The notes below the pieces were generated by a model that was not told where the DNA came from, ran no database searches, and saw only the letters and a list, made by a program, of their open reading frames with translations. A DNA stretch of 64,000 nt from Paenarthrobacter sp. Z7-10 (GTDB lineage Bacteria; Actinomycetota; Actinomycetes; Actinomycetales; Micrococcaceae): NCBI RefSeq assembly GCF_026932795.1, contig NZ_JADPVH010000007.1:1-64000 (forward strand), in the 5' to 3' direction. Below, piece after piece: positions 1 through 64,000 of the stretch. A program made the position numbers and the translations under genes. How positions within the stretch are numbered: position 1 is the first letter of the stretch; each line of letters begins with the position of its first letter.

Positions 1-205
1 CGGCCAAACCGGAAACCTTCTCCGTCACCGTCGCCTGATCACCGGAAACACTCACCATCACCGAACCACTGGCATTACTGCCATTGATCGCACCCAAATT
101 AGCCTGGTACGACGCGTCACCGGCAGCCATCGCCGGAGCACCCGAAAAAGCCAAAGCACCCAGCGCCAACACCGGAGCCACCAACAAAGCAGATTTCATA
201 TTCAT
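1..205 (-). CDS. Secreted CHRD-like protein, N-terminal part
   Basis: Only the first 68 codons lie in the window; the gene runs off the left edge. The start ATG at 205 follows a perfect AGGAGG Shine-Dalgarno (215-220) with a 9-nt gap. The N-terminus MNMKSALLVAPVLALGALAF is a typical Sec signal peptide, ending near an AMAAGD cleavage region. The mature part (SYQANLGAINGS, then VMVSVSGDQATVTEKVSGL) resembles the opening strands of CHRD-domain proteins, extracellular beta proteins of unclear role in actinobacteria. The rest of the fold, including the usual His-rich motif, cannot be seen, so the family call is tentative; the secreted nature is well supported. Confidence 0.6.
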   Translation of the reverse strand, partial: MNMKSALLVAPVLALGALAFSGAPAMAAGDASYQANLGAINGSNASGSVMVSVSGDQATVTEKVSGLA

Positions 206-351
206 AGAAAACATCCTCCTATATGCATTGGACGCTCCAACACTGGTTGCGCCCCCTTGATTACATAGAACAATTCGCAGTGATACAAAGCACGGATGGG
301 TCCGGACTGAAAATATTTTTCGAGGCTTCTCCAGACGGGAGCAGGGTCGAC

Positions 352-975
352 TCAGACTTTGGACCGGCGGTATCCGCCCTGCTGCGCCGCCCTCTCGGTG
401 GCAAAGCAGATCTCCGGTGCCGTCCGGGTGTAGAAGCGCTGGCCCGGCAGGTGATAGATGTGGCTGGAGGCATTGCCCTTTATGGGTGCCCACGATGGGC
501 AGTTCCAATGACTCACCGGCTTGGAGGAAACCGGCCGCGGAACCACCACCGTCACAACGACTGCCACAGTGCCCGAGGATTTGAGCGTCCCGGTGGCTGG
601 CAGCCGGACGGACCATCGACCAGTGGCCGCCGCATTGAAAGCTGTCCGGAACTGGCCCGTGGAACTCGCCTTCAAAGTTCGAACTGCCGCATTGGGCCTT
701 GCACCATCCGGGTCGAAGTAAACCGTAACTGTCGTCCCAGCGGCCTTTCCCCAAGTCCGTCCGGTCAACCGCTGGGTCTGACCCTGAAGGGTGACTGCCC
801 CATGGAGGGCCACCTTGGCCGGGCCGGCCGAGTAGCCCGCAATGCGGGTGCTCACGGTCGGGGCCGCCTGGGCTGCAGGTGCGGCATACATCGGCAAAGC
901 GAGGGCAAGGGCAGCCGTAAAGGCGAGGGCGTATCGGGGCACCCGACGCACGCGCAATCCGGGGAATTGGTTCAT
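352..975 (-). CDS. Secreted protein with C-terminal PIKGN/IYHxPG module
   Basis: A 207-residue exported protein. I chose ATG 975 because AGGAGAG lies just upstream and the signal peptide (RRVPRYALAFTAALALALPM, then an AQAAP cleavage site) starts here; a longer frame to 1080 adds only unlikely residues. Residues about 45-150 look like an Ig-like beta domain with TVYFDPDG and WSVRLPATGT strands, then a Val-rich segment. The C-terminus carries a compact Cys module (CPSWAPIKGN, IYHLPGQRFY, PEICFATE, GYRRSK) found at the ends of many actinobacterial secreted proteins and nucleases, sometimes called a sunset domain. Function is unknown; cell-surface attachment or ligand binding is a guess. Its leader contains a perfect 24-bp palindrome (991-1014). 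Confidence 0.75.
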   Translation of the reverse strand: MNQFPGLRVRRVPRYALAFTAALALALPMYAAPAAQAAPTVSTRIAGYSAGPAKVALHGAVTLQGQTQRLTGRTWGKAAGTTVTVYFDPDGARPNAAVRTLKASSTGQFRTAFNAAATGRWSVRLPATGTLKSSGTVAVVVTVVVPRPVSSKPVSHWNCPSWAPIKGNASSHIYHLPGQRFYTRTAPEICFATERAAQQGGYRRSKV

Positions 976-990
976 GGGCTCTCCTGGGGT

Positions 991-1014
991 ATCGATGCGG
1001 TTCAGCGCATCGAT
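991..1014 (-). promoter_or_regulatory. Palindromic leader hairpin before the secreted-protein gene
   Basis: ATCGATGCG (991-999) and CGCATCGAT (1006-1014) form a perfect 9-bp stem with a 6-nt loop, directly ahead of the Shine-Dalgarno of the gene starting at 975. A second 6-bp inverted pair (GAGTGA 1016-1021 / TCACTC 1029-1034) and a possible -10 TATAGA (1033-1038, minus strand) lie further up. This could be an operator or an RNA hairpin that modulates translation. Confidence 0.45.
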
Positions 1015-1155
1015 TGAGTGATAAGCCCTCACTCTATAGTCGAAGAGGCCGCGGGCAGGCAGGTTTCCTGACGCAGGCACGCGAAGCTTCAGGCGATGCG
1101 TCGACTAACTGCCAATAATTCCTTTTAACTCCGCAGAGGGTGCGCCCCTGGCACT

Positions 1156-1201
1156 AAAAAGACCCGTCCGAAGCTCCGAAGAGATTCGAACGGGTCTTTT
1201 T
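1156..1201 (-). terminator. Intrinsic terminator after tRNA-Tyr
   Basis: AAAAAGACCCGT on the left pairs with ACGGGTCTTTTT on the right. The arms extend to CGAA/TTCG with one mismatch. The A run at 1156-1160 becomes a U tract on minus-strand RNA, so it fits as the 3' terminator of the tRNA. The T run on the other side makes it usable in both directions. Confidence 0.85.
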
Positions 1202-1220
1202 CCGCACCATTGCTGGTTCG

Positions 1221-1302
1221 TGGCAGATGAGGGATTCGAACCCCCGTAGGCGTTGCCAGCTGATTTACAGTCAGCCCCCTTTGGCCGCTCGGGTAATCTG
1301 CC
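1221..1302 (-). tRNA. tRNA-Tyr (GTA)
   Basis: On the minus strand the 82-nt segment starts GGCAGATT and ends ATCTGCC plus discriminator A, giving a full acceptor stem. The anticodon arm CTGACTGTAAATCAG has anticodon GTA. The long variable arm (class II, as for bacterial tRNA-Tyr) follows, then a T arm with TTCGAAT in its loop. CCA is not encoded. A strong terminator lies about 20 bp downstream. Confidence 0.97.
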
Positions 1303-1474
1303 GCGGCCTGCCGGTCCGGTGTCTGCAACCAGCAGTTATTCCCAACTTGTGGGAGCAATAAAACAATACAAGGGATTCCCCGCAGAATCGAATCGGGGTC
1401 CATCCTCGAAGCCCTCCGGGCGGTTTGGCCGATGCGCGTACCCGCGGCCGGGCGAACTGCGGCGTCTGCGTGTC

Positions 1475-1741
1475 CTAAGCATCGGACTGAATACGGCGGA
1501 CTAACTGCTCTTCGAATCGTCCGGCTTGTTCTTCGCTGACTTGGCCCAGTGCCACCGCCCGGGCCAGATCCGCATGGATGCCATCGATCCTTGATCCGGA
1601 GGACGCGGCGGAAACGGACGACGACGGCGCGGCAGCGGGGGCGAAAGCTGTCACGGCCGCCAGCGCAGCAGCGGCCATGGCGGTTCCTGCGGCCAGCCTG
1701 GCGTTGTGGACTATGTATCGCCGCGGTTTCCCGGTGGACAT
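1475..1741 (-). CDS. Small exported protein of unknown function
   Basis: An 88-residue protein with AAGGGAG about 7 nt before ATG 1741. The N-terminus has basic residues (GKPRRYIVHNAR) and an Ala-rich hydrophobic stretch (about residues 17-38), so it is a likely Sec or Tat-type signal peptide or membrane anchor. The remaining 45 residues are a Ser-rich linker then a polar helix (SRIDGIHADLARAVALGQ, VSEEQAGRFEEQLVRRI). I do not recognise a family. It stands alone between the tRNA and yajQ, divergent from yajQ. Confidence 0.6.
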   Translation of the reverse strand: MSTGKPRRYIVHNARLAAGTAMAAAALAAVTAFAPAAAPSSSVSAASSGSRIDGIHADLARAVALGQVSEEQAGRFEEQLVRRIQSDA

Positions 1742-1947
1742 GTGCTACTCCCTTGATCGTCCCGATTCCCTACTCATGTAACTCTGCCGCGGGGCATTGT
1801 GATCCCGCTTTGCATTCGCTTGAAGCGAACTGTGAATGGCTCCCTGACGGGAAGAGGCTTCCGGTGGCGGCAAAATCGTTAAGATGGATCTGAACAGGGA
1901 GTCCGGGGGCGGCTCCGACCGGACCACCAACCCGTAAGGAGCATTCC

Positions 1948-2436
1948 ATGGCCAGTGAGTCAACATTCGACGTCGTCAGCAAGGTGGATAAGCAGGAAGT
2001 CGCCAACGCGCTGAACCAGGCGCAGAAGGAAATCGCGCAACGCTACGATTTCAAGGGCGTCGGCGCGGAAGTAGACTTCAGCGGCGAAAATATCCTGCTG
2101 AAGGCCAACTCCGAGGAGCGGGTCAAGGCTGTGCTGGACGTTTTCGAAAGCAAACTGATAAAGCGCGGGATCTCGCTGAAGTCCCTTGACGCCGGCGAAC
2201 CTTTCGCTTCCGGCAAGGAATACCGGCTGGAGGCGTCCATCAAGGAGGGCATTGAGCAGGACATCGCCAAAAAGATTAACAAGCTGATCCGCGATGAGGG
2301 TCCCAAGGGCGTCAAATCTCAGATCCAGGGCGATGAACTGCGGGTCAGCTCCAAGAGCCGCGACGACCTTCAAGCCACCATGGCACTGTTGAAGAATTTC
2401 GAGGACGCGGACCTTCAGTTCATCAATTTCCGCTGA
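1948..2436 (+). CDS. yajQ: YajQ family nucleotide-binding protein
   Basis: A 162-residue protein that matches YajQ/UPF0234 over its whole length: the [10 protein letters not shown] start, the QRYDFKG motif near residue 31, [11 protein letters not shown] and [20 protein letters not shown]. The family has two ferredoxin-like domains, binds nucleotides, and in Xanthomonas a member binds cyclic di-GMP; the actinobacterial role is not settled. AAGGAG (1936-1941) precedes ATG 1948. It is cytosolic and appears to be a single-gene unit. Confidence 0.95.
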
Positions 2437-2518
2437 CCGGCCGGCTGGCTATTGATGCACCATGGGGCCGGGAATAGAGTTCTGCTTATAACCCTTTCCA
2501 CCCCCACAGGAGCACGAC

Positions 2519-3301
2519 ATGCCCAAACCTGACATCACGCCCGGCTCCCCCTGCTGGATAGACCTGATGACCTCTGATCCGGACAAAGCCAAGGATTTCT
2601 ACGGCCAGCTGTTCGGCTGGACCTACGAGGCAGGGGACGAGGAGAAGTACGGCGGCTACATCACGGCCTTCAAGGATGGCCAGCAGGTGGCCGGAATGAT
2701 GAAGAACGACGGCCAGTCCGGCCAGCCGGACGTCTGGACAACCTACTTGCGCGTTGATGACATCGAAGCATCGGTGGAGTCGGCGACGGCGCAGGGCGGC
2801 CAGGTCTATCTGGCACCGATGGAGGTCCCGGAACAGGGCCACATGGCCATGATCGGGGATGCTGGTGGGGCGGCCGTCGGGGTATGGCAATTTGGCGGCC
2901 ATACCGGATTCCAGATCCATGGCGAGCCGGGCACACCGGTTTGGCACGAACTGCACACCCGCGACTACTCCGCGGCCGTCAAGTTCTACCAGGACGTCTT
3001 TGGCTGGGAGACGGACGTTATGAGCGACACACCAGAATTCCGCTACACCACCCTTGGAGCCGGACGCGACGCGAAAGCTGGCGTGATGGACTCCTCAGCT
3101 TTCCTGCCGGAGGGCGTGCCAGCCAACTGGCAGGTGTATTTCGGAGTTAAAAACACGGACGCGACAATTGAAAGGGCGCTGTCCCTTGGCGCCCAACTGG
3201 TGCAGCCCGCCGAGGACACACCCTTTGGCCGGCTGGCTACCTTGGCGGACCCCACCGGATCCACGTTCAAGATTTCCCAGGAAACAACTGACAACGGCTG
3301 A
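2519..3301 (+). CDS. Two-domain VOC (glyoxalase-fold) protein
   Basis: A 260-residue protein of two tandem VOC domains, about residues 8-125 (PCWIDLMTSDPDKAKDFYGQ) and 135-255 (WHELHTRDYSAAVKFYQDVF). AGGAG lies 7 nt upstream of ATG. The layout and length resemble mycobacterial TB27.3/Rv0577-type proteins, which have been linked to methylglyoxal detoxification, but VOC proteins act on many substrates and the reaction cannot be read from the sequence. It is cytosolic, follows yajQ by 82 bp and converges on the response-regulator operon. Confidence 0.85.
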   Translation: MPKPDITPGSPCWIDLMTSDPDKAKDFYGQLFGWTYEAGDEEKYGGYITAFKDGQQVAGMMKNDGQSGQPDVWTTYLRVDDIEASVESATAQGGQVYLAPMEVPEQGHMAMIGDAGGAAVGVWQFGGHTGFQIHGEPGTPVWHELHTRDYSAAVKFYQDVFGWETDVMSDTPEFRYTTLGAGRDAKAGVMDSSAFLPEGVPANWQVYFGVKNTDATIERALSLGAQLVQPAEDTPFGRLATLADPTGSTFKISQETTDNG

Positions 3302-3306
3302 TGTAC

Positions 3307-3339
3307 TTGGCCGCGGCGGGCGCTCTCCGCAGCGGCCAA
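3307..3339. terminator. Hairpin between convergent genes
   Basis: TTGGCCGC (3307-3314) and GCGGCCAA (3332-3339) form an 8-bp stem in the 74-bp gap between the VOC gene and the response regulator, which converge. There is no U tract, but the position suits a bidirectional terminator. Confidence 0.5.
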
Positions 3340-3375
3340 GCGTTCGGCATCAGCGCGCTCAAGCTCGTCCAGGCG

Positions 3376-4119
3376 CTACCCTGCCGGCTCCACCAGGCCG
3401 GTGTCATAGGCCAGCACAACGGCCTGGACGCGGTCCCGCAAGGACAGCTTCGCCAGGATCTTGCTGACATGCGTTTTAACGGTCTGCTCGGCGATGAATA
3501 ATTCCGCTGCGATCTCCTGGTTGGAATATCCGCGGGCCACCAGGACGAGAACTTCGCGCTCGCGTTCGGTCAGCCCGTTCAGCCGAGCTGAACACTGCCC
3601 GCGCGGCTTCGTCCGGGCGAACTGCTCAATCAGCCGCTTGGTGACGGAGGGTGCCAGGAGGGCTTCGCCCGCCGCCACGACCCGGACAGCCGCAACCAAT
3701 TCATGCGCCAGGGCGTCCTTGAGCAGAAAACCGCTGGCACCGATCCGCAGTGCGTCGTAGACGTAGTCATCGGCGTCGAAAGTGGTCAGCATCAGCACGT
3801 GCGGCGCCGCCTCCCGTTGCGGCTCAATGATGCCGCCGGCGGCACCGGCGGCACCGGCGGCACCCACTGCACCCACTGCACCCACTGCACCCACTGCACC
3901 CACTGCAAGGATTTTTGCCGCGGCCTCCAGCCCGTCCATCACCGGCATTCGAACGTCCATCAGGATCACATCGGGACCCAGCTGCGCCGACAGGGCCACC
4001 GCCTCGGCACCATCCTGCGCCTGACCCACCACCTCAATATCAGGCTGTGCGTCCAGCAGGGCGGCAAAGCCAGCCCGCACCATCGCCTGGTCATCGGCAA
4101 CCAACACACGTATCGTCAT
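3376..4119 (-). CDS. NarL/LuxR-family response regulator with tripeptide-repeat insert
   Basis: A 247-residue DNA-binding response regulator. The receiver domain has the acidic pair DD (9-10), phospho-acceptor Asp55 (VILMDVRMP), the TTFD switch region and Lys in GFLLKDA. The C-terminal LuxR HTH is LTEREREVLVLVARG, then NQEIAAELFIAEQTVKTHVS. It is about 27 residues longer than usual because of a low-complexity run of VGA and AGA triplets after AAKILA, encoded by a 9-bp tandem repeat (3832-3909) between alpha-3 and beta-4. It starts with a 4-nt ATGA overlap with the sensor kinase gene, so the two form a cognate pair. Target genes are not evident. Confidence 0.92.
   Translation of the reverse strand: MTIRVLVADDQAMVRAGFAALLDAQPDIEVVGQAQDGAEAVALSAQLGPDVILMDVRMPVMDGLEAAAKILAVGAVGAVGAVGAVGAAGAAGAAGGIIEPQREAAPHVLMLTTFDADDYVYDALRIGASGFLLKDALAHELVAAVRVVAAGEALLAPSVTKRLIEQFARTKPRGQCSARLNGLTEREREVLVLVARGYSNQEIAAELFIAEQTVKTHVSKILAKLSLRDRVQAVVLAYDTGLVEPAG
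3832..3909. repeat. 9-bp tandem repeat inside the response regulator
   Basis: Two related 9-bp units follow each other: GGCACCGGC copies then TGCACCCAC copies, about eight units in all. On the coding strand they give VGA and AGA triplets. Units are a multiple of three, so copy-number change would keep the reading frame. Confidence 0.9.
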
Positions 4120-5393
4120 CGTCCGCTCCCCGCTTCCGTCGGTGTCAGCGGCAGCGTTGCCGTGACCGAAAAACCGCCGCCACCCACGGGCACGCAGACC
4201 AGTGAACCGCCCACAATATTGGCCCTTTCGCGCATGCCCACGATGCCCTGGCCGCTGTTGGCTCGGTCCAATTGGGCCAGTACAGCACCGATTCCGGATG
4301 GGCCGTTGGAGACTTCCACCTGCAGATTCGGTCCGGTGAGCAGCAGCGAGACAGTGGTCCGCGAACCGGGAGAGTGCCGAATGACGTTGCTGAGCGCCTC
4401 CTGGGTGATCCGGTAGGCCGTCAGAGAGATGACTTCACTGAGACCACTGGCATCGAAGGACTCCGCCGTCGGACCCTCCACGGTGATGCCGGCGGTCCGT
4501 GCTGCGGCCATCAGCTGGGGAATATCCGAAACCCCTGGCTGCGGCGCCAATTCCCTGGCCCCCCGGTCGCTGCGCAAGGCTCCGAGCATGCTGCGCATCT
4601 CCGTCATGGCGCGGCGCGAGTTGGCAGCAATCTCATCAAACTCGTTCTTCAGCGGCGCGCTGAGGTCCGGATGGCGGTACTGCGCCGTCGTGGCCTGCAC
4701 CACGACGATGGACATGCCATGGGCGACGACGTCGTGCAGCTCGCGGGCGATCCGGGCACGCTCCTCCGCCAACCGGCGCATCGACTGCTCCTCCGCGCTG
4801 AGGGTCTTTTCCGCCATCAGCTGCTTCCGGATGTTCTGCCATTGCCTGGTCACGACTGCAGCGACCAGCAGCCCGCCCGAAACCGACGCGTAGACCACCA
4901 CATTAGTGGCCCCTGCCTGCGGAACCACCTCCGGCATGCCGCGGTAATTCACCGCAACCCCGACTCCGATGCTCAGCAGCCAGGTCACCGCCGGCAGGGA
5001 CCAGCGGCTGCGCAGAGCCGCCACGCAGATCACCAGGACCTCGGTGAGCATGGCCACCACGGAGAACGGCATCGGTGCGCGCACCATGGAGTCGGTGACC
5101 AGCGGCAGTACGCCCAGCGGAATCAGCGAAAGCAGTGCCCCGGGCAGTGGACGGACCACTGTCAAGGCCAGCGTCGCGGTGTGGAAGATCGCCATGCCCA
5201 GACCAAACGGCAGCGCCATCTTGTACAGATTCACATTCAACGGGGCGCCGACAGCCAGCAGTGCAAAGCAGGTGGTGACGAACGCCAGCCACGCCCAGCT
5301 GATCTTTTTCAACTGCAGCCGGGGCAGCGCTGCTGCGGCCGATGCCCGCAGTGCCGGCACCGCCGTACCCGGTGGCCGCTTAGTTTCCGGCAT
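4116..5393 (-). CDS. Sensor histidine kinase (HisKA_3 type)
   Basis: A 425-residue membrane kinase. Residues about 30-185 hold five to six hydrophobic segments with no obvious large extracellular domain, so the signal is probably sensed in or near the membrane. The dimerisation/phospho-acceptor helix is ARIARELHDVVAHGMSIVVV with His220. The ATPase has an N box (EALSNVIRHS) and G box (GQGIVGMRERA). This is the DesK/NarX-like class that pairs with LuxR-type regulators, as here with the next gene (4-nt overlap). Its start overlaps the phosphatase gene by 14 bp and lacks a strong ribosome site, suggesting translational coupling. Confidence 0.92.
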   Translation of the reverse strand: MPETKRPPGTAVPALRASAAAALPRLQLKKISWAWLAFVTTCFALLAVGAPLNVNLYKMALPFGLGMAIFHTATLALTVVRPLPGALLSLIPLGVLPLVTDSMVRAPMPFSVVAMLTEVLVICVAALRSRWSLPAVTWLLSIGVGVAVNYRGMPEVVPQAGATNVVVYASVSGGLLVAAVVTRQWQNIRKQLMAEKTLSAEEQSMRRLAEERARIARELHDVVAHGMSIVVVQATTAQYRHPDLSAPLKNEFDEIAANSRRAMTEMRSMLGALRSDRGARELAPQPGVSDIPQLMAAARTAGITVEGPTAESFDASGLSEVISLTAYRITQEALSNVIRHSPGSRTTVSLLLTGPNLQVEVSNGPSGIGAVLAQLDRANSGQGIVGMRERANIVGGSLVCVPVGGGGFSVTATLPLTPTEAGSGR

Positions 5394-6099
5394 GGGATCC
5401 CGGTCCCGTGGACGCGGGGTCGGCCAGCTCGGCCGTAGGTCCGTCCGTATCGGGGTCAGCCAGCTCCGCGCCCGCTCCCTGGCTGGTCCAGCTCAGCACC
5501 CGCCAGCCGCTCTGCGCGGCATCGTCCGCGAAGGACCCCTCCAGGATCACTATTCCAGTGTTGCTCAGGTCGTAGTTTTCGGGATGGGCGGCATCGATAT
5601 TGCTGGCCCGGTACCCGGCCCACGTCCGGATCATGGCACCATGGCTGACCATAGCCACGGTTCCACCATCCGATCCCTTCTCAGCCTCCCGGACCACCGC
5701 ATCGAAGCGCTGCAGCACTTCGGTCCCGGTCGATCCCCCTGGCATCCGAACCTCAAGATCTCCCAGCAGCCAATTCCGCACGGTGCTCAGATAGGCCATG
5801 ATCGAGGGGACGTCACCCTTCATCTCCAGCTCTCCGGCCGCGATCTCGCGCAGGCCGTCCCGCACCTGCACCGTCAGGCCCAAGGCTGCGGCGAGTGGAG
5901 CGGCAGTCTGCTGTGCGCGGGTCTGGGTGGAAGCATACAGCGCCGAGGGCTGCGTGCCTGTAAGCCCTGCGAGCGCGGCCAGCAGCGCCTGTGCCTGCCG
6001 CGCTCCCAAGTCAGTGAGTCCCGGTCCCGGCACAGACGTATCGAGCAGATTGAGGACGTTCGACGAGGTTTGGCCATGGCGGATCAGGATCAGTCGCAT
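5380..6099 (-). CDS. Histidine phosphatase family protein
   Basis: The protein starts MRLILIRHGQTSSN, with the RHG catalytic signature at residues 7-9, and keeps the second His in VAMVSHGAM. I chose ATG 6099, 239 residues, because the RHG motif normally lies within the first ten residues; an upstream ATG at 6153 adds an implausible leader. The family (phosphoglycerate-mutase fold) hydrolyses or transfers phosphate on varied small molecules. The C-terminal 35 residues are a low-complexity Asp/Pro/Gly tail with a repeated ELADP motif. First gene of an operon with the sensor kinase and response regulator; a role in that signalling pathway is not proven. Confidence 0.85.
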   Translation of the reverse strand: MRLILIRHGQTSSNVLNLLDTSVPGPGLTDLGARQAQALLAALAGLTGTQPSALYASTQTRAQQTAAPLAAALGLTVQVRDGLREIAAGELEMKGDVPSIMAYLSTVRNWLLGDLEVRMPGGSTGTEVLQRFDAVVREAEKGSDGGTVAMVSHGAMIRTWAGYRASNIDAAHPENYDLSNTGIVILEGSFADDAAQSGWRVLSWTSQGAGAELADPDTDGPTAELADPASTGPGSHAGN

Positions 6100-6181
6100 A
6101 GCTCCATTCTTCCGTAAAGTCGCAGGGCCCACATATCGCCGCGGTCCGGTCATCGATATTGGCGTCCCGAATGCCCGCTCG

Positions 6182-7453
6182 CTACGGCTCTGGGTGACGG
6201 GCGTCGTAGCGGACGAACCTCGGCTGCCAGCGGGCCATCAGCCATACCGCCGCGATGCACAGGATACCTCCAATCACGGCAGCCATGGCCTCGCCAAAGA
6301 CCTGGCCGGCTCCGCCGGCAAAGAGATCGCCGAGCCGAGGTCCACCGGCCACCACCACGATGAAGACGCCCTGCAGCCTGCCGCGCATGTTGTCCGGCGT
6401 TGCTGACTGCAGGATGGTGGAACGGAACACTCCGCTGACCGAATCCGCGATCCCCGACACCACCAGGGCTGCCACGGCGGCGACAATCCACGGTGAGGTA
6501 CCGGCACCGGCATGGTGGCCGCCAAACGCGACGGCGGCACCCATCCCGGAAATGGAGGCACCCCACAAGGTGATGGACCAGATCACTGCGAGGCCCTGCC
6601 GCCGAATGTGGCCCAGCGGGCCGGAGAAGAGGGCGGCGAGCAGGGAACCGGCCGCAATGGCTGCCAGCAGGACGCCGGCAGTGGTGGCGCCACCGCCAAG
6701 CCAGACCGCTCCGATGGCTGGAAGCAGCGCCCGGGGCATTGCAAACACCATGGCGCACAGATCCACCAAAAAGGTCATCCGGACATTGGGCTTGGTGCCA
6801 AGGAATCGCAGCCCCTCCAGCACGGATTTGATGCCGGCCCGGCGCACCTCTCCCACGGGCGGCAGCGACGGGAGTTTGAACAGCGCCCACAAAGCGGCGG
6901 TGAAGGTCAGCACGTCCACGGTATAGGTCCAGGCGTAGCCAACGCCGGCAACCAGCACGCCCGCCAGCAGCGGTCCAATGGTGGTGCCAAGGCCAAAAAT
7001 AATCATGCTCAACGCATTCGCGGCCGGCAGCAGGGCCGGCCGCACCAGCCGCGGAATGATGGCGCTGCGGGCGGCCTGGTTGATGCCGGCCGCGCCGGAT
7101 TGTGCCGCCACCAGCAGGTAGAGCACCAGCACGTTCTGCAGTCCGGTCCAAGCCTGCACGGCAATGCAGATTGTGATGATCCACAGCACGGCGGAGGAGA
7201 TCAGCGCCACCTTGCGGCGGTCGTGGGCATCGACGATTGAACCGCCGTAGAGACCGGAGATGACCAGGGGCAGCAGGGCGAAAATCCCCAGCAGGCCGAC
7301 GACGAGGGTCGACTGGCTCAGCGCATACACCTGCAGGCTGACGGCGACCACCGTCAGCTGGGTGCCGATCGAGGACAGTCCAAGTCCCAGCCACAAACGC
7401 CGGTAGTCGGCGTTCTCCCGCAGCGGGGTGATGTCAGCCAGGAGATTGCGCAC
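6182..7453 (-). CDS. MFS transporter, EntS-like
   Basis: A 423-residue integral membrane protein with about 12 hydrophobic helices. It has MFS features: a DAHDRRK loop between TM2 and TM3 and a matching PDNMRGRLQG loop in the second half. The arrangement (Y-rich N-terminus DYRRLWLGLGLSSIGTQ) resembles the EntS/enterobactin-exporter branch, but the substrate is unknown. GTG 7453 lacks a Shine-Dalgarno and sits 6 nt after a TAAGAT -10 element (7460-7465), so the mRNA may be leaderless. Divergent from the fur gene. Confidence 0.88.
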   Translation of the reverse strand: MRNLLADITPLRENADYRRLWLGLGLSSIGTQLTVVAVSLQVYALSQSTLVVGLLGIFALLPLVISGLYGGSIVDAHDRRKVALISSAVLWIITICIAVQAWTGLQNVLVLYLLVAAQSGAAGINQAARSAIIPRLVRPALLPAANALSMIIFGLGTTIGPLLAGVLVAGVGYAWTYTVDVLTFTAALWALFKLPSLPPVGEVRRAGIKSVLEGLRFLGTKPNVRMTFLVDLCAMVFAMPRALLPAIGAVWLGGGATTAGVLLAAIAAGSLLAALFSGPLGHIRRQGLAVIWSITLWGASISGMGAAVAFGGHHAGAGTSPWIVAAVAALVVSGIADSVSGVFRSTILQSATPDNMRGRLQGVFIVVVAGGPRLGDLFAGGAGQVFGEAMAAVIGGILCIAAVWLMARWQPRFVRYDARHPEP

Positions 7454-7459
7454 TGGCCA

Positions 7460-7465
7460 ATCTTA
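7460..7465 (-). promoter_or_regulatory. Putative -10 of a leaderless promoter (MFS gene)
   Basis: TAAGAT on the minus strand is separated by 6 nt from the GTG start, which would place the transcription start at the first codon. No clear -35. Confidence 0.4.
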
Positions 7466-7520
7466 GTGGAGGGGCAACGCGAACACATCCCGCTATTGCG
7501 AATTCCTCATAATAAGTGAT

Positions 7521-7532
7521 TGACTGAAGTCA
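7521..7532. promoter_or_regulatory. Palindrome over the fur start codon
   Basis: TGACT-GA-AGTCA ends at the first base of the chosen ATG (7532) of the Fur-family gene. A palindrome at the start of a metalloregulator gene is a candidate autoregulatory operator. The sequence does not match a standard 19-bp Fur box. Confidence 0.35.
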
Positions 7533-7999
7533 TGACGACAAAGGACCGGATTTCGGGCAGGTCATGGGCTGGCCAACTTCATGCCCATGACCGGCGGGTG
7601 ACCAGGCAGCGCCTGGCCGTCCTGGCCGCCGTCGAATCATCCCCGCACGCGACGGCGGAGGCCGTCGCTGAGGCGGCTCGAACCGAACTGCCGCAGCTGA
7701 CCCTGCAGTCCGTGTACGTGGTGCTGGCGGATCTGACCGAGCTGGGAATGCTGCGCCGCATTGAGCCGCCGCATTCCCCGGCCCGCTACGAAACCCGGAT
7801 CGGAGATAATCACCACCACGCCATCTGCACCCGGTGCGGCCGAATCGAGGATGTCGATTGCGCCGTCGGCCATGCCCCCTGCCTGATTCCCAGTTCCAGC
7901 TCCATGACCATTGCGGTGGCGGATGTCCTTTATCAGGGCATCTGCGCCGACTGCGCGGTTCCGGCTGTAGCCCCGGTTCATCCAACGCCTGGTCAATGA
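7532..7999 (+). CDS. Fur-family metalloregulator
   Basis: A 155-residue repressor. It has a winged-helix part (RVTRQRLAVLAAVE, then LTLQSVYVVLADL as recognition helix) and a dimerisation/metal part with DNHHHAICTRCG and GICADC, giving the two CxxC zinc pairs and the His-rich regulatory site. The gene just upstream of the catalase suggests a FurA/PerR-like peroxide or iron sensor that controls it, as in mycobacterial furA-katG; this is inferred from context. A TTG at 7520 in frame is less likely than ATG 7532. No strong ribosome site is visible. The two genes are 45 bp apart. Confidence 0.9.
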   Translation: MTTKDRISGRSWAGQLHAHDRRVTRQRLAVLAAVESSPHATAEAVAEAARTELPQLTLQSVYVVLADLTELGMLRRIEPPHSPARYETRIGDNHHHAICTRCGRIEDVDCAVGHAPCLIPSSSSMTIAVADVLYQGICADCAVPAVAPVHPTPGQ

Positions 8000-8010
8000 A
8001 ATCCAACTCC

Positions 8011-8035
8011 AATCCAATCCAATCCAATCCAATCC
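8011..8035. repeat. AATCC pentanucleotide repeat in the catalase leader
   Basis: Five perfect AATCC units fill most of the fur-catalase spacer and end directly at the AGGAG ribosome site (8036-8040) of the catalase gene. Changes in copy number would alter the spacing between the fur stop codon and the catalase ribosome site. Confidence 0.92.
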
Positions 8036-8044
8036 AGGAGAATA

Positions 8045-9523
8045 ATGACTGACCATTCCACAACGCAAAGCGGCGCTCCGGTCATCTCGGATGCGCATGC
8101 CCAGTCGACCGGTGCCGATGGCGCCATCGCGTTGACTGACCACTACCTCGTCGAGAAACTGGCCCAGTTCAACCGTGAGCGCGTGCCGGAGCGCGTGGTG
8201 CATGCCAAGGGCGGCGGAGCCTTCGGCGTCTTTCGGACCACTGAGGACGTCTCGCGCTACACCAAGGCCGCACTGTTCCAGCCGGGCGTGGAAACCGAGA
8301 CGCTGACCCGCTTCTCCTCCGTGGCCGGCGAAGCGGGGTCTCCCGACACTTGGCGCGACCCGCGTGGCTTCTCGACGAAGTTCTACACCACCGAAGGCAA
8401 TTACGACCTGGTGGGCAACAACACTCCCGTGTTCTTTATCCGGGACGGCATCAAGTTCCCCGACTTCATCCATTCGCAGAAGCGGCTGCCCGGCTCCAAC
8501 CTCCGCGACGCGGACATGCAGTGGGACTTCTGGACGCTCTCCCCCGAGTCAGCCCATCAGGTCACCTGGGTCATGGGTGACCGCGGGCTGCCAGCCTCCT
8601 GGCGCGAAATGCAGGGTTACGGCTCGCACACCTACCAGTGGATCAACGCCGCCGGCGAGCGGTTCTGGGTCAAGTACCACTTCCATTCCCAGCAGGGGGT
8701 CAAGGCCATGAGCGGGGACGAGGCGGAGCGGCTGGCCGGCTCCGATGCGGACTATTACATCCGCGACCTGTACGAGAACATCGATGCGGGCAACCACCCG
8801 TCCTGGGATCTGCACGTGCAGATCATGCCTTATGCCGACGCGGCGGATTACCGCTTCAATCCGTTCGATTTGACCAAGGTCTGGCCGCATGCGGACTACC
8901 CGCTGATCAAAGTGGGCACGATGACGCTGAACCGCAACCCGGAGAACTACTTCGCGCAGATTGAGCAGGCAGCCTTTTCGCCCGCGAATTTCGTTCCCGG
9001 TATTGCTTCCAGCCCGGACAAAATGCTGCAGGCACGGATTTTCTCCTACCCGGATGCGCACCGTTACCGGGTTGGGACGAACCATGCCCAGCTGCCGGTG
9101 AACGCCCCGAAGAACCAGGTGCACAACTATAGCCAGAACGGCTCCGCGCGGTACCAATTCAACGCGCCCGCGGTGCCCAATTACGCACCAAACTCCAAGG
9201 GTGGCCCGGCAGCGGTGGAGCCCGCCACGGTGGGTGGCGGCTGGGAGAACGACGGCGCGCTGACGCTGGCCGCGCATTCGCTGCACGCTGCCGACGACGA
9301 CTTCGGCCAGGCCGGGACCATGTACCGCGAGGTATTCGATGACGCCGCCCGGGCACGGTTCCTGGAGACGGTCTCCGGCGCGGTCGGCGGAGTTCAGGAC
9401 GCAGGCATAGCGGAACGCGCGATTGCCTACTGGACCAACGTCGACGCCGACCTGGGTGCGAAGCTGCGTGCCAACCTGGGCAGCGAAGACAGCTCCGAGT
9501 CCGAAGCAGCCATCAAGTACTAA
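8045..9523 (+). CDS. katA: Monofunctional haem catalase
   Basis: A 492-residue small-subunit catalase that converts hydrogen peroxide to water and oxygen. Essential residues are visible: His53 in [13 protein letters not shown], the distal Asn in [11 protein letters not shown] (about 125-126), and the haem-ligating Tyr near residue 334 in [12 protein letters not shown]. Length matches the clade-3 type without the C-terminal flavodoxin-like domain. AGGAG sits 4 nt before ATG. It follows the Fur-family regulator and is probably co-transcribed with it or controlled by it. The gene symbol reflects family, not a proven orthologue. Confidence 0.95.
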
Positions 9524-9549
9524 CTGCCGGCAGCTTCCGGCCCCGGAAA

Positions 9550-9620
9550 GCACGGACTAAACACGACGGGCTGATGCCTGCGGCCATTTGGCGGCAGCCA
9601 TCAGCCCGTCCTGTCCGTGC
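9550..9620 (+). terminator. Strong hairpin after the catalase gene
   Basis: GACGGGCTGATG (9565-9576) pairs perfectly with CATCAGCCCGTC (9599-9610); CACGGAC and GTCCGTG outside it can extend the stem. It lacks a U tract, as is common for actinobacterial hairpin terminators. Confidence 0.75.
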
Positions 9621-9665
9621 CGCCGGGGATCGTGGCCCTCCGGATCCTGCAGCACGGCAAAGTCA

Positions 9666-9687
9666 TTTAGCTGAAGTCAGCTAAATC
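9666..9687. promoter_or_regulatory. Perfect AT-rich palindrome between convergent genes
   Basis: ATTTAGCTGA and TCAGCTAAAT form a perfect 10-bp inverted repeat with a 2-nt centre, between the catalase terminator and the stop codon of the ferredoxin reductase. The tight centre is more like a protein-binding site than an RNA hairpin, but a terminator for the minus-strand gene is possible. Confidence 0.5.
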
Positions 9688-9723
9688 TCCGGCGGCTCCC
9701 TCAGCTCCTACGGCTCCCTCCGC

Positions 9724-11262
9724 TCAACTCCGGCGGCGGGAAATGTGCACCATTTCCTCCCGGGGAACCACTTTAATCCGCTGCCGTATCACCGCCGCCC
9801 GCTGGGCCGCATCCTCCGCCGCCGGGTCCGAAGCCGCCGTATTCGAAGCTGCCGTGCCGCCGTCGCCCGTGCCGCCGTCGCCCGTGCCGCCGTCATCCGC
9901 GGCCTTCCTGCCGGGTGCGGCGTCCGAGACAAAGGCGGCGCCGAGAGCCGTTTCATGCGCGTCCAGCGCCAGCCAGCCTTCCCAGGTGGTGTACTCCACG
10001 CCGCGGGACTCCAGCAGGTCCACAATGGCCTGCTCGTCGGGATGCTGCGCCTTCGGCAGGTTTAGCCGGTCCTCCAGCAGGTACCCAATGGTCTCCAGCG
10101 CATCGCCCTTGGTGCTCCCGATCAGCCCGACGGGGCCGCGTTTGATCCATCCCGTTGCGTACACGCCGGGCACTGCGGTGCCGTCGGCGTCCAGGACGCG
10201 TCCACCCTCATTGGGGATGACACCGCGTTGTTCGTCAAAACCCACTTCGGGCAGTTCCGAGCCGAAGTAACCAATGGCCCGAGAGACGGCCTGCACCGGA
10301 TATTCGACGAAGCTGCCGGTACCTCGGGCGCGGCCGGTGCCGTCCAGCTCCATCCGCTCAAACGTAATGCCGCTGACCTTCCCGTCCGTGCCGGTGATCT
10401 CCACCGGGCTGTGCAGGAAATGCAGGTGCAGCCGGCGGGAGGCGGGATGCTGGGCGTGCTCGGGCTCCTCGGCCAGCCAATTGGTCAGGGTGTTAACCAT
10501 TGTCTTAATCTGGTTGTTGGTCCGGACCGCTTCATCGGAGGCGGCGTCGAACTCGAAATCCTCTGGATACAACACGATGTCCACATCCTTGGAGTGCGAG
10601 AGCTCCCGCAGTTCCAGTGGCGTGAACTTCACCTGCGCCGGGCCGCGGCGGCCAAAGATGTGCACATCCGTCACGGGGGAGGTTTTCAACCGTTGATAGA
10701 CGTTGTCCGGTATCTCGGTCACCAGCAGGTCGTCGGCGTGCTTGGAGAGCATCCGGGCCACATCCAGCGCCACGTTGCCATTGCCCAAGACGGCGATTTC
10801 CTTGGCCTCCAGCGGCCATTCCCGGGGAACATCGGGGTGTCCGTCGTACCAGGAGACGAAGTCCGCCCCGCCGAACGAGCCCTCCAGTTCGACGCCGGGA
10901 ATCTGCAGGGCGGCGTCCTTGATGGCCCCGGTGGAAAAGATGACGGCATCATAGAACTCACGAAAGTCGGACAGGGTCAGATCCCGGCCATATGTCACGT
11001 TGCCCAGGAACCGGATGTCCCCCCGGTCCAGCACTTTGTGCAGGGCACCCACGATGCCTTTGATCCGCGGATGATCCGGCGCCACACCGTAACGAATCAA
11101 GCCATACGGCGCGGGATGCGCTTCGAAGAGATCGATGCTGACTTCCAGATGTCCGTCCCGGACTTCCTGGGACTTCGTGAGGATATCGGCGGCATATACC
11201 CCGGCCGGGCCGGCGCCGATAATGGCCACCCGAAAGGGGCGGGTGGTTGCCAGGTTAGACAC
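9724..11262 (-). CDS. fprA: Ferredoxin-NADP+ reductase, adrenodoxin-reductase type (copy 1)
   Basis: A 512-residue flavoprotein that passes electrons between NADPH and ferredoxin. The FAD site is VAIIGAGPAGVYAA at the N-terminus, the NADP site is AVLGNGNVALDVAR, and the family hallmark APYGLIRYGVAPDHP is intact. I start at GTG 11262, which has GGAAGGA upstream; the TTG at 11289 is less likely. The C-terminal 90 residues extend beyond the core and contain three GDGGT-type repeats encoded by a 15-bp tandem repeat (9853-9897). A close paralogue lies at 40661-42151. It is transcribed towards the catalase gene. Confidence 0.93.
   Translation of the reverse strand: MSNLATTRPFRVAIIGAGPAGVYAADILTKSQEVRDGHLEVSIDLFEAHPAPYGLIRYGVAPDHPRIKGIVGALHKVLDRGDIRFLGNVTYGRDLTLSDFREFYDAVIFSTGAIKDAALQIPGVELEGSFGGADFVSWYDGHPDVPREWPLEAKEIAVLGNGNVALDVARMLSKHADDLLVTEIPDNVYQRLKTSPVTDVHIFGRRGPAQVKFTPLELRELSHSKDVDIVLYPEDFEFDAASDEAVRTNNQIKTMVNTLTNWLAEEPEHAQHPASRRLHLHFLHSPVEITGTDGKVSGITFERMELDGTGRARGTGSFVEYPVQAVSRAIGYFGSELPEVGFDEQRGVIPNEGGRVLDADGTAVPGVYATGWIKRGPVGLIGSTKGDALETIGYLLEDRLNLPKAQHPDEQAIVDLLESRGVEYTTWEGWLALDAHETALGAAFVSDAAPGRKAADDGGTGDGGTGDGGTAASNTAASDPAAEDAAQRAAVIRQRIKVVPREEMVHISRRRS
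9853..9897. repeat. 15-bp tandem repeat in fprA copy 1
   Basis: Three units of CGTGCCGCCGTCGCC, the last slightly changed, give repeated GDGGT pentapeptides in the C-terminal tail. The paralogue at 40661 lacks them. Confidence 0.85.
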
Positions 11263-11514
11263 TGCAGAGTCCTTCCGAACTTCGGTCAATACTCGATTGC
11301 GGCTGCCCGCCGGCCGGCTTTTGCCGGGGGCACTGCCTCCAGTCTAATTGGCACCCTGGGCCTGGGTTAAAGACGTGATCCAGGCAATAGCGCAGGCTGG
11401 ACGCCACGCAAATGCTGCCGTAGGCCGGTGCTTCGGGGCACCAGTCCGGGTTTCAGGCCACCTTAAGCCGGGTGGCTCTGGAATAGCCGGGCCAAAGCTG
11501 GTGTTGTTTTCCTT

Positions 11515-12582
11515 GTGTCCGCCAGCAAAACATCCCCCGATTCCGTTACTTCCGTCCCGGCCCAGCGCCGCACAAATGCTTCCGACGCCGCCGCGCCAGC
11601 TGTGACAGCTCGCTCCGATGCAGCTGCTCCCCGCAGTGGCCGCAGGCGGCGGGCCGGAAAGCCCCAGCGCAGCGAGGCCAGCCTCGGCGTCCTGCTGGGC
11701 ATCACCGCCTACAGCCTCTGGGGGCTGCTGCCGCTGTACTTCGTGATGCTGAACCCGGCTGGGGCGGTGGAGATCGTTGCCAACCGGGTGGTCTGGTCGC
11801 TGGCCTTCTGCGCCCTGCTGCTGACCATCACCCGGGCGTGGCCAAAGTTCCTCGCAGCCATCCGGGACGTCCGGGTGCTGGGCACGCTGGCCACCGCAGC
11901 CGTGCTGATCGCCGTCAACTGGCTGACCTACACCTACGGTGTCACCACCGGGCATGCGATCGAATCCTCGCTGGGATACTTCATCAATCCACTGGTGTCC
12001 GTGCTGCTCGGAGTCATCGTACTGAAGGAAAAACTTCGCCGCCTGCAGTGGGCCGCCGTCGGCGTCGGCTTCGCCGCCGTCGTCGTACTGACCGTCGCCT
12101 ATGGACGGCTGCCGTGGATCGCACTGATCCTGGCCTTCAGCTTTGGCCTGTACGGATTCGTCAAGAAGCGTGTGGGTCCGAAGGTTGACGCTGCATCGAG
12201 CCTCAGCGTGGAAACGGCGGTGCTGACTCCGATTGCGGTAGCCGTGATGATTGTGCTGGGCGTCAGCGGCCAGGCAACGTTGGGCAACCACGGAGCGGGC
12301 CACTTCTGGTGGATGGCTGCCTCGGGTGTGATCACGGCCGTGCCGCTGCTGCTCTTCGGCGCGTCCGCCCGGCGGCTGCCGATGACCACCATCGGGCTGC
12401 TGCAGTACTTCGCCCCGGTGCTGCAGTTCTTGCTGGCCATCACCGTGCTCGGCGAAAAAATGGGAATTGAACGCTGGATCGGGTTCTGCATCGTCTGGCT
12501 GGCCCTGATCCTGCTGACGGTGGACATGCTGCGCAATTACGGGCAGAACCGGACCTTGCGCCGCGCCGCCGCGGCCCGCTGA
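11515..12582 (+). CDS. rarD: RarD-type EamA/DMT permease
   Basis: An integral membrane protein of up to 355 residues with about ten hydrophobic segments. The RarD core begins near residue 57 (GVLLGITAYSLWGLLPLYF) and includes EIVANRVVWSL and SSLGYFINPLVSVLLG, typical of the EamA transporter family; substrates of RarD proteins are mostly unknown. The first 55 residues are Arg/Ala/Ser-rich and not part of the family, and no good ribosome site precedes GTG 11515, so the true start may be further downstream. Divergent from fprA copy 1; the 252-bp gap shows no other gene. Confidence 0.85.
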   Translation: MSASKTSPDSVTSVPAQRRTNASDAAAPAVTARSDAAAPRSGRRRRAGKPQRSEASLGVLLGITAYSLWGLLPLYFVMLNPAGAVEIVANRVVWSLAFCALLLTITRAWPKFLAAIRDVRVLGTLATAAVLIAVNWLTYTYGVTTGHAIESSLGYFINPLVSVLLGVIVLKEKLRRLQWAAVGVGFAAVVVLTVAYGRLPWIALILAFSFGLYGFVKKRVGPKVDAASSLSVETAVLTPIAVAVMIVLGVSGQATLGNHGAGHFWWMAASGVITAVPLLLFGASARRLPMTTIGLLQYFAPVLQFLLAITVLGEKMGIERWIGFCIVWLALILLTVDMLRNYGQNRTLRRAAAAR

Positions 12583-12625
12583 ACCGGGGCCGCACCTGAG
12601 CTGACCCGGCACCGGACCGCAGCGG

Positions 12626-13993
12626 CTATCCGGTTGCGGCAGGCAGATCCATATTCACCGTGAACATGACGTCACCCTGAGTGCAGGCATCCTTCGTCGG
12701 ATTGCGGCCGTAGACCGGCCCACAGATGAACTTCAGCGTCATCTTGTTCCCGCTCACGGTACCGAGAAGGTGCGAGGGATGGGAGGAATGGAACACCGAT
12801 CCCGCGGAGGTAAAGGCCCCGGGTTTGGTGGGAAACCTGACCTCTTCAACGCCTCCGCCTCCATCAGTCAGGTAGGTCACCCCGTTCTTGGGCGTCATCG
12901 CCTCCGCACCGTGCAGGTGGTGGCCGAGGTAGAGCCGGAGTTTGGGATATTTACCGTGCAGAGTGTCCACCGCATCCTGCAGTTCTGCGCGCAGCGGGTG
13001 TTCGGCTGAAATACTGCTGAAGACCGGGCGATGGGCCACGATTACGATCATACGAATCTTCGGATCGTTCTGCGCCGCCTGCATGATGGGGTCACTCTTC
13101 GCCTTGGCGTCGGCAGTGGATTGGTATTCTCCGCCTTCGGGCCAGAGGAAGAACCGGATTCCACTCGCGTCGAACCAGCCCCAATCCTCACCCTGACAAG
13201 AATTGGTGGTGGCGGGCGCTACGGCCGGGCATCCGGGATGGTTCAGCCGGGACGGCGTGTCGTTTGCCAACGTCTGTGCGTTCGGCATGGTCAGGCGGCC
13301 CTTGTAGTTGTCGAGCCTGTCCCGAGGGGTCCCCTTCGGTGCGGGCGGAGAGGTGGGCCCACCGTACTCGTGGTTTCCCCAGGCGAATTCCATGGGGGCA
13401 ATCGTGGAGACCGGCTTGATGTCGTTGAAAAACTGGTGGACGGAACCCGCGCCGCATTTGTTGGCGTAGCTGATGTCACCGCCAAAGGTCAGGAAGTCCG
13501 GCTTTTCCTGGGCAATCTGCCGCCAGTGGTCGGCCACCCACGGCGTGTCACACGCCGAACCGGCCGCGGGGTCCTTGAAAGTGGAACTGACGTCGCCAAT
13601 ATCCACCCATGTGAAGTCTCCGGTTGGAGAGGTCTTGAACGTGTGGTCCGCACCGTCACCGATTTTGTAATGGTAAACCGTGCCCGCGGTGAGACCATCG
13701 ATTTTTGCCTCACGAAATGGGCCAGCAATATCCACTGGGGTGATAACCGGAGCGGTGGCGGTGGCCGTGCCTCCGTACGATTCATCTCGGCCAAAGAAAA
13801 CAGTGGCATCCGGTCCCCGCCAGTGCAGGACCATGGTCCCGGCCTGATCTCCGTAATTCGCCACGATTTCGTCGTCGTGGTCAGGACGCGCAGCCGGCTG
13901 CGCGTGTCGGCCTGCCAGCGCGGCTGCTCCTACCAGCAGGACCGCGATCAGCAGCACAAGTAAAATCTTTTTCGCAGAGACCTTAACGCGCAC
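12626..13993 (-). CDS. Secreted metallophosphoesterase (purple acid phosphatase-like)
   Basis: A 455-residue exported enzyme. After a hydrophobic anchor or signal (ILLVLLIAVLLVGAAALAG) comes a short fibronectin-like domain (about 40-125), then a metallophosphatase domain with the metal-ligand motifs DIGDVS, GGDISYA, WGNHEY, AHRPVF and GHHLHG in order. The family hydrolyses phosphoesters using a two-metal centre outside the cell; the natural substrate is not evident. Start is GTG 13993, with a weak GAGAG upstream. It is a single-gene unit on the minus strand, 243 bp downstream of the universal stress gene. Confidence 0.9.
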   Translation of the reverse strand: MRVKVSAKKILLVLLIAVLLVGAAALAGRHAQPAARPDHDDEIVANYGDQAGTMVLHWRGPDATVFFGRDESYGGTATATAPVITPVDIAGPFREAKIDGLTAGTVYHYKIGDGADHTFKTSPTGDFTWVDIGDVSSTFKDPAAGSACDTPWVADHWRQIAQEKPDFLTFGGDISYANKCGAGSVHQFFNDIKPVSTIAPMEFAWGNHEYGGPTSPPAPKGTPRDRLDNYKGRLTMPNAQTLANDTPSRLNHPGCPAVAPATTNSCQGEDWGWFDASGIRFFLWPEGGEYQSTADAKAKSDPIMQAAQNDPKIRMIVIVAHRPVFSSISAEHPLRAELQDAVDTLHGKYPKLRLYLGHHLHGAEAMTPKNGVTYLTDGGGGVEEVRFPTKPGAFTSAGSVFHSSHPSHLLGTVSGNKMTLKFICGPVYGRNPTKDACTQGDVMFTVNMDLPAATG

Positions 13994-14236
13994 TATTTAA
14001 CTCTCTTGTTGTTCCCAAAAATGCCGACAAACGTCACCCCACAAAGCACCCTTCCCGCAGGGATACGCCGTGCCCGCATTTCGGACGGAATTGCGCTGCG
14101 CTCGCTCAAGCTAAGAGTCGCCGATAACCACGGTCACGGTCAATGCGAATTTGCCCTGAATCAGCTGGCAATTCGCCGTCAATCATGTTCCTGTGAGCGG
14201 CTCGACCGGCGTACCGTGGTCGCTGCCCGACCGTCG

Positions 14237-15109
14237 TTATACGCTGTCGATCCGCTCATAGTCCCGGGGAACCACCACCATCGGCACCGGCAGGGCCCGC
14301 AGCACCTTGTTCGCGGTGCTGCCAAGGAACAGCTTCCGGTGCTGGGCCAGTCTGCTGGAACCTACGATGACCAGTTCGCCGTCCTCCCAGCCCAGGGAGT
14401 CGACGGCTTCCTCAATGGAGCGTCCATGCGCCAGCGTCAGGGTGGTGGAGCCCTCCGGCAGCCGGGCAGCGGCCTCGGTCAGGACAGAATTCACGTGCCG
14501 CCGGGCCGGGCTGAGAGCGCTGTCCAAGTCGAAGTCCTGCTGCCGAAGTTCATCCAGCTCCACCAGTGACACCAGCCGCAGCGGCAGATTCCGGCGCCGG
14601 GCCGAACTGACCGCAACGTTGATGGCCGCGCCGGCGCCCTCTCTCGTGCCGACCGTCAGCGTCAGCCGGGTCAGCGGTTCCGTCCGGCCATAACCGCGCG
14701 GTGCCAGAGCCACCGGAACCGGCGAGGCATGCAGCAGTGAATTCGCCACACTGCCGACGGTGAAACGCTTAAACAGCCCGTTGCCCGCCGCGCCCACCAC
14801 GATCAGCCCCGCGCCATACTCCACCGCTGCTTCAATCAGACCGGCTGCAAATGACTCAGCCTCGCGTACGTGGAACTCGGCCGTGACCCCCGCGGGGACA
14901 AGCTTGAGCGCGCTCCGCCGTGCTGTCAGCACCCGCTGCTCCGAAGCGTCGACGCGGTTGCCGTCCGGATTCAACGCCACGTAGGGGGTTGCTTCGTTGA
15001 CCACGTACACCAAATCCAGCGTGGCACCCTGCGTGCGGGCAATCACGGCGGCCAGTGCAAGGGCGTCCGCTCCGCGTTCATTGGGTGTGTAACCGACCAC
15101 GTACCGCAT
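14237..15109 (-). CDS. Tandem universal stress protein
   Basis: A 290-residue protein made of two UspA-fold domains. The first (1-138) carries an ATP-binding signature near residues 106-128 (GAAGNGLFKRFTVGSVANSL); the second (150-290) ends with the matching SSRLAQHRKLFLGSTANKVL. Such proteins bind ATP and help stress or dormancy survival, with no fixed reaction. GAGGGG precedes ATG by 7 nt. The gap upstream holds four copies of a CATAAACG-like motif that may control it. Confidence 0.92.
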   Translation of the reverse strand: MRYVVGYTPNERGADALALAAVIARTQGATLDLVYVVNEATPYVALNPDGNRVDASEQRVLTARRSALKLVPAGVTAEFHVREAESFAAGLIEAAVEYGAGLIVVGAAGNGLFKRFTVGSVANSLLHASPVPVALAPRGYGRTEPLTRLTLTVGTREGAGAAINVAVSSARRRNLPLRLVSLVELDELRQQDFDLDSALSPARRHVNSVLTEAAARLPEGSTTLTLAHGRSIEEAVDSLGWEDGELVIVGSSRLAQHRKLFLGSTANKVLRALPVPMVVVPRDYERIDSV

Positions 15110-15166
15110 CTAAATTCCCCTCGTTGAACCGGGCATATCCTTGGCTCAGACTTTACCTGTACGGCC

Positions 15167-15235
15167 GCATAAACGTTGCTGCCCCACATAAAACGCAGGC
15201 GCAACTACGTTTATGCGGGGCAGGGACCGTTTATC
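15167..15235. promoter_or_regulatory. Four CATAAACG/CGTTTATG motifs upstream of the stress gene
   Basis: GCATAAACG (15167-15175), ACATAAAACG (15186-15195), CGTTTATGC (15208-15216) and CGTTTATC (15228-15235). The first two and last two are in opposite orientation and the middle pair with flanking GCCCC/GGGGC can form a hairpin. They lie 58-126 bp ahead of the stress gene start, as expected for a multi-site operator. Confidence 0.5.
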
Positions 15236-15248
15236 CGGGAAGAAGCCT

Positions 15249-16610
15249 TCAGGCGTGGGCGCGGATCGCCCCCACAAGCACGTCCAGCCCGTCCTCGAGC
15301 AACTCGTCGCTGATCACCAGCGGCGGGAGCAACCGGACCACGTTGCCATAGGTGCCGCAGGTCAGAATGATCACTCCGGCCTCCAGGCAGGCTGCGGCAA
15401 TCGCCTTGGTGGCCTCCGGGTTTGGTTCCTTCGTGGTTCGGGCGGTTCCCGGCCGGACCAGTTCGACGGCGAGCATGGCGCCGCGGCCGCGCAGGTCGCC
15501 GACAATACCGCCGTCGCCCAGGTCCGTGATCAACGCCTCCAGCCGACGCTTCACCAGGTGCTCGATGTGCTGCGCGCGGGCATTCAAGTCATGCTCGCGC
15601 ATAGACCCGATTGCGGCCAGCGCTGCCGCGCAGGCGACCGGGTTTCCGCCGTAGGTTCCGCCGAGTCCGCCCGGATGGACGGCGTCAAGCAGATCCGCAC
15701 GGCCGGTGATGGCGCTGAGCGGGAGGCCGCCGGCGATGCCCTTGGCCATGGTGATGATGTCCGGCACCACACCCTCGTGCTGGCTGGCGAACCAGGCACC
15801 GGTGCGGCAGAACCCCGACTGGACCTCGTCGGCGATAAAGACGATCCCCTTGTCTTTGGCCCAGGCGGCGAGCGTCGGCAGAAAGCCTTCGGCCGGAACA
15901 ATGAAACCGCCCTCGCCTTGGATCGGTTCAATCAGCAGCGCGGCCACCGAATCGGCGCCGATCTGCTTTTCGATCATGGTGATGGCCCGCTGAGCAGCCT
16001 CCTCACCCTTAATATCCGATTCCTCGCGGTACGGGTAGCTCATCGGGACCCGGTAGATTTCCGGTGCAAACGGGCCGAAGTTGGTCTTGTACGGCATCGC
16101 CTTGGCAGTCAGCGCCATGGTCAGGTTGGTGCGGCCGTGGTAGGCGTGGTCGAAGGCTACGATGGCGTCCCGGCCGGTCGCCAGGCGGGCGACCTTGACC
16201 GCATTTTCCACGGCTTCGGCGCCGGAGTTAAAGAGCACCGAACGCTTTTCATGATCCCCCGGCGTGAGCTTGGCCAGCTCCTCGGCAACGGCAATGTAGC
16301 CCTCGTACGGGGTAACCATGAAGCAGGTGTGCGTGAAGTGTTCGACTTGTTCCTGCACGGCTCCGACGACGGCGGGGTCGGAAGCGCCGACGCTGGTCAC
16401 GGCGATGCCGGACCCCAGGTCAATGAACGAGTTGCCGTCCACGTCGACGATAACGCCGCCGTCGGCATCCGCCACATACACCGGAACGCTGGACGCCACA
16501 CCGCCAGCCACCACAGCCTTGCGCCGTTCCGCCAACTCCACCGACTTAGGTCCCGGGAACTCCCCCGAAACCCGCCGCACCTGTTCCAACCGATACTGGA
16601 TATCTGCCAT
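15249..16610 (-). CDS. gabT: 4-aminobutyrate aminotransferase
   Basis: A 453-residue class-III PLP aminotransferase that turns GABA plus 2-oxoglutarate into succinate semialdehyde plus glutamate. Seen: NSGAEAVENAVKVAR (PLP phosphate region), FDHAYHGRTNL, IADEVQSGFCRTG and the PLP lysine in TMAKGIAGG. GGAAGGAAGAG precedes ATG 16610, which decides the start; an open frame to 16838 is not real. It lies 286 bp after the aminobutyraldehyde dehydrogenase on the same strand and completes a putrescine-to-succinate route with it. Related diamine substrates are possible. Confidence 0.93.
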   Translation of the reverse strand: MADIQYRLEQVRRVSGEFPGPKSVELAERRKAVVAGGVASSVPVYVADADGGVIVDVDGNSFIDLGSGIAVTSVGASDPAVVGAVQEQVEHFTHTCFMVTPYEGYIAVAEELAKLTPGDHEKRSVLFNSGAEAVENAVKVARLATGRDAIVAFDHAYHGRTNLTMALTAKAMPYKTNFGPFAPEIYRVPMSYPYREESDIKGEEAAQRAITMIEKQIGADSVAALLIEPIQGEGGFIVPAEGFLPTLAAWAKDKGIVFIADEVQSGFCRTGAWFASQHEGVVPDIITMAKGIAGGLPLSAITGRADLLDAVHPGGLGGTYGGNPVACAAALAAIGSMREHDLNARAQHIEHLVKRRLEALITDLGDGGIVGDLRGRGAMLAVELVRPGTARTTKEPNPEATKAIAAACLEAGVIILTCGTYGNVVRLLPPLVISDELLEDGLDVLVGAIRAHA

Positions 16611-16664
16611 CCGCTCTTCCTTCCTAAGTTTCTGATTCCTTTGGCCCCGCGAACTCGAAGGTGA

Positions 16665-16852
16665 CCAAACTCCCAAGCGCCGGCGCCAATTTGTGCAAAC
16701 GCGCACCGCCGCAAGTCGAAGCCGCCAAACCCTCAAGCCGCCGGGCCGTTTTGCGTAGGCGCGCATCGCCGACCAGAGCGCCGCGCAGGTCGCTCGGCGA
16801 CCGAAGCGTCGCGGCGGGAGGTGTCTAAGCGCCGGCAAAACGGTCCGGCGGC
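16665..16852. repeat. Structured repeat element between dehydrogenase and gabT
   Basis: Two imperfect 47-bp direct copies (16665-16711 and 16725-16771) are followed by an inverted copy: GCCGCCGGGCCGTTTTGC (16737-16754) pairs with GCAAAACGGTCCGGCGGC (16835-16852) at 17 of 18 positions. Smaller hairpins such as GGTCGC-TCG-GCGACC lie inside the loop. No open reading frame is convincing here. It may be an intergenic repeat or an mRNA-stabilising structure. Confidence 0.6.
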
Positions 16853-16896
16853 GAACCCACTCAACCCAGCGGCCGTCGTCGTCGTCCTAACCCGTC

Positions 16897-18327
16897 CTAG
16901 GCGTCCAGCGCACTCATAACATGCTTGATCCGGGTGTAGTCCTCCACCCCATACATCGAGAGGTCCTTGCCGTAACCGGACTGCTTGAAACCACCGTGCG
17001 GCATCTCCGCGGTCAGCATAATGTGCGTGTTGATCCAAACGGCACCAAAATCCAGGTCCCGCGAGACACGTATCGCGGTGCCGTGGTTGCTGGTCCAGAC
17101 ACTTGATGCCAGCGCAAAATCGACGTCGTTGGCCAGCTCGACGGCCTCTTCCTCAGTCTTGAACGTCTGCACCGTGAGCACCGGGCCGAAGGTTTCTTTC
17201 TGCACAATGTCATCCGTCTGCCGGACCCCGTCCACGACGGTTGGCTCGAAGAAGAAACCCTTGTCCCCCACGCGCTTTCCGCCGGTGACAACCGTGGCGT
17301 ATTCGGGAATATTGTCCACCACGTGGCACACGGCGTTGAAGTGGTTGACGTTGTTCAGCGGGCCGAAGTAGTTCCGGCTGTCATCCTCGTGGCCGGTCTC
17401 CAGCCCCTTGGCCGCGGTGGCCAGCGCGGCCACCAGCTCATCGTGGGCGGATTCCTCCACCAGCACGCGGGTGATGGCCGTGCAGTCCTGGCCGGCATTA
17501 AAGAAGGCGAACTCCGCGATGGACTGGGCGGTTTTACCCAAATCTGCGTCGGCAAAGACGACCGCCGGGGCCTTGCCTCCCAGCTCCAAGTGTGCCCGCT
17601 TCAGGCCGGCCGCGGCACCGGCAGCCACCGCAATGCCGGCCCTGACCGAGCCGGTGATGGACACCATGGCTGGGACCCGATGCTCCACCATTGCCGCTCC
17701 GGTGGCGGCGTTGCCGAGGATGACGTTCAGCACGCCGGCGGGCAGGATGTCCTTTGCGATGTCCGCCAGCACCAGGGTGCTTTCGGGGGTGGTGTCGCTG
17801 GGCTTGAGCACTATCGTATTTCCGGCCGCCAGAGCTGGTCCAATCTTCCAAATGGCCATCAGCAGCGGATAATTCCACGGTGTCACCTGGGCAATGACCC
17901 CCACCGGCTCACGCCGGACGTACGAGGTGAAGCCCTCCATGTACTCCCCGGCCGATTTTCCCTCCAACAGGCGCGCAGCACCGGCGAAGAAGCGCAGTTG
18001 ATCGGCGCCCACCGCAACTTCCTCGTCAGCAATCATCTGCCGGACCTGACCGGTATTTCGGTGCTGTGCCTCAACCAGCTCAGCACTGCGGGCCTCAAGG
18101 GCATCCGCCAATTTGAGCAGCATCCCCTGGCGCTGTCCGGGGGTGGTCCGCTTCCACGAACGGAATGCCGCCGCGGCAGCCGTCATGGCCGCATCCACAT
18201 CCGCTTTTACGGATACGGGGGCCTCGGCCACGTTCTGCCCATTGGTGGGATTGATGATCGCCAGCGATTCGGTCCCGTTTACCGGGACAAATTCGCCGTT
18301 GATGAAGTTCTGCAAGGTCTGGACCAC
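16897..18327 (-). CDS. Aminobutyraldehyde dehydrogenase
   Basis: A 476-residue NAD-dependent aldehyde dehydrogenase. Seen: VTPWNYPL, GNTIVLKPSD, the catalytic Glu in HLELGGKAP, catalytic Cys in NAGQDCTA, and KETFGPV. The PatD/Prr branch, which oxidises 4-aminobutanal to GABA, is the best fit, given the neighbouring gabT and agmatine genes; other omega-amino aldehydes are possible. GTG 18327 has AGAGGG about 9 nt upstream; a TTG at 18336 is the alternative. Divergent from the PucR regulator with about 150 bp between them, the likely place for its operator. Confidence 0.9.
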   Translation of the reverse strand: MVQTLQNFINGEFVPVNGTESLAIINPTNGQNVAEAPVSVKADVDAAMTAAAAAFRSWKRTTPGQRQGMLLKLADALEARSAELVEAQHRNTGQVRQMIADEEVAVGADQLRFFAGAARLLEGKSAGEYMEGFTSYVRREPVGVIAQVTPWNYPLLMAIWKIGPALAAGNTIVLKPSDTTPESTLVLADIAKDILPAGVLNVILGNAATGAAMVEHRVPAMVSITGSVRAGIAVAAGAAAGLKRAHLELGGKAPAVVFADADLGKTAQSIAEFAFFNAGQDCTAITRVLVEESAHDELVAALATAAKGLETGHEDDSRNYFGPLNNVNHFNAVCHVVDNIPEYATVVTGGKRVGDKGFFFEPTVVDGVRQTDDIVQKETFGPVLTVQTFKTEEEAVELANDVDFALASSVWTSNHGTAIRVSRDLDFGAVWINTHIMLTAEMPHGGFKQSGYGKDLSMYGVEDYTRIKHVMSALDA

Positions 18328-18461
18328 GGTGTACAACCCTCTCCGATCGAATGTCCACGCACCGGGAATAGGGTTACGGGACCTCTGCTGAGCTTAGGGC
18401 AAGCGGCGCCCAGCGGGGAATGGCCGGTTGCACTATTGTCCGCGGCAGCTTGGTGCGTTTG

Positions 18462-18467
18462 TATAGT
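18462..18467 (+). promoter_or_regulatory. -10 of a leaderless promoter (PucR gene)
   Basis: TATAGT lies 6 nt before ATG 18474, so transcription would begin at the start codon; there is no Shine-Dalgarno. A weak TTGTCC is seen 20 bp upstream. Confidence 0.5.
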
Positions 18468-18473
18468 TATCCT

Positions 18474-20069
18474 ATGGCCCTCACCTTGGCGGACTTACTG
18501 ACCGTTCCACCCCTGCATCTGCGCCTTCTCGGCTCCGCGGAGTCCACCCTCAGCGCGCCAATCCTCTGGGCGGCCGTGACCGAGCTGGAGAATCCTCAGC
18601 CATTCCTCAGCGGTGGGGAACTGGTGCTGACCACCGGCGTTCGCCAACTCACTGCCGCGACACAGCGGGCCTTCGTGCGGCAGATCAAACGTGCGGGAGC
18701 GGTGGGTGTGGGATTTGGCATCGGCCTGGGACATGACGAGGTTCCGCAGGCCCTGATCGCGGAGGCGAACCGCTGGGGCGTGCCGGTGGTGGAAGTGCCT
18801 TATGGCACCCCGTTCATCGCCATCGGCAAGCTGGTGGCTGATTCGCGTTCGACGGATCACTACGCCAAATTGGAGCGGCTGCTGGCCCAGCATCAGGTGC
18901 TGGCCCAGTCGCTGCTGTCCGGCGGCGGACTTGGCGCGCTGCTGGACAAACTCGCGGCGATGGTGCGGACGGAGGTGGTGCTGACCCAGTACAACAGCAC
19001 CCTGTTCAGCAGCCTTCCATCCGCGCACAGGATCACTGGCGAAACTGCGGGCAGGCGTTCGGGCGAAACTGCGGGCAGCGGTGCCGCGGGTAGCGGTGCC
19101 GGTAGCGGTGCAAGCAGGGGCGCGGACGGCGATGCCGGCGGCGGTAGCGCTGGCGGCGTCCACGGCATCGTGGTCGACGACGAACACTGGTTTCCGGTGG
19201 TGGTGCCCACCGGAAAGCGCGACGCCACCACGTTATGGCTGCGCAAGCCGTTCGATGACGGCGGCATCGTCGATTATGCCAAGAGCCTGATCAGTGTTGA
19301 ACTCAACAACCTCCGCGAACGCCGGCACGCCGCCCGAAAGATGGCGGGGCAGGTGCTGCAGGACGTGATCCGGGGTTCTCTGGAGGGCTCCGACGCCGCC
19401 GCCAGGCTCTCGAGTGTGCGGATTAATCCTGCTGCCCGGAACATTGTCCTGCTGGTGCGGGTGCCGGCGGGCCAATTCCAGATACTGTCCTCGATGGCCC
19501 TGCCGCCGGAGCTGGACGCCGCCGTGGCGGCGTCGCTGGTGGGCGCGGACAGCAACGAACTGCTGGTGGTCTCCGCTGGCCCTCCGGGCGGCGCCGCAGC
19601 ACTTGGCCGGGCGCTGAGCCGGCAGCTGGCCGATGTTGGCATCACGGCACCGGTGGGCATCGGCGGCGCCTATGCACAGGCCAATGGACTTCGCTGGAGT
19701 TATTTCGAGGCGAAGGAGGCCGCCGGGCGGGGCCTGGAAGTCAATGAACCCGAGCGGCTCAGCCTGACCTCGCTCCTGCTCGCCAGCGGTGACGTGCCGA
19801 TGGCCGATATGGCCGCGGAAGCCTTGGACCCGCTGCTCAGCTTCGACGCCGCACACGGAGCCGAGCTGATCAGCACGTTGGATTCCTACCTGCGTCTGAA
19901 CGGTTCCGTGGCGGCCGTGGCCGAGGCTCTGGCGCTGCACCGCAATACCGTCCGTTACCGGCTGACCCAAATCGCGGAGCTCACCGGTTACGATCCGGCC
20001 GTCACCGCGGACCGTGTCCAGCTGTGGCTGGCGCTCGCCGTGCGCCGCCTGGCGAAACCGGGACTGTAA
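18474..20069 (+). CDS. PucR-family transcriptional regulator
   Basis: A 531-residue regulator. The N-terminal PucR ligand domain (about 1-125: LTLADLLTVPPL, GGELVLTTGVRQL) is followed by a central GGDEF-like region and the C-terminal PucR HTH (SVAAVAEALALHRNTVRYRL). A Gly/Ser/Ala low-complexity insert (GSGAAGSGAGSGA) splits the middle domain. PucR proteins control purine, GABA or polyamine catabolism. Its position between the divergent dehydrogenase-gabT pair and the agmatine genes suggests it senses a polyamine or GABA intermediate; that is inference. ATG 18474 follows a promoter-like TATAGT, so a frame extension to 18420 is rejected. Confidence 0.9.
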   Translation: MALTLADLLTVPPLHLRLLGSAESTLSAPILWAAVTELENPQPFLSGGELVLTTGVRQLTAATQRAFVRQIKRAGAVGVGFGIGLGHDEVPQALIAEANRWGVPVVEVPYGTPFIAIGKLVADSRSTDHYAKLERLLAQHQVLAQSLLSGGGLGALLDKLAAMVRTEVVLTQYNSTLFSSLPSAHRITGETAGRRSGETAGSGAAGSGAGSGASRGADGDAGGGSAGGVHGIVVDDEHWFPVVVPTGKRDATTLWLRKPFDDGGIVDYAKSLISVELNNLRERRHAARKMAGQVLQDVIRGSLEGSDAAARLSSVRINPAARNIVLLVRVPAGQFQILSSMALPPELDAAVAASLVGADSNELLVVSAGPPGGAAALGRALSRQLADVGITAPVGIGGAYAQANGLRWSYFEAKEAAGRGLEVNEPERLSLTSLLLASGDVPMADMAAEALDPLLSFDAAHGAELISTLDSYLRLNGSVAAVAEALALHRNTVRYRLTQIAELTGYDPAVTADRVQLWLALAVRRLAKPGL

Positions 20070-20213
20070 AATGCCTGTGCGGCAGCCGCAGCAGACCGGG
20101 CGACCGGGCGGGCCGACGCACGGCAGCCACAGCACCCCCGGACCGACAGGAACAGCGCCGCGGGGCTGAGAGGCGCCAGCGGTCACCGCGCCGAACGAAC
20201 TCGTCTGTTGGAT

Positions 20214-21854
20214 TTACTCCGGCACCACCAGCGCAGGGGTGTCCTTGCGCAGGGTTTCGCTGCGGAAGAAACCCGGCCGGCGCCAGTACATCCAGGCCAT
20301 AACCAGGAGTCCAAGTGCCAGCAGGCCGACGCCGAGGATAAAGACCAGGCCTACCCCGCCCAACTGCGAGCCGCTGCCGAAGTCCGGGTTCCAGCTGTCC
20401 ACCGCGGTCTGGATGAAGACCACAGTGAGGACCAGCCCGCCGAGCACCGGGAAGAGCAGCCGCATAAAGCAGTTCCGTACGCCGGCGAACACGCTGTGCC
20501 GGAAGTACCAGGCACAGGCGAACGCGGTCAGCGCGTAGTAAAAGCAGATCATCAGCCCCAGCGCCAGGATGGTGTCGTTGAGGACGTTCTCGCTGAGCAC
20601 CTTCATGATCGCGTAGAAGCCGCCCGAGATGGCGCCGGCAATGATGGTGGCGTAGCCCGGTGACCCGAAGCGCTTGCTCACGGATGCAAACCGTGGCGGC
20701 AGCGCGCCATAGTGGCCCATCGCCAACAGGCTGCGCGCCGGCGAGGCCATGGTGGACTGCAGCGAGGAAGCGGTGCCGGAGAGCACGGCGAGCGACATCA
20801 GGATGGCCAGCGGTCCCATCACCGGCGACGCAAGCGCGGCGAAGACGTTCGACTGGTTGTCCGGGTTGTTCAGGCCGATGCCCGTCCCGCCCACGCCAGC
20901 CACCATCATGGTGGCCACAATCACGGCGATGTACAGACCGAGGACTGCCACCGCCGTCGTCGTACCGGCCTTGCCTGCGGTGCCCTTGCCGCCCTTGGTC
21001 TCCTCATTGACGGTCAGGCACACGTCCCAGCCCCAGTACACGAAGACGGCCAGCGACATGCCGGCGGCGAACTGGTCGAAGCCGGAGATTTTGGCCGGAT
21101 TGAACCAGTCCCAGCTGAAGGCGATGGCGGTGGAGGTATCGCCGGAGGCAACATGCGTGAGTGCCATCACGATGAACAGGCCCAGTACCAGGACCTGGAA
21201 GCCGACCATGGAGTACTGCACGAGCTTTGTGGCGTGCAGGCCGCGGTAGCTGACCCAGACGGCGAGCGCCACGAAGGCCAGGCAGGTGGCGATGTTCAGC
21301 GCCTTGTTGCCGGTTAGGTCCGCGAGCGCGGGATTGTTGAAGACCTGGGCCAGGAAGAGATAGAAGAAGTCCACGGCGACGCCGGCCAGGTTGGAGAGCA
21401 CAATGATGTTCGCGGCGAGCAGGCCCCAGCCGCCCATCCAGCCCACAAACGGTCCAAACGCCTTGGTGGCCCAAGTGAAAGTGGTGCCGCTGTCCGGCGA
21501 GTCGGCATTGAGCTCGCGGTAGGCGAAGGCGATCAGGATCATCGGTATGAACGCGATGATGAAAATCGCCGGTAGCTGCACGCCCACCGCGTTGACGGTT
21601 GGCCCCAGCGAGCTGGTCAGGCTGTAGGCGGGCGCCACGGAGGAAATACCAAGGACGACGACGGCCAGCAGGCCGAGCTGACCGCCCTTGAGTCCCTTGC
21701 CGCTGATGCCGTGCTTCGTGTTCGCGGCGTCATGCGGTTCACGGCGGCGGCCGGCGCTGTCCGGGGCATGCCGGTCGGGCCCGGTTTTGGCAGGGGTGTC
21801 CTGATCCGGGGCGGGAACGCCCGACGGCGGATCCTGGCTGGTCATTTGGCTCAT
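20214..21854 (-). CDS. APC-family amino acid/polyamine permease
   Basis: A 546-residue membrane transporter with about 12 helices. The cytoplasmic N-terminus (first 60 residues) is polar. TM1 (LLAVVVLGISSVAPAYSLT) contains the unwound segment typical of APC permeases, and SGTTFTWATKAFGP matches the conserved loop before TM3. Substrate specificity is not readable, but it is immediately upstream of (26 bp) and co-directional with the agmatine deiminase and amidase genes, so agmatine, putrescine or GABA uptake is likely. Confidence 0.88.
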   Translation of the reverse strand: MSQMTSQDPPSGVPAPDQDTPAKTGPDRHAPDSAGRRREPHDAANTKHGISGKGLKGGQLGLLAVVVLGISSVAPAYSLTSSLGPTVNAVGVQLPAIFIIAFIPMILIAFAYRELNADSPDSGTTFTWATKAFGPFVGWMGGWGLLAANIIVLSNLAGVAVDFFYLFLAQVFNNPALADLTGNKALNIATCLAFVALAVWVSYRGLHATKLVQYSMVGFQVLVLGLFIVMALTHVASGDTSTAIAFSWDWFNPAKISGFDQFAAGMSLAVFVYWGWDVCLTVNEETKGGKGTAGKAGTTTAVAVLGLYIAVIVATMMVAGVGGTGIGLNNPDNQSNVFAALASPVMGPLAILMSLAVLSGTASSLQSTMASPARSLLAMGHYGALPPRFASVSKRFGSPGYATIIAGAISGGFYAIMKVLSENVLNDTILALGLMICFYYALTAFACAWYFRHSVFAGVRNCFMRLLFPVLGGLVLTVVFIQTAVDSWNPDFGSGSQLGGVGLVFILGVGLLALGLLVMAWMYWRRPGFFRSETLRKDTPALVVPE

Positions 21855-21880
21855 GGTAAGGCCTTTCCGGAAGAGCAGAA

Positions 21881-22924
21881 TTATTGGCGCAGCAGGGGTT
21901 CCTGCTGGGTGATGCAGTGGATGCCTCCGCCGCGGGCAAACAGCTCGCGCGCGTCAACAGGAACGACGCGGCGGCCGGGATAGGCTTCGGCGAGGATGGC
22001 CAGCGCCTTATCGTCGATCGGATCCGCAAAATTGCAGGCGATGACTCCCCCATTGAGGACCAGGTGGTTGATGTAGCTGTAATCCACATACCCCTGCTCA
22101 TCGGCGACGGTTTCCGGCGCCGGGACGTCGGTGATTTTCCAGCTCCGGCCGGCGGCGTCCCGGGTGGTGGCCAGGAAATCTATGATCTGGTTGCACACGG
22201 CATAGTCCGGGTGCTCCGGATTGTTCTGCCGGTGCACCAACAGCGTGCCCGGGCTGGGAATCGCCGCAACGATGTCTACGTGGCCGCGGGTGCCGTAGCG
22301 CTGCGCGTCGCGGGTCAGGCCCCGGGGCAGCCAGATCACCTTTCGGGCGCCGATGGTGCGGGCCAACTCCGCCTCCACATCGGCCTTGCTGAGTCCCGGG
22401 TTGCGGAACCTGTCCAGCTGGACAGTTTCAGTCACCAGCACGGTGCCCTCCCCGTCCACCGCGATGCCGCCGCCCTCGTTGACCAATTGGGATCCCACCC
22501 GTTCGGCGCCGGACCAGCCGGTCACCTTGGAGCCGATCTGCGAGTCGTTACCCCAGCTGGCCCAGTCCTGCTGGCCCCAGCCGTTAAAAACCCAGTCCAC
22601 CGCACCCAGGCGGGCGCCGCCGTCGTCGTCCACGCCGTCGTCGAACACAAAAGTGGGGCCGATGTCCCGCATCCACGCGTCGTCCAGCGGCGCCACCAGC
22701 AACTCCACCGTGTCCGCGAGGTAGCCGCGGGCCACCTCGACGTCATTTGGGTCCACCACCATGGTGACCGGCTCGAACTCCACGGCGGCATTGGCGACGG
22801 CGGACCAGGTGATTCGGGCGGCGTGCGCCTCCTCCGGGGTGTCTCCGAGCGTGTACCCGCCCGGCGGGAAGGCCATCCAAATCCGTGCCTGCGGTGCCGT
22901 TTCAGCCGGCATTGTCCAGCCCAT
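21881..22924 (-). CDS. aguA: Agmatine deiminase
   Basis: A 347-residue guanidine-modifying enzyme (porphyromonas-type peptidyl-arginine deiminase fold) that converts agmatine to N-carbamoylputrescine and ammonia. Seen: WMAFPPGGYT, DDAWMRDIGP, NEGGGIAVDGEG, GHVDIVAA, and the catalytic Cys in GGGIHCITQQEP at the C-terminus. Its ATG overlaps the amidase stop codon by one base (TGATG), so the two are translated together. Cytosolic. Confidence 0.94.
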   Translation of the reverse strand: MGWTMPAETAPQARIWMAFPPGGYTLGDTPEEAHAARITWSAVANAAVEFEPVTMVVDPNDVEVARGYLADTVELLVAPLDDAWMRDIGPTFVFDDGVDDDGGARLGAVDWVFNGWGQQDWASWGNDSQIGSKVTGWSGAERVGSQLVNEGGGIAVDGEGTVLVTETVQLDRFRNPGLSKADVEAELARTIGARKVIWLPRGLTRDAQRYGTRGHVDIVAAIPSPGTLLVHRQNNPEHPDYAVCNQIIDFLATTRDAAGRSWKITDVPAPETVADEQGYVDYSYINHLVLNGGVIACNFADPIDDKALAILAEAYPGRRVVPVDARELFARGGGIHCITQQEPLLRQ

Positions 22925-23931
22925 CAGCGCAGCCCTGCAACCGCGTTGGCCAGCTCGGACGGCGTTTCTTCGCCGCCGAACGGCGCATCGACGCGGACCG
23001 GCTCGATCAGGCGCGCGTAGGTCTCCGGGCGTCGGGTGGTCAGGAAGGGGAACAATGCCAGCCAGTCACGCCGCTGATCAAGGTCCAGATCCGCCACCAG
23101 TACGGCGGAAGCGTCGCGTGGGGCCCGCACGAGGATGCGCCCGTAGGGGTCGGAGATGAACGAGGAACCGTAGAAAGAGACGTTTCCCTCATCACCCCAG
23201 CGGTTCGGAACCACCATGAAGAGCCCATTGGCGATGCCGTTGCCCACAATGACCTGCTGCCACAGCGGCCGGGTGTCGAAATCCGGGAAGGCCGGCTCGG
23301 AACCGATGGCCGTGGGATAGACCAGCAAGTCGGCACCCCCGAGGGAATACAGCCGCGCCAGTTCGGGGAACCATTCGTCCCAACAGGTGGGCATCCCGAG
23401 CCGCGCACCGCCAAGCTCATCGGGGGAATGTATTTGATATGCGTCCTCTGTATCGGGTCCCTGGCGGAAGTACTTGTCCTCGTAGTAGCCCTCTGTCACC
23501 GGGATGTGCAGCTTGTGCGTGCGGGCCAGCAGCTCTCCGGCCGGTGAAACCAAGATGGCGGTGTTGAGCCCCAGCCCGTCGCCGGCGTCGGCCTTCTGGT
23601 ACAGCGAAGCGTGGACGCAGACGTTACTGGCGCGGGCCGCCTTTGCCGCGAAGGCGAAGGTTGGACCGGTGAGCAGGTCTTCCGCCTCCTCACCGGGGAC
23701 TGCGGTGGGCAGCGTGTCGGCCGGATAACGGGAGAGCGTGAGTTCGGGAAGGAAGACCACGCTGGCACCGAGCCGTGCAGCCCGGGCTATGCCCTCCTCC
23801 AGCTCGGCGGTCAGGGCTGCCAAGTCTGGCTGCCATCGGTGCTGGACGAGGCCAACCCGCAGCGGCAGACGCTGCGGGTCTGCGGCGCGGGCGGGGGACG
23901 GGGGCGCCTGCGCGGACACTACTTCAATCAT
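22924..23931 (-). CDS. aguB: N-carbamoylputrescine amidase
   Basis: A 335-residue nitrilase-superfamily hydrolase. The Glu-Lys-Cys triad is visible as FLPELTLSRYP, RTHKLHIP and MPTCWDEWFPE. The CWDEWFPE context is typical of N-carbamoylputrescine amidases, which release putrescine, ammonia and carbon dioxide. First gene of the aguB-aguA-permease operon. GGAG lies 7 nt before ATG 23931. A 25-bp near-perfect palindrome 24-48 bp upstream is a likely repressor site. Confidence 0.93.
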   Translation of the reverse strand: MIEVVSAQAPPSPARAADPQRLPLRVGLVQHRWQPDLAALTAELEEGIARAARLGASVVFLPELTLSRYPADTLPTAVPGEEAEDLLTGPTFAFAAKAARASNVCVHASLYQKADAGDGLGLNTAILVSPAGELLARTHKLHIPVTEGYYEDKYFRQGPDTEDAYQIHSPDELGGARLGMPTCWDEWFPELARLYSLGGADLLVYPTAIGSEPAFPDFDTRPLWQQVIVGNGIANGLFMVVPNRWGDEGNVSFYGSSFISDPYGRILVRAPRDASAVLVADLDLDQRRDWLALFPFLTTRRPETYARLIEPVRVDAPFGGEETPSELANAVAGLR

Positions 23932-23954
23932 CGAAACTCCAAGAGATCTGAATC

Positions 23955-23979
23955 ACTAAACGAACGTCGTTCATTTAGT
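23955..23979. promoter_or_regulatory. 25-bp palindrome, likely TetR-type operator
   Basis: ACTAAACGAACG-T-CGTTCATTTAGT reads the same on both strands except at two symmetric positions. Size, odd centre and the CGAACG/CGTTC half-sites are typical of TetR-family operators. It lies in the promoter area of aguB. No TetR gene is in the window. Confidence 0.65.
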
Positions 23980-24039
23980 ATGGAGGTGGCCTCGTGGATT
24001 TGGCAAGAGGCAACCGCACTTTCCCAAGTGAGTGGCAGC

Positions 24040-24071
24040 TAATGCACTCAAAAGCCCGAATGAGTGCATTA
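24040..24071. promoter_or_regulatory. 11-bp inverted repeat upstream of the secreted-peptide gene
   Basis: TAATGCACTCA (24040-24050) and TGAGTGCATTA (24061-24071) are perfect inverted copies with a 10-nt loop. It lies in the 325-bp gene-free stretch (23932-24256), which otherwise holds only the 25-bp palindrome and a possible 20-codon frame (23980-24042) whose stop codon is part of this hairpin. It may be an operator or an attenuator. Confidence 0.5.
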
Positions 24072-24256
24072 CCTGACACCTAGTTGGGCCGGGAAATTAC
24101 GCTGCCGTTTGGGCCGGGAGCGATGCTGCGCGTCGGTGGAGGGTGCGCACCTGGCACGCCGCACCCATCCTCAGCAGCGGCCGCAGCGAATGCCTCATGT
24201 TGCCACTTCCGTTTTGCGGCAACAGGAAACTCGACGACAACACCAAGAGACGCAAC

Positions 24257-24580
24257 GTGAAGAAGTCTTTGAAGACCCTTGGCCATATTTCAGCGGCCGC
24301 TGCGCTGGCAGCCGGTACATTGGCACTGAGCTGCGTACCGGCGAACGCCGCAACACTGCCGGCTTCGCCCGTATCAGCCGTGCAGGACGCACCGGTTTCG
24401 ACGGCTGCCCCGGCCTCGGTCGATGGAACTGGCTCCAGCGTCACGGGCAACAAGGCGCTGATCTCGGGGCCGATCGTCTCTGGACCACTGGTCAACGGAC
24501 CAGTGCTCAGCGGTTCTGTTATTGATGGGCCACTGCTCAACGCCCCAATCGGGCCGATCCAAATCGGGCAGTTCCAGTAA
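24257..24580 (+). CDS. Small secreted protein with GP-rich repeats
   Basis: A 107-residue exported protein. GTG 24257 starts a clear signal peptide (KKSLKTLGHISAAAALAAGT, then VPANAA). The mature part is short: a Ser/Ala/Pro linker, then a run of five-residue steps (ISGPI, VSGPL, VNGPV, LSGSV, IDGPL, LNAPI, GPIQIGQFQ). The regular hydrophobic-x-Gly-Pro spacing suggests a beta-helix-like or fibrous surface peptide. I do not recognise a family. A strong terminator follows, so it is a separate unit from the NRPS. A longer frame from 24143 is rejected because it would bury the signal peptide. Confidence 0.7.
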   Translation: MKKSLKTLGHISAAAALAAGTLALSCVPANAATLPASPVSAVQDAPVSTAAPASVDGTGSSVTGNKALISGPIVSGPLVNGPVLSGSVIDGPLLNAPIGPIQIGQFQ

Positions 24581-24615
24581 GGACGCTCCTCCGAAATTCC
24601 GTCCGGCGCGGATCT

Positions 24616-24659
24616 CGCTAACCCGTTCGGGCGGCCACGATCGCCCGAACGGGTTAGCG
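24616..24659 (+). terminator. 18-bp stem terminator
   Basis: The segment 24616-24633 (CGCTAACCCGTTCGGGCG) pairs perfectly with 24642-24659 around an 8-nt loop. No U tract. It ends the small secreted-protein transcript and insulates the NRPS operon 130 bp downstream. Confidence 0.85.
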
Positions 24660-24791
24660 CAGCGTCCCCGGTACTGGACCTCGAACTGAGCTGACCCGGC
24701 TGGCCAACCCTCCAGCCGCCGCCGTCTTCCCGATAAGCACCATCTCCACTTCGGTCCAGCTTCAGCGCTGCCGGTCTACCCGAGAAGGACC

Positions 24792-27700
24792 ATGTCTCAG
24801 CAAGCCTCCTCCACCCTCCCCCCGCAAGTACCCGGACGGCGGGAACTGACTTCCGCACAGCGGGGAATCTGGTACGCCCAGCAACTGGCGCCCAAGAACC
24901 TGATGTACCAGATTGCCCAGTACGTCGACATCCGGGGCGCCGTGGACACGGAGGTCCTGGGCCGGGCCGTGCGTGGGGCGGTTGCAGAAACTGACGCCCT
25001 CAATGTGCGTTTCGACGCGGACGGGAACGGGCCCTACCAGCTCACGGCCACTTCCCGCACACGGCTGGTGGTGACCGATCTCCGCAGTCAGAGCGACCGG
25101 TCCGGCGACAAGGCGGCAGAGCGTGCCCACCAGCTGATGGAGCTGGACTTGGGCACGGCCCGCGATGTTGGTCACGATCAGTTGCTGCGAACCGAGATTT
25201 TCCGGCTCAGCGAAGACCGCTGCTTCTTTTACCAGCGCGTGCACCATCTGATGCTGGACGGCTATTCCGCGGTGTTGGTGCTCAAGCGGGTGGCCCAACT
25301 GTATGAGCATCTGCTGACCAATGACGCCGGCTCGGACCCGACCCCGGATCTGGGGCCGGAGCAATCACCCTTCCCATCCCTGGACGAGCTGCTCGCCGAT
25401 GAGAGCGCTTATGCCGACTCCCGGCACGCCGCCGCGGACAGAGATTATTGGCAGAACAACTTAGCTGACGCGGAGCCTGTCTCCGGCCTTGCCGGCCGGC
25501 CCGCAGGTACCGCCAGCGAACTGATCCGGCTCGGCGCCCACATGCCCTCCGGGCTCGCAGCTGGACTGGGCGCCGCGGCCGGCACGGCTCCAGCGGTACT
25601 CTTGACCGCCGTCGCCATCTACCTGCACAAGATGACCGGCGAACGCGAAGTTTCGGTTGGCCTTCCGGTGACAGCCCGCCGCGGCGCACTGGCCAAGTCG
25701 GTGCCATCGATGCTCTCCAATATCTTTCCCGTCCGGCTGCGGATCAGCCCTGAGAAAACGGTGGAGGAAACCGTCGCCGCGATGGGTGGCGCCCTGCGCA
25801 ACGCGCTGATCCACCAACGCTTCCGGTACGAAAGCCTCAATCCTGCCTCCAGCTACGTTGGTCCTTCGGTGAATATCCTGCCCGTGCTGGATGATCTGCG
25901 GTTCGGGCCGGCCAACGGCACCATGAACGTGCTCTCCACCGGTCCCATCGATGATCTATCCATTGTGATCCACGGACTGAACAGTGTCGGCAGCCCTGCT
26001 GAACCGAGCGCTGCCGAAGTCACCATCCAATTCGAAGCCAACGCCGCGCTGTACAGCCGCGGGACGGTATCCGATCACCTGCAGCGGTTCATTCGGCTGT
26101 TGACCGAGCTCACGTCCGCCCCCAATGTTCCCGTCGCCCGCGTGTCCCTGACCAGCGACGAGGAGGCACGAGAACTGCTGGAGCTGGGCGCAGCGGATAC
26201 TGCTGAGCTTCCCGGCCATACCGTCGTGGAGGAGTTCCGGGCGCGCGCCGCCGCCACACCGAAAGCCCGCGCCGTCGTCGCCCCTGACGGCGAACTGGAC
26301 TTCGAGGAGCTGGACCGCCGGTCAAATCAATTGGCACATTTGCTGCGAAGCCAGGGAGCCGGACCTGCCACGAGCATCGCGGTGCGCTTGGACCGCAGTA
26401 CGCTGCTGCCCATCGCCATCCTTGCGGTCCTGAAATCCGGGGCTGCCTATCTGCCGTTGGATCCGGACTACCCCGCCGGGCGGGTCGAAGGAATGCTCGA
26501 AGACGCGGCACCACTGCTGCTGCTTAGCTCCACCGCGCTGGCCCATCCGGAAGACGCCGACTCCGGGATCCAGACCAGTATTCCGGTGCTGGCACTGGAC
26601 TCCGAACTGCTCACATCCGCGCTGGCGGCCAGACCCGCTGGATATCCCTCCTCCCCCTCCGCGTCCCAGCACGACCTGGCATACATCATCTTCACCTCCG
26701 GCTCCACCGGACGTCCTAAGGCCGTCGGCGTTGAGCACCTGGCACTGTTGAACCTTTTGATAGGCCACCAACAGGACATCTTCGCCCCTGCCGCGGGCAG
26801 GCTTGGCCGCACGCTTCGAGTTGCACACACTGCGGGTCTGTCGTTCGACGCATCCTGGGATCCGCTGCTGTGGCTGTTCGCCGGCCATGAGCTGCACCTG
26901 GTGGATAACCAGACGCGGCGGGACCCCGAGGCGCTGATGGAATACCTGCTGTCCCGGCAGATTGACAGCGTCGAGACGACGCCATCCTTTGCCAAAGTGC
27001 TGCTGGCCCAGGGCCTCTTCGAAGCATCCACACACCCGAGCGTCCTTGCGCTGGGCGGGGAGGCTGTCGACGCCGGCCTCTGGGGCGTGCTGGCCCGGAT
27101 CGAGGGGGTGAGCGCCTACAACTTCTACGGACCCACCGAAACCACTGTGGACTCCATGACCGCAGCGATCGAATCCGGTACCGGCCCCACTTTGGGCAGT
27201 TCGGTCCTGAACAGCCGGCACTATATTCTGGACGCCGGCCTGAATCCGCTTCCGGCCAACGCCATCGGTGAACTCTATGTTGCGGGCGTCAACGTGGCGC
27301 GCGGCTATCTTGATAAGCCGCAGCTGAGCGCAAAAAGTTTCGTCGCGGACCCCTTCGCCTCCGATGGGTCCCGGATGTACCGCACCGGAGACGTGGTCCG
27401 CCGGCTTTCCGACGGAACTGTCGAGTTCCTGGGCCGGATGGACGAGCAGGTCAAGATCCGCGGCTTCCGCATTGAACCTTCGGAAATCGAAGAAGTGCTT
27501 CTCGCCGAGGACGGAGTGCAGCACGCGGCGGTGACAGTGGGTAAAAATCGGGCGGGGTATGACCAGTTGCTGGCCTACGTCACCGCTCCCGGCAAACTGA
27601 ACACGGCCGCCCTGCGCAGTGCGGCGCGAAGGAAGCTGCCGGACTACATGGTGCCCTCCGCCATTGTGCAGCTGGCTGGAATCCCGTTGACCCCGAACGG

Positions 27701-30700
27701 GAAGTTGGAGCGCAAAGCCCTGCCCCAACCGGAAGAGAACGCCCCGACGCTGGAACCCCGTAATGACGCCGAACGCCTGGTGGCCGGAGCCTTCACGGAG
27801 GTGCTGGGGCTCGCCGCCGTCGGCATCGATGATGACTTCTTTGAGCTCGGCGGTCATTCCCTGCTGGCCACCCGGTTAGTATCCGTGCTGCGGGAGCGCC
27901 ACGGTTCAGCACCGTCACTGCGGACGGTTTTCGAATTTCCCACTGTCGCTGCCTTGGCGGAACGGCTGACGCCTGCCGAAAGCACGGACAACCCCCTGCT
28001 GCCACAGCCCCGGCCGGAACGGATCCCGCTGTCCTACGCACAGCGCCGGCTGTGGTTCCTGAACCGATTCGACCCAACATCCGGGGCGTACAACATCCCC
28101 ATCGTGGTCCGGCTGAACGGTCCGCTGGCGGTGCCGGCGCTGCAGCAGGCGATCAACGACGTCGTCGGCCGACATGAAAGCCTGCGCACCATCTTCCCGT
28201 TCAGCTCCGACACCCCAGAGCAGCTGCTGCTGTCTGCCGCCGAAGCCCGCGTTGAACTCACCGCCATCCAAACCACCCCGGAGCGGCTGGGGCACGTGCT
28301 GCGGGCGGAGTCCGCCCGTGGCTTCAATCTCGGCAAAGATCTGCCGCTGCGTGCCATCCTGCTCCAGCTCAACGCCCGCGAGCACGTGCTGCTGATCACC
28401 CTGCATCACATCTCCTCCGACGGCTGGTCGCTGGCACCGCTGGCGCGTGACCTCTCCGCGGCCTACAACAGCCGGCTCGGCGCCGCGGTGCCCGAATTTC
28501 CGCCGCTGCCCGTGCAGTACGCAGACTACACACTGTGGCAGCGTTCCGAGTTGGGCAACGAGGATGATCCGCGGAGTCCCATCTCCCGTCAGTTGGAGTT
28601 CTGGGCCGCTGAACTCGCCGATGCCCCGGAGGAACTTCGGCTGCCCTACGATTATCCTCGCGGTTCGCGGATCGCGGGTCAGGCCACAGCCAAGAACGAC
28701 GACGACGACAAGGTTGGCGACGACGCTGAAGGCCTCGATATCGGTGCCAGTAAGTCGGTGCGCGTGGACATCGGGGCGCAGACGCACCAGCGGCTGGCGG
28801 CGCTGGGCCGGGCACACAATGCCAGTCTCTTCATGGTGCTGCAGGCGGCCTTGGCCGCATTGCTGACCAAACTCGGCGCCGGAACGGACATTCCGATCGG
28901 CACACCGGTGGCTGGCCGGGTGGACACCAAGCTGGATGAGCTGGTGGGATTCTTCGTCAACACCCTGGTGCTGCGCACCGATACCTCGGGCAATCCGAGC
29001 GCGGCAGATTTGATCGAAGCTGTCCGTTTCACCAACCTGCGGGCTTACGCCAACCAGGAGGCGCCCTTTGAACGCGTGGTGGAGGAACTGAATCCCGCCC
29101 GTTCCCAGGACCGTCATCCGCTGTTCCAGGTCATGTTGACTTTACAGACCACGGCACCGGCGCAGCTGGCGCTGCAGGGCATGACGGCGGAGGTGGACCA
29201 GGCGCCCGAACCCGGTGGGGCGAAATTCGACCTGCTGTTGGATCTAACCGAGCGGGCGCCGGACGTGGATTCTGCGGATACCAGCGGGGAGAATACCGCA
29301 GCCGGACTCAGCGGTTCGCTCAGTTTCGATCCGGCCTTGTTCAAGGTCTCGACCGCCACCGATCTCGCCCGACGCTTCGTGGCGGTCGTGGAGCACTTTG
29401 CCCGACAGCCGGAGGCACCGCTGTCCCGGATTCCGGTGCTGCGGCCGGAAGAAGCGCGGCTAGCGCTGGGGCAGGCTGAAGCAGAAAGTCACGACGACGA
29501 CAACGGCACGCTGCTGGATGAATTCGCTGCCACGGCCGTGCGGCACCCCGACGCCGCCGCGCTGAGCGACAGCGGGCGGAACCTGTCGTTCGGTGAACTC
29601 GACGACCGCGTCGGAATGCTTGCGCTGGGGCTCGCGGCCTCCGGCGTGGAGCCCGGGGACCGTGTGTTGGTTGCCCTCCCCCGCAGCATTGATGCCGTGG
29701 CTTCAGCCCTTGCGGTGCTGCGGGCCGGGGCGGTCTACGTCCCGGTGGATCTGAGTTACCCGGCGGAGCGGATCCGGATGATTATCGAGGACAGTGCACC
29801 ACGTCTGGTAATCACCGGGACCGGCATCCGGAACGCAGCGCAGGATGGTGGCACCGAAGTCACCGAAATCGCTGCGCTGCTGGAAGCAGGCCGAGCCGCT
29901 GCCGATGATCCTGCCGGAACCAGTCAGTCGAACGATCCGGCCGCAGCCCGCTACCCGCACGTCTCGCCCACGGATCCGGCCTACATCATTTACACCTCCG
30001 GATCCACCGGCCGCCCTAAGGGGGTTGCCGTTGCGCATGGTGCGTTGGCTAATCTGTACTTCCAGCACCGCCGCACCATCTTTGCCAGGACTTTCGAGGA
30101 CCGAGGCGCCAATGAGAAGGTGGCTGTGGCTCATATCGCAGGTCTTGGCTTTGACGCCTCCTGGGATCCGCTGCTCTGGCTGGTGGCCGGCGCACAGCTG
30201 CACATGATCTCCGACGAGGTCCGCACCGATGCCGAGGCGCTGGTGCGCTTCTGCGCCGAAAAAGCCATCGACGTCCTCGAAACCACTCCGTCCTATGTTC
30301 GCCAGTTGATCAATTCCGGCCTGCTGACCGCACGTGGAGAGGATTCGACGCGGCCCATGACCATAGCGCTGGGCGGCGAAGCCGTTCCTGATGACCTGTG
30401 GCAGGAGATTGCGGCCAGCAAGTCCGTCATCGGCTACAACTTCTACGGCCCCACCGAATTCACCGTTGACTCTGTCATCGCGGAGATCACCGGGACCGAG
30501 CCGAACATCGGCCGACCGGTGCAAAACGTCCGGGCCTACGTCCTGGATGAATACCTCGGCCTTGCGCCGCAGGGCATAGTCGGCGAGCTGTACCTGGCCG
30601 GCATGGGCAGTGCTATGGGCTATTCCGGCCGCGAAGCCGAGACGGCCTCGCGTTTCGTAGCCGATCCGTTCACCTCGGGGGCACGGATGTACCGCACCGG

Positions 30701-31550
30701 CGATCTGGTCCGGCGGCGGCCGGACGGGTCGCTGGCCTTCCTCTCGCGCGCGGACGACCAAGTGAAGATCCGGGGTTTCCGGATTGAGCTGGGCGAGATC
30801 GAGAATGCGCTGGTCTCCCATCAACACGTGGAGCACGCCGCCGTCGTCGTCGATGCTGCCGCCGGGCGGATTGTCGGCTACTACGTCGGGGACGTATCCG
30901 CAGATGAACTGCGCGCGCATGCCGCCGGTCGCCTGCCGGATTACATGGTGCCGCGGATCCTGCTGCCGGTACGGGATATTCCGCTGACCGCCCACGGCAA
31001 GCTGGACCGGCGCGCGCTGCCCGAACCGGAAGTGGCAGGACGCTCGTCTCGGGCGCCGGAAACCGGGGATGAGCGAACCATCTGCACCCTTTTCGGCACC
31101 GTGTTGGGGGCGTCCGAGGTGGGCCTCGACGATGACTTTTTCGATCTCGGCGGCCACTCGCTGCTGGCCGTCACCCTGATGGCCAAGCTCCGCGGGGCCT
31201 TCGGCGTCGAGCTTGGGCTGCGCGCCCTCTTCGAGGCTCCGACCCCAGCGGCCCTGCTGCGGGCGATGTCCGGGAAGGACGACGACGCACCGGCCGGAGT
31301 GCCCGGCGGCAGTGACCACAAAGCCGGCGCCGATCGCGATGCCGAGGGCGAGGGCGGCGGCGCTGGGGGTGAAGGTAAGATCCAGCGAGCTTCCGGCGGC
31401 GCATTGAGCCTGGCCGAGTGGGCCAAAAGCCGCCGGTCCGGCCGATCGCTCAGGTCCGCGGAACCCGGGCGGAGCAGGTCATCGGCGCCCTCAGAGCCGG
31501 CGAAGCCAATTCCGCCATCTCCCTTGCCGTGCGTCTCACAGGTGACCTGA
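24792..31550 (+). CDS. Non-ribosomal peptide synthetase, modules 1 and 2 (C-A-T-C-A-T)
   Basis: A 2252-residue synthetase. Domains by position: C1 about 15-440 (HHLMLDGYS near 151), A1 475-960 (FTSGSTGRPK near 633, YGPTETT near 777), T1 near 1020 (LGGHSLL), C2 1075-1520 (HHISSDGWS near 1204), A2 1560-2050 (YTSGSTGRPK near 1734), T2 near 2120 (LGGHSLL). No epimerase or methylase domain. The leading C domain implies an acyl or aryl donor from outside. Hand-read specificity codes for A1 and A2 are both DADEAGFVDK, with acidic residues at three pocket positions. The last 100 residues are low complexity and the frame overlaps the next one by 133 nt, so the gene is probably broken by one missing base. 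Start ATG has GAAGGA upstream. Confidence 0.93.
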   Translation: MSQQASSTLPPQVPGRRELTSAQRGIWYAQQLAPKNLMYQIAQYVDIRGAVDTEVLGRAVRGAVAETDALNVRFDADGNGPYQLTATSRTRLVVTDLRSQSDRSGDKAAERAHQLMELDLGTARDVGHDQLLRTEIFRLSEDRCFFYQRVHHLMLDGYSAVLVLKRVAQLYEHLLTNDAGSDPTPDLGPEQSPFPSLDELLADESAYADSRHAAADRDYWQNNLADAEPVSGLAGRPAGTASELIRLGAHMPSGLAAGLGAAAGTAPAVLLTAVAIYLHKMTGEREVSVGLPVTARRGALAKSVPSMLSNIFPVRLRISPEKTVEETVAAMGGALRNALIHQRFRYESLNPASSYVGPSVNILPVLDDLRFGPANGTMNVLSTGPIDDLSIVIHGLNSVGSPAEPSAAEVTIQFEANAALYSRGTVSDHLQRFIRLLTELTSAPNVPVARVSLTSDEEARELLELGAADTAELPGHTVVEEFRARAAATPKARAVVAPDGELDFEELDRRSNQLAHLLRSQGAGPATSIAVRLDRSTLLPIAILAVLKSGAAYLPLDPDYPAGRVEGMLEDAAPLLLLSSTALAHPEDADSGIQTSIPVLALDSELLTSALAARPAGYPSSPSASQHDLAYIIFTSGSTGRPKAVGVEHLALLNLLIGHQQDIFAPAAGRLGRTLRVAHTAGLSFDASWDPLLWLFAGHELHLVDNQTRRDPEALMEYLLSRQIDSVETTPSFAKVLLAQGLFEASTHPSVLALGGEAVDAGLWGVLARIEGVSAYNFYGPTETTVDSMTAAIESGTGPTLGSSVLNSRHYILDAGLNPLPANAIGELYVAGVNVARGYLDKPQLSAKSFVADPFASDGSRMYRTGDVVRRLSDGTVEFLGRMDEQVKIRGFRIEPSEIEEVLLAEDGVQHAAVTVGKNRAGYDQLLAYVTAPGKLNTAALRSAARRKLPDYMVPSAIVQLAGIPLTPNGKLERKALPQPEENAPTLEPRNDAERLVAGAFTEVLGLAAVGIDDDFFELGGHSLLATRLVSVLRERHGSAPSLRTVFEFPTVAALAERLTPAESTDNPLLPQPRPERIPLSYAQRRLWFLNRFDPTSGAYNIPIVVRLNGPLAVPALQQAINDVVGRHESLRTIFPFSSDTPEQLLLSAAEARVELTAIQTTPERLGHVLRAESARGFNLGKDLPLRAILLQLNAREHVLLITLHHISSDGWSLAPLARDLSAAYNSRLGAAVPEFPPLPVQYADYTLWQRSELGNEDDPRSPISRQLEFWAAELADAPEELRLPYDYPRGSRIAGQATAKNDDDDKVGDDAEGLDIGASKSVRVDIGAQTHQRLAALGRAHNASLFMVLQAALAALLTKLGAGTDIPIGTPVAGRVDTKLDELVGFFVNTLVLRTDTSGNPSAADLIEAVRFTNLRAYANQEAPFERVVEELNPARSQDRHPLFQVMLTLQTTAPAQLALQGMTAEVDQAPEPGGAKFDLLLDLTERAPDVDSADTSGENTAAGLSGSLSFDPALFKVSTATDLARRFVAVVEHFARQPEAPLSRIPVLRPEEARLALGQAEAESHDDDNGTLLDEFAATAVRHPDAAALSDSGRNLSFGELDDRVGMLALGLAASGVEPGDRVLVALPRSIDAVASALAVLRAGAVYVPVDLSYPAERIRMIIEDSAPRLVITGTGIRNAAQDGGTEVTEIAALLEAGRAAADDPAGTSQSNDPAAARYPHVSPTDPAYIIYTSGSTGRPKGVAVAHGALANLYFQHRRTIFARTFEDRGANEKVAVAHIAGLGFDASWDPLLWLVAGAQLHMISDEVRTDAEALVRFCAEKAIDVLETTPSYVRQLINSGLLTARGEDSTRPMTIALGGEAVPDDLWQEIAASKSVIGYNFYGPTEFTVDSVIAEITGTEPNIGRPVQNVRAYVLDEYLGLAPQGIVGELYLAGMGSAMGYSGREAETASRFVADPFTSGARMYRTGDLVRRRPDGSLAFLSRADDQVKIRGFRIELGEIENALVSHQHVEHAAVVVDAAAGRIVGYYVGDVSADELRAHAAGRLPDYMVPRILLPVRDIPLTAHGKLDRRALPEPEVAGRSSRAPETGDERTICTLFGTVLGASEVGLDDDFFDLGGHSLLAVTLMAKLRGAFGVELGLRALFEAPTPAALLRAMSGKDDDAPAGVPGGSDHKAGADRDAEGEGGGAGGEGKIQRASGGALSLAEWAKSRRSGRSLRSAEPGRSRSSAPSEPAKPIPPSPLPCVSQVT

Positions 31551-34500
31551 AACCGGATGCCCTGGCCGCCGCCATTGACGATTTGGTGCACCGGCATGAG
31601 GTGCTGCGCACCATCTATCCGGCCACGGACGGGACTCCCGAGCAGCACATCCTGAATGCGTCGGACGTCACCGGCATTCTGCAGACCCCCGCCGCTTCCT
31701 CCGCGCAGGAGTTGGCTGCGCTGGTGTCCGCCGGGGCGAAGCAGGGCTTCGATGTCCGCACCGATCTGCCGCTGCGGGCGATGCTGATCCGTGTGGATGC
31801 GGACGAATGGGTGCTGCACCTTGTGATGCACCACATCGCCACCGACGGCGCTTCGCTGGCACCGCTGGCACGCGACATCTCCACGGCATATTCCGCCCGG
31901 ACCGGCGGAGCCCGGGCCCTGCAGCGGCCGCTGGCCCTGCAGTATGCGGACTTCACGCTCTGGCAGCGCGAGATGCTCGCCGTGGACAACCCTGCGGCGG
32001 GGCAAGCTCGCGTACTGGATACGAAGTTGGAGGCCTGGCGCCAGGTTTTGGCCGGGCTGCCGGCAGAATTAGCGCTGCCTGCCGACGCTCCCCGCCCGGA
32101 TGACGCACGCCAGCAAGGTGGCCAGCACTCCTTCAGTATTCCCGGAGCCAGCGCCAAAGCCCTCGCAAGCTTGGCCGGGGAGCACAATGCCAGCCTGTTC
32201 ATGGCGCTGCATGCCACCCTCGCCGGCTTCCTGAAGCGGATCGGGGCAGGTGAGGATGTGGTGATCGGCTCGCCCACCGCAGGCAGGAACGATCCCGCAC
32301 TGGCCGACCTGATCGGCTTCTTCGTCAATACCGTGCCCATCCGGCTCGACGCCTCCAACAATCCCAGTTTCCGCGAGCTGCTGCTCCGGGCCCGGGCCAG
32401 TGTGCTCGACGCCTTCGACAAAGACGATGTGCCCTTTGAGCGGCTCGTCTCAGCGCTGAATCCGCCGCGGAAGCTGGGCCGCCATCCGGTGTTCCAGACC
32501 ATGCTCACCGTCGAAAACACGCCGCGCGCCGCCGTCGAACTCCAAGGCGTGCAAGCCATGGTCGAACCCGAGACATCCACGGGTGAAGCGAAATTCGACC
32601 TGTCCTTCACCTTCCGTGAACTTGGTGGCGACGACGGTCTGGCGGCCACGCTGCACTATAACGCGTCGATGTTCAGCCCTGACACCGTCCGGGAACTGGT
32701 GCAGCGGCTGGAAACCTTTATCGAGCTGGCCGTCGCCGCGCCGGACCATCCGGTCTCGCGGCTGGACATCCTGCCGGAGTCCGAGCTCGCGCAGCTGGTT
32801 GGCGCCACGGATGGGACGGCCACGGAAGCAGCCGCACCGGCGCCGGAGACAATTCTTGACGCCTTTACCCACACTGTTGCGCAGCAAAGCGACGATACGG
32901 CTGTGGTCTTTGGCCCCGAATCGCTGACCTTCGCCCAGCTGGACGCCGATTCGGATCGCATAGCGCGCCGGCTGCTGGTGGAAGGGGTGACGGCGGATGA
33001 CCTGGTATCGGTCTACCTCCCCCGGTCGCTGGCCACGATCACGGCGGTGTTCGGTGTACTGAAATCCGGAGCTGCCTACAACCCGATCGACGTCGATTAT
33101 CCGGCTGAAAGGGTGTCAGCGATACTCACTGACGCCGCTCCAAAGGTGGTGCTGACCAGCCGGGCGGTCGCTGCCGGGCTGGATGGTCCGCTGACGGAGA
33201 CTGGGATCGATTCGCCGCACGTGGTCTGCCTCGAAGATCTTCCGGCTGCGGGGTCCGGCGCCGCCGGTGCAGGGACGATTTTGCCCCGGCACTTGGCATA
33301 CGCCATGTTCACCTCGGGCTCCACAGGGCGGCCCAAGGGGGTGGAAATCAGCCACGGCGCACTGGCGAATCTGCTGGCATCGCACCGGACCACGGTACTG
33401 CCGCAGGCTGCCGAAGGCCCAAGCCACGGACGCACCAGGGTGGCCCACACCACCGGAGTGGGTTTTGACGCCTCCTGGGATCCGATGCTCTGGATGGTGG
33501 ACGGACACGAACTGCATCTGATTGACGACGAGCTGCGCCGCAATCCGCAGGGCTTGGCCGGCTATTTCGCCGAACACAACATTGGTGCTTGGGAAACGAC
33601 ACCCAGTTATCTGCGCCAGCTGATGCGCGAACCCGTGTTCGCCGAAATACTCAAGGGCCGGGAAGCTGCGGGAGAAGCCGCCGCAACGCGCACAGGAACG
33701 CCCGCGGGAACACAGGCGCCGCTTCACCTCGCCATTGGCGGGGAGGCGTTCGACGCGGAGTTGTGGCAGGACCTGGCATCGCGCAGTTCGGTCCGTGCTT
33801 GGAACCTTTACGGCCCCACCGAGGCCACCGTAGATTCGTTAGTGGCCGAGGTCGGCGCGTCCGAGGTTCCGGTTCTGGGAACTCCCGTGCGCAGCGCGAG
33901 GGCGTATGTGCTCGACGAACACCTCCAGCACGTTCCAGCCGGTGCCAGCGGAGAACTGTATTTGGCGGGCCGCGGATTGGCCCGGGGATACCGCGGCCGG
34001 CCGGACCTGACCGCCGAACGTTTCGCAGCTGATCCGTTCAGCCGCAGCGGGGAACGGATGTACCGCACCGGGGACATTGTCACCCGGCACCGCGATGGCG
34101 CCATCGTTTTCCGCGGCCGCAACGATGATCAGGTCAAGATCCGTGGTTTCCGCGTGGAGCTGGGTGAAATCGAGAGTGCCCTCAGGTCAGTGCCGGGTGT
34201 GCGCGAGGCCGCTGTCCTCGTCGTCGACGGAACGGGTGGCACTAACGGAACGGATGGCGCTCCGGGCGCCGATCCCGCGCGGCTGGTTGGGTATCTGGTG
34301 GCGGAGGAAGCCGCCGGTGCCGATGCTCCGCGCACCGCTGGGGACCCCGATGACGGCGACAACAGCGCCGCCGGCGCGGAAGCGCGCACCGCCGTGCAGA
34401 AGGCCCTTGAGCAGCGGGTGATCGATGCGGCACGCACCCAGCTGCGCTCCGTGCTGCCCGGGTATATGGTTCCGTCCGCACTGATGGCCATTCCTCAGAT

Positions 34501-35623
34501 GCCACTGACGGCCCACGGCAAGCTGGATATCCGCGCCCTTCCCGCCGCCGCGCCTTCGAAAGGCGGCGACGGGCGCCCCCCACGCACCCCCAAGGAAAAG
34601 GCGGTGGCCCAGATCTTTGCCGATGTGCTCTCCTTGCCGGTGGTCGGCGTGGACGAGTCGTTCTTCGATTTGGGCGGTCACTCTTTCCTGGCCCAGCCGC
34701 TGATCTCCCGTATAAATGACGCGTTGGGCACTGATCTTCCGGTGCAGTCGCTGTTCCGCGCACCCACCGTGGAGCAGCTGGTGGCCGAGGCGTCCAAGGG
34801 CGCCGGCGAAAGCGTGGCAGCTTCGCTGGAGCGGGTGTTGCCGTTGCGCAGCACGGGCAGCAAGGCGCCGTTGTTCGCAGTGCACCCTGCCTCGGGTGTC
34901 AGCTGGGGTTACGCCGCCATGCTGCGCCGACTGGACAAGGAACGTCCGCTAATCGGATTGCAGATGCCCGGAATGTCTGCGGAGGCTGATGCAGGTATCG
35001 AGGCTGCTACGTTGACTGAGTTCGTCGATGACTACATTTCCCAGCTCAAGAGCGTGCAGCCGCAGGGCCCCTATCATCTGCTCGGTTGGTCCTTTGGTGG
35101 AAACCTGGTGCAGCGGCTGGCGACGCGGCTGCAGGAATGCGGGGATGAGGTGGCGTTCCTGGCGATTCTGGATGCCTACCCGACCAATCAGGAGAGCAAC
35201 AGCGACATTGGTACCGGACCAGCCCTGCTGGCGAGCTATCTGCAAGCGGTGGGCTACCCGGCTCCGGCTGCGGAGGAGCGTATCCTCGATGCTGCACGCG
35301 TACTGGAGATCCTGCGCGAAAACCACAACCCGCTGGGTAACATCCCGTTGGCATCGGTGCAGGCCATGGTGGACAATTTTTCGGTTCTGGCGCGGCTGAT
35401 CCGCACCGCTGAGCTGACGGAGTTCGACGGCGACCTGTACTTTTTCTCCGCCACCGAGCAGGTGCCCCAGGGTAGGCCTGCCGCCGATGCCTGGCAGCCT
35501 TACGTGTCGGGGCGCATCATCGATACACCCGTGGCGGAACGGCACTCGCAGATGCTCAGCGAAAGGGCATTGGACGATATTTCACCAGTCCTCGCCATCC
35601 AACTGAGCGTCGGCACCGAATAA
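31418..35623 (+). CDS. Non-ribosomal peptide synthetase, module 3 with thioesterase (C-A-T-TE)
   Basis: About 1400 residues: C3 (HHIATDGAS near 139), A3 (FTSGSTGRPK near 630, YGPTEAT near 797), T3 (LGGHSFL near 1085) and a C-terminal thioesterase with GWSFGG near 1222, Asp in LDAYP and His in ERHSQM. The A3 code read by hand is DADEAGLVDK, one residue from A1 and A2. The thioesterase would release or cyclise the chain. The frame opens inside the start of the C domain; GTG 31418 has no ribosome site, and the usual AQxR opening motif is poorly preserved, so it is best seen as the continuation of the preceding gene. Total span 24792-35623 is one base short of a whole number of codons. Confidence 0.9.
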   Translation: MGQKPPVRPIAQVRGTRAEQVIGALRAGEANSAISLAVRLTGDLKPDALAAAIDDLVHRHEVLRTIYPATDGTPEQHILNASDVTGILQTPAASSAQELAALVSAGAKQGFDVRTDLPLRAMLIRVDADEWVLHLVMHHIATDGASLAPLARDISTAYSARTGGARALQRPLALQYADFTLWQREMLAVDNPAAGQARVLDTKLEAWRQVLAGLPAELALPADAPRPDDARQQGGQHSFSIPGASAKALASLAGEHNASLFMALHATLAGFLKRIGAGEDVVIGSPTAGRNDPALADLIGFFVNTVPIRLDASNNPSFRELLLRARASVLDAFDKDDVPFERLVSALNPPRKLGRHPVFQTMLTVENTPRAAVELQGVQAMVEPETSTGEAKFDLSFTFRELGGDDGLAATLHYNASMFSPDTVRELVQRLETFIELAVAAPDHPVSRLDILPESELAQLVGATDGTATEAAAPAPETILDAFTHTVAQQSDDTAVVFGPESLTFAQLDADSDRIARRLLVEGVTADDLVSVYLPRSLATITAVFGVLKSGAAYNPIDVDYPAERVSAILTDAAPKVVLTSRAVAAGLDGPLTETGIDSPHVVCLEDLPAAGSGAAGAGTILPRHLAYAMFTSGSTGRPKGVEISHGALANLLASHRTTVLPQAAEGPSHGRTRVAHTTGVGFDASWDPMLWMVDGHELHLIDDELRRNPQGLAGYFAEHNIGAWETTPSYLRQLMREPVFAEILKGREAAGEAAATRTGTPAGTQAPLHLAIGGEAFDAELWQDLASRSSVRAWNLYGPTEATVDSLVAEVGASEVPVLGTPVRSARAYVLDEHLQHVPAGASGELYLAGRGLARGYRGRPDLTAERFAADPFSRSGERMYRTGDIVTRHRDGAIVFRGRNDDQVKIRGFRVELGEIESALRSVPGVREAAVLVVDGTGGTNGTDGAPGADPARLVGYLVAEEAAGADAPRTAGDPDDGDNSAAGAEARTAVQKALEQRVIDAARTQLRSVLPGYMVPSALMAIPQMPLTAHGKLDIRALPAAAPSKGGDGRPPRTPKEKAVAQIFADVLSLPVVGVDESFFDLGGHSFLAQPLISRINDALGTDLPVQSLFRAPTVEQLVAEASKGAGESVAASLERVLPLRSTGSKAPLFAVHPASGVSWGYAAMLRRLDKERPLIGLQMPGMSAEADAGIEAATLTEFVDDYISQLKSVQPQGPYHLLGWSFGGNLVQRLATRLQECGDEVAFLAILDAYPTNQESNSDIGTGPALLASYLQAVGYPAPAAEERILDAARVLEILRENHNPLGNIPLASVQAMVDNFSVLARLIRTAELTEFDGDLYFFSATEQVPQGRPAADAWQPYVSGRIIDTPVAERHSQMLSERALDDISPVLAIQLSVGTE

Positions 35624-35695
35624 ATATTGAAACCAAACATTTACCTGTTAATGGTCTTCGGGTAAAAAGTGAACAAGCAGTCTGGGGAACAATTC

Positions 35696-35905
35696 GTGAC
35701 TAATCCATTTGATGACGCAACAGGAACTTTCCGGGTCCTGGTGAACGACCTGCAGCAGCATTCCCTGTGGCCGTCCTTCGCGGACGTGCCGCAGGGCTGG
35801 GTTTTGGTGTATGGGCCGGATAGCCGGGAAGCGTGCCTGAAGTATGTGTCCAGCAACTGGACCGACATGACTCCGCGCACCGTGGCCGAACTCGCCGCGT
35901 CTTAA
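35696..35905 (+). CDS. mbtH: MbtH-like protein
   Basis: A 69-residue MbtH family protein: [29 protein letters not shown], and the C-terminal [10 protein letters not shown] block. These proteins bind adenylation domains and are often needed for their folding or activity. GTG 35696 is chosen because the family starts with TNPFDD and GGGGAA lies 6 nt upstream; GTG 35669 is possible. It is 72 bp after the NRPS and its stop overlaps the next ATG (TAATG). Confidence 0.96.
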
Positions 35906-36903
35906 TGATCCGGATACGCGGACTAAGTAAGAGCTTCGGCGCATTCAAGGCACTGGACGGACTCGATCTGGACGTTCCGGAGGGCCAGGTGCTGGGACTG
36001 CTGGGACCCAACGGTGCCGGCAAGACCACCACGGTCCGGGTTCTCACCACCCTGCTGCAGCCCGATGCGGGCGAGGCAACCGTGGCCGGGCACTCGGTGC
36101 TGGACGATCCGGACGGCGTCCGGCGTTCCATCGGACTCTCCGGGCAATATGCCGCAGTGGACGAAAAACTGACAGGTTACGAGAATCTGTACATGGTCGG
36201 TCGGCTCTACGGGATGAGCCGCAAAGCCTCCGCCGGACGCGCCTCCGAACTGCTGGACCAGTTCCGGCTCAGCGAGGTGGCAGGAAAACGTGCCGGAGCC
36301 TACTCCGGGGGCATGCGCCGCAGGCTGGATCTGGCGGGCGCCATCGTTGCCCGGCCACCGGTGGTGGTGCTGGACGAACCGACCACGGGCCTGGACCCGC
36401 GGGGCCGGCTGGATACGTGGGAAGTCATTTCCTCGCTGGTCAGTTCCGGCACCACGGTCCTGTTGACCACCCAGTATTTGGAGGAAGCGGACCAACTGGC
36501 GGACAACATTGCCGTGATCGACGCCGGACGGGTCATCGCCAAGGGCACCGCCGATGAGCTCAAGGCCCAAGTCGGATCGGAACGCATCGACGTCGTTCTG
36601 GCAAACCCGGACCACATGCAGGCGGCCGCTGCGCTTGTCTCCTCCACCGCCGGTCCCGGCGCCCGGCTGGAAATAAACCACCAAACCCGGCGCATCAGCG
36701 CGGCGGCTCCCGAAGGGCACCGGATGCTGGTGCGCACGCTCACCGATCTCCAGGAAGCGGGCCTTCCGGTGGTTGAGGCCTCGCTCCGCCGGCCCACCCT
36801 GGACGATGTCTTCCTGCAGCTGACCGGGGAGCGGCCGGACGAACCCGCGCCCGCACCCAGCGACCCCCATGAGCCATCCCGGAAGGAGGCCATCAACGCA
36901 TGA
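35905..36903 (+). CDS. Drr-type ABC transporter ATPase
   Basis: A 332-residue ATP-binding subunit: Walker A GPNGAGKTTT, ABC signature YSGGMRRRLDLAG, Walker B VVVLDEPTTGLD. The long C-terminal part matches daunorubicin-resistance (DrrA) ATPases, which drive export of small hydrophobic products. ATG 35905 overlaps the MbtH stop. With the next gene it forms a two-component exporter, most likely for the NRPS product or for self-protection. Confidence 0.94.
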   Translation: MIRIRGLSKSFGAFKALDGLDLDVPEGQVLGLLGPNGAGKTTTVRVLTTLLQPDAGEATVAGHSVLDDPDGVRRSIGLSGQYAAVDEKLTGYENLYMVGRLYGMSRKASAGRASELLDQFRLSEVAGKRAGAYSGGMRRRLDLAGAIVARPPVVVLDEPTTGLDPRGRLDTWEVISSLVSSGTTVLLTTQYLEEADQLADNIAVIDAGRVIAKGTADELKAQVGSERIDVVLANPDHMQAAAALVSSTAGPGARLEINHQTRRISAAAPEGHRMLVRTLTDLQEAGLPVVEASLRRPTLDDVFLQLTGERPDEPAPAPSDPHEPSRKEAINA

Positions 36904-37700
36904 GTACGATCAATGCGGCCGCCCGTGACAGCTCGGTGATCGCCTGGCGCAACCTGCGCAATGTCCTCCGCACCCCCGGTGCCATGGTCACAAGCCTGGT
37001 GCAGCCGATCATGTTCGTGCTGCTGCTTGCCTTCGTTTTTGGCGGAACCTTGGGCGGGGCCCAGTATCGAATGTTCCTCATCGGCGGCATCCTTGCCCAA
37101 ACCCTGACCTTTAACGCCTCCTTCACCGCTGTCTACCTGGCCAAGGACCTGCAACTTGGACTGATCGACAGGTTCCGTTCGTTGCCGATGTCCCGCGGGG
37201 CAGTGATCCTGGGACGCGTCTGCGCCGATCTGGCCACAAGCCTGATCTCCATTGCGGTGACCCTGCTGTGCGGCCTGGCCATTGGTTGGCGGATCAGCAA
37301 CGGGCCGGGTCCAGCCCTGCTGGCCCTGGGGTTGCTGCTGCTGTTCACCTTTTCCGTCTCCTGGGTGGGCGCTGTGATCGCCCTCACCGCACGCAGCGTA
37401 GAGGTGGCCCAAAGCCTGGGACTGATCTGGCTCTTCCCTGTCACCTTCATCTCCGGGGCGTTCGTTTCGGTGCAGTCCATGCCCGGACCGCTGCGCGCCA
37501 TCGCGGAATGGAACCCGGTCACAGCGGTGGCCACTTCCGTCCGCCGGCTCTTCGGTAACCGGGCGCCGGAGGGATTCGCAGCCCCCACTGGATGGCCGGC
37601 GGACAATGCACTGCTCTATGCGTTCCTGTGCTGCCTGGCCATCATCGCCGTGTTCGCGCCGCTGGCCATCGGCCAGTACCGCCGGATCAGCAAACGGTGA
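36900..37700 (+). CDS. Drr-type ABC transporter permease
   Basis: A 266-residue ABC-2 membrane subunit with six hydrophobic segments and the family signature region (LIDRFRSLPMSRGAVILGR, then GAFVSVQSMPGPLRAIAEWN). ATGA overlap (36900-36903) with the ATPase gene. Its own stop overlaps the PPTase GTG start by 4 nt, so the whole exporter-PPTase block is translationally coupled. Confidence 0.94.
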   Translation: MSTINAAARDSSVIAWRNLRNVLRTPGAMVTSLVQPIMFVLLLAFVFGGTLGGAQYRMFLIGGILAQTLTFNASFTAVYLAKDLQLGLIDRFRSLPMSRGAVILGRVCADLATSLISIAVTLLCGLAIGWRISNGPGPALLALGLLLLFTFSVSWVGAVIALTARSVEVAQSLGLIWLFPVTFISGAFVSVQSMPGPLRAIAEWNPVTAVATSVRRLFGNRAPEGFAAPTGWPADNALLYAFLCCLAIIAVFAPLAIGQYRRISKR

Positions 37701-38530
37701 GCCCGTCCGGTGCCGGCCACCGGGTGGAGTACCTGATCACAACCGTATCCAAGTTCGACGCTGCCGCTCCCGCTTCCACCCTGGCGCCGCTGCTGCCGGA
37801 GTCCGAACACAGCGCGGCGGCGCGCTTCCGGCAGGCCCGGGACGGCCAGGCGTACACCGCGGCACACGTGCTGTTCCGTTTGATGGCCGCCCGCTGGCTG
37901 GGCACTGATCCCGGGCGGGCAGCGGAGCTGGAGGTGAAACGGCACTGCCGCAGCTGCGGTGGTGCGCACGGTAAACCGAGGATCGACGGCGTTGAATTGA
38001 GCCTGTCACGCTCCTCCGATGCGGTGATGGTCGCCGCCGCCCCGGCTGGTTGTGCCATTGGTGCGGATCTTGAACGGATCCCAGCGGAGCTTTTCGCGGG
38101 TTTCGATAACTTTGCCCTCAGCACCGCCGAGCTGGCATCCGTGTCCCACTCCGACATTTCCGGCCGAATCCGCTTGTGGGTGGCTAAGGAGGCCGCGCTG
38201 AAGGCCACCAGCCATGGCTTGGCCCTGGATCCACACACGCTCAGCATCGAACCTACAAGCTGTGGGACCGCCAGCACCGTTTTGACCGGCCACCTGCCGA
38301 CCGGCATTGAGCCAACCGTCGCTAAGGCAACCGGCACTGAGCCAACCGTCGCACCGGAACCCTGGACCGCCGTCGTGCGCTGCACTGCCACGAAGGAACT
38401 GGACGGAACAAACATCGCTTGGCTTCCGGCACCCGACGGATATCTGGCGGCTCTGGCCACGGCCGGAACACCTGCCGTCACACGTCTCGATTTGGCGGAG
38501 CTGATGCCGGTGCTCACGCGCGCCGGCTGA
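37697..38530 (+). CDS. Sfp-type 4'-phosphopantetheinyl transferase
   Basis: A 277-residue enzyme that attaches the phosphopantetheine arm of coenzyme A to carrier domains, here presumably the three T domains of the NRPS. The signatures are IGADLERI (GxDxE) and LWVAKEAALKA (WxxKEA). GTG 37697 overlaps the permease stop (GTGA); longer frames from 37592 are shadows. The segment after residue 195 has a repeated TGIEPTVAKATGTEPTVA stretch that is absent from typical family members. Convergent with topoisomerase IB, 26 bp apart. Confidence 0.93.
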   Translation: MSPSGAGHRVEYLITTVSKFDAAAPASTLAPLLPESEHSAAARFRQARDGQAYTAAHVLFRLMAARWLGTDPGRAAELEVKRHCRSCGGAHGKPRIDGVELSLSRSSDAVMVAAAPAGCAIGADLERIPAELFAGFDNFALSTAELASVSHSDISGRIRLWVAKEAALKATSHGLALDPHTLSIEPTSCGTASTVLTGHLPTGIEPTVAKATGTEPTVAPEPWTAVVRCTATKELDGTNIAWLPAPDGYLAALATAGTPAVTRLDLAELMPVLTRAG

Positions 38531-38556
38531 ATCCGGCGTCCTAACGTAACAGTGGC

Positions 38557-39558
38557 TCAGGCGCTTTCCCGGCGCAGCTCCACCACATCGCCCTCGCGGT
38601 ACAACAGGGCACGCAGTTCGGACTCCACCGAATCAGACCGGCGCGGATCGATGGTCTCGCCGGAGCTGAAATGGTCCAGCAGGCGCGGATCCACATAACT
38701 TTTTCGCGCGATGGATGGAGTGTTGCCCAGCACCGCCGCGGTCTGCCGCATCGCCTCCGCGATCGCTGCTTTGCGTGCCCCAACCGTGTGCTGCGGCCCA
38801 CTGCGCGCCAGCGACACCGCCGCGGCGGCTGTGCCCCGCAGGGTGCGGAAATCCTTGGCGGTGAAATCTCCGCCGGTGCGTTCCTTCACATAGTCGTTGA
38901 TGTCCGCGCTGGTTACCGGATGCCAGCGCCGGCCATCCTTGTAGGCCAGCAGCCGTGCGTGCGGGCCGCGGCGTTTGAGGACACGCACCAGGGTTGCTAG
39001 GTCGGTGTCGCTGAGCTGCGAGGACCAGGTCTTGCCGCTCTTGGCCGGAAAGCTCAGCTGCAGCTCGCCGTCGTGGATTTTGACATGGGCGCCAAGCAAG
39101 GTGGCCAGACCGCGGCTGCCGTTTTCGTTCGTATACCGTTCGGACCCCACCCGCAGCGAACCGCTGTCCAGCATCCGGAAGGCCGCGGCGAGCACCCGCT
39201 CGCGGCTGACCCCGTCGCTGCGCAGATCCAGGGTGACCTGCCTCCGTGCGGCGGGCAGCGATTCGGCGAGCTGCAGTGCCCGGTCGAACTTCAGCCGGTC
39301 CTTTTTCTCCCGCCAGCCCGGATGATAAATGTATTGGCGGCGGCCCACGGCGTCGGTTCCGATCGCCTGAATATGGCCGTTGTCATAGGGGGCAATCCAG
39401 ACATCCGTCCATGCGGGCGGAATGCCGACTCCCTCCAAACGCTCGCGCACCGGACCGGGGGGCAGGGTGGACCCGTCAAGATCCCGGTAGCTGAAACCGC
39501 TGCCGGCCTTGATGCGGCGATAGCCATGGCCGGAGGCGTTGCTGTGTCGAAGCCTCAT
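38557..39558 (-). CDS. DNA topoisomerase IB (poxvirus-like)
   Basis: A 333-residue enzyme that relaxes supercoils by a transient 3'-phosphotyrosine link. The catalytic set is visible: Arg in RYTNENGSRG, Lys in FPAKSGK, Arg in KDFRTLRG, and the nucleophile Tyr in ARKSYVDPRLL. The N-terminal domain (to about residue 85) matches the viral-type small enzymes seen in many actinobacteria. AAGGGG precedes ATG. It is not part of the NRPS operon, being on the other strand. Confidence 0.94.
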   Translation of the reverse strand: MRLRHSNASGHGYRRIKAGSGFSYRDLDGSTLPPGPVRERLEGVGIPPAWTDVWIAPYDNGHIQAIGTDAVGRRQYIYHPGWREKKDRLKFDRALQLAESLPAARRQVTLDLRSDGVSRERVLAAAFRMLDSGSLRVGSERYTNENGSRGLATLLGAHVKIHDGELQLSFPAKSGKTWSSQLSDTDLATLVRVLKRRGPHARLLAYKDGRRWHPVTSADINDYVKERTGGDFTAKDFRTLRGTAAAAVSLARSGPQHTVGARKAAIAEAMRQTAAVLGNTPSIARKSYVDPRLLDHFSSGETIDPRRSDSVESELRALLYREGDVVELRRESA

Positions 39559-39672
39559 AGACAGACCCCTTGCTCTCGGTGGCGGCTGGCGAGGACCGCT
39601 CCCCCCGCCGGCCGACTGCTTGTGACCATGGTAAGCCTGCTGTTCAATTGGAGTGCGATCCGCGCGACCCCC

Positions 39673-39969
39673 TCAGCGTCGTTGACTGGCCGTTCGAAAC
39701 CCCGACCAGAAGGCCAAGACCAGCAAGCCCACCCCGGTGAGGGCAATGCCGATCCGAGCGGAGCCGGGCAAAAACACCAGATCGCCGGAGAGGAAGGCCG
39801 CGTCGGTGAGCGGGGCATAGGCGAACCAGCCAAATGATTCCTGCTGGCCGGCAGAAAACATGAGTCCAAGCCCCAGTGCGCTGAGCAGAACCGCGACGAC
39901 GGGAACCACTATACGGACCACCCGTTTGCCCTTGATGCTCCCGCGGTTCAGCTCGTCATTCGTGCCCAT
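39673..39969 (-). CDS. Small two-helix membrane protein
   Basis: A 98-residue protein with two hydrophobic segments (VVRIVVPVVAVLLSALGLGL, and ARIGIALTGVGLLVLAFWSG), a basic N-terminal end and a short Gln/Arg tail. No known family is recognised. I prefer ATG 39969 because a TAGAGT -10 (39976-39981) lies 6 nt upstream; ATG 39975 in the same frame is the alternative. It lies alone between topoisomerase IB and the divergent GNAT gene. Confidence 0.6.
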   Translation of the reverse strand: MGTNDELNRGSIKGKRVVRIVVPVVAVLLSALGLGLMFSAGQQESFGWFAYAPLTDAAFLSGDLVFLPGSARIGIALTGVGLLVLAFWSGFRTASQRR

Positions 39970-39975
39970 GGTCAT

Positions 39976-39981
39976 ACTCTA
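39976..39981 (-). promoter_or_regulatory. -10 of a leaderless promoter (small membrane protein)
   Basis: TAGAGT on the minus strand, 6 nt before ATG 39969, with CTGACG 16 bp further up as a fair -35. Confidence 0.5.
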
Positions 39982-40094
39982 GCCCAACCGTTTTTCCCGT
40001 CAGACGAATGGTGCGGCGGCTTTATGCGCCGCGGGCCCGGAAGTAATCATTGCCACTCATCCTGGTTCGGCTGCCCCCACCGAACGGCGGCCGA

Positions 40095-40100
40095 TATAGT
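40095..40100 (+). promoter_or_regulatory. -10 of a leaderless promoter (GNAT gene)
   Basis: TATAGT ends 6 nt before ATG 40107; the spacing matches the PucR promoter exactly. No Shine-Dalgarno is present. Confidence 0.5.
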
Positions 40101-40106
40101 TACCCG

Positions 40107-40643
40107 ATGACCTCACTCGCCGTCCCGCACACCCGATTCCATGCCTCCTGGCTGGCCGGCACCTCGGAGTTCGACGGAGCCCATCTGGACGGTGCCGGAC
40201 TTGCCGAGGACTATTCCCTCGATGCCTTGCGCGCCGCGGAGCCCTTTCGTCAATTCGTTGACGCTCTGGTGGCCGACGCGCTGCCCGCAACCAAACGCCC
40301 CGCGGGTTACGTTCCCTGCACCTACCGCTGGATCGTCGACGGCGAAACTTTTCTGGGCTCGCTCGCGATCCGACACGAACTCAACGACTTCCTGCTCGAA
40401 GAGGGCGGCCACATCGGCTACTCCGTCCGACCCTCCGCCAGGCGTCGGGGCCACGCACGCCAGGCGCTTAGCCAGGCACTGCCGCTGGCGCGCGGCCACG
40501 GGATGGAAAGGGTCCTGATCACCTGCGATGAGGACAACATCGGCTCCCGCGCGACGATCGAGGGGAACGGGGGCATTTGGGAGGACAGCCGCAATGGCAA
40601 ACGCCGCTACTGGATAGACCTCGCCGCGTCGACCGCCGCCTGA
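40107..40643 (+). CDS. GNAT-family N-acetyltransferase
   Basis: A 178-residue acetyltransferase. The acetyl-CoA site is visible as IGYSVRPSARRRGHARQAL, followed by VLITCDEDNIGSRATIEGNG, the pattern of the RimJ/RimL-like YesJ branch. The acceptor substrate is unknown. ATG 40107 is fixed by a promoter-like TATAGT 6 nt upstream; an in-frame extension to 40050 crosses that promoter and is rejected. It converges on the second ferredoxin reductase with 17 bp between stops. Confidence 0.88.
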   Translation: MTSLAVPHTRFHASWLAGTSEFDGAHLDGAGLAEDYSLDALRAAEPFRQFVDALVADALPATKRPAGYVPCTYRWIVDGETFLGSLAIRHELNDFLLEEGGHIGYSVRPSARRRGHARQALSQALPLARGHGMERVLITCDEDNIGSRATIEGNGGIWEDSRNGKRRYWIDLAASTAA

Positions 40644-40660
40644 GTCCCCGCTCCCCGCAT

Positions 40661-42151
40661 TCAGACTTCCACCACGGTCCCAGACGAAATGGCCACCATG
40701 CTCTCCCGCGGAACCACTTTCACCCGCTCGCGTCCTACCGGGCCAGCCGCGGTAGCGGCAGCACCGAGCGAGAGTTCGTGGGCATCCAGCTCCAGCCATC
40801 CTTGCCAGGTTGTGTAAGCCACGCCGCGTCCGCCGAGCAGTTCGACGACGGTGTCGGGAGCCTCGGTGCGGTCAACCTCACCGGGCCGCGGCGCGTCCAG
40901 CGCCCCGTGAGCCACGACGGCCGCCCGCTGGTCCAGATCTTCGAGCAGGCCCGTGATGGTCTCGAGCGCGTCGCCCTTGGTATGCCCAATCAGGCCCACG
41001 GGTCCGCGTTTAATCCAGCCGGTGGCATACAGCCCCTGCACAGGCGTCCCGTCCGCACCCAACACGCGTCCGCCGTCGTTCGGTATGACACCGCGCTGAT
41101 GATCAAACTCCAACTCCGGAAGCGCGGAGCCGAAGTACCCCACCGACCGGTAGACGGCTTGGACCGGATAGTCCACGAATGCGCCGGTGCCACGCGCGTT
41201 GCCCGTGCCATCCAGCTCGGTGCGCTCAAACCGGATCCCGGCCACCCAACCACTGTCCGCGCCGACGCCCCGGAGAATTTCCACCGGATTGTGCAGGAAG
41301 TGCAGGTGCAGCCGCCGCGGCGCACCGGGACGCGTCGCCGCAGGACCCTTCGCATCGTCGTCGTCCTCCTCCGCCAGCCAGTTGGTGAGCGTGCTGACCA
41401 TGGTCCGCGTCTGGTTGTTGGTGCGGATCGCCTCGTCCGAGGCTGCGTCGAACTCGAAGTCCTCCGGGTAGAGCACTATATCCACATCCTTGGCGTGCGC
41501 AAGCTCCCGCAGTTCCAGCGGCGTGAACTTCACCTGGGCCGGTCCACGGCGGCCAAAAACGTGCACGTCAGTCACCGCCGAGTCCTTCAGTGCCAGGTAG
41601 ACGTTGTCGGGGATCTCGGTTACCAACAGGTCATCGGCGTGCTTGGAGAGCACCCGCGCCACGTCCAGGGCCACATTGCCGTTGCCGATGACAGCAACCT
41701 CCGCCGCGTGCAGCGGCCACTCCCGGGGCACGTCTGGATGCCCGTCATACCAGGAGACAAAGTCGGCGCCGCCGAAGGAGCCCTCCAACTCGACGCCCGG
41801 AATGTTCAGGTCCGCGCCCTTGCTGGCGCCGGTCGCGAAGATGATGGCATCATAGTGCCTGCGCAGATCGGTCAGCGAGAGGTCCGTGCCGTAGTCCACG
41901 TTGCCGAAGAACCGGATGTCGCCGCGGTCCAGCACCTTGTGCAGGGCAGTCACGATGCCCTTGATCCGCGGATGGTCGGGCGCCACGCCATAACGGATCA
42001 GCCCATACGGCGCGGGATAGCGGTCAAACAGATCAATGCTGAGCGTCACGGCGCCACTGATCACCGGCTCGCTCTTCGTCAGCAGGTCCGCGGCATACAC
42101 ACCGGCAGGCCCTGCACCGATCACAGCTACCCGCAGCTTGGTTGTCGACAC
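40661..42151 (-). CDS. fprA: Ferredoxin-NADP+ reductase, adrenodoxin-reductase type (copy 2)
   Basis: A 496-residue paralogue of the enzyme at 9724-11262, with the same FAD motif (VAVIGAGPAGVYAA), NADP motif (VIGNGNVALDVAR) and APYGLIRYGVAPDHP block; long stretches are identical. It differs in a shorter C-terminal tail without GDGGT repeats and a different loop near residue 270. GAAGGAG precedes GTG 42151. Its place downstream of cysG and the sulfur genes suggests it feeds reduced ferredoxin to the sulfite reductase; this is context-based. Confidence 0.93.
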   Translation of the reverse strand: MSTTKLRVAVIGAGPAGVYAADLLTKSEPVISGAVTLSIDLFDRYPAPYGLIRYGVAPDHPRIKGIVTALHKVLDRGDIRFFGNVDYGTDLSLTDLRRHYDAIIFATGASKGADLNIPGVELEGSFGGADFVSWYDGHPDVPREWPLHAAEVAVIGNGNVALDVARVLSKHADDLLVTEIPDNVYLALKDSAVTDVHVFGRRGPAQVKFTPLELRELAHAKDVDIVLYPEDFEFDAASDEAIRTNNQTRTMVSTLTNWLAEEDDDDAKGPAATRPGAPRRLHLHFLHNPVEILRGVGADSGWVAGIRFERTELDGTGNARGTGAFVDYPVQAVYRSVGYFGSALPELEFDHQRGVIPNDGGRVLGADGTPVQGLYATGWIKRGPVGLIGHTKGDALETITGLLEDLDQRAAVVAHGALDAPRPGEVDRTEAPDTVVELLGGRGVAYTTWQGWLELDAHELSLGAAATAAGPVGRERVKVVPRESMVAISSGTVVEV

Positions 42152-42196
42152 GATCGTGCTCCTTCGTCATCTTCTTTTTGGATCGAGTGAGTAATT

Positions 42197-42226
42197 CGTG
42201 CGCGATACGGGGCTGCATCGCGCACG
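42197..42226 (-). terminator. Hairpin between cysG and fprA copy 2
   Basis: CGTGCGCGAT (42197-42206) pairs with ATCGCGCACG (42217-42226) around a 10-nt loop, 7 bp after the cysG stop. It can act as a terminator or attenuator between the two genes. Confidence 0.6.
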
Positions 42227-42232
42227 GAGTGC

Positions 42233-43543
42233 TCACTGGATGGGGATTTGAAGTGCGGCCGCGGCGAACGGGCTGACGCGGACCACATCGCCGACGACGA
42301 CGACGGCCGGGTTCGCGACGCCGACGGCCTGCGCTTGGTCAGCAATGGTCTCCAGCGTCCCAATGGTGACCCGCTGGTCCGGCGCATAGCCGTTCTCGAT
42401 GATCGCCACCGGGCAGTGGCTGCTCCGGCCGTTGGCGGCGAGCGCAGCCGCGGACTCCCGCAGCGTTCCCACGCCCATCAGCAGCACCACCGTGTGGTCG
42501 CTGCCCGCGGGAAGGTTGGCCAATTCCTCATGCCCGCTGACCATGGTGAACGCCTTGGCCAGGCCGCGGTGTGTGACCGGGATGCCTGCCGCGGCGGGAA
42601 CGGAGATCGCTGAGGTCACCCCCGGCACGACCTCCACGTCTACTCCGTGTTTCCGGCAAAAGAGCAGTTCCTCACCACCGCGGCCCAGAACGAAGGGGTC
42701 GCCGCCCTTAAGCCGAACCACTCTGTTGCCCGCCCTGGCTTCCCGGACCAGCATCGAGTTGATCTCGGATTGCGGAACCGGATGATGCCCCGGGGTTTTA
42801 CCCACCTCAAGAATCCGAACGTCCGGGGCAAGTTCAGCCAGCAGGCTCCTTGGTCCCAACCGGTCCGCCACCACGACGTCGGCCTGCGCCAGCAACCGGC
42901 GGCCGCGCACGGTGATCAGACCCGGATCCCCGGGGCCACCACCGACCAGCGCCACCGAACCGCCGCCGTAGGCCCCGCCAGCGCCCAAAGCCGAACCGCC
43001 GTCGTCGTTCCCGCCAGCGGCGTCCGCCCGACCGGCCCCGGACGAGCCCTGCAAGGTGGGTCGCCGATGCCGACGCAGCGGCAGGTCCCCCGATTCCAGC
43101 GCGGCAGCCACCGCGTTGCGCAGTGCCACCGCCCGGCGTGGATCTCCCCCGGCGTTGACCGCAATCTGCACATCGTCAATCCTCGCGACGGCAGGTGTCC
43201 ACGCCGCGGAGGCTTCATGATCCGAGGCGTTCACGCACCAGATGCGCTGCACCCCGGCGTCGGCGGCTACCTGGGTATCAACCTCCGGTACGCCGGTGGC
43301 CGTCTGGACAAACCAGACACCATCCATATCGCCGGAGCGGTATTCCCGGCACTGCCAGTTCAGCAGACCCGCGTCCACGAGCGCCAGCACTTCCGGTGAG
43401 GCCTGCGGCGCGACCAGCGTGACCGCGGCACCGGCGTCCAGCAACCCCTTGGCGCGACGGGCAGCAACCGGGCCACCGCCCACCACCAGGACGGTCCGGC
43501 CCAGCAACCGCAGCGCGATCGGGTAAGTATCCTGCACAGTCAT
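42233..43543 (-). CDS. cysG: Siroheme synthase: precorrin-2 dehydrogenase fused to uroporphyrinogen methyltransferase
   Basis: A 436-residue bifunctional enzyme. The N-terminal part (1-145) has the NAD-binding VLVVGGGPVAARRAKGLL motif of precorrin-2 dehydrogenase. The C-terminal part (about 195-436) is a SAM-dependent methyltransferase: VALVGGGPGDPGLIT, VRLKGGDPFVLGRGGEE and the VPGVTSA loop. Between them the usual dimerisation/chelation region is largely replaced by a Gly/Ala/Asp linker, so iron insertion may depend on the separate chelatase at 52695. It makes siroheme for the sulfite reductase. A GAAGGATC ribosome site precedes ATG. Confidence 0.92.
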   Translation of the reverse strand: MTVQDTYPIALRLLGRTVLVVGGGPVAARRAKGLLDAGAAVTLVAPQASPEVLALVDAGLLNWQCREYRSGDMDGVWFVQTATGVPEVDTQVAADAGVQRIWCVNASDHEASAAWTPAVARIDDVQIAVNAGGDPRRAVALRNAVAAALESGDLPLRRHRRPTLQGSSGAGRADAAGGNDDGGSALGAGGAYGGGSVALVGGGPGDPGLITVRGRRLLAQADVVVADRLGPRSLLAELAPDVRILEVGKTPGHHPVPQSEINSMLVREARAGNRVVRLKGGDPFVLGRGGEELLFCRKHGVDVEVVPGVTSAISVPAAAGIPVTHRGLAKAFTMVSGHEELANLPAGSDHTVVLLMGVGTLRESAAALAANGRSSHCPVAIIENGYAPDQRVTIGTLETIADQAQAVGVANPAVVVVGDVVRVSPFAAAALQIPIQ

Positions 43544-43605
43544 AGGAGATCCTTCGGGAGGCAGTGTGGGGAGGAAAATTTTCAGGAACTATTCGGCACG
43601 CGATT

Positions 43606-43696
43606 CGCGCTGCACCACATTGAGACCGCAAACCCCGTGTCCCGGGCAACACGCCGGAGGTTTTGGCTCGGTTTCGCCGCAATGTGGTGCAGCGCG
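43606..43696. repeat. 17-bp inverted repeat element upstream of cysG
   Basis: CGCGCTGCACCACATTG (43606-43622) and CAATGTGGTGCAGCGCG (43680-43696) are perfect inverted copies. The 57-nt loop contains further pairs such as CGTGT/ACACG. It lies 9 bp after the stop of the ABC permease and 62 bp before cysG; it may end the transporter transcript or form a structured leader for cysG. Confidence 0.7.
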
Positions 43697-43704
43697 CACC
43701 GGGT

Positions 43705-44607
43705 TCAGTCGGATCCGACCAGCAGGCCACGGCCGCGCAGCAACCGGCGCTCCAGCGGTGCAAAGACCAGCAGCTCCACGGCAATGCCAACCGCCAGGAT
43801 CAGCAGGATCGCGCTCATCACGGTTCCCATCTCGGAGAGATCCCTGCCCTGCTGCAGCAGCGATCCCAAGCCGAAGCCGATGGACCCGCCCATCGCGATA
43901 ATTTCCGCCGCCATCAGCGAGCGCCAGGAGAACGCCCAGCCCTGCTTCAATCCCGCCAGATAGCCGGGCAGTGCAGCCGGCAGCACAATCTGCAGCGTCA
44001 TCTCCAGCCGGCCGGCGCCGAGCACCGTCCCCATCCGGCGGAACTGATCGGGGACTTGGTCCACCCCGGCCACCAGCCCATTGATGATGGAGGGGATGGC
44101 GCCCATCAGCAGCACAAAATAGACCGTGGCGTCGGAGAGCCCGAACCAGATCACCGCCGCTGGCACCCAAGCCACCGAGGGCAGCACCTGGAGGCCGGAA
44201 ACCAGCGGACCCAAGGCCGTCCTCAGCGGCCGCACAGCACAAAGAAGCAGGCCGATCGGGGTAGCGATCAGGGTGCTGATGAGGAAGCCGGTAACGCCAC
44301 GCTGCAGGCTGGTCCACACAGCCTCCTGCACCGTGCCCTCCTGCCACAGCCCGGACAGCGAGCCGAGCACGTCCAGCGGCCCAGGCACAAGGTCGGCACG
44401 TTTATCCGCCATTACGACATAAAACTGCCACAACAGCACCAGCACGACGACGGCGGCCACCGGCGCGAGGATCTTCGCCAGAGTGCGGCGTGCGGCGGCC
44501 CGGGCCGCGTCGGAAGAAGGGAGGCTGGTCTGCAAAGCATCCAGCCCCGCTTCGACGTCACGACTCTGAGTCCGTGCACGTTCGGCGACTTTTGGTTCAG
44601 TGGACAT
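43705..44607 (-). CDS. ABC transporter permease, sulfonate/nitrate type
   Basis: A 300-residue inner-membrane subunit with six helices after a 45-residue cytoplasmic start. It carries the EAA-type loop seen in SsuC/TauC proteins (RMGTVLGAGRLEMTLQIVLP). It overlaps the ATPase gene by 11 bp. With the binding protein and ATPase it forms an importer; the sulfur context suggests organosulfonates, though nitrate- and bicarbonate-type systems look alike. Confidence 0.9.
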   Translation of the reverse strand: MSTEPKVAERARTQSRDVEAGLDALQTSLPSSDAARAAARRTLAKILAPVAAVVVLVLLWQFYVVMADKRADLVPGPLDVLGSLSGLWQEGTVQEAVWTSLQRGVTGFLISTLIATPIGLLLCAVRPLRTALGPLVSGLQVLPSVAWVPAAVIWFGLSDATVYFVLLMGAIPSIINGLVAGVDQVPDQFRRMGTVLGAGRLEMTLQIVLPAALPGYLAGLKQGWAFSWRSLMAAEIIAMGGSIGFGLGSLLQQGRDLSEMGTVMSAILLILAVGIAVELLVFAPLERRLLRGRGLLVGSD

Positions 44608-45412
44608 GGCGCCGGATCTCCTCGCGCAGCTCGGCAGTGATTTCCGCGGCCAGTGCCGCCGCCCGGGCCGGGCTCTTCTGCTCCGGCGAAACCTGCCATT
44701 CGTTCAGAACCCGCCCCGGCCGTGAGGACATCAGCAGCACCCGCTGGCCCAGCCGGATCGCCTCGCGAACGTTGTGCGTGACGAAAACTATGGTCCGGCC
44801 GGTCCGCCGCCAAACGCGCTCAAGCTCATCGTGCAACAGGTCCCGGGTGATGGCGTCCAAGGCGGCAAATGGTTCATCCATCAGCAGCACGTCCCGCTCC
44901 TGGGCCAGCGACCGGGCCAGGGCCACGCGCTGGCGCATCCCGCCGGAGAGTTCATGCGGGCGCTTGCCCGCGGCACCGCTGAGATGGACCAGCTCCAGCA
45001 GGTCATCGGCCCGGCTCGACCGTTCCGACCGGTCCACCCCGCGCAACTTCAGCGCCAGCTCCACGTTTCCTTTCGCCGTCAGCCAGGGAAAGAGCGCGGC
45101 GTCCTGGAACATGAAGGCGGCACCGTCGGCGGGGACTTCAAGGGCGCCCGACGACGGCGGCTCCAGTCCTGCTATCAGGTTCAGCAGCGTGGACTTGCCG
45201 CAGCCGGAGGCTCCCAGCAGCGCGACGAACTCACCTTGGCGGATCGTGACGTTGACGTTGGCCAGGACCGGAGCCCCGGTGCCGAATCGTTTTCCCAGCT
45301 TTTCCAGCGAGATCATCACCGTTGTGGCAGGGGCGCCGGTACCGGGGACAGTGGAGGACGAGGCTCCGGCCACGGCGTGCACCGTATCTGGCACCGACAA
45401 CTCCGTCCTCAT
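44597..45412 (-). CDS. ABC transporter ATPase, sulfonate/nitrate type
   Basis: A 271-residue ATP-binding subunit: Walker A GASGCGKSTLL, signature LSGGMRQRVALAR, Walker B VLLMDEPFAALDA, His switch THNVREA. The first 35 residues are a non-conserved Ala/Thr/Pro lead. ATG 45412 overlaps the stop of the binding-protein gene by 4 nt. It energises uptake through the next gene. Confidence 0.93.
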   Translation of the reverse strand: MRTELSVPDTVHAVAGASSSTVPGTGAPATTVMISLEKLGKRFGTGAPVLANVNVTIRQGEFVALLGASGCGKSTLLNLIAGLEPPSSGALEVPADGAAFMFQDAALFPWLTAKGNVELALKLRGVDRSERSSRADDLLELVHLSGAAGKRPHELSGGMRQRVALARSLAQERDVLLMDEPFAALDAITRDLLHDELERVWRRTGRTIVFVTHNVREAIRLGQRVLLMSSRPGRVLNEWQVSPEQKSPARAAALAAEITAELREEIRRHVH

Positions 45413-46575
45413 TTGAGTCCCAGCCCCGCCGGTGAAAGATCCGGCTGACCGGCCTCCGAGCGGAGCTTGTTCAGCAGCCGGAGATCAAAGATGCCATTGA
45501 TGTCCGCGGGTTTCGTCACGCCCGCATCGACTCCATGCTGCAGCAGCTCGTGAAAAGTGTTGGCCAGCGGATCAACGGTAAAAACCAGCTTGGACAACGC
45601 CCGCTTGATCACCTCCGGCGGCAGCGGCGAACCGGCCGCCGCCTGCAGTCCAGCATTGATCACACTCTCCGCCTGCCCGGGATGATCCTGCAGCCAGCTC
45701 ACCGACTCAACATGCCCCCTCAGCAGCTGCTCCACCGTTTGCGGGTGGGCGTGCACGAAGGAAACACTGACCACCAGGACGGTGCTGGCGAATTGCCCAC
45801 CGTCCCACAGGTCCTTCTCGTCGACCAGTACCTTAGCGCCGGCTTGGCGCACCAGCCGTGACGCCCACGGCTCAGGCAACCAGGCGCCGTCGAGCTGGCC
45901 GTCCTGGAAAAGCTTGAGCGTCTGCGCGTTATCCGTCGGATTGATGGTCACGTCGCCGCCACTCCCGGGGCGCGTTTCCAGGCCCTGGCCGGTTAGCCAG
46001 GAACGCAGCGCAACATCCTGCGTGCCGCCCAGCTGCGGACTCGCCAGCACCTTGCCCTTCAGATCGGCGGCGGAGTTGATGCCCGGCTTCACCACCAGCT
46101 CGGCCCCTCCCGAGGCAGCCCCCGCGATGATGCGCAGTGACGCCCCCCGGCTCGTCGCATAAGAGTTAATGGCCGGGTTGGGTCCCAGATACGCGGCGTC
46201 GATGGCACCGGCGTTCAAGGCCTCCACGGCAGCCGGCCCGGCGTTGAAAACCTGGCTGCTGAGCTTGGTGGTGCCCAGTTCTTTGGCGAAGAAGCCCTGC
46301 TGCAGGCCAACCAACGCGGGAGCGTGAGTGACGTTGCCGAAATAGCCCAGCCGCAGCTTTGCGGCGGGCGTCCGCTGTTGGATCTCGGCCACCGGAACCG
46401 TTTTGCCGCGGTGCTCTGCCGAGACCGACGCCACCACCGCGCCAGCGCCGATCAGCAGCGCCAGCCCGGCCGCCATCGCGCCTTCCAGGGCCCGGCGCCG
46501 CGGCCGCTTTTCACCCGCGACGATGCGCCTGGTGCGGGGTCCTTTGGCGCTTTCTGCCGGTTTTTTTGTAGCCAT
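45409..46575 (-). CDS. ABC transporter substrate-binding protein, SsuA-like
   Basis: A 388-residue periplasmic-type binding protein (NMT1/SsuA fold): LRLGYFGNVTHAPALVGLQQ, ALNAGAIDAAYLGPNPAIN, DGAWLPEPWASRLV. The N-terminus is very basic (RTRRIVAGEKRPRRR) followed by a hydrophobic stretch and no lipobox Cys, so it is likely a membrane-anchored protein. A TAGGGT -10 sits 6 nt upstream of ATG 46575 and no ribosome site is present. First gene of the transporter operon, 168 bp after cysN. Confidence 0.9.
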   Translation of the reverse strand: MATKKPAESAKGPRTRRIVAGEKRPRRRALEGAMAAGLALLIGAGAVVASVSAEHRGKTVPVAEIQQRTPAAKLRLGYFGNVTHAPALVGLQQGFFAKELGTTKLSSQVFNAGPAAVEALNAGAIDAAYLGPNPAINSYATSRGASLRIIAGAASGGAELVVKPGINSAADLKGKVLASPQLGGTQDVALRSWLTGQGLETRPGSGGDVTINPTDNAQTLKLFQDGQLDGAWLPEPWASRLVRQAGAKVLVDEKDLWDGGQFASTVLVVSVSFVHAHPQTVEQLLRGHVESVSWLQDHPGQAESVINAGLQAAAGSPLPPEVIKRALSKLVFTVDPLANTFHELLQHGVDAGVTKPADINGIFDLRLLNKLRSEAGQPDLSPAGLGLK

Positions 46576-46581
46576 GGCTAA

Positions 46582-46587
46582 ACCCTA
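46582..46587 (-). promoter_or_regulatory. -10 of a leaderless promoter (SsuA-like gene)
   Basis: TAGGGT on the minus strand, 6 nt before ATG 46575, with a fair TTGGCA 15 bp upstream. Confidence 0.45.
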
Positions 46588-46743
46588 GGGAAGCACGGGG
46601 GCTGCCAAAAGTGCCGGGGAAACCGGGGGTCATGCGGGTTCACGCGGCGTCACACTGGCACGGACCGAGGCTGTTCACAGGCGCGGCCAAACGGCCCGGG
46701 TGCCGCAGCGCCCGAACCGCCTGACGTCGCCGCAGCAAGGGGA

Positions 46744-48126
46744 CTAAATGCTGTACCGCTCGCCCTCGTGGTCGCCCGGGTGCTCCCTTACCAGCCCGGC
46801 GGCCAGGGTGTTGCCGTCCGTGGGGTCGATGACCAGGAACGCGCCGGTGCGGCGGTGGCGGGCGTAGGCCTCAACCGGCAGCGGCGAGGCCAGGCGCAGC
46901 TGGGCTGAGCCGATGTCGTTCAGTTCCAGGCTGGATGCTGGCTGCTCCCGGAAATTTTCCAGATCCAGTTTCCCGCTGATGACACGGACCAGCGCCTGCA
47001 CCGTGCGGCTGCCGTGCTTGATCAGAACCTTGGCGCCTTCTCGCAAGGGTTTGGGCGAAAGCCAGCACAGTTCGCCGTAGAGGTCCTGGCTGGTTTCCGC
47101 GAAGGTGCCGGCGGCGGCGATCAGGTCCCCGCGGGCAACATCGATGTCGTCGGCGAGGCGCAGCGACACGGACTGCGGCGCGACCGCCCGCTGCAGTTCG
47201 GTGCCGGCAAAATCGATGCCGACGACGACGGTCGGCCGCCCGGAGGGCAGCACCGTCACTCGCTCGCCCACCTGGATGGCACCGGAAGCCACCTGCCCTG
47301 CATAGGCGCGGTAATCACGGAAGGCCAAGCCGCCGTCGTCGTCCGCCAGCCCCGGCGCCAGCGCCCCCTGCGGCCGGATGACGGACTGGACCGGGAACCG
47401 GAACGGCTCCAGCCCGCCCTCCAGGTCATCCGTCGTCGCCAGCGTTTCCAGGATTTCCAGCAGGCTGGGCCCTGCATACCAGGGCGTGCGCGGGGACGCC
47501 GCCACCACGTTGTCCCCCTCCAGCGCCGAAACCGGCACTACCAGCACGTCGGCCAGGCCCAGCTCGGCACCAACCTGACGGACGTTGGCTTCGATGCCGG
47601 CGAACACATCCTCGCTGTAGTCCACCAGGTCAATCTTGTTCACCGCGACCAGCACGTGCGGCACCCGCAGCAGGCGCAGCACGGACAGGTGCCGGCGGGT
47701 CTGCTCCAGCACGCCCTTGCGCGCGTCGATGAGCACGACGACGGCGTCCGCGGTGGACGCGCCGGTCACGGTGTTCTTGGTGTACTGAACGTGACCGGGG
47801 CAGTCGGCCAGCACGAAGGAGCGGCGGTCCGTGGCGAAATAGCGGTAGGCCACGTCGATGGTGATGCCCTGCTCGCGCTCGGCGCGCAGCCCGTCGGTGA
47901 GCAGCGCCAGGTCGATCTTCTGGATGCCGGTGGCGTTTGCGCCGCCAAAGCCGCGGTCCGCGGAGGTGCGGGCGACGGCGTCGAGCTGGTCCGCCAGGAT
48001 GGCCTTGCTGTCGTGCAGCAGCCGGCCCACCAGGGTGGATTTGCCGTCGTCGACGGAGCCGGCCGTGGCGAAGCGGAACAGGGTCGATTCGCCGAGTGCC
48101 GGCGGTGAGAGAAGTTGTGCGGTCAT
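46744..48126 (-). CDS. cysN: Sulfate adenylyltransferase GTPase subunit
   Basis: A 460-residue translation-factor-like GTPase that, with CysD, forms adenosine 5'-phosphosulfate from sulfate and ATP. Seen: G1 AGSVDDGKST, the EREQGITIDVAYRYF switch, DCPGH (G3) and NKIDL (G4). It lacks a fused CysC kinase domain, consistent with reduction at the APS level. Its ATG overlaps the cysD stop by one base. Confidence 0.95.
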   Translation of the reverse strand: MTAQLLSPPALGESTLFRFATAGSVDDGKSTLVGRLLHDSKAILADQLDAVARTSADRGFGGANATGIQKIDLALLTDGLRAEREQGITIDVAYRYFATDRRSFVLADCPGHVQYTKNTVTGASTADAVVVLIDARKGVLEQTRRHLSVLRLLRVPHVLVAVNKIDLVDYSEDVFAGIEANVRQVGAELGLADVLVVPVSALEGDNVVAASPRTPWYAGPSLLEILETLATTDDLEGGLEPFRFPVQSVIRPQGALAPGLADDDGGLAFRDYRAYAGQVASGAIQVGERVTVLPSGRPTVVVGIDFAGTELQRAVAPQSVSLRLADDIDVARGDLIAAAGTFAETSQDLYGELCWLSPKPLREGAKVLIKHGSRTVQALVRVISGKLDLENFREQPASSLELNDIGSAQLRLASPLPVEAYARHRRTGAFLVIDPTDGNTLAAGLVREHPGDHEGERYSI

Positions 48127-49238
48127 CAGAAGTAGCCGTCTTTCTTGCGGTCTTCCATGGCGGCCTCGGAGATGCGGTCATCGGCCCGGGTGGCGCCACG
48201 TTCGGTCAGGGTGGAAGCGGCGACCTCGACGACGACGGCGGCGGCATCGGCCGCCGCGGACTCGACGGCGCCGGTGCAGGACATGTCCCCCACCGTCCGG
48301 TAGCGCACCGTTTTGGTCACCACCTGCTCCTCCGGGCGCGGCTGAGACACGTCGCCGACCGCCCTCCACATGCCATCGCGGGCAAAGACCTCGCGTTCGT
48401 GGGCGTAGTACAGGCCGGGCAGCTCAATCCTCTCGCGCTCGATGTAGCGCCAGACGTCCAGTTCCGTCCAGTTGCTGATCGGGAACGCCCGGACGTGCTG
48501 TCCCACCGTGTGCCGGCCGTTGTACAGGTTCCACAATTCAGGTCGCTGGTTGCGTGGGTCCCACTGGCCGAATTCGTCGCGCAGGCTCAGGATGCGTTCC
48601 TTGGCCCGCGCCTTGTCCTCGTCGCGGCGGCCGCCGCCGAAGACGGCGTCGAACCGGTTAATTTTGATCGTGTCCAGCAGCGGCACCGTCTGCAGCGGGT
48701 TGCGGGTGCCATCCGCACGCTCGGCGAGTTCGCCACGGTCGATGTACTCCTGCACGCTGCCCACCACCAACCGCAGACCCAGCCGCTCCACCGTGCGGTC
48801 GCGGAACTCGATGACTTCGGGGAAGTTGTGACCGGTATCCACGTGCAGCACCGGGAACGGCACCCGCCCCGGCCAGAAAGCCTTCGTGGCCAGATGCAGC
48901 ATCAGCACCGAATCCTTGCCCCCGGAAAACAGCAGCGCCGGCCGCTCAAACTCCGCCACCACCTCGCGGATAATATGGATCGCCTCGGACTCCAGCACGT
49001 CCAGCGAGGTCAGCCGCGTCGGTGCCGCCCCCGCTGGTGCGGCCCCGGGTGCCGCCTCCGCACCGAATGCCGCCCCCGCACCTTCGCCGCGCGGCTGATC
49101 TTCGATCAGCCCAGCGCGCGGCTCAGTCAGGCCCGATGCCACTCCCAGGGCGGCATTGGGTGCTGCGGCGGCGTCTGCGGGGGCGGCATCAGCGGTGGAG
49201 GTGGCCCCCGCCGAAACGATCGTCGTGGAAGTACTCAT
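48126..49238 (-). CDS. cysD: Sulfate adenylyltransferase subunit 2
   Basis: A 370-residue member of the ATP-PPi synthase fold: the PP-loop LLFSGGKDSVLML, VDTGHNFPEVIEFRD and GGRRDEDKARAKERI. It forms APS with CysN. ATG 49238 overlaps the cysH stop (ATGA), which decides the start. The first 70 residues are an unusual Ala/Pro/Gly-rich extension not present in typical 300-residue CysD proteins, and the C-terminus has an Ala-rich insert before the conserved KKDGYF end. Confidence 0.94.
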   Translation of the reverse strand: MSTSTTIVSAGATSTADAAPADAAAAPNAALGVASGLTEPRAGLIEDQPRGEGAGAAFGAEAAPGAAPAGAAPTRLTSLDVLESEAIHIIREVVAEFERPALLFSGGKDSVLMLHLATKAFWPGRVPFPVLHVDTGHNFPEVIEFRDRTVERLGLRLVVGSVQEYIDRGELAERADGTRNPLQTVPLLDTIKINRFDAVFGGGRRDEDKARAKERILSLRDEFGQWDPRNQRPELWNLYNGRHTVGQHVRAFPISNWTELDVWRYIERERIELPGLYYAHEREVFARDGMWRAVGDVSQPRPEEQVVTKTVRYRTVGDMSCTGAVESAAADAAAVVVEVAASTLTERGATRADDRISEAAMEDRKKDGYF

Positions 49239-49998
49239 ACGTGGAGCCCGCATTCTGTCTTGGAGGTGCCGGCCCAGCGGCCGGAACGGGGATCTTCGCC
49301 GGCGGCGACTTTCTTTGTGCAGGGAGCGCAGCCGATGGACGGATAGCCCTGCCCCAGCAGCGGATTGACGGGCAGGAGGTTGGCCTCGGAGTAGTCGACC
49401 ACCTCATCGAAGGTCCACGTCACCAGCGGATTAATCTTGACGAGGCCGTTGTTGGCATCCCACGACACCAGCGGGGTGCCGGTCCGGGTGGGAGATTCTT
49501 CGCGGCGCACGCCGGTGAACCAGACTTCGTAGCCGACGAGGGACCTTTTCAGCGGTGCGACCTTACGCAGGGCACAGCACTGGCCGGGATCGCGGGCGAA
49601 GAGGTCCTTGCCGAGGAGCGAATCCTGCTCGGCAACGGTCTTCGCCGGCAGGACGTCGACGACGTTCACGCGCAGGTTCGCGGCGACGGCGTTCCGCGTG
49701 GCACGGGTTTCCGGAAAGTGGTATCCGGTTCGAGGAAGAGCACGTCGATGCCGGGCAGTTGTTCTGCGACGAGGGCGGGCAGCACCGCGTCGGCCATGGA
49801 ACACGCGACGGCGGCGCTCCGGACGGAGAACAAGCGCGCCACCCAGGCAATAACGTCGACGGCGGAGGCATTCCAGTCCAGTTCAGCGCTGCCCGCCGCG
49901 GCCAGTGCCCGCAGCTCATCGTCGCTGCGGCGCGGCGACGCGGTCGGGGCAGCATGGAGGAGCTCACGGGGCGGCACCGGAAACGAACCCGTACTCAC
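49235..49998 (-). pseudogene. cysH: APS/PAPS reductase broken by a one-base frameshift
   Basis: The gene starts at GTG 49998 (GGAGA upstream, GTGA overlap with the sulfite reductase stop). The first frame reads to LPGIDVLFLE near 49732 and then leaves the family sequence. The next part (TGYHFPETRATRNAV, KDLFARDPGQCCALRKV, GCAPCTKKV, ECGLHV) is in another frame. One base missing near 49730, within CTCGA-ACCGG, would restore a continuous 254-residue enzyme with all four cluster cysteines. The paired Cys motifs indicate a 4Fe-4S APS reductase. It is either a true mutation that blocks sulfate reduction or a sequence error. Confidence 0.88.
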
Positions 49999-51791
49999 TG
50001 CAGGTCTCCTTCGTCCGCCGCGAGGGCCCATTCGGCGAATGTTTCGCCGTCGGCACGGCCGGCGATGTAGCTGCGCACGACACGTTCCACGTAACCCGGC
50101 AACTCCTCCACTCTCACTTTCAGTCCGCGCACCGTCCGGCCCAACCCGGCTTCCCCGCGATCCACCGAAGCCAGCCCGCCGCCCAGATGGACCTGAAAAC
50201 CCGGGGTGGGATCGCCGTCGGGCGTTGGCAGCATCATGCCCTTCAGCCCGATATCCGCCGTCTGGATCCGGGCGCAGGAGTTGGGGCAGCCGTTGATGTT
50301 CAGTGCGATGGGCTGGGTGAGCTGGCCGCTGTCGACCAGGTCGGCCAGCCGCCGCTCCAGTTCGGTGATGGCGGCGGCGGCGGTGTCCTTGGTGTTGACG
50401 ATGGCGAGCTTGCAGAATTCGATGCCGGTGCAGGCGATGGTGGAGCGGCGGAACAGGGACGGCCTGGCGCTCAGTCCCAGCTCGTCCAGTGCAGCCACCA
50501 ACGGCTCCACCCGATCGGCCTGCACGTCCAGCACCACAATTTTTTGGTGCGGCGTGGTGCGCAGACGGTAGGAACCGTGCGCCTCCAGGATGTCCGCGAG
50601 CGCGGTCAGCGTGCTTCCGGACAGCCGGCCAACCGTTGGCGTCGCGCCGATGAAGAACCGGCCATCCTTCTGCTCATGGATGCCCACATGGTCCCCCGGA
50701 GTGGACGGCTTGGGCGCCGCTGGACCGTCGGGCAGCCTGTGGCCGAGGTACTCATCTTCGAGCACCTGGCGGAACTTCCCGGGACCCCAATCCGCCAGCA
50801 GGAATTTCAACCGCGCCTTGTTGCGCATCCGGCGGTACCCATAATCACGGAAAATGCTGGTCACGCCTACCCAGACATCGGCGGCAACCTCCGGGGCCAC
50901 GAAAGCCCCCAGCCGCTGCGCCAGCATCGGATTGGTGGACAGCGCACCGCCCACCCAGAGGTCATAGCCGGCGCCCAGTTCCGGGTGGACCACGCCCACC
51001 AGGGACACATCGTTGATCTCGTGCACCACATCCTGGGACGGGTGGCCGGTGATGGCCGTTTTGTATTTGCGCGGCAGGTTGGCAAAGTCGGGATCACCGA
51101 TGAACCGATCGCTCAATTCGCGGATCAGGTCGGTTGGGTCAAGGATTTCGTCCTTGGCGATGCCGGCCACCGGGCTGCCCAGGATCACGCGCGGAACGTC
51201 GCCGCAGGCCTCGGTGGTGGACAGTCCGACGGATTCGAGCCGGCGCCAGATTTCCGGCACGTTCTCGATCTCAATCCAGTGCAGCTGGATGTTCTGCCGG
51301 TCCGTCAGGTCCGCGGAACCGCGGGCGAAGTCGGTGGAGATTCCGCCGATCACACGCAGCTGCTCCGTCCTCAGCGCGCCGCCGTCGATCCGGATCCGCA
51401 GCATGAAATAGCGGTCCTCGAGGTCGTGCGGCTCCAGCGTGGCGGTTTTGCCGCCATCGATGCCCTGCCGGCGCTGCGTGTACAGACCCCACCAGCGGAA
51501 CCGGCCGTGCAGGTCATCGCTGCTGATGCTGTCAAAACCCTGCTCCGCGTAGATCGTCTCGATCCGCGTCCGGCAGCTAAGTCCGCCGTCCTCCTGTTTC
51601 CACACCTCGTTGGCGTTCAGCGGGGCAGTGCCGTCCACCTTCCACTGACCGTGCGGCTTGGCCGCCGGCCGGGAGGCGCGCACGGCGTTCCGGGACGGAA
51701 TGTGGTCCGGGTTCCGGTCAGCTTCGCTGGCGTCGGTGACATGGTTTCGGATGGACTCTGAGGTCGCTCCGGCTAGAGCTGTCTTCGTCAT
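49995..51791 (-). CDS. sir: Ferredoxin-dependent sulfite reductase
   Basis: A 598-residue siroheme and 4Fe-4S enzyme that reduces sulfite to sulfide. The duplicated ferrodoxin-like domains are visible (GLYTQRRQGIDGG, RLRTTPHQKIVV) and the cluster ligands lie in CTGIEFCKLA and INGCPNSCARIQ. Nitrite reduction is possible for this family, but the neighbours cysH, cysD and cysN indicate sulfite. No Shine-Dalgarno; a TAGTCT -10 lies 6 nt upstream, so it probably starts a leaderless operon. Confidence 0.93.
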   Translation of the reverse strand: MTKTALAGATSESIRNHVTDASEADRNPDHIPSRNAVRASRPAAKPHGQWKVDGTAPLNANEVWKQEDGGLSCRTRIETIYAEQGFDSISSDDLHGRFRWWGLYTQRRQGIDGGKTATLEPHDLEDRYFMLRIRIDGGALRTEQLRVIGGISTDFARGSADLTDRQNIQLHWIEIENVPEIWRRLESVGLSTTEACGDVPRVILGSPVAGIAKDEILDPTDLIRELSDRFIGDPDFANLPRKYKTAITGHPSQDVVHEINDVSLVGVVHPELGAGYDLWVGGALSTNPMLAQRLGAFVAPEVAADVWVGVTSIFRDYGYRRMRNKARLKFLLADWGPGKFRQVLEDEYLGHRLPDGPAAPKPSTPGDHVGIHEQKDGRFFIGATPTVGRLSGSTLTALADILEAHGSYRLRTTPHQKIVVLDVQADRVEPLVAALDELGLSARPSLFRRSTIACTGIEFCKLAIVNTKDTAAAAITELERRLADLVDSGQLTQPIALNINGCPNSCARIQTADIGLKGMMLPTPDGDPTPGFQVHLGGGLASVDRGEAGLGRTVRGLKVRVEELPGYVERVVRSYIAGRADGETFAEWALAADEGDLQ

Positions 51792-51797
51792 GTCTAG

Positions 51798-51803
51798 AGA
51801 CTA
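51798..51803 (-). promoter_or_regulatory. -10 of a leaderless promoter (sulfur operon)
   Basis: TAGTCT on the minus strand followed by CTAGAC and then ATG 51791. The TCTAGA core is palindromic, and could also be part of an operator. Confidence 0.45.
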
Positions 51804-51915
51804 GGGCGGCCAGCGCGTCCACCGCGGCGGAAGCGAAACCCAAGGTCACCTGCGGCAACAAATCGTCACATGACTCATCTGGCGCGCGCGGACAGTCACC
51901 CGACCGGGCTGTTCC

Positions 51916-52596
51916 CTAATCGATGTACCGCAGTCCCGCAGCCTCGAGCGGTTCGCGCATGGAATACATGTCCAGGCCAAGCTCGCCCGCGGCGAACCTG
52001 CGCCGCTTGCCCTCCTCATTGGCTGCCCGCACGCGTGCCGCCTCGGCCACCGTGCCGGCACGGTCGGCTGGCACGACGACGACGCCGTCAACGTCCGCGA
52101 TCACCACGTCACCAGGATTAACCAGCGCGTTCGCGCAAATGACGGGAACATTGACCGATCCCAGCGTCGCCTTGATGGTTCCCTTGGCATTGATCGCGCG
52201 GCTGAAGACCGGAAAGTCCATCTCTTCCAGTGCTGTCACGTCGCGGCACCCCCCGTCGATGACAAGACCCACGCCGCCGCGGGCGCTGACCGACGTCGCC
52301 AGCAGCTCCCCGAAGAATCCGTCCTCGCACTCGGTAGTGCAGGCGGCGACGAGGATGTCGCCGGGTTCCAGCTGCTCGGCTGCCACATGCAGCATCCAGT
52401 TATCTCCTGGCTGGAGCAGCACTGTCACGGCGGTGCCGCAGAACCTGGCGCCAGAGTACACCGGCCGAATGTAGGGGCGCATCAGGCCCAGCCCCATTGC
52501 CTCATGAATGGTGCTGACGCCAAACTCCGCCAGCGCTTCGACGTGCGCGCGTGCGGGACGGTTAATACTGCGGTAGACAACTCCAAGTTCCTGCAT
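51916..52596 (-). CDS. RraA-like / HMG aldolase family protein
   Basis: A 226-residue protein of the RraA fold: [14 protein letters not shown] and [16 protein letters not shown], with the Gly-Asp and Arg-Asp residues used for metal and oxoacid binding in class II pyruvate aldolases. Most such stand-alone actinobacterial proteins act on 4-carboxy-4-hydroxy-2-oxoadipate or decarboxylate oxaloacetate; RNase E inhibition is less likely here. A perfect AAAGGAGG lies upstream of ATG. No pathway partners are adjacent. Confidence 0.85.
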
Positions 52597-52694
52597 CAGC
52601 GTCTTCCTCCTTTAGTTGGTCAGCGGCCCTGCTGCTTCAGAAAGCGTGCCGAGGCAGGATTCCTTAAGCCGAGGACTTCCCTGCCGGCCGGTTC

Positions 52695-53426
52695 CTACCG
52701 GGCCAGGGCTGCTCGGTAGCGCTCCACAACCAACTCCGCCAGAGCGGACGACCCGCCCCCGGCCGGTTGGTCTGGGCCTTTTTGGCCCGCCTGCAGCAGC
52801 GGCCCGGCAACGGCGTCCCCACCGGCCTTGAGCAGCTGCTGGTGGAAGAATCCCGGCGCAAGGAGGTAGCTGGCAATAACGACCCGCGCGAACCCTTCCG
52901 CCCGCAGCCCGGCAACGGCGTCCGGCACAGCGGGTTCGGCGCTGGCTCCGTACCCGATTCCGATCCGGTTCGGAATGAGGCTGCCCAACAGTCGGGCCAT
53001 CTCCCGGACGTCCTCATCCGCGTCCGGGACGGAAGATCCAGCGGCGGCCAGCACGACGCCGTCGTCCGCTTCCAAACCAGCGGCCAGCAGGCGATCGTGA
53101 AGCAGCCGCGCCAGCTGCGGATCCGGGCCCAGCGGCGCCGCCGCTTTCAGCTCTGGCCGGCTGGCGACCGCGCGCGCGATGTCCACTTGAACGTGGTAGC
53201 CGACGGAGAGCAGCAAGGGCACGACGACGGCGGGGGTACCCGCGGGTAGGGCTGCGATCACCTCGGTCAATGCCGGGTGCTGAACGTCAACATAAGCCTC
53301 CAGCACGTTCAGACCCGGCTGCTGGGCGGCAACCGCCGCCCGGAGTTGGAAGAGACGCTGCTGGCCGTCCCCGCTGCGGGTGCCGTGGGCGCACGCAATG
53401 AGGACCGGGGCCGTCGTCGGGCTCAT
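52695..53426 (-). CDS. Sirohydrochlorin ferrochelatase (CbiX/SirB type)
   Basis: A 243-residue two-domain chelatase. The active-site His is in LIACAHGTRSGDGQQ, with GYHVQVDIARA in the first half and IASYLLAPGFFHQQL in the second. It inserts Fe2+ (or Co2+) into sirohydrochlorin. Given the reduced CysG in this window it probably supplies the last step of siroheme synthesis. ATGA overlap with the upstream permease gene places it in the same transcript as the Nat-type exporter. Confidence 0.88.
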   Translation of the reverse strand: MSPTTAPVLIACAHGTRSGDGQQRLFQLRAAVAAQQPGLNVLEAYVDVQHPALTEVIAALPAGTPAVVVPLLLSVGYHVQVDIARAVASRPELKAAAPLGPDPQLARLLHDRLLAAGLEADDGVVLAAAGSSVPDADEDVREMARLLGSLIPNRIGIGYGASAEPAVPDAVAGLRAEGFARVVIASYLLAPGFFHQQLLKAGGDAVAGPLLQAGQKGPDQPAGGGSSALAELVVERYRAALAR

Positions 53427-54715
53427 CGGACGGGCTGGCTGTTGCTGTTGGCGGCCATCCGGGCAGAACCGGCTGCAGCAGCGGCCGCCGGAACGTGGCG
53501 GTTCTTGCCAAACGCCGTCCGCAGCGAAAGCTTGCGCGAGTATTCAATGGAGCCGTAGCGGAACAGATGCACGGCAAGGCGCAGCGCGATGAAGCCCAGC
53601 ACAAAGAGCTCCACGATCACCACGATTGATTCCACCGGGCTCAGCGATCCAAAGGCATTGCGCAGCATGGCCGTGACAGGTGCGGACATCGGAAAATAGG
53701 TAAAAATCTGCACGATGATGGCCTGCGGATCGCTGATCACCAGGCTGACGATGTAGAACGGTACGAAGATCAGCGCCATGATGGGTCCGAATACGGTTCC
53801 GGCCTCCTTGACCGAGGGCATCACGGCACCGATCGCCACCAGCACCCCGGTGAACAGGATGAATCCCCCCACCAGCAGCAGCACGCCCACAATCATCGGT
53901 CCCGGCTGCAGCGTCAGGTGCGACAGGTCAAAGTCCGGAATATTGAGTTTGCTCCGGAAAAGCAGGTAGCCGAGGACCGTCGGTGTGCTGAAAACCAGCA
54001 TCTGCAGCAGGCCCACCAGGAACAGCGAAATGACCTTTCCCACCACCAAAGTGGTGGGATTGAGGGTGGTCAGGATCATTTCAGTGACCCTGTTTTCCTT
54101 TTCCTCCAGCGTGGAGGAGAGCATCTGGTTGGCCAGCAGGATGATTGTGACATAAAAGACCACCAGGCACAGCAGCGGCGGCACCACCGTCCCCAGGCCA
54201 CCGGACTCCGCACCGTCCTTGTAGGTTTTGGTGTCGGTCTGGAAGTCCCCTTGGATCAGTGCCGCCAGTTGCGGCGATCCGACTTTCTGCTGCGCGGACA
54301 GCACCAGCAGCTGCTTGGCGACGGCATCGTAGGCGCCGTTCTTGAAAATGCCCTTGTCCTTGCCGTACACGGCGACGGTGTCCTGCGTCGGGTCCTGGGG
54401 ATAGGCGAAGAACGCGTCGAGTTTGCCGTCCTTAACGGCGGCGATGGCCGCCACTGGATCCGGCGCCGCGGTTCCGCCGAAGGAGGCGGCGAGCTCGGGG
54501 CTGATCAGGTGCGAGGAGTCCGAATAGCTGAATGCCAGCTTGTCGTTCTTCTGGGCGTCGGCGGTGCTGCTGGTGGCGGAGTTACTCAGGTACACCAGGC
54601 CAAAGACGATGCCCAGGATGATCGGAATGGCCAGGGTGGCAATCCAGAACCGGCGCTTTTTGACCGTGCGCAGGAATTCGAAGGACACCACGGTGCGCAG
54701 ATTGTGCCGGCCCAT
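53423..54715 (-). CDS. NatB-type ABC transporter permease
   Basis: A 430-residue ABC-2 permease: one N-terminal helix (FWIATLAIPIILGIVFGLVY), an extracytoplasmic domain (about 45-180), then five helices in the C-terminal half, with STLEEKENRVTEMILTT at the cytoplasmic coupling region. It resembles sodium or antimicrobial export systems; the substrate is not known. It follows its ATPase by 2 bp. Confidence 0.9.
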   Translation of the reverse strand: MGRHNLRTVVSFEFLRTVKKRRFWIATLAIPIILGIVFGLVYLSNSATSSTADAQKNDKLAFSYSDSSHLISPELAASFGGTAAPDPVAAIAAVKDGKLDAFFAYPQDPTQDTVAVYGKDKGIFKNGAYDAVAKQLLVLSAQQKVGSPQLAALIQGDFQTDTKTYKDGAESGGLGTVVPPLLCLVVFYVTIILLANQMLSSTLEEKENRVTEMILTTLNPTTLVVGKVISLFLVGLLQMLVFSTPTVLGYLLFRSKLNIPDFDLSHLTLQPGPMIVGVLLLVGGFILFTGVLVAIGAVMPSVKEAGTVFGPIMALIFVPFYIVSLVISDPQAIIVQIFTYFPMSAPVTAMLRNAFGSLSPVESIVVIVELFVLGFIALRLAVHLFRYGSIEYSRKLSLRTAFGKNRHVPAAAAAAGSARMAANSNSQPVR

Positions 54716-54717
54716 GA

Positions 54718-55698
54718 CTAGTTCCCTTTCGTTCCGGCAGGAACCGGTGCGGATCCGGCCGCATGGTCCGCCTCACCGTAAACTTGGATGAAAATGTCCT
54801 CGAGCGATCTTTTGGCGGCAACAAAACCGCGGACCGTGACGCTGGCCTCAATCAGCGAGCGCAGGACGTCGGCCTCATCAACGCCGTCGTGCAGGGCCAG
54901 CTCGGCGTAATTCGTTTCGCGCAGCACCACGTCATACGCCGACGACGGCGGAACCGTTCCGGCGTAGCGCAGCCGCACGGTGCGCCCACCATACTGGTTC
55001 TGGACTTCGTCGATGGTGCCGTAGGCCTCCGCCTCGCCGTCCTTCAGCAGCACGATGCGGTCGCAGAGGCGCTCAACCTCCTCCATCTGGTGTGTCACCA
55101 TCACCACGGTTGCGCCGGCTTTCTTCCGATCCTCGATGATGTCCATCAGCAGCCTCCGGTTCACCGGATCAAACCCCTTGGTGGGTTCATCCAGGATCAG
55201 CAGCTCTGGGTCGTTCATAATGGTCACGCCCAACTGGATTTTTTGCTGCTGGCCGCCGGAGAGCTTGTCGAGCCGCACGGTGGCCTTGTCCGCGAGATCC
55301 ACCCGGTCCAGATATCCACAGGAATATTCCTTGGCTGCCTGTGCCGTCAGGCCCTTGAGCCGCCCGAAATACACCATGACATCAAGGACGGATTCCTTTT
55401 TGTACAGGCCGCGTTCCTCCGGCAGATACCCCAGTCTGGCGCCATAGGTATCCGAAAAGACCCTGCCATCAATGTGCAGAGTGCCCGCGGTGGGACGATA
55501 GATGCCCAGCAGTGCCCGGATCGTCGTCGTCTTGCCCGAGCCGTTGCTGCCCAGGAAGCCGAACGTCTCTCCGCGGTGAACATCGAAGGACAAATCCCGG
55601 ATAACCGTCTGAGCGCCAAAGTCCATCCGGAAGCCTTCAATGTGCACCAGTGGTTCGCCCTGGGTCTGTACCGAAGTACCTGTCCGCACCGATGTCAT
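54718..55698 (-). CDS. NatA-type ABC transporter ATPase
   Basis: A 326-residue ATP-binding subunit: Walker A GSNGSGKTTTI, signature LSGGQQQKIQLG, Walker B LLILDEPTKGFD. The C-terminal extension after residue 230 is typical for NatA/YhaQ exporters. No ribosome site precedes ATG 55698; a TAAGCT -10 lies 6 nt away. First gene of the natA-natB-chelatase unit, divergent from the TRIC gene. Confidence 0.92.
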   Translation of the reverse strand: MTSVRTGTSVQTQGEPLVHIEGFRMDFGAQTVIRDLSFDVHRGETFGFLGSNGSGKTTTIRALLGIYRPTAGTLHIDGRVFSDTYGARLGYLPEERGLYKKESVLDVMVYFGRLKGLTAQAAKEYSCGYLDRVDLADKATVRLDKLSGGQQQKIQLGVTIMNDPELLILDEPTKGFDPVNRRLLMDIIEDRKKAGATVVMVTHQMEEVERLCDRIVLLKDGEAEAYGTIDEVQNQYGGRTVRLRYAGTVPPSSAYDVVLRETNYAELALHDGVDEADVLRSLIEASVTVRGFVAAKRSLEDIFIQVYGEADHAAGSAPVPAGTKGN

Positions 55699-55704
55699 TG
55701 GCCC

Positions 55705-55710
55705 AGCTTA
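55705..55710 (-). promoter_or_regulatory. -10 of a leaderless promoter (NatA gene)
   Basis: TAAGCT on the minus strand, 6 nt before ATG 55698; no Shine-Dalgarno. Confidence 0.4.
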
Positions 55711-55812
55711 GCGAGGGCACCCGGAAGCCGCCGGATCTGCGCCGCAGCCGGCGCGCGCCGTAGGCTTGCAGCGAACCAACCACGGTTCCCTGGAGGAATC
55801 GGAGCACAGGCC

Positions 55813-56457
55813 ATGGATTGGAATATCTCACTGACTCTGGACCTTCTCGGCGTCTTCTTTTTCGCCGTGTCCGGCAGCCTGCTGGCCGCACGCCGCGGCT
55901 TCGACATTATTGGCTCTCTGCTGCTTGGATCCATGGTGGGCCTGGGCGGCGGCGTGGTCCGGGACGTCATTATCAATGCCGGGGTGCCTGCCGCGTTCTC
56001 GCAGCCGCTCTACGTGGTGCCGCCCGTCGTGGCTGCGGTGCTGGTGTACTTCCTGTTCCAGTATGCCGAGCGCGGCGGCCGGCTGCTGACCTTATTCGAC
56101 GCAGGCGGACTTGCCCTGTTCTGCGTCACCGGCACGCTTAAAGCGCTGACTGCCGGAATGAATCCTGTCACTGCCATCCTGCTCGGCGTCACCACGGCGG
56201 TAGGCGGGGGCCTGCTGCGGGACATCACCGCCAACGAGGTGCCGCAGCTCTTCGATTCGAAGGACCTCTACGCCATTCCGGCTTTTCTCGGTGCCGGCCT
56301 GACCACGCTCTTGTGGGGCGCCGGTGCCCTAAACCTGCTCACCGGAACAACCACCGCCGTCGTCGTGTTTGGCCTGCGCGTGCTGGCGTGGCGGCAGCGC
56401 TGGCACGCTCCGCTGGCGGCGCGCGGCTGGACACGAACCGCCGCCATCCGCGACTAG
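55813..56457 (+). CDS. TRIC-family (UPF0126) membrane channel
   Basis: A 214-residue membrane protein of two repeats, each with three helices and a glycine-rich signature: GSMVGLGGGVVRDVI in the first and GVTTAVGGGLLRDITANEVP in the second. These match prokaryotic TRIC trimeric cation channels, which conduct monovalent cations. ATG 55813 has GGAG upstream; a much longer open frame to 54763 is an antisense shadow. It is separate from the following gene by 38 bp. Confidence 0.93.
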   Translation: MDWNISLTLDLLGVFFFAVSGSLLAARRGFDIIGSLLLGSMVGLGGGVVRDVIINAGVPAAFSQPLYVVPPVVAAVLVYFLFQYAERGGRLLTLFDAGGLALFCVTGTLKALTAGMNPVTAILLGVTTAVGGGLLRDITANEVPQLFDSKDLYAIPAFLGAGLTTLLWGAGALNLLTGTTTAVVVFGLRVLAWRQRWHAPLAARGWTRTAAIRD

Positions 56458-56495
56458 GATTGTCTTTGCGATCCCCCACCGATTTGGAGCCCTGC

Positions 56496-56921
56496 ATGAG
56501 CGACATGTTCCTGGACAAATTCCGCGGTCTCGTGCCCGAATATCTTGAGGAACCGTGGCAGGAGTCCGACGGCATTGAGCTGGCGGAGCTGGACGCAATC
56601 CTGGCCGAACACCAGCTGCGGGTGCCGCAGGTGCTGCGCGAGTTTCTGCATGCCGTGGGCAACTGCGAGGAACTGATGGAGGCCTACCACTACTTCTGGG
56701 ACCCGGAGGAGCTGGAGCTTCAGGACGGTTATTTGCTGTTCCTGGAGGACGAGGACGAGGCTTTCACTTGGGGATTCCGTGCTGATCAGCTCGCGGTTCC
56801 GGATCCGATCGTGTGGCGGCGGAACAATGCCAAGGGCAGCTGGGTCAGCGAAGAGGGCACGTTCAGCGAGTTCGTCTTCGACATGTTCGATTGGGTCTTC
56901 TCGGACGACGACGACGACTAG
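56496..56921 (+). CDS. SUKH (SMI1/KNR4)-like acidic protein
   Basis: A 141-residue, very acidic protein ending in a run of five Asp. The central part (LAEHQLRVPQVLREFLHAVG, then GYLLFLEDEDEAFTWGF) has the spacing of SUKH-fold proteins, which serve as immunity proteins to polymorphic toxins or as general regulators. The match is by eye only. GGAG lies 6 nt before ATG. No toxin gene is next to it, but a DUF559 gene follows on the other strand. Confidence 0.6.
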   Translation: MSDMFLDKFRGLVPEYLEEPWQESDGIELAELDAILAEHQLRVPQVLREFLHAVGNCEELMEAYHYFWDPEELELQDGYLLFLEDEDEAFTWGFRADQLAVPDPIVWRRNNAKGSWVSEEGTFSEFVFDMFDWVFSDDDDD

Positions 56922-56930
56922 CGTCCCGAG

Positions 56931-57019
56931 CCAACTTCTGACCAGTTTTCCTGGCGACACACCGGCAAATCGGGCAACACGCCGCGTGGATAAGTCACAC
57001 CGCGGCCAAAGATGGTCAG
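56931..57019. repeat. 89-bp direct repeat, copy 1
   Basis: This segment is about 70 percent identical (hand count) to 57992-58080, equal in length, with the ends best conserved (CCAACTTCTGACCAGTTTT and GGCCAAA...TGGTCAG). CTGACCA and TGGTCAG near the ends form a 7-bp inverted pair. The DUF559 gene lies between the two copies. Confidence 0.8.
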
Positions 57020-57052
57020 TTCCAAGAGCCAAGTTCTTCACCCCACAATTGG

Positions 57053-57892
57053 TCACGGACGCCATCCCCGGCCTCTTTGGAGCACGGCGGCAACCTCAGC
57101 CGTCATCCGCTGCGGATGGTGGACAACGTCGTCATAGAAATAGCGCAGGACCAGGTAGCCGCCGACGACCGCCATGTTGTCCCGCCGCCGGTCCTTCTTA
57201 ATGCTCCGGGGCTCAAAGTGCGTGCCGCCGTCGATCTCCACGACCAGATAGCCCTCCAGCAGGAAATCGACCTCCCCCACCCCGTCGATCCGCACATAGC
57301 ATTCGGTCCAAAAGCCAGCCTCCCGGAACAGCACCCGGGCAATTGGTTCCAGCAGAGAGTCGGCACGCCGCCCCACAAGGTCCAGCACTGCACGGGCGCC
57401 GCCATTCCGGTTCCCTGCCAGATGGCCGCGCAGGAATGCTTTATTGATATCCCCGCGTCCGACGGCGCACTGCACCATGGCCAGTGCTTCGAAGCGGGGC
57501 AGGCAATGCAGAGCATCGAGCAGAACGTCGGCCAGGGCGGCTATCGGCTGGATCCGGTTCGGCGGCAACAGGAGCTTTCGATGCGTCACCGCGGAAGGCC
57601 GGGGCAGGCCGTTGCGGCAGGAAAGGTGAAGTTCGGCATGACCGTGCAGGCACCAAAGCTGGTAATAAGGCGCAGCTGAGACGCACGTCAGAACGCCCTT
57701 GAGCGCGTGGGCCTGCAGGAACAACGGATCCGCCTCGGGCAGTTGGAAGATGCCGCGCTGGACGTTGCTGACGATGCCGTCACGCAGGGCCTGCCGGATC
57801 TGGCCGTCGGTGATGCCGCGCCCCATCAGCGATTGGCGGCTCGCGACACCCCCGGAACACTTCATCGCTCGGATAAGGTCCATGCCTGCCAT
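57053..57892 (-). CDS. AbiEi-like HTH plus DUF559 nuclease-fold protein
   Basis: A 279-residue protein. The N-terminal 90 residues (VASRQSLMGRGITDGQIRQA, RGIFQLPEAD) resemble the winged helix of AbiEi-type antitoxins. The C-terminus has a DUF559/Vsr-like PD-(D/E)xK core: GVGEVDFLLEGYLVVEIDG, then a basic helix. Such proteins are common in actinobacteria and poorly understood. ATG 57892 is chosen from domain content; no good ribosome site is seen and ATG 57883 is also possible. An open extension upstream to 58357 passes through repeats and is rejected. Flanked by 89-bp direct repeats. Confidence 0.8.
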   Translation of the reverse strand: MAGMDLIRAMKCSGGVASRQSLMGRGITDGQIRQALRDGIVSNVQRGIFQLPEADPLFLQAHALKGVLTCVSAAPYYQLWCLHGHAELHLSCRNGLPRPSAVTHRKLLLPPNRIQPIAALADVLLDALHCLPRFEALAMVQCAVGRGDINKAFLRGHLAGNRNGGARAVLDLVGRRADSLLEPIARVLFREAGFWTECYVRIDGVGEVDFLLEGYLVVEIDGGTHFEPRSIKKDRRRDNMAVVGGYLVLRYFYDDVVHHPQRMTAEVAAVLQRGRGWRP

Positions 57893-57991
57893 GGTGGCCT
57901 GCCAGAGCGCCAGGATCAGTGGGGAAACGGCTGGAAGTGGACAGCGGGCGCCAACCTGCTGGTTGTGCAGGGCCAGTCGGCTAGGCGGCTT

Positions 57992-58080
57992 CCAACTTCT
58001 GACCAGTTTTGCCAGCGACACGCCGACTAGATAGCCGACACGCCGGATTACAAGCTCATGAGTTGGCCAAAGGTGGTCAG
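57992..58080. repeat. 89-bp direct repeat, copy 2
   Basis: Second copy, same orientation, 100 bp upstream of the DUF559 start. It contains two CGACACGCCG-type cores. Both copies translate in the same minus-strand frame to similar peptides (DHLWP...RRV...GVS..KLVRSW), but neither belongs to a convincing gene. Confidence 0.8.
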
Positions 58081-58104
58081 ATCTCAGAGCACGACGGCGG
58101 CAGC

Positions 58105-58176
58105 GGCTGGACCCCGCCCCAACAGCCCGGCTGGACCCCGCCCCAACAGCCCGGCTGGACCCCGCCCCAACAGCCC
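58105..58176. repeat. 24-bp tandem repeat after the polyprenyl synthase gene
   Basis: Three perfect units beginning GGCTGGACCCCGCCCC, each 24 bp, end 2 bp before the polyprenyl synthase stop codon (58179-58181). A partial fourth unit runs into the gene end. They are in the 3' region of that gene's transcript. Confidence 0.9.
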
Positions 58177-58178
58177 GG

Positions 58179-59282
58179 CTAGACCTCGCGGGAAACGACG
58201 GCGCGGGCAAAACTCGCCAACGCCGACTTGACCTTGCCATCGGGAATCGGTGCCAGCGCTGCGACCGCATCGTCGGCCCACTGGCGGGCCACTGCCCAGG
58301 ATTCCGCGGTGGCTGGATGCTCCCGCAGCGCCGTAACCGCCGCGGCCAGCACCTCATCCGTGCTCAGGTCCCCGTCAACCAGCTCCAGCACCGCTGCGGC
58401 CGGCCCGTCCCCGGCAGCCGCGCTCCGGCGCAGGATCAGCACCGGCAGGGTGGGCACGCCTTCACGCAGGTCGGTGCCCGGCGATTTTCCGGAAACCTGC
58501 TTCAGACCCGTCACATCAATGACGTCGTCGGCCAGTTGGAACGCCACGCCAACCTTTTCGCCATAGTTCACGAGCACATCCTGGATCTCCTCGCTCACGC
58601 CGGCGAAGATCGCGCCGAGCTGCCCGGAGGCGGCCACCAGCGAACCGGTTTTGTCCGCGATGACGGAGAGGTAGTGTTCCACCGGATCCTCGTCCGCGCC
58701 CGGTCCGACGGTCTCGTGCAGCTGTCCCAGGCACAGGCGCTCGAAGGTGCGCGCCTGGATGCCCAGTGCGCGGGCGCCAAGCTCGGAAACCAGGATGGAG
58801 GCGCGCGCGAAGATCAGGTCGCCGGTCAGGATGGCCACGCTGTTGCCCCAGACCTCGTGCGCGGTTGGGGCGCCGCGGCGGAACGGCGCGGAGTCCATCA
58901 CGTCGTCGTGGTACAGGGTGGCCAGATGCGTCAGTTCGACGACGACGGCGGCACGGACCACATCAGGATGGGATCCATCCCCCAGCTGCGCGGCAAGCAG
59001 CGTCAGCAGCGGGCGGATCCGTTTGCCGCCCGCCTCCACCAGGTGCCGGCTGGTGGCATCGGCGAGCGGATCCGAATTGGCGATGGCCTCCCGCAGTTCC
59101 TTCTCCACTTTCGCCATCGACATGGACATGACCGGTCCCAGCTCCGGATCCGTGGCCACGTCGGAAAAGCCCTGCGGCAGCATTAACCCCGTGGCAATGG
59201 CCAGCGTGGTTGGATCAGGCTCAGCCGGATGGGGCAGGCCATGCCCGGCGTGGGTCCAGCTGCGGTCTGCGGAAGTAGTCAC
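58179..59282 (-). CDS. Polyprenyl diphosphate synthase
   Basis: A 367-residue trans-prenyltransferase that builds the isoprenoid chain, most likely for menaquinone. Both aspartate-rich motifs are present: LYHDDVMDSA and FQLADDVIDVTG, with GGKRIRPLL before the first. GTG 59282 overlaps the menJ stop codon (GTGA). Gene order menG-menJ-prenyl synthase matches the mycobacterial menG-menJ-grcC1 region, which supports a menaquinone role. Chain length cannot be read with confidence. Confidence 0.93.
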   Translation of the reverse strand: MTTSADRSWTHAGHGLPHPAEPDPTTLAIATGLMLPQGFSDVATDPELGPVMSMSMAKVEKELREAIANSDPLADATSRHLVEAGGKRIRPLLTLLAAQLGDGSHPDVVRAAVVVELTHLATLYHDDVMDSAPFRRGAPTAHEVWGNSVAILTGDLIFARASILVSELGARALGIQARTFERLCLGQLHETVGPGADEDPVEHYLSVIADKTGSLVAASGQLGAIFAGVSEEIQDVLVNYGEKVGVAFQLADDVIDVTGLKQVSGKSPGTDLREGVPTLPVLILRRSAAAGDGPAAAVLELVDGDLSTDEVLAAAVTALREHPATAESWAVARQWADDAVAALAPIPDGKVKSALASFARAVVSREV

Positions 59283-60604
59283 GGCTTAACACTAACTTTT
59301 GGAAGGATGGATGACTGCGGAGGCAGCGGCTGGACAGACTGGTTGGTAGTGGCCGGAGCCAGCTTCTCCAGTAGGGAAATCACTCTATCCTCAAAGCCCC
59401 CCGGAGTTTCGGTCAGGTTGGCCAGCATCCGCACCACGAAGCGCATCAGGGGCGGAACGGGCATGCCGGTGCGCAGCGCCAGCTTCATAATGGCCGGCCT
59501 GCCGATCATTGCGGCGAACGCCCTGCCAAGGGTGAAGTGGCTGCCCCACTGGTCCCTGATGTGCACGGCGTAGCGCGAGAGCACCTCATCGCGGGCCGGC
59601 AGCGAGCTCGCGCCCCCGGCCTGGACAATGAATTCGGCGGCGAAGCGGGCCGACTCCATCGCATAAGAAATGCCCTCGCCGTTGAACGGACTGACCATTC
59701 CACCCGCGTCGCCGAGCAGCAGCAGCCCAGGCGAATAGTGCGGGGTGCGGTTGAAACCCATGGGCAGCGCCGCGCCGCGGATCTCCCCCACCTGGTTCTC
59801 CGGTGTGAATCCCCAATCCGCAGGCATGCCGGCGGTCCAGGTGCGCAACACCTGCTTGTAATCCAGCCGGCCGAACTCGCGGGAGGAATTGAGGATGCCC
59901 AGGCCGACGTTGGAGGTGCCGTCCCCCACGCCAAAGACCCAGCCGTAGCCAGGCAGCGGATTGCCGGACTTATCCGGCAATTCCAGCCAGCCCTCCATCC
60001 AGTCGTCGGTGTGCCGCGGGCTGGTGAAGTAGGTGCGGACGGCCACGCCGAGCGGCCGGTCGCCGCGTTTGTGCAGGCCCAGCGATATAGCTGTCCGGCT
60101 GGAGTTACCGTCCGCGGCGAGCACCACATCGGCCGCGAAGTCCACGGTTTCACCGGTCTTGCGGCCGGCCCCGTCCAACACTGCCGCCCGCACGCCGCGC
60201 ACCCGGCCGCCGTCGTCGTCCAGCAGGACGGAGGTCACGCTGTGGTGCTCACGCACGACGGCGCCCGCGGCCTCGGCATGCCGGGCCAAGGCCTCGTCAA
60301 ATCCCAACCGGGTGCGGATCAGTCCATAATCCGGGAAGCCGCTCAGCTCCGGCCAGGGCACCTCAACTGTGCACCCCGCCGCCACCAGACGCAGCCCCTT
60401 GTTCCGGCGCCAGCCGTCGGATTCCGGGTGCGGCAGTCCGAGCCGGACAATTTCGCGTACGGCCCGGGGCGTCAATCCATCGCCACAGACCTTTTCACGC
60501 GGAAAGGCTGTCTTTTCCAGCACCGTGACATCCACTCCGGCCCTGGCCAGATAATACGCAGCCGTTGAACCGGCGGGACCGGCGCCAACAATGAGGACTT
60601 TCAT
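59279..60604 (-). CDS. menJ: Menaquinone/geranylgeranyl reductase family flavoprotein
   Basis: A 441-residue FAD enzyme: KVLIVGAGPAGSTAAYYLAR, the CGDGLTPRAV motif and GLLLLGDAGGMVSPFNGEGI. It resembles geranylgeranyl reductases; in mycobacteria the same neighbourhood encodes MenJ, which saturates one double bond of the menaquinone side chain. That assignment here relies on synteny. The C-terminal 40 residues are Pro/Ser-rich. It begins directly after the menG stop codon. Confidence 0.9.
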   Translation of the reverse strand: MKVLIVGAGPAGSTAAYYLARAGVDVTVLEKTAFPREKVCGDGLTPRAVREIVRLGLPHPESDGWRRNKGLRLVAAGCTVEVPWPELSGFPDYGLIRTRLGFDEALARHAEAAGAVVREHHSVTSVLLDDDGGRVRGVRAAVLDGAGRKTGETVDFAADVVLAADGNSSRTAISLGLHKRGDRPLGVAVRTYFTSPRHTDDWMEGWLELPDKSGNPLPGYGWVFGVGDGTSNVGLGILNSSREFGRLDYKQVLRTWTAGMPADWGFTPENQVGEIRGAALPMGFNRTPHYSPGLLLLGDAGGMVSPFNGEGISYAMESARFAAEFIVQAGGASSLPARDEVLSRYAVHIRDQWGSHFTLGRAFAAMIGRPAIMKLALRTGMPVPPLMRFVVRMLANLTETPGGFEDRVISLLEKLAPATTNQSVQPLPPQSSILPKVSVKP

Positions 60605-61366
60605 TCAGCTCCCAGTCCCGACAGACTTGCGCCGGCCCTTGGCCAGCGGACCGGTGGGTGCCACATCCCCGCGGCCGGGCTTATGCGCCCGGTGAACGGC
60701 CACGATGCCGCCGCTGAGGTTGCGGTAAGCCACATTGTTCCAGCCGGCCTCCGTCAGCCACGCCGACAGATTATCCTGATCCGGCCAGGCGCGGATGGAT
60801 TCAGCCAAGTACACATAGGCCACCGGGTTGGAGGAGACCTTGGTGGCAATGGCAGGCAGCGCGCGCATCAGGTACTCGGTGTACATGGTCCGCCACAGCG
60901 CCACTGTGGGATGGGAGAACTCCGCGATCACCAGCTTTCCGCCGGGCTTGGTGACCCGCAGCATCTCCCGCAGGGCCTGCTGCGGAGCGCTGACATTGCG
61001 CAGTCCGAAGGAGATGGTCGACGCATCGAAGGAATTGTCCGCAAAGGGCAGGTTGGTCGCGTCCCCTGCGACGAAATCAATGTCAGGGCGCCGGCGTTTC
61101 CCCACCTTGAGCATGCCCACGGAGAAATCGCACGCCACCACATCGATCCCGGCGTCCGCATACGGCTCGCTGGACGTCCCGGTTCCGGCGGCAACGTCAA
61201 GGACCCGCTGGCCGGGCTTTGCCGAGACGGCCTCCACCACGATCCGGCGCCAGCGCCGCGTCTGCCCCATGGACAGGACATCATTGACGACGTCATATTT
61301 GGGGGCAACGTCGTCAAACATTGCGGCTACTTCTTCCGGACGCTTCTCCAACGATGCTCGGGTCAC
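60605..61366 (-). CDS. menG: Demethylmenaquinone methyltransferase
   Basis: A 253-residue SAM-dependent methyltransferase (UbiE/MenG). Seen: [19 protein letters not shown], the SAM loop [12 protein letters not shown], and [19 protein letters not shown]. It performs the last step of menaquinone synthesis. Start is GTG 61366; there is no strong ribosome site, only GAGAG about 10 nt upstream. Leads the menG-menJ-prenyl synthase operon and is divergent from menF. Confidence 0.94.
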
Positions 61367-61398
61367 GTTTCTATTCTCTCAAATTTTCAGCTGCCGCG

Positions 61399-61504
61399 CC
61401 CAAACGGTGCAGGGACGCGGCAGGGACTGTACCCAACCGGTGCCGGGACGCGCCGCTGCCGGTCGTTGGCGCCGGTTCGCTGGCACTAGGACTGGCACTA
61501 GAGG
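61399..61504. promoter_or_regulatory. Direct repeats in the menG-menF divergent promoter region
   Basis: CCCAAACGGTGCAGGGACGCG (61399-61419) recurs at 61432-61452 with two changes, offset by 33 bp, about three helix turns. A second pair, TGGCACTAG twice 12 bp apart, follows at 61481-61504. Direct repeats on one face of the helix suggest a multi-site operator controlling both directions. Confidence 0.5.
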
Positions 61505-61569
61505 TACGGGGCACCGGCCGCCAACACCCGTGCGGTACCGCAGCTGCCGCAGAGTAATGTTTAACCATC

Positions 61570-63054
61570 ATGACTGCGTCCCTGGCCACCCTCACCGTCC
61601 CGCTGGACGCGCACCTGCTGAACACTTTGCTGGCCGCTCAAGCCGGGAAACTGACGGTTCCCACCGCCGATCCCGCCTCGCATGCCGGGGAACTGACGGC
61701 TCCCACCGCCGACCCCGCCGCCCAGGCCGGGGAGACGGCACTGTTTCGGCGCCTGGTTGACTTCCTGCGCGTCGATGATGTGCTCTGCTGGAGCCGCCGC
61801 GGCGACGGGCTGGCCGGCTTCGGCGAGACCGCCCGGTTCACTTCCCGCGGTCCGGAGCGCTTTTCCGAGGCTGAACAGTGGTGGAAGTCCGTGCTGGCAA
61901 CCGCCGAGGTCCGCGACAACGTGCGGTTGCCAGGCTCCGGCGCCTTGGCCTTCGGGTCCTTTGCTTTCTCCAAAGTCTCCGTCTACGAATCGCGGCTGAT
62001 CATCCCGCGCGCCGTGGTGGGCTTCCGGGATTCGCAGGCCTGGCTGACGCAGTTGACGTTCGACGACGCTCCACTCACTGCCAAGGGAGCCCACCGCGAA
62101 CTGGCCCGGCTGCTGGCCGCGGCGGGCCCCCAAACGGCCACGGTGCCAAACAGTTTTGGTGACGGGACAGTTGTTGACGGGACAAGGGCGGACACCGCGG
62201 GTGATTCTCACGATCCCGCCGCGGCGGTGCTTTCCACGGGTTCGTTGAGCGAGCAGGAATGGATGGACACGGTTGCCCAGGGCGTGGCGGCCATCGAGGC
62301 TGGCGAACTGGAAAAAGTGGTACTGGCCCGTGACGTCGTGGCCCGTTTCGCCTCACCTGTCAGCCGCGCCGGCATCCTGGCCGCGCTGGCGGATAAGTAC
62401 AGCGAATGCTGGACCTACGGCGTGGACGGGCTGCTGGGCTCGACGCCGGAAATCCTGATCAAAGTGGACGGAACCACGGCACAGGCCCGCGTCCTTGCCG
62501 GAACCCTTGACCGCGACGGCGCCCCGGACGGGGAAGAATTCGCCCGCCAGGTGCTGGCCGGATCCCGGAAGCAGCGGCACGAGCACGATTTTGCCGTTCG
62601 GAGCCTGACCCGCCAACTCGCGCCGTTCGCCACGGACCTCTCGTTCCCGAAGGAACCCTTCATCCTGGAACTGCCCAACGTCTGGCACCTGGCCTCGGAT
62701 GTGAAGGCCGAGCTGGCCGACGTCGACGGCCACCTGCCCACGCCGCTGGCGCTGGTGGAAGCGCTGCATCCCACCGCCGCCGTCTGCGGCACACCACGAA
62801 CGGAAGCCGGTGCCCTCATCCGCCGGCTGGAAAAACTCGACCGCGGACCCTACGCGGGTCCGGTCGGCTGGCTGGATGGCAGCGGCAACGGGGAGTGGGG
62901 CATCGCCCTGCGCGGGGCAGTACTGGAATCCCACAGCAGCGTGCGAATGTATGCCGGCTGTGGCATCGTCGCCGCATCCGATCCCGCGGCCGAGCTGGCG
63001 GAAACCTGGGCGAAATTCCGTCCCATGCTGCAGGCACTGGGACTGCGGCCCTGA
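61570..63054 (+). CDS. menF: Isochorismate synthase
   Basis: A 494-residue chorismate-binding enzyme that makes isochorismate. Seen: the KVVLARDVVARF strand, SECWTYGVDGLLGSTPEIL, ARVLAGTLDRDG, KQRHEHDFAVRSL and HPTAAVCGTPR, the conserved end with GPYAGPVGWLDGSGNGEW. The divergent menG operon makes menaquinone synthesis its likely role. A siderophore-type role for the NRPS far upstream cannot be excluded. The N-terminus has two 14-residue repeats (AGxLTxPTADPA), encoded by a 42-bp tandem repeat. Confidence 0.92.
   Translation: MTASLATLTVPLDAHLLNTLLAAQAGKLTVPTADPASHAGELTAPTADPAAQAGETALFRRLVDFLRVDDVLCWSRRGDGLAGFGETARFTSRGPERFSEAEQWWKSVLATAEVRDNVRLPGSGALAFGSFAFSKVSVYESRLIIPRAVVGFRDSQAWLTQLTFDDAPLTAKGAHRELARLLAAAGPQTATVPNSFGDGTVVDGTRADTAGDSHDPAAAVLSTGSLSEQEWMDTVAQGVAAIEAGELEKVVLARDVVARFASPVSRAGILAALADKYSECWTYGVDGLLGSTPEILIKVDGTTAQARVLAGTLDRDGAPDGEEFARQVLAGSRKQRHEHDFAVRSLTRQLAPFATDLSFPKEPFILELPNVWHLASDVKAELADVDGHLPTPLALVEALHPTAAVCGTPRTEAGALIRRLEKLDRGPYAGPVGWLDGSGNGEWGIALRGAVLESHSSVRMYAGCGIVAASDPAAELAETWAKFRPMLQALGLRP
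61639..61734. repeat. 42-bp tandem repeat in menF
   Basis: Two imperfect 42-bp units (61639-61680 and 61681-61722) and a short third start give 14-residue repeats near the protein N-terminus, before the enzyme fold begins. Confidence 0.8.
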
Positions 63055-63218
63055 CAGGTCGCTGAATCCGGTATTCCAGACAGGACCTGCGGGACAGCTG
63101 TTGTCATTCCCCTCGGCAAGTTGTCGAATAGTAAAACGTTGTTGTCTGTGATGTACATCTCTTCGGGCTACACTTTAAGTCAACACCCATTCCGTACCAG
63201 AAAACCAAAGGTAAAAAC

Positions 63219-64000
63219 ATGCCGTTCTCCTCCACGCTGCCGGTCAAAGTTGTCAGCATCAGGCTTGCCGCCGTGGCCGCCGCCGCGGCGCTGGCACTCA
63301 CCGGCTGCACCACTGCTTCCCAAACCTCAAACGTTGCCCCCTCGGGATCCACCAAGTTTGATCCGTCGACCGTGCAGAGGGACGATGCCTTGGCAGCCAT
63401 GGTCCCGGCGGCGCTGAAGAGTAAGGGAACCATCGACGTCGGCTCGGACACTTCCTACGCACCGGCGGAGGCGCTCGGTGGATCGGACGGCCAGACCCCA
63501 GTCGGCTACGACGTCGATTTCGCCAAGGCCATTGCTGCCACCCTGGGCCTGAAAGCAGACGTGCACACCGCGGATTTCACCGGGATCCTTCCGGCCCTTG
63601 GTCCCAAATACGATCTGGGGATCTCCTCCTTCACGATCACACCGGAACGGCTTAAAGCCGTCAACCTGGTCAGCTATTTCAACGCCGGCACACTCTGGGC
63701 GGTACAGAAGGGCAACCCCAAGAAGTTCTCCCTTGATGACATCTGCGGCAAGAGCGTGGGCGTCCAGACCGGAACCGTCGAAGAAAACCCGGATGTTTCC
63801 GGCCGATCCAAGAAATGCACGGACGCGGGCAAGCCGGCCATCAAGGTCGTCACGCTGAAAACCCAGACCGACGTCACCACCCGGCTGGTCAACGGCAGCA
63901 TCGACGCTATGTCCGCCGACTCTCCCATCATCAACTACGCGCTGTCCCAGACCGGGGACAAGCTGGAACTGCTGGGCGATCTCTACGACGCGGCCCCGCA
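63219..64000 (+). CDS. Polar amino-acid ABC transporter binding lipoprotein, N-terminal part
   Basis: The gene runs off the right edge; 260 codons are visible. The signal peptide ends with a lipobox ALTGC, so it is a membrane-anchored lipoprotein. The mature part matches family-3 solute-binding proteins: DVGSDTSYAPAEALG, PVGYDVDFAKAIAATLGL, GISSFTITPERLKAVNLVSY and VGVQTGTVEE. Ligand is probably a polar or basic amino acid. AAAGG lies 7 nt before ATG and a possible TACACT -10 (63169-63174) is upstream. Confidence 0.9.
   Translation, partial: MPFSSTLPVKVVSIRLAAVAAAAALALTGCTTASQTSNVAPSGSTKFDPSTVQRDDALAAMVPAALKSKGTIDVGSDTSYAPAEALGGSDGQTPVGYDVDFAKAIAATLGLKADVHTADFTGILPALGPKYDLGISSFTITPERLKAVNLVSYFNAGTLWAVQKGNPKKFSLDDICGKSVGVQTGTVEENPDVSGRSKKCTDAGKPAIKVVTLKTQTDVTTRLVNGSIDAMSADSPIINYALSQTGDKLELLGDLYDAAP

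Follow-up and report, generated by a model that had tools for sequence, protein, structure and literature searches.

The DUF559 gene in the window (the whole 64-kb stretch of DNA analysed here, contig C102 of the 3.98-Mb draft genome G000, which its gene content marks as a Micrococcaceae-like actinobacterium) is very probably coupled in function to the palindromic elements that bracket it. This coupling appears well supported at the level of sequence comparison by the two-sided flanks, the matching of arms across the gene, the dispersal of cognate arms, the co-occurrence of elements with the gene and their fixed spacing. We further consider it fairly likely that gene and palindromes work in a REPIN/RAYT-like manner, the nuclease recognising the arms and spreading or converting the elements at a low rate. 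We propose that a low-copy, vertically inherited nuclease, made of an AbiEi-type winged helix and a Vsr/EDxHD-type domain, would recognise both inverted arms, probably acting on the two of them as a dimer, and would spread or convert non-autonomous elements into intergenic gaps at a low rate while maintaining copies on either side of its own gene. Arms and DUF559 protein would co-evolve, and because they would evolve together each paralogue would tend to have its own arm sequence. That the protein binds the arms, dimerises and cleaves is inferred here, as is the way in which the elements spread, which would be by transposition or homing-like gene conversion. If this is true, the gene-plus-own-palindromes arrangement of HUH-type RAYTs arose also around an unrelated restriction-like nuclease, and a first function would be assigned to a common family, DUF559 with an AbiEi-type domain. 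Also, many paralogues adjoin their candidate target and would thus offer ready protein/DNA pairs for studies of specificity change in compact nucleases.

The DUF559 gene and its flanking palindromes

The features of the window that are discussed below are as follows.
43606..43696, minus strand: palindromic element with 17-bp perfect arms that belong to a different family (CGCGCTGCACCACATTG); covariance model 26.2 bits at 43612-43690
56496..56921, plus strand: SMI1/KNR4-like gene, a conserved neighbour on the downstream side and convergent with the DUF559 gene; named from sequence
56931..57031, minus strand: downstream palindromic element, 80-bp core at 56939-57018; covariance model 53.6 bits, the copy itself being in the training set
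57053..57892, minus strand: DUF559 gene, 279 aa, with an N-terminal AbiEi_4-like winged helix and a C-terminal Vsr/EDxHD-like nuclease
57992..58090, minus strand: upstream palindromic element, 80-bp core at 58000-58079; covariance model 51.9 bits, the copy itself being in the training set
58179..59282, minus strand: idsA-like polyprenyl synthase gene, conserved upstream neighbour; function named from the translation

The C-terminal part of the DUF559 protein belongs to Pfam DUF559 (PF04480), scoring 31.3 bits against a curated cut-off of 20.6, and G000 encodes just this one PF04480 protein. The N-terminal part matches AbiEi in PADLOC (E 8e-6), and AbiEi_4 was found in 8/12 DUF559 homologues. 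In an alignment of 12 diverse DUF559 homologues the residues E182, D209, E219, D221 and H225 are invariant, which we take to be the set expected of a Vsr/EDxHD-type nuclease active site. In profile searches the protein matched the endonuclease-like structure 3hrl at E 4.5e-7, whereas a mobile-intron protein, 3r3p, came up weakly (E 0.23); a single-sequence structure model had a pLDDT of 48.7 and was too poor to search with.

As the preliminary description had it, two copies of a repeat indeed bracket the gene in direct orientation, at 56931-57019 and 57992-58080 on the same strand. Their identity, estimated there at about 70 percent, is 72% over 99 nt and reaches 78% across the first 54 nt, and the gaps, given as 34 and 100 bp, measure 33 bp past the stop (57053) and 99 bp ahead of the ATG (57892). 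The 7-bp inverted pair at the ends of the copies is CTGACCA/TGGTCAG, and the CTGACCA-to-TGGTCAG distance is 82 nt in both; read on the reverse strand, the copies have the form CTGACCAnCTTTGGCC...GGCGTGT...GGYGTGTCGC...AACTGGTCAG over these 82 nt. With up to three mismatches allowed, AACTGGTCAGAAGTTGG occurs exactly twice in the 64 kb against 0.07 occurrences expected. The copies described as an 89-bp repeat are real, but the unit runs past 89 bp. It is a palindrome, with paired arms of 17-20 bp and a fixed 80-bp core between them that often contains GGCGTGTC; in the window copies one arm is shortened, its outer part being lost. A 24-bp unit is repeated three times in tandem at 58104-58189 of the window, in the stretch that separates the upstream element from the idsA stop codon.

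Most elements are 79-83 nt long when trimmed at the conserved TTT/AAA in the arms, and the core measures 79-82 bp in most covariance-model hits. CGTGTC or GACACG lies inside half of 72 element interiors, against 2.5 expected after shuffling, and the orientation of the two interior cores varies among elements. By inspection, a GTAG or CGTC tag at the foot of the stem is absent from the window copies; CGTCGTCG adjoins the arm in some copies of genome G034. No target-site duplication was seen in the orthologous gaps compared, which are too diverged to read, and no excision product of the elements was seen. In many Micrococcaceae the gap upstream of nrdHIE (loci L104, L106, L112-L116 and L119) contains GGCGTGTCG-N10-GGCGTGTCGC beside a TCCACA...TGTGGA (DnaA-box-like) palindrome; this GGCGTGTC double motif shares the element core, is without arms and may be unrelated.

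We surveyed the 18-kb regions around 41 DUF559 genes, with genes of the same regions as controls. A flank-to-flank similarity score of >=30 was obtained at 16/41 DUF559 loci and at 1/365 control genes (Fisher 9e-17), so the flanking position is not coincidental. For palindromes with a stem score of >=13, the counts were 15/41 DUF559 genes and 5/319 controls with one nearby, and 4/41 and 0/319 with one on each side. In most relatives the idsA-DUF559 gap contains a palindrome, the arms being different, and other families in the order have DUF559 genes bracketed in this way too. Where palindromes stand on both sides, the arms on one side match those across the same gene and not those of other genes (mean 12.9 vs 4.6; 0 of 100,000 permutations), and the own partner ranked first in 18/21 loci. 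The set includes loci from other families as well as a few related ones, whose kinship works against this contrast and not for it. Overall, arm similarity did not rise with protein identity (Spearman 0.02); a positive correlation was seen only among close homologues.

Dispersed elements and the resident DUF559 gene

Searching the full genome of G000 for the repeat, with blastn and pattern searches, we found six window-type copies, two in the window, three on contig C65 and one on contig C46. The genome has one further element, with other arms. The suggestion that the repeats are a dispersed element family is thus right; the hundreds of unrelated copies that would have made the flanking position coincidental are not there, the window-type copies in the genome being six. 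The three copies on C65 stand in a row and are flanked by catabolic genes, and the C46 copy lies between livF and an oxidoreductase gene. In these complete copies the inverted ends are 17-22 bp long, GGCTCTGRGAACTGACCA...TGGTCAGTTCYCAGAGCC. The three successive elements on C65 (L019 6803-7412) have repeated flanks and form 133-nt units and, since the flanks repeat along with the elements, a larger unit was duplicated locally; element pairs like this row occur also in L251, L256 and L282. Within the C46 copy (C46:17972-18060; L030 about 5000) there is a run of 14 G, a possible slippage tract.

The element near 43650 that had been likened to the flanking repeats is real and has the matching architecture, but its arm family differs from that of the window copies. 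Its arms (43606-43696) scored 12 against genome G003 and <=7 against ten other genomes, and resemble those of the second DUF559 gene of G003, which has no homologue in G000. Because the arms resemble this second family, the element looks like an orphan of a lost or foreign partner. Its orthologous site in G003 is a short gap without an element, and the downstream element of the window is likewise absent from the orthologous site in that genome.

A covariance model built from 12 elements was run on 45 whole genomes (E<=0.05). Matches were obtained in 17/25 genomes with DUF559 and in 0/20 without it, and, after the four training genomes were excluded, in 13/21 against 0/20 (p 1.6e-5), a comparison of genomes taken mostly one per species in which ancestry is partly confounded with gene presence, because the DUF559-free genomes come mostly from other genera. 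Eight of the 25 DUF559-bearing genomes gave no match, some of them having more divergent palindromes. Between 0 and 8 places per genome matched the model; most matches are dispersed, intergenic and 80-82 bp long, and many of the dispersed copies occupy gaps where two genes converge.

The arms of 39 dispersed copies scored 14.3 against the DUF559 flanks of their own genome and 6.9 against those of others (0 of 20,000 permutations); of the seven that scored higher against another genome, most did so inside genus g7, whose members share arms. Furthermore, some genomes with more than one DUF559 gene have more than one kind of arm. In G156 a second arm family (TTCCTGCTCG) was found beside the second DUF559 paralogue, the flanks of which were fetched afterwards, in G062 one of two arm families was assigned to each of two paralogues, and the paralogues of G183 differ in their arms; these assignments are to be read with a readable element beside some, not every, paralogue. 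The livF gap, which holds a CTGACCA-type element in G000, holds a same-length element with arms TTGCCCAGTTTCC in G001 and G004 (L307, L308) and half an element in G002. Such a change of arms at one site means that elements inserted there more than once or that the arms were replaced in place. Only one DUF559 gene (L175) was detected in G001, and the TTGCCCAGTTTCC arms of this genome were not found in the region fetched around that gene.

Alternative explanations

The preliminary description had proposed that gene and repeats may form a cassette, excisable through recombination of the direct copies. The direct orientation of the two copies and the lack of the gene in some congeners would suit such a cassette, but the order idsA-DUF559-SMI1-like-TRIC-like is kept in about 20/29 fetched loci from several genera, and the DUF559 gene at the idsA locus is, on this synteny, vertically inherited and not a recent cassette. 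Moreover, copies that are only 72% identical are poor substrates for homologous recombination, and the loci that lost the gene retain no single repeat. In congener G001 an acyltransferase-like gene stands where DUF559 would be, and in congener G002 a truncated DUF559 remnant follows idsA. The test for excision was negative because neither of them keeps an element in the idsA gap, and the gene-free allele with one repeat left behind was found in neither. We therefore regard the cassette as very improbable.

The main rival to a REPIN/RAYT-like system is regulation, in which the AbiEi-like winged helix would bind the palindromes as operators of its own gene and a small regulon, the nuclease domain having another role, for example as a toxin or repair enzyme. 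The AbiEi-type N-terminus points in this direction, palindromic arms would suit a dimeric regulator, and a regulator, too, would lead to arms that match the resident gene. But the elements flank the gene on both sides, many dispersed copies lie at convergent gene ends and not at promoters, a fixed 80-bp core together with duplication of whole elements exceeds what an operator needs, and the active-site residues are invariant, all of which makes regulation unlikely. A structured RNA, made from the palindromes next to the gene and guiding or neutralising the nuclease in the manner of an RNA antitoxin or guide RNA, would account for the covariation of the stems, where both sides changed in 8/11 arm pairs (in an alignment of sequences chosen as palindromes), and for the good folding of complete copies (z -3.5 to -7). 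However, the window copies fold, as DNA, no better than shuffles (z -0.65 and -0.91), an Rfam search of the elements gave no match, and the same arms recur at unrelated loci as well as on either side of the gene; we consider this explanation improbable. Improbable, too, is that some other transposase moves MITE-like or REP-like palindromes for which DUF559 loci are merely preferred landing sites. Terminal inverted repeats, intergenic copies and low copy number would agree with it, but no longer element with matching ends was found in the genome, a pattern search (<=1 mismatch) finding only the six elements and one single site, and the arm types track whichever DUF559 genes, paralogues included, the genome has.

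Comparison with known systems

Like MITEs, the palindromes are short, non-coding and intergenic and have terminal inverted repeats; unlike MITEs, their arms track a resident nuclease gene. A parent transposon with the element ends was not found in the genome of G000, and an ISL3-like parent, searched for via the inverted ends, was not found either. An identity as integron attC sites was set aside by eye, since the ends are without RYYYAAC/GTTRRRY cores. Nothing meaningful was matched in plasmid and phage collections. Scanning viral contigs for the pattern gave nothing, and scanning 85,000 genomes gave one Pseudomonadales match only, probably a chance one; since each species has arms of its own, relatives escaped this exact pattern.

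The gene itself is a member of the DUF559/MTES_1575 nucleases with an AbiEi-type wHTH, for which the literature that we found describes no repeats. Also, no published account of a DUF559-palindrome system was found among the open-access papers searched, and one may have been missed. The protein may be akin to EDxHD homing endonucleases (I-Bth0305I): its nuclease domain resembles theirs weakly in profile (the 3r3p match), and the active-site residues are much alike. The DUF559 gene, however, is not intron-borne; it resides on the chromosome and its palindromes are dispersed. A review (PMC3943268) describes EDxHD enzymes as apparently dimeric on targets of nearly 60 bp, and by analogy such a dimer would suit an 80-bp palindrome.

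The closest likeness is to REPIN/RAYT systems, in which a different repeat cluster lies beside each RAYT, there are as many repeat flavours as genes, and the RAYT genes are single-copy and vertically inherited, the repeats being more frequent in the presence of the gene (PMC3116915, PMC8049555). As in those systems, a vertically inherited nuclease gene is flanked here by palindromic repeats, dispersed non-autonomous intergenic copies are found together with the gene, genomes with several genes have a distinct repeat type for each (G156 and G062), and inverted repeats stand at a fixed spacing (79-82 bp in most hits). The differences are that Pfam gives DUF559 and AbiEi_4/MTES_1575 and no Y1 family, RAYT being an HUH/Y1 transposase, that the element is a single palindrome with an 80-bp core, that up to about 8 copies are present against tens to hundreds, and that, as judged by inspection, the window copies have no GTAG tag. 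In our reading the DUF559 system works like REPIN/RAYT but is not a member of it, because the enzyme family differs and the copy number is low. Whether it amounts to a second, independent RAYT-like kind is, in our judgement, evenly balanced: in such a kind a Vsr/EDxHD-type nuclease with an AbiEi-type reader would mobilise or gene-convert its own fixed-length palindromes across an actinobacterial order, and arm specificity would be renewed in each lineage, so that the same site would carry different arms in different species.
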